From Thioalkalivibrio sp. ALE14 (GTDB lineage: Bacteria; Pseudomonadota; Gammaproteobacteria; Ectothiorhodospirales; Ectothiorhodospiraceae), in contig NZ_AQXY01000015.1 in assembly GCF_000376845.1 (NCBI RefSeq), positions 1 to 33,413 on the forward strand: a stretch of DNA of 33,413 nt, in the 5' to 3' direction. The notes beneath the pieces were generated by a model, which was not told the DNA's origin, did no database searches, and saw only the letters and a program-made list of their open reading frames with translations. Positions 1-33,413 of the stretch are shown here, piece after piece (the first letter of the stretch is position 1; each line of letters begins with the position of its first letter). The position numbers and the translations under genes are program-made.

Positions 1-66
1 CAACACCCCCGGTGTGACCCGTTTCGCCTTTCCCCGTCTCGGTTATAGCGCGAAACGGGGGTGTTG
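1..66. repeat. Long interrupted inverted repeat at the window edge
   Basis: The ten bases at 1-10 (CAACACCCCC) are the exact reverse complement of 57-66, and 21-27 (GTTTCGC) is the reverse complement of 50-56. Together they can form one hairpin with a 10-nt bulge on the left arm and a 22-nt loop. Bases 3-15 also contain a small palindrome, ACACC/GGTGT. It could be the terminator of an upstream gene outside the window, although no T-tract follows, or an upstream activator site for the sigma-54 promoter about 70 bp downstream. The context to the left is missing, so the role is open. Confidence 0.5.
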
Positions 67-98
67 CAACAGTCGCGAAGCCAATATCAGTAAATAAG

Positions 99-111
99 TA
101 TCAAGTGATTG
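99..111 (+). promoter_or_regulatory. Candidate IHF binding site
   Basis: The 13 bases TATCAAGTGATTG match the IHF consensus WATCAANNNNTTR at every defined position. They sit in an AT-rich island (about 82-125) in otherwise GC-rich DNA, roughly 35 bp upstream of a -24/-12 promoter match. DNA bending by IHF at this distance is typical of sigma-54 promoters, so the two sites support each other. Binding itself is inferred. Confidence 0.55.
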
Positions 112-133
112 ATTTATAGGTATATCACCATGC

Positions 134-149
134 TGGCATATACGTTGCT
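134..149 (+). promoter_or_regulatory. Candidate sigma-54 (RpoN) promoter
   Basis: TGGCAT, five bases, then TTGCT matches the -24/-12 consensus TGGCAC-N5-TTGCW at all but one position. The invariant GG (135-136) and GC (147-148) have the required spacing. Transcription would begin near 160 and read into the RND adaptor gene. An exact IHF consensus lies just upstream. No enhancer-binding protein gene is in the window. The predicted leader of about 200 nt is long. Confidence 0.55.
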
Positions 150-362
150 TGTTGTTTGGCATGAGTTCATCTACATACTGGGTAATGGATACCCACCGCG
201 GTTTTCAGTCGCCCGACCCGAGTCGCCAGGGCGGTAACTCCGCCAGTGTTCAGGGCGTCCGGTCAATTACGGTCTCTTCCCTGCCCACGGGCCGGTGCGC
301 GCAGGTGCGCCGTGGCCGGGCACCTTCTTTCATCGCGACATTCGGCGCGAGGTAGGACGAAC
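150..362. other. Leader region without a recognisable gene
   Basis: Between the promoter candidate and the adaptor start there is no convincing coding sequence. A 68-codon frame from 149 and an in-frame GTG extension of the adaptor from 246 both lack a ribosome binding site and resemble no known protein. The extension would put non-signal sequence ahead of a good signal peptide. I see no riboswitch fold that I can name. Confidence 0.5.
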
Positions 363-1568
363 ATGTTTGCTCGAGTTTCCCGACACCTCATCACGGGCAC
401 CTTGCTGGGCGCCGCGCTGGCCCTGCCGATGGTTGGGGCGACGGTGCACGCCTCCGGCCCGGTCCTGACGGTGGAGCCGGACCAGGCGGCCACCCAGACC
501 GTCAGTGGCACGGTGATCCCCTTTCGCGAGGTCACCCTGACCGCGCAGTCGTCCGGACGCGTGGTGGATGTGGCGGGCGCCGAGGGCGACCGCTTCGAGC
601 AGGGTGCGGTCCTGGTGGCGATCAGCGACGACCGGCTGCGCGCCCAGCGCCAGGCGGCCGAGGCCGAGATGCGTACCGCCGAGGCGGCAATCCGCGAGGC
701 CCAGATGCAGTACGGCCGCGAGATGATCTCGCCGCAGTCGCGCAACCTCGGCCAGATGCCTGGCATGGGTGTGCCTTCGATGTTCGACCAGATGTTCACC
801 CAGCCGATGGGGCAGATGATGGGCATGGGCGACCCTGCGCTGGATCGGCGCACCGATCTCTACTCCCGCTACATCGGCGTGGATCAGGCCCAGGCGCGCT
901 GGGAGCAGGCCCGGGCCCGGGTGGCGGAGCTGGACGCGGCGATCCGCGACACCCGCTCCGAGGCCCCTTTTGACGGCCTGGTGATGAACAAGCACGTGGA
1001 AGAGGGCGACACCGTCCAGCCGGGGCAGCCGCTGGTGAGCTTCGGCCATGTCGAATTCCTTCGCGTCGAGGCTCAGGTTCCGGTGCGGCTGGTGAGCGGC
1101 TTGCAGGAAGACGACTACGTGCAGGTGCGCCTGGATACCGGGGATGAAGTGGAGGCCCGGGTCGCCCGAATCTTCCCCCTTGCCGATCCGCAGCGCCACA
1201 CCGTCACGGTCAAGTTCGACCTGCCCCAGGGCGTGCGCGGAGGGCCGGGCATGCACGCGGCGGTGCATCTGCCGCAGGCCGGTGCCACGGGTAACCGGGT
1301 GGTGATCCCGCGTTCGGCCCTGATCCCGGGCGGCGCACTGCCGCGGGTCGCCGTGCTGGACGGCGAGGGTTACGTACGGGTGCGCATGGTGCGCCTGGGC
1401 GGTTCGCGCGGCGACCAGGTGGTGGTGACCTCCGGACTGGAGCCGGGCATGCAGATCCTGGCACGGCCGGGGGCCGGCGTGCGCTCCGGCGAGCCGGTCG
1501 GCAGCCGCTCGTCGGGTTCCGGGCAGGGCCACCGCGACGGCGCCGCCGACCCCTGGAGCCGCATGTAG
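363..1568 (+). CDS. RND efflux periplasmic adaptor (HlyD/AcrA family) with Met-rich insert
   Basis: This 401-residue membrane fusion protein would link an inner-membrane RND pump to an outer-membrane channel. The ATG at 363 follows a weak GAGGT and begins a signal peptide (basic start, hydrophobic core, small residues near 25-31). A lipoyl half-domain (about 45-90), an alpha-hairpin region (about 92-195) and the second lipoyl half (about 196-228, with the family-typical APFDGLV) follow, then beta-barrel and membrane-proximal parts. Residues 121-155, where the hairpin should lie, hold nine methionines plus Gly and Pro (GMGVPSM, GQMMGMG). Such an insert is unusual and could bind soft metals such as Cu or Ag, but this is inference. 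The pump gene starts 132 bp downstream. No TolC-like channel gene is present. Confidence 0.88.
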   Translation: MFARVSRHLITGTLLGAALALPMVGATVHASGPVLTVEPDQAATQTVSGTVIPFREVTLTAQSSGRVVDVAGAEGDRFEQGAVLVAISDDRLRAQRQAAEAEMRTAEAAIREAQMQYGREMISPQSRNLGQMPGMGVPSMFDQMFTQPMGQMMGMGDPALDRRTDLYSRYIGVDQAQARWEQARARVAELDAAIRDTRSEAPFDGLVMNKHVEEGDTVQPGQPLVSFGHVEFLRVEAQVPVRLVSGLQEDDYVQVRLDTGDEVEARVARIFPLADPQRHTVTVKFDLPQGVRGGPGMHAAVHLPQAGATGNRVVIPRSALIPGGALPRVAVLDGEGYVRVRMVRLGGSRGDQVVVTSGLEPGMQILARPGAGVRSGEPVGSRSSGSGQGHRDGAADPWSRM

Positions 1569-1700
1569 GGATTCCACTCCGGCGAAAGGCCGGGGAAGAG
1601 TACAGCACCGGTGACCGCCCCTGGCAGGCGCACCGGACGCAAGGGCCCCGTTGACGCCGGTGCCGGGACGCCAGACTGACAACAGGATCGTTCAAGCTCG

Positions 1701-4700
1701 ATGGCCGAAGACGAAAAACAATCCAACAGCGGCTTCCGTGAGAAGCACGGTGACCCCGGCATTGCCGGGCGCATGGCGGCGGCCTTTATCCATTCGCCGC
1801 TGTCGCCGCTGCTGCTGATCGCCAGTATCGCGATCGGCATCCTCGGCCTGATGGTGACCCCGCGCCAGGAGGACCCGCAGATTTCGGTGCCGATGGTGGA
1901 CATCATGGTGTCCTACCCCGGTGTCCCCTCGGAGCAGGTGGCGAGCCTGGCGGCGCGGCCGCTGGAGCGGCTGATGAGCGAGTTGTCCGGCGTCGACAAT
2001 GTCTACTCCGTGTCGCATCGCGGCGAGGCGATGGTGACCGTGCAGTTCGACGTTGGCGAGGAGATGGAGTCCTCCATCGTCAAGGTGCACGACAAGCTGA
2101 TGGCCAATCGCGACCTGATGCCACCCGGTGTCAGCGAACCCATGGTCAAGGCCAAGGGCGCGGACGACGTGCCGGTGGTCAACCTGACCTTCTGGTCGCA
2201 CGAGGTGGATGACGCCCTGCTGCGACAGATTGCGCTGGACGCACAGCAGCAGCTGAACGAGGTGCCCGATACCAGCCAGAGTTTCGTCGTCAGTGGGCGC
2301 GAGGAGCGCCTGCGCATCGACGTGCTGCCGGAACGCCTCGCGGGCTACGACGTCAGTCTGGACCAGATCGCCCAGGCGGTGCAGTCCGCGAATGTCGAGG
2401 GCGCCGCTGGGCGCATCGAGAGCGACGGCCTGAGTACCGCGGTGTACACCGGGCGTTTCTTCACCGGGGCGGCGGACCTGGAGCAGCTGCTGGTGGCCGT
2501 TAGTGACGGTCAGCCGGTCTACCTGCGCGACGTGGCCGAGGTGACGTACGGTCCGGGCGAGGTGGAGCAGTTCGTACGACATTATTCCGGGCTGGCGGCT
2601 GTTGACCCGGACGCCGCGCCGGAGGGTGCGGCAGCGGTGACCCTCGCGATTGCCAAGAAACCCGGCAGCAACGGCGTGACCGTGGCCAACAATGTCCTCG
2701 AACGTCTCGAACGCCTGAAGGGCAGCGTGATCCCGGACAACGTCGAGGTGGCGGTGTCGCGTGACTACGGCAAGACCGCCAACGAGAAGGTCAACGAACT
2801 GATCTTCAAGCTGTTCATCGCCACCTTCGCGGTGACCATCCTGGTGGGTTTGTTCCTGGGGATTCGCGCCGCCATCGTGGTGTTGATCGTGATCCCGGTG
2901 GTGATCCTGTTCACTGTCTTCAGTGCCTGGGTGCTCGGCTACACCATCGACCGCGTCAGCCTGTTCGCGCTGATCTTCTCCATCGGCATCCTGGTCGACG
3001 ACGCCATCGTGGTCGTGGAGAACATCTACCGCCGCTGGCTGATGAAGCGCGGCATCGACACCGAGACCTCGGTGGATGCCGTGCGCGAGGTCGGCAACCC
3101 GACCATCCTGGCGACCTTCACGGTCATCGCGGCCCTGCTTCCGATGGGCTTTGTCTCCGGGATGATGGGCCCGTACATGCAGCCGATCCCGGTGCTGGGC
3201 TCGGTGGCCATGCTGTTCTCGCTGGTCGCGGCCTTCGTGTTCACCCCGTGGCTGACCCAGCGTCTGCGCCCGAGCATGGCGTATCTGGAAAAGGCCACCG
3301 AAAAGGAACACCGCCAGGCGGAGAAGCTGGGCCGGTTCTATCGCACGGCGATTCCGGGGCTGGCCGACAACCGTGTGCGCGGCTATGCCTTCCTGATCGG
3401 CGTGATCGTGATCTTCTTCCTGGTGGTCAGCCTGTTCATGACCACCGATGTCCGCGTGAAGATGCTGCCGCTGGACAACAAGCCCGAGTTCCAGGTGGTG
3501 GTGAACTTCCCGGAGGGCACCGCCCTGACCGAGACCGCCACGCTGAGCCACGACATGGCCTCGATCCTGCGCGACATGGACGAGGTGATTGGCCTGCAGT
3601 CCTATGTCGGCACGGCGTCGCCGTTCAATTTCAACGGCCTGGTGCGCCACTACTACCTGCGCGATAAACCCTGGCAGGGCGACATCCAGGTGCAGCTGGT
3701 GGACAAGGGCGACCGCAGCCGCACCTCGCACGAGATCGCGACCGAGGCGCGCGAACGCCTGACCCCGCTGGCCGAGGCCGCAGGCGCGCGCATCCAGGTG
3801 GTCGAGATGCCGCCGGGCCCGCCGGTCCTGCAGTCCGTGGTGGCCGAGGTGTATGGCCCCGACGCTGCTACCCGCCGCGCGGTGGCCCGCGACCTCGAGG
3901 GTATGTTCGCCAATGCCGAGCACGTCGCGGACGTGGACAGCTTCCTGCAGGCGCCGCACAACGTTTGGCATTTCGATGTGGACCGCGACAAGGCGTTGCG
4001 CCGCGGCGTGACCGTGGAGACCATCAATCGCACCCTGGAGACCGCGATCGGCGGACAGATCCTCGGTGATGTGAAGGCGCAGTCACTGGTGGAGCCGCAC
4101 CTGATCGAGATGCGCCTGCCCATGGCCACGCGCAACGACATCCGGCAACTGGAGATGCTGCCGGTGTTCACCCGCCAGGGCGGATCGATCCCGCTGGCCG
4201 AACTGGGCGAATTCGTCCAGCGCCCGCAGGACGAGCCGATCTACCACAAGAACCTGCGGCCGGTGGAGTACGTGACCGGCGAGGTGGTCGGGCGCCTTGC
4301 GGCCCCGGTGTACGGAATGCTGGAGGTCCAGGAGCAGCTGGAGGACTACCGTCTGCCGGATGGCAGCCAGGTGCAGCCGCACTGGCTCGGCCCACCGCCC
4401 AATGACGACTCCACCGCGTTCGAGTGGGCCGGTGAGTGGACGGTGACCTACGAGACCTTCCGCGACATGGGCATCGCGTTCGCCATCGCGCTGATCCTGA
4501 TCTACATGCTGGTGGTCTGGGAGTTCGGCAACTTCGTGCTGCCGGGCATCATCATGGCCCCGATCCCGCTGACCCTGATCGGGATCATCCCCGGCCACTG
4601 GCTGATGAACGCCGAGTTTACCGCGACCTCGATGATCGGCTTTATAGCGCTCGCGGGGATCATCGTCCGAAATTCGATCCTGCTGGTGGACTTCGGTCGC

Positions 4701-6059
4701 CAGGCCGTGGACGAGGGCCATGACGTGCGCGACGCGATGATCCTGGCCTGCCAGGCGCGCACTCGTCCGATCATCATCACCGCGCTGGCGCTGCTGGCCG
4801 GTTCCAGCGTGATCCTGTTCGACCCGATCTTCCAGGGCATGGCGATCTCGCTGATGTTCGGCACCGTGGTGGCCACCCTGCTGACCCTGCTGGTGATCCC
4901 GCTGGGCTGCATCTCGGGGCGCCGCGCGTTCTGTCCGACCAGCCTCGACGCGGATGGCGAGGCCGCCGCGGTTTGCGCGAACGGCAATGGCAATGGGCAT
5001 GGCGGTATGGCCGGTGCGACGCGCGTCGCGGCCGGTAGCGGCGCTGGCGAGGGCAAAGACTTCTTTGGCCCGCGTGACGGCGGTCCGGTCACCCTGGCCG
5101 TTCAGTACGGCGGGCTTTATCTCAAGTGCCTGGCGCTCGCGTTCCTCGAGGGGCTGCGCGATCTGGCCCTGGCCCTGTGGCACCTCGTCCGCTCCTTCCT
5201 GGAGCGCCGGCGCGACGGTGGCGGCGGCTCGCCGCCGCCCGGCGGCGGGGCGGGTGGTCCCTCCGCCGGGTTCGGCGGACCCACAGGTGGGGCTGGCCCG
5301 GGATCGGCGTCGGGCCCGAGTGCGACGGCTACCGGTTCCGGCACCGCCGGGAGCGCCTCGCAGTCTCGCAACGATGGGCCATCCGCCGATTCGACCCGGG
5401 CCTCCGGGGCCCCGGATCCGGTCGTTCAGGCTCCCGATCCCGAGGGTCGCACCGACGCCTCCACGCAAACGGGCACCACGACCGACGGCGAGTATGCGGG
5501 GGCTACCCAGGACCAGCGTGCTGACCGCACACAGGCGGACTCGAGTACCGCGACGACGCCCCGAAAGGTGACCGGCACGAAGCGCCGGTCACGAGCCAGT
5601 GCCGGGGGCGCGTCCGCATCGGGAGGCGGCACCGGGTCGCGGACCGCCAGGAAGGACTCTGGCAGCGCGGCCGGGACGAAGACGACCAAAACGGCCTCGG
5701 GTACCACTTCGCCATCGTCGAAGGGCACGGGTACCGCAAAGAAGACCACCCGCAAGGCGGCTACGGGTTCGGCCGCGAGTCCGCAGCGCAAGACTGCCGC
5801 AACGGCGGGCAAGGCCGAGTCGTCCGCCGCCGGCAGTACCAACAAAGGGCGTGGTGGCAGCGCCGGAAAGAGCGGCGGCAGCACCGCGGCGAACAAGCGC
5901 GCGTCGACGACGTCCAACAAGAAGACCGGCGGGACCAAAACGTCCGCCGCCACGAGCAGCAAGACCGGCCGCAAGGACAGCGGCAGTGCCCCCAAGGGGG
6001 GTGGCAAGTCGGGTACGCCCGGCAAGGGCCGCGCCCGGCGCGGGATTCGTCTCAAATGA
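1701..6059 (+). CDS. RND efflux pump permease with long low-complexity C-terminal tail
   Basis: The first about 1070 residues are a full AcrB/TriC-like RND permease that exports substrates using proton motive force. TM1 lies near 28-50. The block ILVDDAIVVVEN is in the first TM bundle and LAGIIVRNSILLVDF in the second. Two large periplasmic porter regions lie between the bundles. The usual length is about 1030-1070 residues, but this protein has 1452. After the last TM segment comes a linker, an amphipathic or hydrophobic helix (about 1136-1171, YGGLYLKCLALAF...), and then a Gly/Ser/Thr/Ala tail. The last 150 residues of the tail are strongly basic, with repeated TKKT/KTAS/RKDSGS-like blocks reminiscent of histone H1 or AlgP. 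The frame is open throughout with normal GC3, so the tail is probably real. The ATG at 1701 has only a distant AGGA upstream. Confidence 0.9.
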   Translation: MAEDEKQSNSGFREKHGDPGIAGRMAAAFIHSPLSPLLLIASIAIGILGLMVTPRQEDPQISVPMVDIMVSYPGVPSEQVASLAARPLERLMSELSGVDNVYSVSHRGEAMVTVQFDVGEEMESSIVKVHDKLMANRDLMPPGVSEPMVKAKGADDVPVVNLTFWSHEVDDALLRQIALDAQQQLNEVPDTSQSFVVSGREERLRIDVLPERLAGYDVSLDQIAQAVQSANVEGAAGRIESDGLSTAVYTGRFFTGAADLEQLLVAVSDGQPVYLRDVAEVTYGPGEVEQFVRHYSGLAAVDPDAAPEGAAAVTLAIAKKPGSNGVTVANNVLERLERLKGSVIPDNVEVAVSRDYGKTANEKVNELIFKLFIATFAVTILVGLFLGIRAAIVVLIVIPVVILFTVFSAWVLGYTIDRVSLFALIFSIGILVDDAIVVVENIYRRWLMKRGIDTETSVDAVREVGNPTILATFTVIAALLPMGFVSGMMGPYMQPIPVLGSVAMLFSLVAAFVFTPWLTQRLRPSMAYLEKATEKEHRQAEKLGRFYRTAIPGLADNRVRGYAFLIGVIVIFFLVVSLFMTTDVRVKMLPLDNKPEFQVVVNFPEGTALTETATLSHDMASILRDMDEVIGLQSYVGTASPFNFNGLVRHYYLRDKPWQGDIQVQLVDKGDRSRTSHEIATEARERLTPLAEAAGARIQVVEMPPGPPVLQSVVAEVYGPDAATRRAVARDLEGMFANAEHVADVDSFLQAPHNVWHFDVDRDKALRRGVTVETINRTLETAIGGQILGDVKAQSLVEPHLIEMRLPMATRNDIRQLEMLPVFTRQGGSIPLAELGEFVQRPQDEPIYHKNLRPVEYVTGEVVGRLAAPVYGMLEVQEQLEDYRLPDGSQVQPHWLGPPPNDDSTAFEWAGEWTVTYETFRDMGIAFAIALILIYMLVVWEFGNFVLPGIIMAPIPLTLIGIIPGHWLMNAEFTATSMIGFIALAGIIVRNSILLVDFGRQAVDEGHDVRDAMILACQARTRPIIITALALLAGSSVILFDPIFQGMAISLMFGTVVATLLTLLVIPLGCISGRRAFCPTSLDADGEAAAVCANGNGNGHGGMAGATRVAAGSGAGEGKDFFGPRDGGPVTLAVQYGGLYLKCLALAFLEGLRDLALALWHLVRSFLERRRDGGGGSPPPGGGAGGPSAGFGGPTGGAGPGSASGPSATATGSGTAGSASQSRNDGPSADSTRASGAPDPVVQAPDPEGRTDASTQTGTTTDGEYAGATQDQRADRTQADSSTATTPRKVTGTKRRSRASAGGASASGGGTGSRTARKDSGSAAGTKTTKTASGTTSPSSKGTGTAKKTTRKAATGSAASPQRKTAATAGKAESSAAGSTNKGRGGSAGKSGGSTAANKRASTTSNKKTGGTKTSAATSSKTGRKDSGSAPKGGGKSGTPGKGRARRGIRLK

Positions 6060-6090
6060 ACATGCAAGCAAGACCTCGAGGAGGTTCGTA

Positions 6091-6813
6091 ATGAAGAAGC
6101 GATTCAACACCCGAATGATCGGTACCACGCTGGCCAGTGCCGCCGTGGCATCCGTGCTGGCCCTGGGCGTCGCCCAGGCTCAGGAACAGGAACAGGGCTA
6201 CGGCCAGGGTCCGGCAATGGGCCAGCAGGGCCCGGTGCCGGGTCCCTACGGCCATGCCCCGTACGGTTCCGGCATGGGCATGCATCCCGGTGGCGGGATG
6301 ATGCAGCAGCGTGAAGGCTCCGGTGACTTCAGCTTCGGCATGTCCGGACGGGGCCACGGCCAGGGCTACGGCCGCGGTCATGGTGACGGGTACGGGCAGG
6401 GCTACGGTCGTGGCCACCAGGGTTACGGTCCCGGTTATGGCTACGGCCCCGGCTACGGCCAGGGGTATGGCCAGGGCTACGGCCCCGGTCCGCAGCAGGG
6501 CGGCTTTGGCCATCCGGGGATGATGCAGCCGGGCTACGGCATGCAGCAGCGCCCGGCCTACGGCCAGATGCCGGAGTTCGATCCGGAGAACCTGCCGGAG
6601 GATATGCCGGAAGAGATGCGCGAGCGCATCCAGGCTCAGCATGCCGAGCGCCAGGAGCGCATGGAAGAGATGCAGGCCATGCGCGAGGCACGCCAGAAGG
6701 CGATGGAAGCGGGCCGTGCGGCCTACGAGGAAGAGATGGAACGCCAGCGCGAGCGCCGCATGGAGATGATGCAGGAACGCCGTGAAGCCATGGAAGAAGG
6801 CGACGGCTACTGA
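6091..6813 (+). CDS. Secreted Gly/Tyr-rich sulfur globule-type protein with charged C-terminal helix
   Basis: A 240-residue exported protein that starts after a strong AGGAGG 31 bp behind the pump stop. A Sec signal peptide (1-30) ends in AQA|QEQ. Residues 31-160 are Gly, Tyr, Gln and Pro rich, with the block GDFSFGMSGRGHG (78-90) followed by many GYG-x repeats. This block plus the repeats is the hallmark of the sulfur globule proteins CV1/CV2 of Allochromatium vinosum, which coat periplasmic sulfur globules. Unlike those roughly 95-residue proteins, this one adds a Glu/Arg/Met-rich tail (about 163-240) predicted to be a single long helix. It shares the GDF-x-F-x-SGRG signature with the gene at 7410. 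The family assignment is by pattern, not by search. Confidence 0.72.
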   Translation: MKKRFNTRMIGTTLASAAVASVLALGVAQAQEQEQGYGQGPAMGQQGPVPGPYGHAPYGSGMGMHPGGGMMQQREGSGDFSFGMSGRGHGQGYGRGHGDGYGQGYGRGHQGYGPGYGYGPGYGQGYGQGYGPGPQQGGFGHPGMMQPGYGMQQRPAYGQMPEFDPENLPEDMPEEMRERIQAQHAERQERMEEMQAMREARQKAMEAGRAAYEEEMERQRERRMEMMQERREAMEEGDGY

Positions 6814-6887
6814 TCCGCGGGTCAGTCAGCGTTAGGCGACGGGCACGGGTGTCCGTCGCCGTGGAAGCCAGACGGAGGCGGTTCGCC

Positions 6888-7328
6888 ATGCAGGGCAGGC
6901 AGTTCGGTCAATCGAAACGTACGCGGGCCAGGAGCACCCCGATTCTCGGGGTCATGCTGGCCGCGGGGTTCCTGTTGCCGGTCGCCGACTTGGCGGCGAG
7001 TGACCGCCACAACCCGTGGGCCTCCGGTTCGCCGGAGGTGCAGCGCTCGGCACCGGAACGCCCGCGCGGGCGTTTTCCGGACCGCGATTACGATCCCTCG
7101 CAACGGGGCGAATCGCGGGACGCGCAGGGTTCGCCGCCGCACGCTCCGGCGTACCGGGGCTACGCGCCGCACGGCCCCTACGGTGCACCGGGTGCTCCGT
7201 CGTTCCACACCCCCGGCGGGATGCCGGGAGGCTATCCATACGGGTATCCGGGTTCGCCCGGGTATCCCGGCATGGGCGGGCCGGCTTCGGCCTTCCCCTG
7301 GGGGATGGGCGGTTTTCCATTCCCCTGA
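6888..7328 (+). CDS. Secreted Gly/Pro/Tyr-rich protein, possible accessory globule protein
   Basis: A 146-residue protein. I chose the ATG at 6888 because GGAGG at 6874-6878 is well spaced; a GTG at 6849 would add 13 residues without a binding site. The N-terminus is strongly basic (KRTRARS) and followed by a hydrophobic stretch (about 18-36) ending in DLAAS, consistent with a signal peptide or anchor. A charged Pro/Arg stretch (50-80) leads to a Gly/Pro/Tyr region (GGYPYGYPGSPGYPGMGG) and ends in FPWGMGGFPFP. It lacks the GDF-SGRG signature of its two neighbours, so I do not call it a true sulfur globule protein. Composition and its place between two such genes suggest a related envelope role. 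Confidence 0.6.
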   Translation: MQGRQFGQSKRTRARSTPILGVMLAAGFLLPVADLAASDRHNPWASGSPEVQRSAPERPRGRFPDRDYDPSQRGESRDAQGSPPHAPAYRGYAPHGPYGAPGAPSFHTPGGMPGGYPYGYPGSPGYPGMGGPASAFPWGMGGFPFP

Positions 7329-7409
7329 CCAGTAAGGCGTGCATTCGAGAAGCCCTCCCCGCGTGCACGCATTCAATTCGAGGGCACGACTCCTTCAGGA
7401 GGTAACACC

Positions 7410-7871
7410 ATGAACAAGTTTGTCAAAGCAGCAGTTCTCGCCGTTTCCCTGGGTGGCCTGGCCGCCCCGATGATGGCCTCTGCCCAGTGGGGCGGTCCGG
7501 GCTACGGGTATGGCCCCGGTGCCTATGGTCCTGGCTACGGCTATGGCCCCAGCATGCCGTTCTTCGGTGGCCCCGGTTACGGCTCCGGCCGTAACTACGG
7601 CATGGGCGACATGATGGGCGACATGATGGGCGACGGTGCCTTTGACTTCTCCGCCAGCGGTCGCGGCCGTGGTCACGGGTATGGTCATGGCTACGGCGAC
7701 GGCTACGGCCGTGGCTATGGTCAGGGTTACGGCCATCCGGGTTACGGCTATGGCCCGGGCTACGCTCCCGGCTATGGCTACGGCCCGGGGTACGGTCCGC
7801 AGGGCTATGGTCCGCAGGGCTATGGCCCGCAGGGTCAGATGCCGCAGCAACAGCAGGGTCAGGGCAACTAA
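7410..7871 (+). CDS. Sulfur globule protein (SgpA/SgpB type)
   Basis: A 153-residue secreted protein with strong AGGAGGT upstream. The signal peptide ends ASA|QW at residue 25. The mature part has GYGYGPG repeats, then the tandem [12 protein letters not shown] (65-76) and [11 protein letters not shown] (78-88), then more GYG repeats and a Gln-rich end. A repeated GD-M motif followed by DFxxxxSGRG and Gly/Tyr repeats is what I recall of Allochromatium vinosum SgpA/SgpB, structural coat proteins of periplasmic sulfur globules. It is the closest match of the three Gly-rich genes here. The 81-bp gap before it contains GCGTGCA/TGCACGC (7337-7343 and 7364-7370), which may fold in the mRNA leader. 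A strong terminator follows, so it ends the first operon. Confidence 0.8.
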
Positions 7872-7886
7872 GTCCATCCCCTGTTC

Positions 7887-7918
7887 GGGTCTGCCCGCTT
7901 TCGGGCAGGCCCTTTTTT
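7887..7918 (+). terminator. Rho-independent terminator after the sulfur globule gene
   Basis: An 11-bp GC-rich stem (7887-7897 with 7902-7912, one G-T pair), a four-base loop and six consecutive T residues begin 15 bp after the stop codon. It separates the efflux/globule operon from the ParA group. Confidence 0.9.
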
Positions 7919-7920
7919 CC

Positions 7921-7969
7921 GAGTATTGCGGATTGGCGGGCCGAGCACGGCCGCCAATCCGCAATATTC
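7921..7969. repeat. Long near-perfect hairpin without T-tract
   Basis: Bases 7924-7939 (TATTGCGGATTGGCGG) are the exact reverse complement of 7951-7966. Three further outer pairs and an inner CCG/CGG around a four-base AGCA loop extend the stem, with a single bulged G at 7940. It follows the terminator within three bases, has no T-run, and lies 40 bp before the ParA gene. It may be a protein-binding palindrome, a dispersed repeat or an mRNA 3'-end protector. Confidence 0.7.
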
Positions 7970-7979
7970 AAGGGAATAT
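7964..7979. promoter_or_regulatory. Small palindrome upstream of the ParA gene, possible operator
   Basis: ATATTC-AAGG-GAATAT is a perfect 6-bp inverted repeat with a 4-bp spacer. It overlaps the right foot of the long hairpin and lies 28 bp before the ParA start codon. The size and position suit a dimeric regulator. No clear -35/-10 pair could be assigned. Confidence 0.3.
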
Positions 7980-8007
7980 GCACTCGTGTTCCCTCTAAGG
8001 AGACGCC

Positions 8008-8652
8008 ATGCAGACCGTCGTCGCCAATCTCAAGGGCGGTACCGGAAAGAGTACCGTGGTCTTTAACCTGGCCCTGTGGTTGCAGGAGGGGCGTCGGCGC
8101 GCCCTGACCGTGGATCTGGATCCGCAACGAACCCTCAGTGATGTCCTCGAGGTGCGCCAGGAGGAAGGTTACGAGCCCGCCGTGGATGCGGCGGAGGATC
8201 TCGAGGCGGCCGGTGCGCGGGCTGGCGAGTACGACGAGGTGCTGATCGACGTGGGTGCGTCGGACATGGCCTCGCTGATGGCGGCGGTGGAGGCCGCCGA
8301 TCGTGTGCTGATCCCGGTGCCACCCAGCCAGGCGGACGTCTGGTCGACCTATCGTTTTGTGCAGCGGATCCAGGAGCAGCGGGGAACGCGCGCGCGTCCG
8401 GAGATCCTGGCGTTTATCAACCGGGCCGACACGCACCAGGCGGTGCGCGAAAGCGACGAGACCTTCGAGGCGCTGCAGCAGATCGAGGGCGTTCGCCTGC
8501 TCAAGCCGCGGTTGAAGCAGCGCATGGCCTTCCGCCGCTCGTTCAGCGAGGGGCTTTCGGTACGCGAGCTGGAGCCGCGAGGCAAGGCCTCTGCCGAGCT
8601 GGACGCCCTGGCGGCTGCTTTGTTCGGACGTAGCCGTCGCAAGAAAAAATAA
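8008..8652 (+). CDS. Orphan ParA/MinD-type ATPase
   Basis: A 214-residue P-loop ATPase of the ParA family, which position plasmids, chromosomes or protein cargos on the nucleoid or membrane. The deviant Walker A motif is KGGTGKST (9-16) with its signature lysine. Walker A' is VDLDPQ (about 36-41) and Walker B is VLIDVGAS, where many ParA proteins have a DTPP-like end. The protein is short, lacks an N-terminal DNA-binding domain and ends in a basic RSRRKKK. That fits the small cargo-positioning type rather than a plasmid partition ParA. No ParB or parS-like gene adjoins it. AAGGAG lies seven bases before the ATG. The same strand and small gaps link it to the DUF302, coiled-coil and dynamin-like genes. 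Cargo is unknown; sulfur globules are my inference. Confidence 0.85.
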   Translation: MQTVVANLKGGTGKSTVVFNLALWLQEGRRRALTVDLDPQRTLSDVLEVRQEEGYEPAVDAAEDLEAAGARAGEYDEVLIDVGASDMASLMAAVEAADRVLIPVPPSQADVWSTYRFVQRIQEQRGTRARPEILAFINRADTHQAVRESDETFEALQQIEGVRLLKPRLKQRMAFRRSFSEGLSVRELEPRGKASAELDALAAALFGRSRRKKK

Positions 8653-8702
8653 TATGGCGCGTCCGGGATGACCGTGACGCGGACACCGACGAGGAGACGT
8701 AC

Positions 8703-9290
8703 ATGCGCTTCATACGCAATGCACTGGTCGTGATCGGGCTTTTGGCACTGGTTGGCGTGGGGTATGCCATCTTTGCCTTCGAGCCCTATATGAGCCAGGC
8801 CCGTTCGCTGGACTCCCAAGCGCCCAAGGTCTATTCGCAGATGGCCCGCACGGTGCTGGAGACCGGCGATGCCGCCGAGGCGATGGTCTACAAGCGCAAG
8901 GTGGAAGAGGGCCTGGCGGTGGAGGACGTGGAAGATATCCTGCGCCTGGTAGCCAACGAGCTGAATATTCGCAACGTTGGTGAGCTGCCGATGGGCGAGG
9001 AAGTCCGCAGCGTCACCGGCGAGGATTTCCCGTTCCTGAAGATCTACATGTTCTGCGACGTGGCCATCGCCGCGCAGATGGTGCGGCACAGTCCGGCGAT
9101 GGCTGCGTATCTGCCGTGCCGGATCGTCTTGCAGGAGGATGCCGAGGGCGACCTCTGGCTGATGACGCTGGACCTGGACCCGATGATCCACGGGGGACGC
9201 CCGTTGCCCGACGATCTGTACGAGCAGGCGGTGTTCGTGAAGGAATCACTTGAAGAGATCATTGATCGCGCTGCCGTTGGCGCCTTCTGA
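8703..9290 (+). CDS. Membrane-anchored DUF302 domain protein
   Basis: A 195-residue protein with one N-terminal TM helix or uncleaved signal (about 7-26) and a periplasmic domain. Residues 105-165 fit DUF302: a beta strand (FLKIYMFCDVAIAA), an alpha helix, then LPCRIVLQED and a final strand LWLMTLDLDP. Two cysteines (118 and 139) stand out; CRI is the common family position. The function of DUF302 is not established, and these proteins are often found in sulfur-oxidiser and heavy-metal gene neighbourhoods. GAGGAG precedes the ATG. It lies 50 bp after the ParA gene, so probably the same transcript. Confidence 0.72.
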   Translation: MRFIRNALVVIGLLALVGVGYAIFAFEPYMSQARSLDSQAPKVYSQMARTVLETGDAAEAMVYKRKVEEGLAVEDVEDILRLVANELNIRNVGELPMGEEVRSVTGEDFPFLKIYMFCDVAIAAQMVRHSPAMAAYLPCRIVLQEDAEGDLWLMTLDLDPMIHGGRPLPDDLYEQAVFVKESLEEIIDRAAVGAF

Positions 9291-9334
9291 CGGGGTAATG
9301 GACCCCATTTCCATGAATCAACAAAGGGCGTTCA

Positions 9335-9856
9335 ATGAGTGAGGCAAGTAGCAGCGAGTTTGAAGAGGTTCGGGACGAGGCGGACAAGGCGGATGCCCGG
9401 TCCAAGCGTCTGGAATTAATTGTGTACACGGCCCTGGTGGCCTTCATCGTGCTGGCGATCTACGGCTTCTGGCTGATCACCAGCCTGACCCGTGATGTCA
9501 GTCAGTTGACCGAGGAGATCGCGGAAATGACCCGGGTGGTGGATCGCGACATGTCCACCATCGCCGGTCACATGGCCTCGATGGATCACCAGATGACCGA
9601 TATCAACAACACGATGCGGGTGATGAACGAGGAAGTGGCCGTGATCGCGAACAATACCCGCTCGATGGACGCCAACATCGGCTCGATGACGCGCGATACC
9701 AGCGTCATGGCGGGCTCTGTCGTGGGCATGCAGCAGGACATGTGGAGCCTGAATCGCAATGTGGGGGCGCCCATGGGTATGATGAACATGTTCAACCCAT
9801 TCACCGATCAGAGTGGTCCGGTCCGGGGTTCGCCAGGGCCGTATTACCCGCGCTGA
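9335..9856 (+). CDS. Single-TM coiled-coil protein of unknown function
   Basis: A 173-residue protein that I do not recognise as a named family. A charged cytoplasmic N-terminus (1-27) precedes one TM helix (about 28-50). A long helical segment (52-142) follows with regularly spaced Met, Ile and Val (for example EMTRVVDRDMSTIAGHM), expected to form a coiled coil. The C-terminus is Pro/Gly-rich and has a Met-rich GAPMGMMNMF stretch (144-153). The layout suggests a membrane tether or scaffold. It lies 44 bp after the DUF302 gene and 27 bp before the dynamin-like gene. The ribosome site (AAAGGG) is weak. Confidence 0.7.
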   Translation: MSEASSSEFEEVRDEADKADARSKRLELIVYTALVAFIVLAIYGFWLITSLTRDVSQLTEEIAEMTRVVDRDMSTIAGHMASMDHQMTDINNTMRVMNEEVAVIANNTRSMDANIGSMTRDTSVMAGSVVGMQQDMWSLNRNVGAPMGMMNMFNPFTDQSGPVRGSPGPYYPR

Positions 9857-9883
9857 TCGCGCGTTTCGACTGACGGAGTCCGC

Positions 9884-11449
9884 ATGTTCAATCGTCCTGG
9901 TCCAAGGGTTCGCAAGCAGCTCAAGCTGCTGAGCGACCGCCTTGCCGAAGAGAATCCGGTGCTGAAGGGCGTTGTGGATCCCTTCCGGGATCTGGACCGG
10001 GTCGGCTATGCGGCCGGTCTGCTCGATCCCACCGAGGATTCCTACGCCTTCGGTATCTCCTGGTGGCCGATGATCGCCACGCTGGGGACCTTCTCCGCCG
10101 GCAAGTCCACGTTCATCAACGAGTACGTGGGCACGACCGTGCAGCGCAGTGGTTCCCAGGCGGTGGACGACAAGTTCACCGTTATCAGCTATGGCGGCAG
10201 CGAACACGTGCAGGAGCTGCCGGGGCTCGCACTCGACGGTGATCCGCGCTTCCCGTTCTATCGGGTGTCCGACGAGATCGAACGCATCACCGATGGCGGC
10301 GGCCGCACGGTGGATCACTTCCTGGCCATGAAGACCGCGCGTTCGGAGCGCCTGCGGGGTCGCATCATTATCGACTCCCCCGGGTTCGATGCCGACGAGC
10401 AGCGCGCGACCATCCTGCAGCTGACCGATCACATCATCGACCTGTCCGATCTGGTGCTGGTGTTCTTCGACGCCCGCCATCCGGAACCCGGCGCGATGCG
10501 CGACACCCTGGAGCATCTGGTCAATCGCGTGGCCGAACGCAACGACTTCACCAAGCTGGTGTTCATCCTCAACCAGATCGACACCACCTGGCGCGAGGAC
10601 AACCTGGAGGAGGTCGTCTCCGCCTGGCAGCGTGCGGTCGTGCGCCAGGGGAACGCCACCGGGCGTTTCTACTGCCTGTACAACGAGAGTGCGGCGGTGG
10701 AGATCGGCGACCCACAGGTGCGCGAGCGCTACGAGGAAAAGTCCCGGCGCGACCGCGAGGAGATCCATGCCAAGATTCAGGAGATCAGTTCTTCGCGTTC
10801 CTACCGCATCCTGGGTTCGCTGCAGGCCATCGCCGAATCGATCGAGATGGATGCCCTCCCGGCCCTGAAGAAGGCGCTGGAGCAGTGGCGTCGCCGCGTG
10901 GTGCAGTTCGATGCCGGGATGTTCGCGGTGGTCGCGGTGATCCTGGGCCTGGTGGGCTACCAGTCGGCGGGCGGCATCGCTCCCTGGACCGACGGCAGTG
11001 TCTGGCAGTCCATGGGTGAGCGCCCGCTGCTGACGGCCTTTGGCCTGGTGGTGCTGGCGATCGTGCTGGGCGGGATTCACTTTTTCAATCGCCGCTGGAT
11101 CGCGCGGCGCATCGCGCGGACGCTGCCGACCGAGAGCGCCGCCGGCAACTGGCAGGCGGCATTCGAAAAGAACACGCGTCCCTGGCGCCCGATGGTCGGG
11201 CGTGCACCGCTGGGGCTGGGGCGGCGCATGATCAGCCGCCTGCACCAGCTGCGCGACCGCGCCGAGGCCTACATCCAGCGTCTGAACAACCAGTTCGTGG
11301 ACGCCAGCCCGGTCTCGCGCCAGGGCGGACGGGCCTCCGCCACCGATGTTTACCATCCCAGAGAGCCGGAAGCCCCGGCCCCGGAACCCACGCCGGGCAC
11401 GGATGCGCCCCGCGATTACGCCGAGCCGGAGGCGCCGGAGAAGCGCTAG
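9884..11449 (+). CDS. EHD/dynamin-like large GTPase with two TM segments
   Basis: A 521-residue nucleotide-driven membrane-remodelling candidate. G1 is GTFSAGKST (68-76), the middle stretch DDKFTVISYG (95-104) resembles the EHD/dynamin switch region, G3 is DSPG (164-167) and G4 is NQID (230-233). SDLVLVFFDARHPEPG (188-203) resembles the EHD pattern 'RIILLFDAHK-D-S'. After a helical region (275-340) come two hydrophobic segments (about 345-362 and 383-402), so the protein is probably an integral inner-membrane protein, unlike eukaryotic EHDs. The C-terminus (485-521) is a Pro/Glu-rich disordered tail. Bacterial dynamin-like proteins fuse or bend membranes. Substrate membrane and nucleotide preference are unknown. 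Confidence 0.83.
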   Translation: MFNRPGPRVRKQLKLLSDRLAEENPVLKGVVDPFRDLDRVGYAAGLLDPTEDSYAFGISWWPMIATLGTFSAGKSTFINEYVGTTVQRSGSQAVDDKFTVISYGGSEHVQELPGLALDGDPRFPFYRVSDEIERITDGGGRTVDHFLAMKTARSERLRGRIIIDSPGFDADEQRATILQLTDHIIDLSDLVLVFFDARHPEPGAMRDTLEHLVNRVAERNDFTKLVFILNQIDTTWREDNLEEVVSAWQRAVVRQGNATGRFYCLYNESAAVEIGDPQVRERYEEKSRRDREEIHAKIQEISSSRSYRILGSLQAIAESIEMDALPALKKALEQWRRRVVQFDAGMFAVVAVILGLVGYQSAGGIAPWTDGSVWQSMGERPLLTAFGLVVLAIVLGGIHFFNRRWIARRIARTLPTESAAGNWQAAFEKNTRPWRPMVGRAPLGLGRRMISRLHQLRDRAEAYIQRLNNQFVDASPVSRQGGRASATDVYHPREPEAPAPEPTPGTDAPRDYAEPEAPEKR

Positions 11450-11488
11450 TCGGCTCGCGCCACACCCCGAAGCCGCACAGCTTGGGGG

Positions 11489-11503
11489 CGGCTATATTAG
11501 CCG
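11489..11503. promoter_or_regulatory. Palindrome over a -10-like box upstream of the microprotein
   Basis: CGGCTA-TAT-TAGCCG is a perfect inverted repeat whose centre contains TATATT, a plausible -10 element. No good -35 is seen at 16-18 bp. It lies 25 bp before the small membrane protein and could be an operator/promoter for that gene and the DsrE2 gene. Confidence 0.3.
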
Positions 11504-11527
11504 TAGATGTTGTGCAGGAGGAGCACG

Positions 11528-11674
11528 ATGACCATACTGGCATGGCTCATGTTTGCGTTGGCGATGATCCTGGTCCCAATCTCCGTATGGGCCAGCATGG
11601 CGGCGCTGGGGATATGTGCGGGCTGTGCACTGATCCGCGACTGGCGCAGGGGGCGCCAGGCGTCGGGGCAGTAG
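11528..11674 (+). CDS. 48-residue membrane microprotein
   Basis: A short open frame with strong AGGAGGAG (11516-11523) a few bases upstream of its ATG. The product begins MTILAWLMFALAMILVPISV, a hydrophobic stretch continuing to about residue 36. CAGC-like cysteines are at residues 30 and 33 (ICAGCAL), and the tail RDWRRGRQASGQ is basic and cytoplasmic by the positive-inside rule. It has one or two TM segments and resembles no family I know. The ribosome binding site, hydrophobicity pattern and position between the dynamin-like and DsrE2 genes support it as real. Confidence 0.55.
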   Translation: MTILAWLMFALAMILVPISVWASMAALGICAGCALIRDWRRGRQASGQ

Positions 11675-11706
11675 GCCCGCCCGCGGGCTTTAATGATTAA
11701 CCAATC

Positions 11707-11747
11707 GGGACGGATCCCGCGCAGGGGGCTGCGGCGGATCCGGTCCC
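11707..11747 (+). other. GC-rich hairpin in front of the DsrE2 gene
   Basis: GGGACGGATCC (11707-11717) pairs with GGATCCGGTCCC (11736-11747) with one bulge, and CGCAG/CTGCG extends the stem inward. Only three Ts follow and then the ribosome site of the next gene. It could be a weak terminator or attenuator, or an mRNA-stabilising leader fold. Confidence 0.45.
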
Positions 11748-11772
11748 TTTACCACTGGAGGAGAACGTACCA

Positions 11773-12243
11773 ATGAGTGATCAGAAGAAAATGGCCATCA
11801 TCGCCACCAAGGGCAGCCTGGACTGGGGTTACCCCCCGTTCATCCTGGCCTCGACGGCGGCCGCCCTGGGCTATGACTGCGAGGTGTTCTTCACCTTCTA
11901 CGGCCTGCAGCTGCTGCGCAAGAAGCTGGACCTGCAGGTGACCTCGCTGGGTAACCCGGGCATGCCGATGCCCATGCCCATGCCGGTGATGCTCCAGGCC
12001 CTGCCGGGCATGCAGAAAATGATGACCGTCATGATGAAGAAGAAGATGGCGGCGAAGGGTGTCTCCGATCTGGGCGACCTGCGCGAGCTGTGCCTGGAGG
12101 CCGAGGTGCGCATGATCGCCTGCCAGATGACGGTGGACCTGTTCGACATGGATACCAGCGAATTCATCGACGGCGTGGAATACGCCGGGGCGGCCGCGTT
12201 CTTCGAGTTCGCCGGCGAGTCCGATATCTGCCTGTTCATCTGA
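11773..12243 (+). CDS. DsrE2-like sulfur-carrier family protein
   Basis: A 156-residue protein of the DsrE/DsrF superfamily, DsrE2 type. The early strand MAIIATKGSLDWGYPPFILASTAAALGY and EVFFTFYGLQLLRK (37-50) are typical of the group. A Met/Pro-rich loop (64-92, with PMPMPMP then MKKKM) precedes a second domain with IACQMTVDLFDM (115-126). Cys117 lies at the position of the conserved DsrE2 cysteine that takes part in persulfide transfer in sulfur oxidisers. Other cysteines are at 36, 107 and 153. Family members usually sit next to TusA and rhodanese genes, which are absent here. GGAGGAG precedes the ATG. A strong terminator follows. Confidence 0.83.
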   Translation: MSDQKKMAIIATKGSLDWGYPPFILASTAAALGYDCEVFFTFYGLQLLRKKLDLQVTSLGNPGMPMPMPMPVMLQALPGMQKMMTVMMKKKMAAKGVSDLGDLRELCLEAEVRMIACQMTVDLFDMDTSEFIDGVEYAGAAAFFEFAGESDICLFI

Positions 12244-12270
12244 ACCGGCGGCGCGCCTGACGCGCCCTCA

Positions 12271-12304
12271 AGGCCCCGCGGCCCCGGCTGCGGGGCCTTT
12301 TTCA
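12271..12304 (+). terminator. Rho-independent terminator after the DsrE2 gene
   Basis: AGGCCCCGC (12271-12279) pairs with GCGGGGCCT (12290-12298), followed by a T-rich stretch (TTTTTCATTTT). It starts 27 bp after the stop codon and closes the + strand cluster. Confidence 0.88.
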
Positions 12305-12320
12305 TTTTCGGGCGCTTGGT

Positions 12321-12486
12321 AGGTCAAGAGCGATTTACAGGAAGGTTGGAAGATCGGAATGGTTCAAGGATCAAGGGCGATAGCGGATGCTCGCGCGTTA
12401 CCCCATCGCCACACCACGGCACGGCGCGTCCTCAATCCCAATAAACCTTCCAACCTTCCTATCTTCCTGTAAATCGCCCTTGACCT
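12321..12486. repeat. Long inverted repeat flanking about 95 bp
   Basis: The left arm (12321-12352, AGGTCAAGAGCGATTTACAGG...) is repeated inverted at 12447-12486 with one substitution and an extra 8-base insert in the right arm. The enclosed DNA (about 12353-12446) has no gene; a further partial copy (TCAAGGGCGAT) lies inside it. Flanking composition is less GC-rich than the genes. The form suggests a small non-autonomous mobile element or a dispersed intergenic repeat. It lies between the converging DsrE2 and acyl-CoA synthetase genes. Confidence 0.75.
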
Positions 12487-12508
12487 GCTCCGTAAGGCGG
12501 GCGAGGGA

Positions 12509-14311
12509 TCAGTCGTGGCCGGCGTACATGGCCTCGATGGCGTTGGCGTAGTGCTTGGCGATGACCGGGCGCTTGAGCTTCATGGTCGGGGTCAGCATGC
12601 CGTTGTCGACCGACCAGGGTTCGTGCACCACGTGCACGTGGCGGATCTTGGCGTAGCCGGGGAAGTCGCGCAGCTGGTATTGAATCCGCTGCAGCAGGGC
12701 GCGTTCGGCGGAGCGCGGCAGCCGCCCGGAGGCGCCGGGGTCAAGCCCCTGGTCCTCGGCGAAGGTGGCCCAGGCCTCGGGTTCGGGGACGACCAGAGCG
12801 CTCAGAAACGCGTGCCCGTCGCCCACGACCATCACCTGGTCGAACAGGGCATCGAGCGCAATGGCCATCTCCATGTCCGCCGGCGGGACCTTCTCGCCGT
12901 TGGTCAGTACGAGGATGTCCTTGAGCCGTCCGGTTATAAAGATGTGTCCATCATCGTCGATGGTGGCCTGGTCCCCGCTATGCAGCCAGTGATCCTCGTC
13001 GATCGTGCTGGTGGTGGCCTCCTCGTTCTTCCAGTAGCCGAGCATCACGCAGCTGGAACGGGTCAGGAGCTCGTCCATCTCGCCGATCTTGACCTCGATC
13101 CCCGGCAGCGGCTTGCCGATGGAGGCGGGCAGGTTGTCGTCCGGGGTGTTCACGCTGACCACCGGGCTCGACTCGGTCATGCCGTAGCCGTGCAGGACCG
13201 GCAGCCCCAGGCCGATGAAGAAGCGCGCGATGGGTGGCGGCAACGGGGCACCCCCGCAGACGGCGAAGCGCAGCTTGCCGCCCAGGCGGTCCAGCACCTT
13301 GTGCGCGACGATGCGCTCCAGCAGTGGCCACAGCAGGAAGCCGGGGGACCAGGAGGCGCGGCCCTGCTGGTACTCGAAGCGGCGCCAGCCGATCGTGACG
13401 GTAGCCTTGAACAGGCCGCGGCCAATCGCGGATTTCTGTTTCAGGCCGGCCTGGATGCGGCCGTGCACCCGTTCGTAGATGCGCGGGACCGAGATCAGCA
13501 CGGTGGGCTGGACCGACATCAGGTCCTCGCCGAGCCCCTGGATGGAGCGCGCGAACGCCACCTCGGCGCCGATCAGCATGGGCATGTAGTAGCCGCCGGT
13601 GCGCTCCAGCATGTGCGACAGCGGCAGGAAGGAGAGGAAGCGGTCGGCATCCGACAGCGGCCCGGCGGTGGACGAGGCCTGGGCGTTGTCGAGGATGTTG
13701 CGGTGCGACAGCATCACGCCCTTGGGCCGGCCGGTGGTGCCGGAGGTGAACACGATGGTCGCCAGGGCCAGCGGGTCGAGGTCCGGATGGTGTACACGCT
13801 CGGGGTCGCCACGCTCCAGCCAGGTGTCGAGATCCATGACCCGCTCGTCGTCCGGTTCGCCGTCGGTGTGGCCCAGGCAGACGATGCGCTTCAGAGAGGG
13901 CATGTTCTCGAAGTGTTCCGACAGGCGCCGGTTGTGCACGCTCTCGCCTAGCAGGAGCAGGCGCGCCTGGGTCTGGCCGATGATGTAGGCGACGTTGTCC
14001 GGGCGGTCATCGGTGTACAGCGGGACGGTGATCAGCCCGAGTTCGGTGGCGGCCTGGTCGAAGGCGACCCACTCGCGCGAGTTGCCGAGCATCAGCGCGA
14101 CCCGTTCGCCGGGCTTGAAGCCTTCGCGCGCCAGTGCCGCCTGCCAGCGATCGACCATCGCGGCCATCTCGCCCCAGGTGGTCTGCTTCCAGGTCTCGTC
14201 GGCGGCGCTGAAGTGGCGGTAGGCCGGGGCATCCGGGCTCATGGACACGCGGGTGCGGAACAGCGCCGGCAGGGTCGGGGCCTGTTCCGGGGTGATGGTG
14301 GTCGACGACAT
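12509..14311 (-). CDS. Long-chain acyl-CoA synthetase (AMP-forming)
   Basis: A 600-residue ANL-superfamily enzyme that activates fatty acids to acyl-CoA through acyl-AMP. The P-loop TSGTTGRPKG is at 189-198, GYGMTESSPVV at 375-385, and the hinge/adenylate motif HSGDQATIDDDGHIFITGRLKDILV at about 444-468. The GEK near 472-474 is the usual end of the ATP-binding core. Length and motif order match FadD15/FAA1-type synthetases of bacteria. I placed the start at the ATG at 14311 (MSSTTITPEQ) because the upstream extension overlaps non-coding DNA and has no family similarity; GAGG precedes it. The gene is 95 bp downstream of the NicO gene, so it may have its own promoter. Confidence 0.9.
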   Translation of the reverse strand: MSSTTITPEQAPTLPALFRTRVSMSPDAPAYRHFSAADETWKQTTWGEMAAMVDRWQAALAREGFKPGERVALMLGNSREWVAFDQAATELGLITVPLYTDDRPDNVAYIIGQTQARLLLLGESVHNRRLSEHFENMPSLKRIVCLGHTDGEPDDERVMDLDTWLERGDPERVHHPDLDPLALATIVFTSGTTGRPKGVMLSHRNILDNAQASSTAGPLSDADRFLSFLPLSHMLERTGGYYMPMLIGAEVAFARSIQGLGEDLMSVQPTVLISVPRIYERVHGRIQAGLKQKSAIGRGLFKATVTIGWRRFEYQQGRASWSPGFLLWPLLERIVAHKVLDRLGGKLRFAVCGGAPLPPPIARFFIGLGLPVLHGYGMTESSPVVSVNTPDDNLPASIGKPLPGIEVKIGEMDELLTRSSCVMLGYWKNEEATTSTIDEDHWLHSGDQATIDDDGHIFITGRLKDILVLTNGEKVPPADMEMAIALDALFDQVMVVGDGHAFLSALVVPEPEAWATFAEDQGLDPGASGRLPRSAERALLQRIQYQLRDFPGYAKIRHVHVVHEPWSVDNGMLTPTMKLKRPVIAKHYANAIEAMYAGHD

Positions 14312-14406
14312 GAGAGGCCTCGCGCACTGGGTTCGATTGTCCCGGACGTTAGAGGACCCATGCGAACGGGGCAAGCCCGTCATGGACCGGCGTTTTCCTG
14401 TGCGAG

Positions 14407-15516
14407 TTAGCGGATCCCCAGTGGATGGGCCACGGGCTGGTAGGCGATTGCACCCAGGACCAGGCTGAGGCCGATCAGGGCGATTACGCCGCCGCCGGCC
14501 AGGCCCAGGGCCGGGCCGATGTAGGTGAGCCGGCCCATGCGGGTCGGGCCCAGCCAGCGCCGGGTCCAGTCGCGCGCGGAGACGGCGAGCGTAGCCAGCA
14601 CCGAGACGGTCGCGGCTGTGCCCAGCGACATCGCCAGCACGGCGGCGACACCGGCCCAGGCGAGCCCCAGGGCGGCGGAGACGGCCATGATCAGCACGGC
14701 CCCGGAACAGGGACGGATGCCGACGGCCAGTACGGTGCCCCACCAGGTCCCGCGGTGGTCGGGATCCACGTGGTGCGGGGTGCCGCAGCCGCAGTCGGGG
14801 TCGTGTTCATGTCCATGTGTGTCGCCATGGTCGTGGTCGTGTCCATGGACGGACGCGGCCCGATGCGCGCGATGCAGCCGCCAGGCGTGGCGCAGGGCGC
14901 GGGCCATCAGCCACAGCCCGAGCATCGCCACCAGGGCAAAGCTGGCGATCTCCAGGGTGCGCACCTGCCCCAGGGTGTCCCGCGCCAGCCAGCCGAACAG
15001 GCCGATCAGTACACCGACCAGGACAATGGCGGTCACACCCTGCGCCAGTGCCGAGACGGTGGACAGCAGGATGCCGCGGCGGAGGTTCTGCGGCTGGGTC
15101 AGCAGGTAGGCACTGATGACCGCCTTGCCGTGGCCAGGGCCGGCGGCATGGAAGATCCCGTAGAGCAGGCTGACCAGGATCAGGGCGCCGGCGGTGTGTG
15201 CGGTGGGGCCGTCGCGCAGGGCGTGCAGGCCCTCGGTCAGGCTGCGGTGGAGCTGGCGCTGGGTCTGGAGCATCCAGCCGGTCAGGCGTTCCAGGGGGCC
15301 GGGCGAGTCGGCCAGTGGGGCCAGGGTATCGAGGTGGTCCGGGGCAGCGGGGCTCCCGCGCTCGGCGGGCGCCTCGGTGGGGGCGCCAAGCGGATGACCG
15401 GTCTCGGCCTGCGCAAGGCCCGGACCGCCCCACAGCATCAGCAACGCGAGCAGCACCAGCAGCCCCGGAGGGGCGAGGTGCAGCGGCGGTCGGACTTGGT
15501 GAATCACGTGGTGCAT
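14407..15516 (-). CDS. NicO-family nickel/cobalt transporter with His-rich loop
   Basis: A 369-residue membrane protein of the NicO (RcnA-like) family that moves Ni2+ or Co2+ across the inner membrane. A signal-like TM (about 17-37) is followed by a periplasmic segment. The core holds GIFHAAGPGHGKAVISAYLL (120-139) and GIRPCSGAVLIMAVSAALG (266-284), the two family motifs. Between them is a His/Asp-rich loop (224-254, HGHDHDHGDTHGHEHDPD) with a CGCG pair, a likely metal-sensing or buffering site. The DUF1007 gene 69 bp upstream is its usual partner. I chose ATG 15516; an in-frame GTG at 15534 is possible. Direction of transport (import versus efflux) cannot be told from sequence. Confidence 0.88.
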   Translation of the reverse strand: MHHVIHQVRPPLHLAPPGLLVLLALLMLWGGPGLAQAETGHPLGAPTEAPAERGSPAAPDHLDTLAPLADSPGPLERLTGWMLQTQRQLHRSLTEGLHALRDGPTAHTAGALILVSLLYGIFHAAGPGHGKAVISAYLLTQPQNLRRGILLSTVSALAQGVTAIVLVGVLIGLFGWLARDTLGQVRTLEIASFALVAMLGLWLMARALRHAWRLHRAHRAASVHGHDHDHGDTHGHEHDPDCGCGTPHHVDPDHRGTWWGTVLAVGIRPCSGAVLIMAVSAALGLAWAGVAAVLAMSLGTAATVSVLATLAVSARDWTRRWLGPTRMGRLTYIGPALGLAGGGVIALIGLSLVLGAIAYQPVAHPLGIR

Positions 15517-15585
15517 GGCGTTACTGTATAACACGCGGCGGGTCGGGTGGTGTGTGCGACGTCCGGTTGCGAAGCGGCGCCGGGC

Positions 15586-16224
15586 TCAGTCGCATTCCAG
15601 CGCGGCGGTCTCCGCGAAGTGGCGCCCGAGATTGTCGACCGGGCTGCGGTCCTGGCGTTCCAGGGTCGCGGCGTAGCGGATCAGCTGCGGGTCCGGCCGG
15701 GGCTTGGCGATGGCCACTTCGCAGCCGGACTGGTTCTGGACGAAGACGATGTCGTCCGGGTCGTGCAGGATCTCGATCCAGTACTCGGGATCGAACACGC
15801 GGTAGGTGAAGGCGTCTCCGGCCACGATGTCGAGATCGGCCAGCGGCAGCTCGAAGCGCAGGTGCAGGCGGCGGTCTTCCAGGGTCAGGCGGGCCTCCCG
15901 AGCGGGCGGGACGTCCAGGCGCTGGTCGCCCAGGCTCAGCTCGGTGAAGTAGTCGTGCCCGGCCAGGTTCTCGCGCATGCGCTCGGCGGCGTGTTCCAGT
16001 GCGGCGTCGATGTCGGTGCCGCCGTCCAGTTCGCCGGTCAGGTCCTGCAGCAGCATGTGGCTGTAGGTCGGGTCGATCCGCCAGGACTGTTCCATGCGCA
16101 CCAGCTCGCCGGCGTCGTTGAAGACGAGGCCCACGCGCAGGTCGATCCAGGCGTGCGGATGGGCGAGTGCCGTGGCCGGCAGGAGCAGGCCCAGGGTCAG
16201 CATGAGCCAGGTGCGGATGCGCAT
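15586..16224 (-). CDS. DUF1007 periplasmic protein, partner of the NicO transporter
   Basis: A 212-residue secreted protein. The signal peptide MRIRTWLMLTLGLLLPATALA leads straight to mature HPHAWIDLRV (22-31), the diagnostic DUF1007 start with two histidines that may bind metal. The remainder is beta-rich and ends with a Cys at position 211. DUF1007 genes almost always adjoin NicO transporters, as here, so a periplasmic Ni/Co-binding role is likely but unproven. It begins 5 bp after the cysS stop codon, implying co-transcription or translational coupling with cysS. Confidence 0.87.
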   Translation of the reverse strand: MRIRTWLMLTLGLLLPATALAHPHAWIDLRVGLVFNDAGELVRMEQSWRIDPTYSHMLLQDLTGELDGGTDIDAALEHAAERMRENLAGHDYFTELSLGDQRLDVPPAREARLTLEDRRLHLRFELPLADLDIVAGDAFTYRVFDPEYWIEILHDPDDIVFVQNQSGCEVAIAKPRPDPQLIRYAATLERQDRSPVDNLGRHFAETAALECD

Positions 16225-16229
16225 CGGCT

Positions 16230-17639
16230 TCAGGTCGCGCGCTGCCAGCGCGTGCCGTCCGGAGTGTCCTCGAGTTCGATGCCGTTGGACGTCAGTTCGT
16301 CGCGGATGGCATCGGCGGTCGCGAAGTCGCGGTTCTTGCGCGCGGCCTGGCGTGCGGCGATACGTTCCTCCACCCAGGCGCCCAGGTCGTCATCGCCGGC
16401 AGCGCCCTGGAACCAGACGCCCGGGTCCTGCTGCAGCAGGCCCAGCAGGCCGGCACCGGCCAGCAGCTCGCCCTTGCGCCGGGCGCGTTCGGCGTCGTCG
16501 CCGGCCGCGGCGAGGGCATCGCTCATGCGGTGCAGCGCGGTGATCGCGGCGGGGGTGTTCAGGTCGTCCAGCAGCGCCGCGAACACCGGGGTGTCGGCGG
16601 CGGCGACCGGGGCGGGTTCGATGCCGGCGGCGTCGCGCAGCACGCGGTACAGGCCGTTCAGGCTGTTGCGCGACTGGGTCAGGGTCTCTTCCGAGAAGTT
16701 CAGCGGGGCGCGGTAGTGGCGCGACAGCAGCGCCAGGCGCAGGACCTCGCCGGGGTAGTGCTGCAGCAGGTCATGCAGCAGCTGGAAGTTGCCCAGCGAC
16801 TTCGACATCTTCTCGCCGTCGATGGTCAGGTGGCCGTTGTGCACCCAGTAGCGGGCGTAGTGCGTGCCGTGTTCGTGACAGCCCTCGGCCGCGCAGCCCT
16901 GGGCGATCTCGTTCTCGTGGTGCGGGAACACCAGGTCGTGGCCGCCGCCGTGGATGTCGATCATCGGTCCCAGGTGGCTGCGGATCATCGCCGTGCACTC
17001 CAGGTGCCAGCCGGGGCGGCCGTTGCCCCAGGGGCTTTCCCAGCCGGGCTCGCCCGCGGCGGCCGGCTTCCACAACACGAAGTCGCCGGGGTGGCGCTTG
17101 TAGTCGGCCACCTCGACCCGGGCGCCGGCCTGCATGTCGTCCAGCGAGCGTCCGGACAGCGCCCCGTACTCCGGGTAGGAGGTCACGTCGAACAGTACGT
17201 GATCATCGGCGACATAGGCATGGCCGCGGTCGATCAGGCGCTCGATCAGCTCGATCATCGGCTGGATGTGCTCGGTCGCGCGCGGCTCCAGGGTGGGCTC
17301 CAGCGTGCCCAGTTCGGCGATGTCCTCGTGGAAGGCGCGGGTGAAGCGCTCGGTCAGCGCCGCAATGGGTTCGCCATTGTCGGCGGCGGCCTTGTTGATC
17401 TTGTCGTCGACGTCGGTGATGTTGCGGGCGTAGATCACGTGGTCCGGGCCGTAGAGCTCGCGCAGCACGCGGAACAGCACGTCGAAGACCACCACGGGCC
17501 GGCCGTTGCCGATGTGCACGCGGTTGTACACGGTGGGGCCGCAGACGTAGAGGGTCACCCGTTCCGGGTCCTGCGGCACGAAGGGTTCGTCGCGCCCGCC
17601 CAGGGTGTTGTGCAGGGTGAGGGTCCGGGGCTCGCTCAT
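16230..17639 (-). CDS. cysS: Cysteinyl-tRNA synthetase
   Basis: A 469-residue class I synthetase that charges tRNA-Cys. The zinc ligand Cys33 lies in YVCGPTVYN. The HIGH-type motif is HIGNGRP (42-48), as usual in CysS. The insertion with CTAMI and [17 protein letters not shown] marks the zinc-binding core, and KMSKS is in [11 protein letters not shown] near residue 275. The C-terminal DALR-like helical domain ends in [12 protein letters not shown], typical of the family. Length is normal. The ATG at 17639 overlaps the hisI stop by four bases (ATGA), so the two genes are translationally coupled. Earlier in-frame codons read into hisI and are not needed. Confidence 0.97.
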
Positions 17640-18076
17640 TGGCCGCGATCCTTGCCGTACAGCGTTTCGGGAGCGATCTCGGGGTCGCTGGTGACGACGA
17701 CGCTGTCGTTCTTGACCTGCAGGTAGAAGCAGCTGCGCCGCCCGGTATGGCAGGCCGGCCCGGTCTGGTCGACCTTCAGCAGGAGCGTGTCGCCGTCGCA
17801 GTCCAGGTGCAGGGAGTGCAGTTGCTGGACCTGGCCCGACTGCTCGCCCTTGCGCCACAGCGCCTGGCGCGAGCGCGAGTAGTAGCACACGCGCCCCGTG
17901 GCCAGGGTCTCGTCCAGCGCCTCGCGGTTCATCCACGCCAGCATCAGGACCTCGCCGGTGTCGTGCTGCTGGGCAATCGCGGGGATCAGGCCGTCGGCGT
18001 TCAGCTTAAGGCGTTCCAGGACTTCGGGGGTCGGGTGGCGCTCGCCACGGGGCTCGCTTTCGAGTTGCTTGAACAT
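17636..18076 (-). CDS. hisI: Phosphoribosyl-AMP cyclohydrolase
   Basis: A 146-residue monofunctional HisI, the third enzyme of histidine synthesis, which opens the ring of PR-AMP. Motifs include AWMN (47-50), [12 protein letters not shown] (74-85), LDCDGD (91-96) and [12 protein letters not shown] (106-117). Cys93, Cys109 and Cys116 are the zinc ligands. There is no HisE domain. It sits with cysS rather than in a his operon. The start at 18076 gives a normal-length protein; a GTG at 18271 would add 65 non-homologous residues. A promoter candidate lies about 20 bp upstream. Confidence 0.95.
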
Positions 18077-18103
18077 CGCTGCGTCCGCTTGCGGGAGCGG
18101 CGA

Positions 18104-18109
18104 AGAATA
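18104..18109 (-). promoter_or_regulatory. Candidate extended -10 promoter for hisI-cysS
   Basis: On the minus strand TGC-TATTCT is an extended -10 element 28 bp before the hisI ATG; the -35 at 16-18 bp (TTCGGG) is poor. Transcription would start near 18097. Confidence 0.35.
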
Positions 18110-18288
18110 GCATTTTCGGAGGGTACCCCGAAGCCCTCGCCGGACCCCGGGCAGCATGGCGCGGCCGTATGTATGCGGGCGGGCGTCCGTTGCCCCCTTG
18201 CGCCCTGATGCCGGGTGGTCGATGCTCGAGTCAGGACGGGTGCTCGCAGGGAAGGCCGGGCGCGTCTCCACGGCAGCCTGGAGGGTTG

Positions 18289-20439
18289 ATGGAGAAAGAC
18301 GGGAAGAGGGTCGGGAAGCCCAGCGCCGGACGCACCGCGGCGATCATCGCCGTGGTGTATCTGGTCTTCGGACTGGCATGGATCGCCCTGTCCGACCGTG
18401 CCCTTCTGCTGATGGTCGACGATGTGACCTTGCTGGGTCAGTTGCAGACCCTCAAAGGCTGGGGCTACGTGATTCTCACCGCCATCGTCCTGTTCCTGCT
18501 GATCTACTACCCCCTGCGGGCGCGGGATCGCGCCTCGCGCGAGGCGTGCCGGCTCACCGGGATCGTCGAGCGCTCGCCGGTGGTCGCGATCGAATGGGCG
18601 ACCACGCCCGGCTGGCCCGTCACCTTTGTCTCCCCGAATATCGCGCGCTGGGGGATCGACCGCCATGCCCTCCTGAGTGGCGAGACCAACTACGCCGACC
18701 TGATCCATCCCGAGGACATCGACCGGATCGTGACCGATGTCGCCGCGCATATCGACCGCGGCCCGGATCGATACACGCAGCTTTATCGGCTGCGAAGCCG
18801 CGAGGGCAGCTGGATCTGGCTGGAGGACCGGACCTGGCTTACCCGTAACGAGGCCGGTCGGGTGACCCGCATCCACGGCCTGCTGCTGGACGTGACCGAA
18901 CGCCTGCGGGCCGAGCAGGACCTGCGCGACTCGGAAACGCGTTTCCGCGCGATCTTCGACAACGTGCAGGAGGCGATCCTGCTGCAGGACCTGGATACCG
19001 AGGCCCTGATTGGGGCCAATGCCGCCGCCGAGCAGATGTACGGGTACAGCCGGGCTGAACTGCTGGCCTGTAGCGTGGACGAGCTGAGCGCGGACGAGAG
19101 CGGCTTTGATGTGCAGCGTCAGAAGGCGCTGATGGAACGGGCGCGACGCGGCGAACAGCTGGTCTTCGAGTGGCGGGCGCGCCACCGCGACGGGCATGGG
19201 TTCTGGGTCGAGGCCAATCTGCAGGCCACCGAGATCGCCGGCGAGCGGCTGCTGCTGGTGACCCTGCGCAACATCGAGGCGCGCAAGCAGGCCGAGGCCG
19301 CACTGGCGCGCCAGGTGGACCGTCTGAGCCAGGCGGAACGCCACGCGGGGCTGGGCAGCTGGGAGTACCTGCTGGAGACTCGCGAGATGTGGTGGTCGGA
19401 CCGGCTGTATGGCCTGCTGGGCTGTGATGCCCGGTCTGGCACGCCGACACTGGAATCCTTCGCCCGGGACTTCTTCGACCTCGACTCCGAGGACGGGGCG
19501 AGTTTCGCCGATGCGATGGAGGCCCTGCTTAAGGGCGGACGGCCCGGGCCGCGCCGGCTGTTGCTGAAGGCGCGTCCGGAGGTCCGTGGCGAGGCCTGGT
19601 TCAGCATCACCATGGAGGCGCCGATCGAACGCCCCGATGGCATGCATTACGTACAGGGCACGGTGCTCGAGGTGACCGAGCTCAAGCGCAACGAGCTGGA
19701 GCTGCGCGACCTGAACGCCACACTGGAGCAGCGGGTCGCCGAGCGTACGGCGGCGCTGCAGGCGCTGAACCAGGAACTGGAATCGTTTTCCTACGCCGTG
19801 TCCCACGATCTGAAGGCACCGCTGCGCGGAATCGAGGGCTACAGCCAGCTGCTGGAGGCGGACTACGGCGAGCAGCTGGAGGGCGAGGGGCGCACCTTTG
19901 TGCGCAATATTCGTCAGGGTGTGGCGCAGATGAACGAGCTGATCTCCGATCTGCTCGCCTACTCGCGCATGGAGCGCCGGCCGCTGGAGGAGCGGGAGGT
20001 CCGGGTGCGGGCGCTGGTGGAGGAGGTGCTGGAGTCGGTGGACCCGGCCCTGCGCGAACGTGCCGAGGTCACGCTGGAGGTCGATCCCGGCCTGGTGTTC
20101 CAGAGCGACCCCGACGGGGTCGCCCTGATCCTGCGCAATCTGCTGGAGAATGCCTTCAAGTTCAGTGCCGAACGCGAGACACCGCAGGTGACGGTGCAGG
20201 CACAATCCCGCAGTGCTACGCTCGGGATCTCGATACGGGACAATGGAATCGGCTTCGACATGGCGTTTCAGGATCGCATCTTCGATATCTTCCAGCGCCT
20301 GAATCGCGCCGAGGCCTACCCGGGGACCGGCGTCGGCCTGGCCCTGGTGCGGCGTGCGGTCAATCGCCTGGGCGGCGAGATCCGCGCCGAGGGCACGCCG
20401 GGCGAGGGTGCCAGCTTCCACGTGGAATTCCCCCGATGA
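18289..20439 (+). CDS. Membrane PAS-domain sensor histidine kinase
   Basis: A 716-residue hybrid-free kinase. Two TM helices (about 15-36 and 56-74) flank a short periplasmic loop with the SDRALL...LQTLKGWGY pattern common to PAS sensor N-termini. Three PAS-like domains follow (about 88-205, 212-335 and 350-470), the second with an [22 protein letters not shown] core. A coiled linker leads to the HisKA site [18 protein letters not shown], with the phospho-accepting His506, and the ATP-binding domain has [16 protein letters not shown] and GTGVGLALV. The H-box and following text are of the phytochrome-kinase type, and a Cph1/Rcp1-like regulator overlaps the end by ATGA. The ATG at 18289 follows GGAGGG. 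The signal is unknown. Confidence 0.92.
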
Positions 20440-20870
20440 GCAACGCCGCGCGCCAGCCTTCCATCCTGGTGGTCGAGGACAACCCGGTGGATATCGACCT
20501 GATGCGCCGCGCCTTCGAACGGCGCAATCTCACCAACCCGCTGGAGGTCGCGCGTGACGGGGTGGAGGCCCTGGATTTTCTCGAACGCTGGGAGCGGGGC
20601 GAACTGGCGCCGCCTGCGGTGATCCTGCTGGACATCAAGCTGCCCAAGGTGGACGGGCTGGAGGTGCTGCGGCGTATCCGCGAGCATGAGCGCTTCCGGC
20701 GCATCCCGGTGGTGATGCTGACCTCTTCCAGCGAGGATCGAGACATCACGACCGCCTATGACTGCGGGGCCAACTCCTACATCGTCAAGCCAGTGGACTT
20801 TGCCAAGTTTGTCGAAGTCGCCGAACAGGTGGAATTGTACTGGTGCCTGCTCAACCACCCGCCGACCTGA
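20436..20870 (+). CDS. Rcp1-like single-domain response regulator
   Basis: A 144-residue receiver protein without an output domain. Acidic residues VEDN (13-16), phospho-acceptor Asp66 (ILLDIKLPKVDG), Thr/Ser at LTSSS (95-99) and Lys118 (IVKPVD) are all in place. The insert RWERGELAPP before the acceptor strand and the PVDF end are typical of Rcp1, the partner of phytochrome-like kinases. Overlap with the kinase stop codon by four bases implies coupled translation. With no output domain it would pass phosphate on or bind a partner, perhaps the REC-REC protein encoded next. Confidence 0.93.
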   Translation: MSNAARQPSILVVEDNPVDIDLMRRAFERRNLTNPLEVARDGVEALDFLERWERGELAPPAVILLDIKLPKVDGLEVLRRIREHERFRRIPVVMLTSSSEDRDITTAYDCGANSYIVKPVDFAKFVEVAEQVELYWCLLNHPPT

Positions 20871-20898
20871 ATATGCGGCGCCCCCTGCAAGCGACCTG

Positions 20899-23800
20899 AT
20901 GCGAATCCTGCTCGTAGAAGACAACCCGGCGGATGCCGACCTGCAGCGCCGAATACTCGAGCGCGAGGTGCCCGGTGCCGAGGTCTATCTGGCGGCATCG
21001 CTGGCCGAGGCGCGGACTGCACTGGCCGAGGGCGAGGCCTTTGACTGCGTGGTAGAGGATCTGCGCCTGCCGGATGGCAGCGGTCTCGACTTGATCGGAG
21101 AGCTGCACGCCGCCGGGCGCGGCGAGGCGGTGCTGGTGCTGACCGGTCACGGCGAACAGGAGACGGTGGTCGCGGCCTTCCGGGCGGGGGCTGACGACTA
21201 CCTGACCAAGGCGGATGATTACCTCGAGCGGCTGCCGGCGCGGGTGGTGGATGCCCGCGCCCGCCGCGAACTGCGCGCGGCCGGCACCCATGGACCGTTG
21301 CGGGTGCTGTATGCCGAGCACAACGAATTCGATGTCGGCCTGACCCGCCGCGAACTGGCGCATACCGCGCCGCATATCCGGCTGGAGACCGTTCACACCG
21401 CCGAGGAGGCCCTGGCGGCACTGCCGCAGCAGGCCTCCGCCGAGCCCGGCTTTGACCTGCTGCTGGTGGATTACCGGCTGCCCGGTATCGACGGCCTCGA
21501 GCTGGCGCGGCTGGTGCGCGAGGAGCGGGGTCTGGACCTGCCCACCATCCTGGTGACCGGGCAGGGCACGGAAGACCTGGCCGCACGCGCCCTGCGCATG
21601 GGTGTGGAGGATTACGCGGTCAAGCGCGACGGCTACCTGAAGACGCTCCCGGTGCTGCTGGATCAGGTCCATGCCCGGGCCCGGTTGCGCCACGAGCGGG
21701 CGGCGCTGGCGGCCTCCGAGCGGCGCTACCGCGAGGTGATCGAGCGCGCTGGCGATATCGTGTTCGAGACCGACGCCGCCGGTTGCTGGCGCTTTCTCAA
21801 TCCCGCCTGGACGGCCATTACCGGACATGCGGTCGAAGCCGCGATCGGCGAGGAGATGATCGCCTTTATGTCGCTGGAGGATCGGGGTGCGGCGGCGAAA
21901 CTGCTGGCCCGGGCCGCGGACGCCGACGACGGGCGACTGGAGACCGAGATCCGCCTGCGCGCGGCGGATGGTTCACTTTGCTGGCTGGAACTGCGTGGCC
22001 AGGTGAAGCTGGATGACGCAGGGGAGCCGGCGGGGCTGTCCGGCAGCCTCGTGGACGTGACCCGGCGCGTGCTGGACCAGCGGGTCCAGGAGGTGCGCGC
22101 GAACGTGCTCGCCCGCCTGGCGACCGGCGAGCGCGATCCGCGTCTGCTGGAGGACGTCGTCAAGGGGCTGGAATCGCTGGCCCCCGACCTGCACGCCTAC
22201 ATCATGCTGCTGGATGCCGACAGTCAGGAGCTGCAGGCGGCGACCGCGCCTCGCGTGCCGGACCCGTTGCGCAGCGCCATGCGTCGCACGCGTGCGGATC
22301 AGGGCATGGGCTCCTGCGGCGAGGCTGCCTGGAGCGGCGAGCCCGTGATTGTCGAGGATTGTGGAACGCACCCCAACTGGAGCGGGTTCTGCGACCTTGC
22401 GCGCGGGGCGGGTTTCCGAGCCTGCTGGTCGTTCCCTTTCCGCGATGCCGACGGCGGGGTTCTGGGAACCCTGGGCATTTATCTGGGGGAGCCGCGCGGG
22501 CCGCTCCCCGGCGAGCGTGTGCTCATCGACGAGTTCACCCAGATCGCGGGGCTGGCGGCGCAGAAGCTGCGCGTGTCGCAGGCCCTGGGAGCACGCGAGC
22601 GCGCGTTGCGTACCGCGGCGGAGCTGACCGTGGAGCTGTTGCGCGAGGACAACCCCGCGAGCGTGATCCACCGCCTGCTGGCCGAGCTGGGACAGGAGGC
22701 GCATGCGGATCGCGCCTATGTACTGGTGGCCGAGCTCGATCACGCGGTACGCGAAGCCCTGGATGTGCACCGCTACTACTGGGTGCGCACGGACACGGAT
22801 CAAGCGATTCGCCCGCCCCCGCTGAGCAACCTGAGCCTGGAATCGGTCCTGCCACGCTGGCACGCCATCCTGGAGGGCGGCGGCGCGGTGGAGGTGCTGA
22901 CCCGCGAGCTGCCGGACGATGAACGCGAGGTGATGGAGGCTGGACAAAGTCAGGCGGTTCTTGTGGTACCCCTGTATGTGGAAGGCGAGTACCGCGGCTT
23001 CCTGGCCCTGGACCGGGTGCAGCGTGCGCAGCGCTGGACCGAGGCGGACCAGAGCCTGGCGCGTATTGTCGCCTCCAGTCTGGGGGCAGCCCTGGAGCGG
23101 CGCCAGGCGCTGCTGGGCCTGCGGCGCATGGCGGCGGTGTTCGAGAGCACCCGCGACGGGATCATGATTACCGACCTGACGCCCCGGATCGTCGCGGTCA
23201 ATCCGGCCTTCGTCGACATTACCGGCTTTTCCGAGGGCGAGGCGATGGGGCGCAACCCGAGTTTTCTGCAGTCGGGGCGCCACGATGCGGAGTTCTTCAG
23301 ACGCATGTGGGACAGCCTGCAGCACGAGGGACACTGGCAGGGCGAGATCTGGAACCGTCGTCGCAACGGCGAGATCGCTCCGCAGTGGCTGAGCCTCAAT
23401 ACCGTCTACGACGAGCAGGGCCAGGCCCTGCACTACGCCGCCGTTCTGACCGACATGTCGGAGTTGCGGCGTTCGGAGGACGAGCTGCGGTATCTGGCCC
23501 AGCATGATGCGCTGACCGATCTGCCCAACCGCAGTCAGCTGCAGGTGATGCTGGGACAGGCGCTGGAACGCGCCCGGACGAACGGCTACCGCATCGCGGT
23601 GCTGAATCTGGACCTCGACCGGTTCAAGAACGTGAATGACTCCATGGGCCATCCGGTGGGGGATCAGGTGCTGGTGGAGGTGGCCCGGCGCTTGCGCGGG
23701 GCGGTCGGCCCGGCCCACACGCTCGGGCGGCTGGGCGGGGACGAGTTCCTGGTGGTGGCGGAGAACCCGGCCAGTGACGAGGCCGTGGTGCACTGCGCCA

Positions 23801-24804
23801 GTGACCTTCTGGCGAGCCTGGAGCACCCGCTGATCCTGGGCGACGGACGCTCGGTGTACCTGAACGGCAGTATCGGCATCAGCCTGTATCCGGAGCATGG
23901 CGATTCGGTCACCGAGCTGATTCAGCACGCGGACGCGGCGATGTATCAGGCGAAGGCCTCCGGGCGCCAGACCTGGAGTGTCTATACCCAGGCCCTGACG
24001 CGCGCGGCCGACGAGCGCCTGGAACTCGAGAACCGCCTGCGCCATGCGGTGGAGACGGAGAGTGGCGAACTGCGCCTGCACTTCCAGCCGCAGGTGCGAC
24101 TGGAGGACGGACAACCCTTCGGCATGGAGGCGTTGCTGCGCTGGCAGACCGAAGACGGCGAGATGATTCCTCCGGATCGCTTTATCCCGATTGCCGAGGA
24201 TACCGGGCTGATCGTCGCTCTGGGCGAGTGGGTCCTGCGCGAGGCCTGTGACGCCGGCCGGCGGTTGCTGGATCGTGGTGCCGAGGACTTCAGCATGGCG
24301 GTGAATCTGTCGCCGGTGCAGCTACAGCGCGGCGACTTCGTGAATCGGGTGGCGGAGATCCTGGCGCTGACCGGCTTCCCCGCTGCACAGCTCGAACTGG
24401 AGATCACCGAGACGGCGATCATGCAGCAGGGCGAACAGGCCATCGCGCGCCTGGCCGCCCTGAAAGAACTGGGTGTGCAATTGGCGATCGACGACTTCGG
24501 CACCGGGTATTCCTCGCTGGCGGCCCTGCGGACCTATCCGCTGGACGTGCTGAAGATCGACCGCAGCTTTGTCGATGGAGTGGCCAGTGAAAGCGCCGAT
24601 CGCGAGATCGCCGCGACCATCATCGCCATGGGGCGCAACCTGAACATGCAGGTCATCGCCGAGGGCGTGGAGACCGCCGAGCAGGCCGCCTTCCTGCGCG
24701 AACGCGGTTGCGCCCTGGGGCAGGGATACCTCTACAGCCAGCCGCTGGAACTCGACGTGCTGCAGGGCTGGATGACCGAGCATGGTGCGCTGCCGGTGGA
24801 CTGA
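20899..24804 (+). CDS. REC-REC-PAS-GAF-GAF-PAS-GGDEF-EAL cyclic-di-GMP protein
   Basis: A 1301-residue bifunctional-type c-di-GMP protein. REC1 (1-125) has Asp54 in VVEDLRLPDG. REC2 (about 137-262) has an acceptor Asp in LLVDYRLPGIDG, but its acidic pocket reads AEHNEFD, so it may be weak. PAS1 spans about 275-395. Two GAF-like domains (about 396-560 and 565-735) and PAS2 (about 740-860) follow. The GGDEF domain has an intact GGDEF at 946-950 with no upstream RxxD inhibitory site. The EAL domain has EALLRW (from 1077), ELEITETAIM, DDFGTGYSS (from 1198) and AEGVET, so both catalytic sets look complete. Start at the ATG at 20899 (MRILLVEDN); the earlier extension overlaps the regulator gene. 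It lies 28 bp after that gene, in one signalling operon. Confidence 0.93.
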   Translation: MRILLVEDNPADADLQRRILEREVPGAEVYLAASLAEARTALAEGEAFDCVVEDLRLPDGSGLDLIGELHAAGRGEAVLVLTGHGEQETVVAAFRAGADDYLTKADDYLERLPARVVDARARRELRAAGTHGPLRVLYAEHNEFDVGLTRRELAHTAPHIRLETVHTAEEALAALPQQASAEPGFDLLLVDYRLPGIDGLELARLVREERGLDLPTILVTGQGTEDLAARALRMGVEDYAVKRDGYLKTLPVLLDQVHARARLRHERAALAASERRYREVIERAGDIVFETDAAGCWRFLNPAWTAITGHAVEAAIGEEMIAFMSLEDRGAAAKLLARAADADDGRLETEIRLRAADGSLCWLELRGQVKLDDAGEPAGLSGSLVDVTRRVLDQRVQEVRANVLARLATGERDPRLLEDVVKGLESLAPDLHAYIMLLDADSQELQAATAPRVPDPLRSAMRRTRADQGMGSCGEAAWSGEPVIVEDCGTHPNWSGFCDLARGAGFRACWSFPFRDADGGVLGTLGIYLGEPRGPLPGERVLIDEFTQIAGLAAQKLRVSQALGARERALRTAAELTVELLREDNPASVIHRLLAELGQEAHADRAYVLVAELDHAVREALDVHRYYWVRTDTDQAIRPPPLSNLSLESVLPRWHAILEGGGAVEVLTRELPDDEREVMEAGQSQAVLVVPLYVEGEYRGFLALDRVQRAQRWTEADQSLARIVASSLGAALERRQALLGLRRMAAVFESTRDGIMITDLTPRIVAVNPAFVDITGFSEGEAMGRNPSFLQSGRHDAEFFRRMWDSLQHEGHWQGEIWNRRRNGEIAPQWLSLNTVYDEQGQALHYAAVLTDMSELRRSEDELRYLAQHDALTDLPNRSQLQVMLGQALERARTNGYRIAVLNLDLDRFKNVNDSMGHPVGDQVLVEVARRLRGAVGPAHTLGRLGGDEFLVVAENPASDEAVVHCASDLLASLEHPLILGDGRSVYLNGSIGISLYPEHGDSVTELIQHADAAMYQAKASGRQTWSVYTQALTRAADERLELENRLRHAVETESGELRLHFQPQVRLEDGQPFGMEALLRWQTEDGEMIPPDRFIPIAEDTGLIVALGEWVLREACDAGRRLLDRGAEDFSMAVNLSPVQLQRGDFVNRVAEILALTGFPAAQLELEITETAIMQQGEQAIARLAALKELGVQLAIDDFGTGYSSLAALRTYPLDVLKIDRSFVDGVASESADREIAATIIAMGRNLNMQVIAEGVETAEQAAFLRERGCALGQGYLYSQPLELDVLQGWMTEHGALPVD

Positions 24805-24888
24805 CGGCCTTCCCGTGGCGCCGGACGGATGGCTCCGGTAGCCTTTGCGCCGCAGGATATCCGTTACCCCTTGCCCGGAGTTTCCCCG

Positions 24889-25869
24889 ATGGCCGATCCC
24901 TCCCGTCCCACTGCATTGCGTACGATCACCTTTCACGGCCTGGAGCCGGGCCCGCGGCTGATCGTGCTGGGGGCCGTGCATGGCAACGAGACCTGCGGGA
25001 CCCAGGCCGCCGAGCGGGTCCATGCCGAACTCGAGGCCCGCGAGCGCGACCTGCTGCGGGGCAGCCTGACCCTGGTGCCGCGGACCAACCCGCTGGCCTA
25101 TGACCTCGGGCAGCGCATGGGCGAGCGCAACCTGAACCGCAATCTGCGCGTGACCGAAGACCCGCAGGATTTCGAGGACCGCATTGCCAACGTGCTGTGC
25201 CCGCTGCTGGCGGCGCACGACGTGCTGCTGGACCTGCACTCGTTCCACACCGGGGGCCAGCCGTTCATCATGCTCGGCCCGCGCAACAATGACGGCGAGC
25301 TGGAAGGCTTCGCGCAGGCGCGCGAGGAAGAGGCGCTGGCGGCCTGCCTGGGCCCGCGGCGCATGGTCGAGGGCTGGCTGGATACCTATGCCCGGGGTGT
25401 TGCGGCGCGGATGAAGAACCCGAACGCCAGCCACCGCGCGCAGATCCTCAGCACCGACCCCAGCTACGGGATCGGAACCACCGAGTACATGCGCAGCCAG
25501 GGCGGCTATGGCGTGACCCTGGAATGCGGGCAGCACGATGACCCGCAGGCCCCGGTGGTGGCCTACAACGCCATCATCAACACGCTGGCTCACCTCGGCA
25601 TGCTGCCGGAGCCAGCCGCTGCGGGACAGGACGACCCGGAGGTGCTGCGTCTGGTGGAGGTGATCGACCGGGATCATCCCGACGACCGTTTCGCGCAGGA
25701 ATGGAAGAGTTTCGACCCGCTGCAGGCGGGCGACCTGATCGGCATCCGCGCGGACGGGACCGAGGTGCGCGCGCCGGAGCCCGGGTTCATCGTCTTCCCC
25801 AACCCCAATTCGCTGCCCGGCAACGAGTGGTTCTACCGGGCCGAGTTCAGCGACCGGAAGGTCACCTGA
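24889..25869 (+). CDS. AstE/aspartoacylase-family zinc deacylase
   Basis: A 326-residue M14-type hydrolase. The zinc-binding HGNE is at 31-34 (GAVHGNETCG), NLNRN (81-85) provides the substrate-binding arginine, and LDLHSFHT (114-121) supplies the second His. The C-terminal ECGQH and beta-rich domain are usual. The family includes succinylglutamate desuccinylase and aspartoacylase; the exact substrate cannot be read from sequence. ATG 24889 has GGAG 8 bp upstream; the ATG at 24829 has no such site. The gene is 85 bp after the c-di-GMP protein and 28 bp before the permease. Confidence 0.85.
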   Translation: MADPSRPTALRTITFHGLEPGPRLIVLGAVHGNETCGTQAAERVHAELEARERDLLRGSLTLVPRTNPLAYDLGQRMGERNLNRNLRVTEDPQDFEDRIANVLCPLLAAHDVLLDLHSFHTGGQPFIMLGPRNNDGELEGFAQAREEEALAACLGPRRMVEGWLDTYARGVAARMKNPNASHRAQILSTDPSYGIGTTEYMRSQGGYGVTLECGQHDDPQAPVVAYNAIINTLAHLGMLPEPAAAGQDDPEVLRLVEVIDRDHPDDRFAQEWKSFDPLQAGDLIGIRADGTEVRAPEPGFIVFPNPNSLPGNEWFYRAEFSDRKVT

Positions 25870-25897
25870 GCGGCGCTCCCCGGTCGGCTGACCGGTG

Positions 25898-26686
25898 ATG
25901 GACTTCGATTTTTCCGGGGTCGCCATCCTGTTGGTGGTGGCCGGCTTTCTGGCCGGGCTGCTGAATGCGGTGGCCGGGGGCGGCAGCTTCCTGACCCTGC
26001 CGGCCCTGATGAGTGTGGGCGTCCCCCCGGTGGCCGCAAATGCCACCGGGACCGCGGCGCTGTTGCCCGGATACCTCGCCAGCGTCCTCGCGGACGGGAG
26101 GCGGCTGCGCGGGGCCTGGCAGGAGCTGGGGCCGCGGCTGGCCTGGGGGCTCCTGCTGGCGGGCGTGCTTGGCGGGGCCGTTGGCGCGGTCGCCTTGCTG
26201 CTGACCGGAGACGCCGCTTTCCGTGTCCTGATCCCCTGGCTGCTGCTGGTCGCCACGGTGCTGTTCGCGCTGGGGCCCTGGCTGCAGCGCCAGGCGGCGC
26301 GGCCGCATCCGGGGCCGTTGCGCGCCCTGGGCGCGGGGCTGGGCTGCGCCTACGGCGGCTATTTCAACGGCGGCGTCGGGATCCTGCTGATGGCGATCCT
26401 GCGCGGCCAGGGTGTGACGGACCTGCCCCGGGCCAACGCGCTCAAGAACCTGCTGTCCTCGGTGCTGACACTAATGGCCGTCGTGGTCTATATCGCGGGT
26501 GGCCAGGTGGTGGCCACCGGCCTGCTGGCGGTCGGGGCCGGGGCGATCCTCGGGGCGCGTGTCGGGCTGGCGATCGTGCGCCGCCTGCCAGAGGCGGGGT
26601 ATCGCCACGTCGTCACCGGGATCGGTGTGGCGATCACCGCTCTGTTTTTCCTCGACCCCGCCTGGCTTGCATCGCCCACTTCGTAG
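25898..26686 (+). CDS. TauE/SafE (TSUP) family permease
   Basis: A 262-residue membrane protein with about eight TM helices. The family motif lies in GFLAGLLNAVAGGGSFLTLPALMSVG (about 16-41), followed by PPVAANATGTAALLPGY, and the second repeat starts with GAGLGCAYGGYFNGGVGILLMA. TSUP members move sulfite, sulfonates or related organic anions; in a sulfur oxidiser sulfite export is possible, but the substrate is not shown. Start ATG 25898; a GTG one codon earlier is an alternative. The TAG stop lies inside an intergenic repeat. Confidence 0.88.
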   Translation: MDFDFSGVAILLVVAGFLAGLLNAVAGGGSFLTLPALMSVGVPPVAANATGTAALLPGYLASVLADGRRLRGAWQELGPRLAWGLLLAGVLGGAVGAVALLLTGDAAFRVLIPWLLLVATVLFALGPWLQRQAARPHPGPLRALGAGLGCAYGGYFNGGVGILLMAILRGQGVTDLPRANALKNLLSSVLTLMAVVVYIAGGQVVATGLLAVGAGAILGARVGLAIVRRLPEAGYRHVVTGIGVAITALFFLDPAWLASPTS

Positions 26687-26782
26687 GGTGCGTTGAGCGC
26701 CGCGAAACGCATCACCATCGAATACCCGGAAGGTTGCCGCCTTTCGACCGATGTGATTCGCTTCGCTCATCACATCCTACGA
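26681..26782. repeat. Palindromic intergenic repeat overlapping a stop codon
   Basis: The left end TCGTAGGGTGCGTTGAGCG and the reverse complement of the right end (TCGTAGGATGTGATGAGCG, read from 26782) are near-identical and continue through GC-GCGAA. The element is 102 bp with imperfect terminal inverted arms. Related 'TAGGxTGxGTTGAGCG' sequences are common intergenic repeats in gammaproteobacteria, from memory. The TAG of the left end is the stop codon of the upstream permease. Just after it CGAGTCTTTC occurs twice (26780-26801). Confidence 0.72.
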
Positions 26783-26837
26783 GTCTTTCCCGCGAGTCTT
26801 TCGAGGTGGCGAGGTGTGGGTGCCTAACGACGACCGA

Positions 26838-27902
<1,065 letters not shown>

Positions 27903-27903
27903 G

Positions 27904-28836
27904 CTATCCGGCCCCGTTTCCGGAGGGTTCCGGGCTGTCGCGGAGCGTTTCCGGGGCGGTCCCTTCGCTTTCCAGGCTGCGGTACATCGCCTCTTCCGCT
28001 TCCTGATTCAGCACAATCAGGGTGATCCGCCGGTTGATCGCGGCCTCCGGATCGTCGCGGTTGAAGGGCACGCTGGCGGCCAGCCCCACCACGCGGGCGA
28101 TCTGGTCGGGCTCGGTGCCGCCGGCGATCAGGGCGCGGCGGGCGGCGTTGGCGCGATCGGCCGAGAGCTCCCAGTTGGTGTAGTCCGGGCGTAGCAGCGG
28201 GCGGGCGTCGGTGTGGCCGGTGATCGAGACGCGGTTGGGGACCTGATTGATCAGGCCGGCCAGCTCGCGCAGGATCGCGTCGGCGTGCTCCAGCGGACGC
28301 GCGCTGGCGCTGGCGAACATCGGCCGGTTCTCGCGATCGATGATCTGGATGCGCAGGCCTTCGGGTGTGATATCCAGCAGCAGCTGGTCCTTGAAGGGCT
28401 CCAGCGCCTGGCTCTGATCCAGGGCCTCCTCCAGTGCCTCCTGCAGGGTCTCCAGGGCCTCGCGGTCACGGGCCTCGGCCAGCTCGTCGAGGGTTTCTTC
28501 ATCGATCCCCGTCGGGGCCTCCATGGCCTCCGGGTCCTGGATGAGTTCCGGCATGCCCTCGAAGTCGATGATCGATGGGTCCACGCCGGTTCCGTCGCCG
28601 GGCGCCTGGCCCGGCGCGGCGGCTTCGCCCACGAAGGCGGAGGGGTTCTGGAAGTACTCGGATATGCCGGCGCGCTGCTCGTCATCCAGCGCAACGAGCA
28701 GCCACATCACCAGGAAGAAGCCCATCATCGCGAGCGTGAAGTCGGCGAAAGCGATCTTCCACGCGCCGCCGTGGTGGCCGCCCTGGACCACCTTCTTCTT
28801 GACGATGATCGGCTGGGTCTTGTCCTCGACTCCCAT
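27904..28836 (-). CDS. motB: Flagellar motor stator protein MotB
   Basis: A 310-residue stator subunit. The single TM helix (about 27-50) has the proton-accepting Asp32 in AFADFTLAMMGFFLVMWL, the same number and setting as in E. coli MotB. A charged linker (about 75-150) precedes the peptidoglycan-binding OmpA domain, with ITGHTDARP and NWELSADRANAARRAL (about 205-235). The sequence around Asp32 is of the MotB rather than PomB type, which suggests proton coupling but does not prove it. It lies 19 bp behind motA, with the CobW-type gene right after it. Confidence 0.96.
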   Translation of the reverse strand: MGVEDKTQPIIVKKKVVQGGHHGGAWKIAFADFTLAMMGFFLVMWLLVALDDEQRAGISEYFQNPSAFVGEAAAPGQAPGDGTGVDPSIIDFEGMPELIQDPEAMEAPTGIDEETLDELAEARDREALETLQEALEEALDQSQALEPFKDQLLLDITPEGLRIQIIDRENRPMFASASARPLEHADAILRELAGLINQVPNRVSITGHTDARPLLRPDYTNWELSADRANAARRALIAGGTEPDQIARVVGLAASVPFNRDDPEAAINRRITLIVLNQEAEEAMYRSLESEGTAPETLRDSPEPSGNGAG

Positions 28837-28855
28837 GGTAGTGATCCGGAGGCCG

Positions 28856-29707
28856 TCAGGCCCCCTTCACGTACTCTTCCAGTTCGGTAAAGCTCGGGCG
28901 CATCGCGCTTTCCATGGTCTTGCGGCCGAACTCCACCGCGACCTGGGGGCTGTAGCCCTGGACATTGGCGAGGATGCAGGCCTTGATGCACTGCAGGAAC
29001 TTGGCTTCCTCCTGGGCACGAGACTCGAGGGCGGTCGAGGTCGGCCCGGCAAAGCCGTAGGCCAGCAGAATCCCGAGGAACGAGCCGACCAGGGCAGCCG
29101 CCACGCTTGAGCCGATCTCCGCGATGGAGCCGTCGAGTTTGCCCATTGTCATTACGATGCCCAGGACCGCCGCCACGATACCGAAGCCGGGGAGGGCCTC
29201 GGCCACGCGGTGAACCGCATGGGCGGGCTTGTGCGATTCCTCATGGTGGGTCTCGAGGTCCAGGTCCATCAGGGCATCGAGCTCATGCGGGTTCATGCTG
29301 CCGGAGATGATCAGGCGCATGTAGTCGGTGATGAACTCCATCGCGTGGTGATCCTGCAGGATCCGCGGGTGGGCCTTGAAGACCTCGCTTTCTTCCGGCT
29401 CCTCGATGTCGGCTTCCACCGCCATCAGGCCCTCTTTGCGGGCCTTGGTGAACAGCTTGTACATCATGGCCAGCAGGTCGAGATAGTCGTCCGACTTGTA
29501 CTTGCTGCCCTTCATCAGGCTGGGGATGGACTTGAAGACGGTGATGACGACTCGGGGCGGGTTGGCGATCAGGAATGCCCCGAGCGCCGCACCCCCGATG
29601 ATCCAGTACTCGTAGGGCTGCCACATGACCCGGAGGTCGCCACCATGAAAGTAGTATCCACCGAAGACTGACGAGAAAACGATGACGATACCCAGGAAAT
29701 ACTTCAC
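28856..29707 (-). CDS. motA: Flagellar motor stator protein MotA
   Basis: A 283-residue stator subunit with four TM helices. The start MKYFLGIVIVFSSVFGGYYFHGG (GTG at 29707) matches the usual MotA N-terminus and length; an ATG at 29752 would add 15 residues with no family match. The cytoplasmic loop includes MEFITDYMRLIISGSMNPHELDALMDLDLE, whose Arg and Glu face FliG, and the third TM contains LPGFGIVAAVLGIVMTMG with the conserved proline. Neither possible start has a strong ribosome site, and no clear sigma-28 promoter is seen upstream. The start call is moderately sure. Confidence 0.95.
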   Translation of the reverse strand: MKYFLGIVIVFSSVFGGYYFHGGDLRVMWQPYEYWIIGGAALGAFLIANPPRVVITVFKSIPSLMKGSKYKSDDYLDLLAMMYKLFTKARKEGLMAVEADIEEPEESEVFKAHPRILQDHHAMEFITDYMRLIISGSMNPHELDALMDLDLETHHEESHKPAHAVHRVAEALPGFGIVAAVLGIVMTMGKLDGSIAEIGSSVAAALVGSFLGILLAYGFAGPTSTALESRAQEEAKFLQCIKACILANVQGYSPQVAVEFGRKTMESAMRPSFTELEEYVKGA

Positions 29708-29817
29708 GGACCGCGACCCCACATTGCTTAAGCACCATGCCGGACAGGCCATCCGCCCGCATGCGTTGCTATAGTTGACGGGCTTTACGATAACGACTCC
29801 CCTGCGCGAGGTACAGC

Positions 29818-31209
29818 ATGTCCCTGGACAAGGACGCGCCCTACATGGAAGAGGCCGCGCGCCTGGCGGCGCTGGAATGGCCGATTCTCGAAGCCAGCGA
29901 TGCGGTGTTTGCGGACCCGGATGCCCTGGTGAATCGTTCCCTGCGCGAACTGGCGCGCTACGCCGAGCGCGATCCCGGCCTGAGCCTGCGCCTGGTGCGG
30001 CGGGCCAACGCCTCGCGTCGCGGTCTGCGCCAGGAGGTGCACGCGGTGGGCGACGCGATTTCCATGCTGGGCCTGGAGAACGTGCACCGGGAGGCGGCCG
30101 AGGCCCCGCGCGTCGCGGATGTGGTCACAAGACCCCAGGCCTATCGCGAGCTGGCGGCGCAGTCGCGGCTGGCGGCAATGATCGCAGGCGAGATTGCGCA
30201 CAAGCGCCACGACACCGAGCCCGGCGAGGTGGCGCTGGCGGCCCTGCTGAACCAGCTGGGCCTTCTGGCGTTGCTGGCCGAGGGCGAGCCGCGCCTGGAT
30301 CGGCTGCTGGAGATGCTGGAGCTCAGCGCCCTGCCGGACGAGGCCAGCTACGCCGCGCTGGGGTATGCGACGGACGACCTGTCACGTGCCATGGCGGAGC
30401 AGATGGCCCTGCCGGAACTGGTGCAGGGCACGCTGCGTGCGGTCAACGCGGCCCACCACCGGGCCTATGAGGTCATGGTTGCGAGCGCCGTGGCCTGGCA
30501 GGTCTTCCGCGGCATGGACACCGCGCGCGGCGATCGCGACCTCGGGCTGCTGGCCGGCCTGATGGGGCTGACGGACAAGGAGGCCGCGGACCGCGTGGGC
30601 GCGGTCATCGAGCGTTTCAACGAGGATGTCGCCGTGTATCAGCGGGCGCCGCTGGACCCGCAGATCCCCGGTCGTGTCTGGCTGGGCGAGCGCTATCGTC
30701 CGCGCCTGGCCCTGATGCCGCGGGCCGACCTCCTGGAGACCGGGCTCCACGCCCTCGAACAGGAAACGAATCGCGAGGCCCGGATACGCCGGATGCTGCG
30801 AGTGATGCAGTTCGGCGTGGGGTTGAACCGGGTGGTGTTCGCCCGTCTGTCCCGCGATGGGGAGAGCCTGCGCGCCGAGCACCTGGTCGGGACCCTGCAC
30901 GAACCGGAGTTCAGCCACTTCGTGATCAACCGGTCCGCGCTCGGACCGCTGGGTCGGGTCCTGGAGGAGGACGCCGCCCAGTGGTGGGATCGCCGACGCA
31001 TCCATGACGAGATGCCGGCGGCTGTCCGCCGCCTGACCGGCGGGGTGGACTGTCTGGTCGCCCGGTTGTGCGATGGCGACCGCGTACTGGGCATGGTCTA
31101 TGCCGACCGGCGTGCGCACGATCTGGACCTGACCCCGGTGGCCTTCGAGGGGTTTCGCCGCGTGCTGGCGGCGGCCGAGCGTCCTTTCGGCTCCTCAGGG
31201 GAACACTGA
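29818..31209 (+). CDS. HDOD domain protein with GAF-like C-terminus
   Basis: A 463-residue soluble protein. The HDOD domain (about 15-220) shows LRLVRRANASRRGLRQEVHAVGDAISMLG (57-85), the usual region of these HD-related output domains without metal ligands. Residues about 285-455 look like a GAF-type sensor with VFARLSRDGESLRAEHLVG and DCLVARLCDGDRVLGMVYADRR. HDOD proteins act in signalling, motility and stress, mostly with unknown mechanism. It is divergent from motA and upstream of a chemoreceptor, which suggests a motility link. GAGGT precedes the ATG by five bases. Confidence 0.85.
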   Translation: MSLDKDAPYMEEAARLAALEWPILEASDAVFADPDALVNRSLRELARYAERDPGLSLRLVRRANASRRGLRQEVHAVGDAISMLGLENVHREAAEAPRVADVVTRPQAYRELAAQSRLAAMIAGEIAHKRHDTEPGEVALAALLNQLGLLALLAEGEPRLDRLLEMLELSALPDEASYAALGYATDDLSRAMAEQMALPELVQGTLRAVNAAHHRAYEVMVASAVAWQVFRGMDTARGDRDLGLLAGLMGLTDKEAADRVGAVIERFNEDVAVYQRAPLDPQIPGRVWLGERYRPRLALMPRADLLETGLHALEQETNREARIRRMLRVMQFGVGLNRVVFARLSRDGESLRAEHLVGTLHEPEFSHFVINRSALGPLGRVLEEDAAQWWDRRRIHDEMPAAVRRLTGGVDCLVARLCDGDRVLGMVYADRRAHDLDLTPVAFEGFRRVLAAAERPFGSSGEH

Positions 31210-31235
31210 GCGCTTCCCCGGGCCGGGTCGGTGGC

Positions 31236-31262
31236 TCAAGTCTTTCGCGGGGTGGTCGATAC
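31236..31262 (+). promoter_or_regulatory. Candidate sigma-28 (FliA) promoter of the chemoreceptor gene
   Basis: TCAAGTCT-N11-GTCGATAC matches the flagellar consensus TAAAGTTT-N11-GCCGATAA at six of eight positions in each half, with exact spacing. Transcription would start near 31270 and give an about 110-nt leader to the chemoreceptor ATG. Confidence 0.5.
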
Positions 31263-31335
31263 ATGTACAGGGTCGTATATAGGCGATCATAATCCGCAGC
31301 ATTCGCGAGGGGTTGGCCACGGCGTATGGCTGATC

Positions 31336-31356
31336 CCACGGGCCCCGAGCCCGTGG
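31336..31356 (+). other. Perfect 8-bp hairpin in the chemoreceptor leader
   Basis: CCACGGGC (31336-31343) pairs exactly with GCCCGTGG (31349-31356) around a five-base loop. It ends eight bases before the ribosome site AAAAGGA (31364-31370). There is no T-tract, so it is not a terminator; it may affect translation or mRNA stability. Confidence 0.5.
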
Positions 31357-31378
31357 AACAATCAAAAGGACGTACGAC

Positions 31379-32944
31379 ATGCGCAAGAACCTGCCCGTCA
31401 CCCAGACGGAGTACTCGATTGATCAGCACGGCGACCTGATCTCGGCCACCGACGAGAAGGGGCGTATTCGCTACGCCAACAGTGATTTCGTCGAGGTCAG
31501 CGGGTTCGTCTGCGAGGAACTGGAGGGTGCCGCCCATAACATCGTCCGCCACCCGGATATGCCCGAGGCCGCCTACGCGAACATGTGGGAGACCCTGAAG
31601 GCCGACCGGGCCTGGATGGGCATCGTCAAGAACCGCCGCAAGAACGGGGACCACTACTGGGTGGACGCCTTTGTGACCCCCGCCTACGAGCACGGCCGCA
31701 AGACCGGCTACGAGTCGGTGCGCGCGATCCCCGAGCGCGAGCATGTCGCCCGTGCGGAGAAGGTGTATGCCGCGATCAACCGGGGCCGGAGCTTCGCTCG
31801 GCGCTGGTACCACGGCCTCACCTGCCGCCTCGCCGGGACCTGGATCGTCGGCTTCCTGTTGGCGCTGGCGGTGGTGTTTCTGGCGTCCTCGCCAGCGGTG
31901 CAGGCGGGCCTGCTGGTATTGATCTTTGCCGCCGGCAGCATCGCGTCGCTGGCGTTCACGTCCGGTATCCGCCAGGCGGTCAATCGGGCCCGGGAGCAGT
32001 TCGACAACCCGGTAATGGAGGCGATCTACACTGGGCGCCGCGACGACAGCGCTTCGCTGGAGCTGGTGCAGCAGTTCGGGGAGGCGAAGCTGCGCACCGT
32101 GCTGGGCCGGATCGAGGACAAGGCCGACGCGGTGAACGACGATGCCCATGCCATGGCCAGCAGCGTGGAGCAGACCGCCTCCGGCGTGGAGCGCCAGCAA
32201 AACGAGATCGACCAGGTCGCCACCGCGATGAACGAGATGACCTCGACCATCCAGGAGATGGCGAGCAATTCCGCGCGCGCGGCCGAGGCCGCCAACAACG
32301 CCGAGAAGGAGACGGGCGCCGGACAGGACGTCGTGAACGACACGGTGTCCGTGATCAACCGCATGGCGGCGGAGGTGGAGTCCACCGCCGAGAAGCTGGG
32401 CAAGCTGGAGGCCAGCACCGAGGAGATCGACAAGATCCTGAGCGTGATCCGCGAGATCGCGGAACAGACCAACCTGCTGGCGCTGAACGCGGCCATCGAG
32501 GCCGCCCGCGCCGGCGAGCACGGGCGCGGCTTTGCGGTAGTGGCGGACGAGGTGCGCTCGCTGTCGCAGCGCACGGACGAGTCCACCGTGACCATCCGCA
32601 ACATGATCGAGACCCTGCAGTCCGGTGCGCGCGAGGCGATGTCCGCGATGCGCGCCAGTCAGGAACAGGCCGCCGACGGGGTCGAAAAGGCACAGGCGGC
32701 GGGCGACTCGCTGACCACCATCCGCGAGGCCGTCGCCCAGATCACCGAGATGAACACCCAGATCGCCACGGCCGTCGAGGAACAAAGCGCGGTCTCCGAG
32801 GAGATCAACCGCAACGTCACCTCCATCCGTGATGTGGCCAGCGAGACCGGATCGGTCTCGGTGCACGCGCGCGACGCCAGTGCCCGCATGCAGGCCGAGG
32901 CGGCCGAACTCAAGGCCCTGATCCAGCGCTTCGAAGGGAAGTAG
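31379..32944 (+). CDS. Aer-like PAS methyl-accepting chemotaxis protein
   Basis: A 521-residue chemoreceptor. A PAS domain (about 10-120) with [19 protein letters not shown] and a NIVRHPDMP-type tail resembles the Aer redox/oxygen sensor, which binds FAD. Two close TM helices (about 152-195) form a membrane hairpin with almost no periplasmic loop, so sensing is cytoplasmic. The signalling domain (about 240-515) includes the strictly conserved tip [35 protein letters not shown]. No CheR-binding pentapeptide is seen at the C-terminus. AAAAGGA is eight bases before the ATG. Confidence 0.95.
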
Positions 32945-33006
32945 CGCGCTACGAGCGCCCTTGTGAGGGGACACGAACCGCCCGCCTAGGTCCGGGCGCG
33001 GGTAGG

Positions 33007-33082
33007 GTTTTCACCACGAAGCCACGAAGAAAGGCGATCGCACCACAGAGAGCACGGAGCACACAGAGAAAACCACAGAAGG
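33007..33082. repeat. Dispersed CCACGAAG / CCACAGAG intergenic repeat
   Basis: CCACGAAG occurs twice in tandem (33014-33029), followed by CCACAGAGAGCACGGAG and CACAGAGAAAACCACAGAAGG. This 'accacgaag...accacagag' family is a frequent intergenic sequence in many Proteobacteria, from memory. The DNA between the chemoreceptor stop (32944) and the IS has no gene; a weak stem CGCCCG/CGGGCG (32979-32998) may end the chemoreceptor transcript. Confidence 0.6.
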
Positions 33083-33135
33083 TTTCGATGCGGCTCATGC
33101 CGCCGAGCAAGGCGAAACGGATTGAAGTGGTCCAA

Positions 33136-33413
33136 TGACAGCGGACACCCCAGTTAAGCCACACTAGATGGGTAACTGGAGGTGAATGTGAGCAAGCAGA
33201 GACGAGCGCGATACAGCCGGGAGTTCAAGGCCAACGCGATTGCGATGGTCGAGAGCCAGGGCTATGGCTGCACGGAGGCGGCCCGGCGGCTCGGGATCAA
33301 CCGGAGCATGTTGTCCCGCTGGCAGCGTGAGGCGCGGCGCAAGGCGGCCGGCGAAGCCGTTACTGAGCCGGCCTCGAACGGTCAGGAACAGGAGTTGCGG
33401 CGGCTGCGCGAGG
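33136..33413 (+). mobile_element. Left end of an IS3-family insertion sequence, cut by the window edge
   Basis: TGACAGCGGACACCCCAGTT (from 33136) resembles the terminal inverted repeat of IS3-type elements, and a transposase OrfA frame starts 52 bp in. The right end, OrfB and the target duplication are outside the window. The exact left boundary is uncertain by a few bases. Confidence 0.7.
33188..33413 (+). CDS. IS3-family transposase OrfA, partial
   Basis: The visible 75 codons begin MSKQRRARYSREFKANAIAM and contain a helix-turn-helix (GCTEAARRLGINRSMLSRW), as in the Tnp_1 domain of IS3-family OrfA. The window ends in what should become the leucine-zipper region (EQELRRLRE). GGAGG at 33178-33182 is five bases before the GTG start; an in-frame GTG two codons earlier overlaps that site. 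In this family OrfA fuses to OrfB by programmed frameshift, which cannot be seen here. Confidence 0.88.
   Translation, partial: MSKQRRARYSREFKANAIAMVESQGYGCTEAARRLGINRSMLSRWQREARRKAAGEAVTEPASNGQEQELRRLRE

Follow-up and report, generated by a model that had tools for sequence, protein, structure and literature searches.

Sulfur globules are large intracellular stores of many chemolithotrophs and animal symbionts. In the sulfur globule literature that was searched, only coat proteins are described, and nothing was found on the placement of the globules, their sharing at division or their fit to the envelope. The envelope proteins SgpA-D of Allochromatium vinosum are secreted, and the gene for SgpD adjoins that of a hydrophobic/amphiphilic exporter; in the part of this account that was available, ParA, dynamin and a counterpart of the one-TM coiled-coil protein considered below (TMcc) are not mentioned (PMC10386293). 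Another group of comparable systems is formed by McdA/McdB and other ParA/MinD cargo systems. In these systems a ParA without ParB is encoded beside the genes of a protein-coated inclusion. Their ParA partners are described as acting through a positively charged disordered N-terminus (PMC10241942, in part).

We analysed a window of 33,413 nucleotides from Thioalkalivibrio sp. ALE14 (contig NZ_AQXY01000015.1, positions 1 to 33,413). Like the A. vinosum genes, it combines secreted Sgp-like proteins with an adjoining exporter gene, and like the McdA/McdB-type systems it has a ParA without ParB beside genes of candidate coat proteins, together with a candidate partner having a positively charged disordered end. 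The features are as follows.

246..1568, + strand: HlyD/RND periplasmic adaptor, opens the cassette (Pfam HlyD_D23, 57.8 bits vs 30)
1701..6059, + strand: RND permease, 1452 aa, ending in a long low-complexity tail (Pfam ACR_tran, 518.4 bits)
4956..6059, + strand: low-complexity, basic C-terminal tail of this permease, residues 1086-1452 (52 K/R, 22 D/E)
6036..6056, + strand: RRGIRLK motif at the C-terminus of the RND tail, predicted ParA contact
6091..6813, + strand: Sgp-like secreted Gly/Tyr-rich protein, 240 aa, with a charged coiled-coil-like C-terminus (Pfam SGP, 20.0 bits, cut-off 26.7)
6849..7328, + strand: secreted Pro/Gly-rich protein with an NPW motif, 159 aa, genus-conserved between both Sgp-like genes
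7410..7871, + strand: second Sgp-like secreted protein, of 153 aa (24.4 bits with Pfam SGP, narrowly under the cut-off of 26.7)
8008..8652, + strand: ParF-like ParA ATPase, 214 aa, without ParB (deviant Walker A KGGTGKST; ParF 4dzz, E 2.2e-12)
8703..9290, + strand: membrane-anchored DUF302 protein with one N-terminal TM (Pfam DUF302, 54.3 bits vs 23)
9335..9856, + strand: one-TM coiled-coil protein, TMcc (alignment A2)
9884..11449, + strand: GTPase of the dynamin superfamily, EHD-like, having a hairpin of two TMs (Dynamin_N, 53.4 bits vs 27)
11528..11674, + strand: 48-aa membrane microprotein with a ribosome-binding site (77-98% identity in aligned congeneric loci)
11773..12243, + strand: DsrE2 sulfur carrier (NCBIfam NF047629, 287.3 bits vs cut-off 210)

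The gaps between the genes from ParA through DsrE2 are 50, 44, 27, 78 and 98 bp, and the ORFs, families and gaps all agree with the gene content and order given in a preliminary description of this row. Its statement that the row lies downstream of sulfur globule coat genes is correct as to position; both Sgp-like proteins score below the Pfam cut-off. Of the unit that it proposed, ParA, TMcc and the GTPase are indeed linked to Sgp; the HlyD and RND genes had been overlooked. In relatives, too, the HlyD gene is located 5' of the RND gene, and the latter is kept upstream of Sgp/ParA. No outer-membrane factor gene was observed among the scanned neighbours of the RND/HlyD genes. The start of the NPW protein is uncertain, with an in-frame ATG at 6888, and a Pfam scan of this protein yielded no match. 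Most loci of the genus that were read keep the gene order, and thus it is no chance reading. An extra TPR gene, common to many Thioalkalivibrio, is missing from the clade of the window.

The distribution of these genes was surveyed in 275 gammaproteobacterial genomes, 42 of which contain matches to Pfam SGP (PF17228). All statistics rest on this Pfam family; a home-made Sgp-like profile was used for gene maps only, as its seeds were drawn from the cassette itself. The E-value thresholds were chosen after the distributions were known: E <=1e-57 for ParA (49 genomes, the next two being near 1e-31), E <=1e-15 for TMcc (passed by 53 out of 74 genomes showing some match) and E <1e-50 for dsrA (89 genomes, of which 83 exceed the cut-off and 6 are partial). 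The ParA subfamily was found in 38/42 SGP genomes versus 11/233 others, TMcc in 39/42 versus 14/233, and the GTPase in 38/42 versus 29/233. Within the 89 dsrA genomes the corresponding values with and without SGP are 34/38 versus 8/51 (ParA), 35/38 versus 11/51 (TMcc) and 34/38 versus 11/51 (GTPase). The SGP genomes represent 26 families, with ParA present in 24, TMcc in 25 and the GTPase in 25. ParA and SGP occur together in 38 genomes, and in 13 of these the two genes are at most 8 kb apart, against an expectation of about 0.6. The functional link had originally been drawn from gene order only; the order stands, and it is now joined by this genome-wide association with Pfam SGP. All 49 ParA genomes of the class contain dsrA (42 genomes) or soxB (7 genomes). 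Hence the homologues are not mostly those of non-sulfur bacteria, and SGP genes adjoin ParA in other genera and also beyond the class.

The genome containing the window had no match when whole genomes were scanned for Pfam SGP. A congener (G022) has, in the same place, an SGP gene adjoining ParA that passes the Pfam cut-off at 29.2 bits, and in locus L083 a match of 51.1 bits is located upstream of ParA. ParA was found in 34 more genomes outside the class. Only 5 of them have Pfam SGP, adjoining ParA in 4 of the 5 (G315, G318, G321, G515), all above the cut-off. Among the 12 out-of-class loci that were read, a Gly/Asn/Tyr/Trp-rich ORF precedes ParA in 10 and TMcc is present in 11. Such an ORF occurs upstream of ParA in only 36/70 loci, and some of the remaining ones have Pro/Ala-rich secreted proteins instead. 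NCBI taxonomy places Thioalkalivibrio in the Ectothiorhodospiraceae; this counts against a globule reading, given the statement in the available part of PMC8877833 that this family has no internal sulfur storage and no Sgps.

The composition of the cassette was compared in the best 80 of 557 places found by a search of genome contigs, and the comparison is thus silent on rarer relatives. The genes follow in the order HlyD, RND, secreted coat proteins, ParA, in some loci TPR and DUF302, then TMcc and often the GTPase, and this order is retained at about 50% protein identity. The loci of relatives add LolA-like and TPR proteins. The microprotein and DsrE2 occupy this place in 16/16 Thioalkalivibrio loci and 0/64 other named loci among these best 80 of 557; their membership, proposed earlier, therefore applies to the genus, and they are ruled out as lasting core members. 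In G025, the entire cassette from HlyD to TMcc, plus the microprotein and DsrE2, is on a separate contig from the GTPase, the microprotein and DsrE2 going with both halves. Four near-complete sister genomes have neither ParA nor TMcc. The locus is probably the Thioalkalivibrio form of a conserved cassette organising sulfur globules.

The Walker A motif KGGTGKST (residues 9-16 of ParA) is invariant in 11 aligned sequences (alignment A3). Neither ParB nor carboxysome genes were observed among the scanned window genes, which do not include every small ORF; within this scope ParA is an orphan, as had been claimed, and not part of a ParABS set. The ParA subfamily is missing from 4/42 SGP genomes, and the cassettes L134, L137 and L186 retain Sgp, LolA, TPR, TMcc and the GTPase with ParA absent at the locus (for L105, L134 and L137 absence was judged at the locus level). 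Thus ParA is not required for every globule.

The RRGIRLK motif or a variant ends the RND tail in 69/69 loci with ParA, in two of them on a separate small ORF, and is missing from 7/8 loci without ParA (present in 1/8). These counts cover 77 of the 80 collected RND C-ends, three having been excluded where the locus stops before the expected place of ParA. With the relaxed motif the association has p = 3.8e-07, a value that overstates independence since the 77 loci include close relatives. If the topology of AcrB holds, the tail is cytoplasmic, and it is predicted to be the partner of ParA, the predicted cargo being the complex of pump and globule. TMcc has a basic cytoplasmic N-terminus and a predicted periplasmic coiled coil; the charges flanking its TM, summed over 13 sequences, are +16 before and -12 after. 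Some genomes carry several TMcc copies, up to 7. TMcc-like genes share a contig with dsrA in G098, G226, G092 and G093; the neighbours, inspected at two of these four loci, were not informative.

Taken as a whole, the sequence data make it rather likely that the pump complex touches the globule and that ParA spaces and partitions both. Sgp, NPW and LolA-like proteins would be exported and would coat or feed periplasmic globules. RND-HlyD together with TMcc, DUF302 and TPR proteins would form an inner-membrane complex contacting the globule from the periplasm. The basic RND tail would contact nucleoid-borne ParA through RRGIRLK, perhaps with the basic TMcc N-terminus as a second contact, and ParA would thereby space and partition the complex along with its globule. 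The EHD-like GTPase, where present, may shape the inner membrane around the globule, and DsrE2 may deliver sulfur to the cytoplasmic oxidation route. That ParA acts across the inner membrane to position an extracytoplasmic organelle, its partner being the cytoplasmic RND tail and the pump complex gripping the globule periplasmically, is a tentative proposal, with a nearly even chance of being correct. The positioning and membrane-remodelling role proposed earlier is thus partly supported, and it stays an inference.

The remodelling part depends on the GTPase. Its G1, G3 and G4 motifs (GTFSxGKS, DSPGFD, NxID) are invariant in alignment A1, and its fold is of the EHD type. It is missing from some cassettes, and 23 of the 67 genomes that have it (among 275) are without the ParA subfamily; it is thus ruled out as an obligate member, and the earlier assignment to the unit holds for co-occurrence with Sgp and not for inseparability. 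One possibility is that this is a general gammaproteobacterial envelope dynamin, often a neighbour of the cassette and having no role in globules. The genomes without ParA are consistent with this, as are the 11/64 named non-Thioalkalivibrio loci with the GTPase alone, some on short contigs, and its divergent orientation to the RND genes in 9/80 named loci (both among the best 80 of 557). On the other hand, it is enriched in SGP genomes and is no more than 8 kb away from ParA in 26 of the 44 genomes that carry the two, and this explanation is somewhat doubtful. A point against the organising cassette is that PMC6509183, in part, reports four sgp genes and no dynamin for SUP05 genomes.

The other alternatives concern ParA and the cassette itself. 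The RND pump could move sulfur compounds, lipids or other hydrophobics, with Sgp-like proteins as its secreted partners in an envelope coat and ParA clustering or polarising the pump, globules not being moved. Indeed, RND and HlyD go widely with ParA, the motif in the tail links ParA with the pump and not directly with Sgp, the LolA/RseB-like fold fits the handling of hydrophobic cargo, and there is the exporter gene beside SgpD (PMC10386293, in part). However, such a system leaves the close tracking of Pfam SGP by ParA and TMcc unexplained, also within dsrA genomes, and we consider it unlikely. The block-wise gain and loss of the cassette in Thioalkalivibrio could mean that an island of sulfur oxidisers is inherited together with no joint function; this is very improbable given the association inside dsrA genomes and over 26 families, the order maintained between diverged proteins, and the covariation of the tail motif with ParA. 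Finally, ParA could be a relic of plasmid DNA partitioning unrelated to sulfur. The nearest solved relative is a plasmid protein, and the best family match is NCBIfam ParA_partition (NF041546), yet at 142.2 bits it is below the cut-off of 180. The lack of ParB among the scanned genes, the fixed neighbours of ParA across families and the sulfur oxidation genes in 49/49 ParA genomes make this explanation scarcely credible.

Our literature search found no description of such a cassette. Its conservation in many sulfur oxidisers, with coat proteins, ParA, the pump and often the GTPase, suggests that the granules are actively organised, and it supplies candidate genes for globule placement, sharing at division and fitting to the envelope. 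If ParA does position the globule by way of the pump complex, this would be the first known machinery for sulfur globule spacing and inheritance and a new, extracytoplasmic class of ParA cargo. The short peptide motif makes the question of the ParA partner testable in vitro.

The differences from known systems are as follows. In McdA/McdB-type systems the described partners contact ParA via the N-terminus (PMC10241942, in part), whereas here the contact is predicted for the C-terminal tail of an RND permease. The coat proteins in the window carry signal peptides, and thus the cargo would be extracytoplasmic. ParA of the window is nearer in sequence to ParF (4dzz, 2.2e-12) than to McdA (6noo, 7.4e-8), MipZ being at 3.9e-8. 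Unlike its closest solved relative, the partition ATPase ParF of plasmid TP228, it is encoded in a chromosomal operon with the Sgp/RND set, where no ParG or ParB was found. The GTPase differs from EHD ATPases and bacterial dynamins (EHD4, IniA, BDLP) by the two-TM hairpin in its helical part and, unlike the EHD family, has no EH domain among its Pfam matches.

The six genes of the preliminary description are real and closely spaced on the window DNA: downstream of genes for Sgp-like (coat-type secreted) proteins, one strand encodes ParA, DUF302, a one-TM coiled-coil protein (TMcc), a two-TM EHD-like GTPase of the dynamin superfamily, a 48-aa membrane microprotein and DsrE2. HlyD and RND genes lie upstream on the same strand. 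The Sgp-like genes before ParA score slightly under the cut-off of the Pfam sulfur globule protein family (SGP, PF17228); a congener's gene at the same place passes. GTPase relatives, at up to 97% identity, belong among the named genomes to Thioalkalivibrio. A gene of the TauE/SafE sulfite exporter family is found farther downstream (25895-26686).

ParA of the window's subfamily, TMcc and the GTPase are associated with SGP genomes. A single sample of 275 gammaproteobacterial genomes was searched for these proteins, dsrA and SGP. The GTPase was found in 67 genomes, TMcc in 53 (at the threshold used), dsrA in 89, ParA in 49 and SGP in 42 (41 above cut-off). ParA is present in 38/42 SGP genomes versus 11/233 others, TMcc in 39/42 versus 14/233, and the GTPase in 38/42 versus 29/233. 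The same holds within dsrA genomes (ParA 34/38 versus 8/51, TMcc 35/38 versus 11/51, GTPase 34/38 versus 11/51). All three co-occur in 31/42 SGP genomes and 10/233 SGP-negative genomes, and no SGP genome (0/42) lacks all of them. After collapsing to 26 SGP families the counts are 25 for TMcc, 24 for ParA and 25 for the GTPase. All seven ParA genomes without dsrA contain soxB. Of the 38 genomes having both, 13 have ParA no more than 8 kb from SGP (about 0.6 expected for 3 Mb genomes); at this distance ParA neighbours TMcc in 27/46 and the GTPase in 26/44.

Some genomes have up to 7 copies of TMcc. In four genomes paralogues share a contig with dsrA, approximately 5-12 kb apart:
Locus L171, 16031-16600, TMcc paralogue
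Locus L172, 12717-13340, TMcc paralogue
Locus L173, 4120-5243, TMcc paralogue
Locus L174, 6716-7252, TMcc paralogue

Genes were named in the best 80 of 557 places chosen by the GTPase (16 Thioalkalivibrio, 64 others). The commonest order is HlyD, RND, secreted proteins, ParA, TPR, (DUF302), TMcc, GTPase; carriers of this cassette include Thiothrix, Cocleimonas, Leucothrix, Sedimenticola, Thiogranum, Thiohalobacter and symbionts of molluscs and annelids. Among the 64 loci, ParA was observed in at least 39, TMcc in 44, RND in 37, TPR in 35, LolA-like proteins in 16, Sgp-like proteins in 15 (with a profile built for this analysis) and DUF302 in 13, all lower bounds because many contigs are short. 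Neither DsrE2 nor the microprotein was found in any of these 64, and the GTPase stands alone in 11. It is divergent to the other cassette genes in 9/80. In another genus of the same family a 51% identical GTPase homologue (L056, 8055-9524) follows rnc behind lepA and lepB; the cassette is absent there, and a DsrE-like and a GcvH-like gene lie about 5 kb off.

This ParA is present in 24 of the 30 Thioalkalivibrio genomes, and a strong TMcc match in 23. Both are absent from four near-complete genomes (G001, G005, G021, G029); the other genomes missing them are fragmented or partial assemblies. One contig of G025 carries HlyD, RND, Sgp, a secreted Pro/Gly-rich protein (NPW), Sgp, ParA, DUF302, TMcc, microprotein and DsrE2, and its GTPase is on a different contig with TPR, microprotein and DsrE2. 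Given this split and the gain and loss within the genus, the cassette moves as a block for which the GTPase is dispensable. At GTPase loci of Thioalkalivibrio that lack ParA and TMcc (L039, 5890-6561, and L040-L043), an SgpA-like protein whose C-terminus is charged is retained next to TPR, GTPase, microprotein and DsrE2.

Gly/Asn/Tyr/Trp-rich ORFs were found upstream of ParA in 36/70 ParA loci versus 2/3561 background ORFs; in other loci this slot is filled by Pro/Ala-rich secreted proteins. Several lineages repeatedly encode, between RND and ParA, low-complexity secreted proteins bearing NPW or DPWG motifs, which may form another coat family:
Locus L107, 5757-6977, NPW/DPWG secreted protein
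Locus L208, 6537-7274, NPW/DPWG secreted protein
Window, 6849-7328, NPW/DPWG secreted protein

Outside the class Gammaproteobacteria, a phylum sample of 319 genomes yielded 34 more ParA genomes. Pfam SGP was found in only five, directly upstream of ParA in four. In the 12 ParA loci read outside the class, Gly/Asn/Tyr/Trp-rich ORFs lie upstream in 10, with TMcc in 11 and the GTPase in 2.

The window RND permease (1452 aa) has a basic low-complexity C-terminal tail closing with RRGIRLK. Of 80 RND genes with readable C-ends, 77 were judged, 69 with ParA in the locus and eight without. The relaxed motif occurs within the last 90 residues in 66/69 genes of ParA loci. L222 has the variant RKGIRLK. 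In L083 and L217 the RND gene is short, and where it ends a separate Lys-rich ORF carries the motif; these two split tails are the only strict matches among 9054 other ORFs of the same loci. Seven of the eight loci without ParA lack the motif, four of them in genomes without this ParA anywhere (G115, G134, G172, G234). The eighth (L179, genome G119) keeps it, and a divergent ParA is on another contig.

These patterns suggest that ParA is a positioning ATPase with the RND tail as its predicted partner; its cargo would be a complex in the inner membrane that holds on to the globule in the periplasm. However, cassettes without ParA exist, and most ParA carriers outside the class have no SGP match. 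Moreover, SUP05 genomes were reported with Sgps and without dynamin (PMC6509183, excerpt), and the Ectothiorhodospiraceae, which include Thioalkalivibrio according to NCBI, are stated to be without Sgps (PMC8877833, excerpt). Among the papers searched, none connects ParA to sulfur globules: there were 0 whole-word matches, and the sole paper with all terms of another search uses them in another sense. Subscription work, e.g. A. vinosum proteome and transcriptome studies, may mention such a link.

The window tail (4956-6059, approximately 370 residues) is rich in Lys, Ser, Gly and Thr and looks linker-histone-like; from this composition, direct DNA binding could be a further option. The tail would be cytoplasmic if the AcrB topology holds, and it may resemble the basic Gly-Leu motif that ParB proteins have close to their N-terminus.
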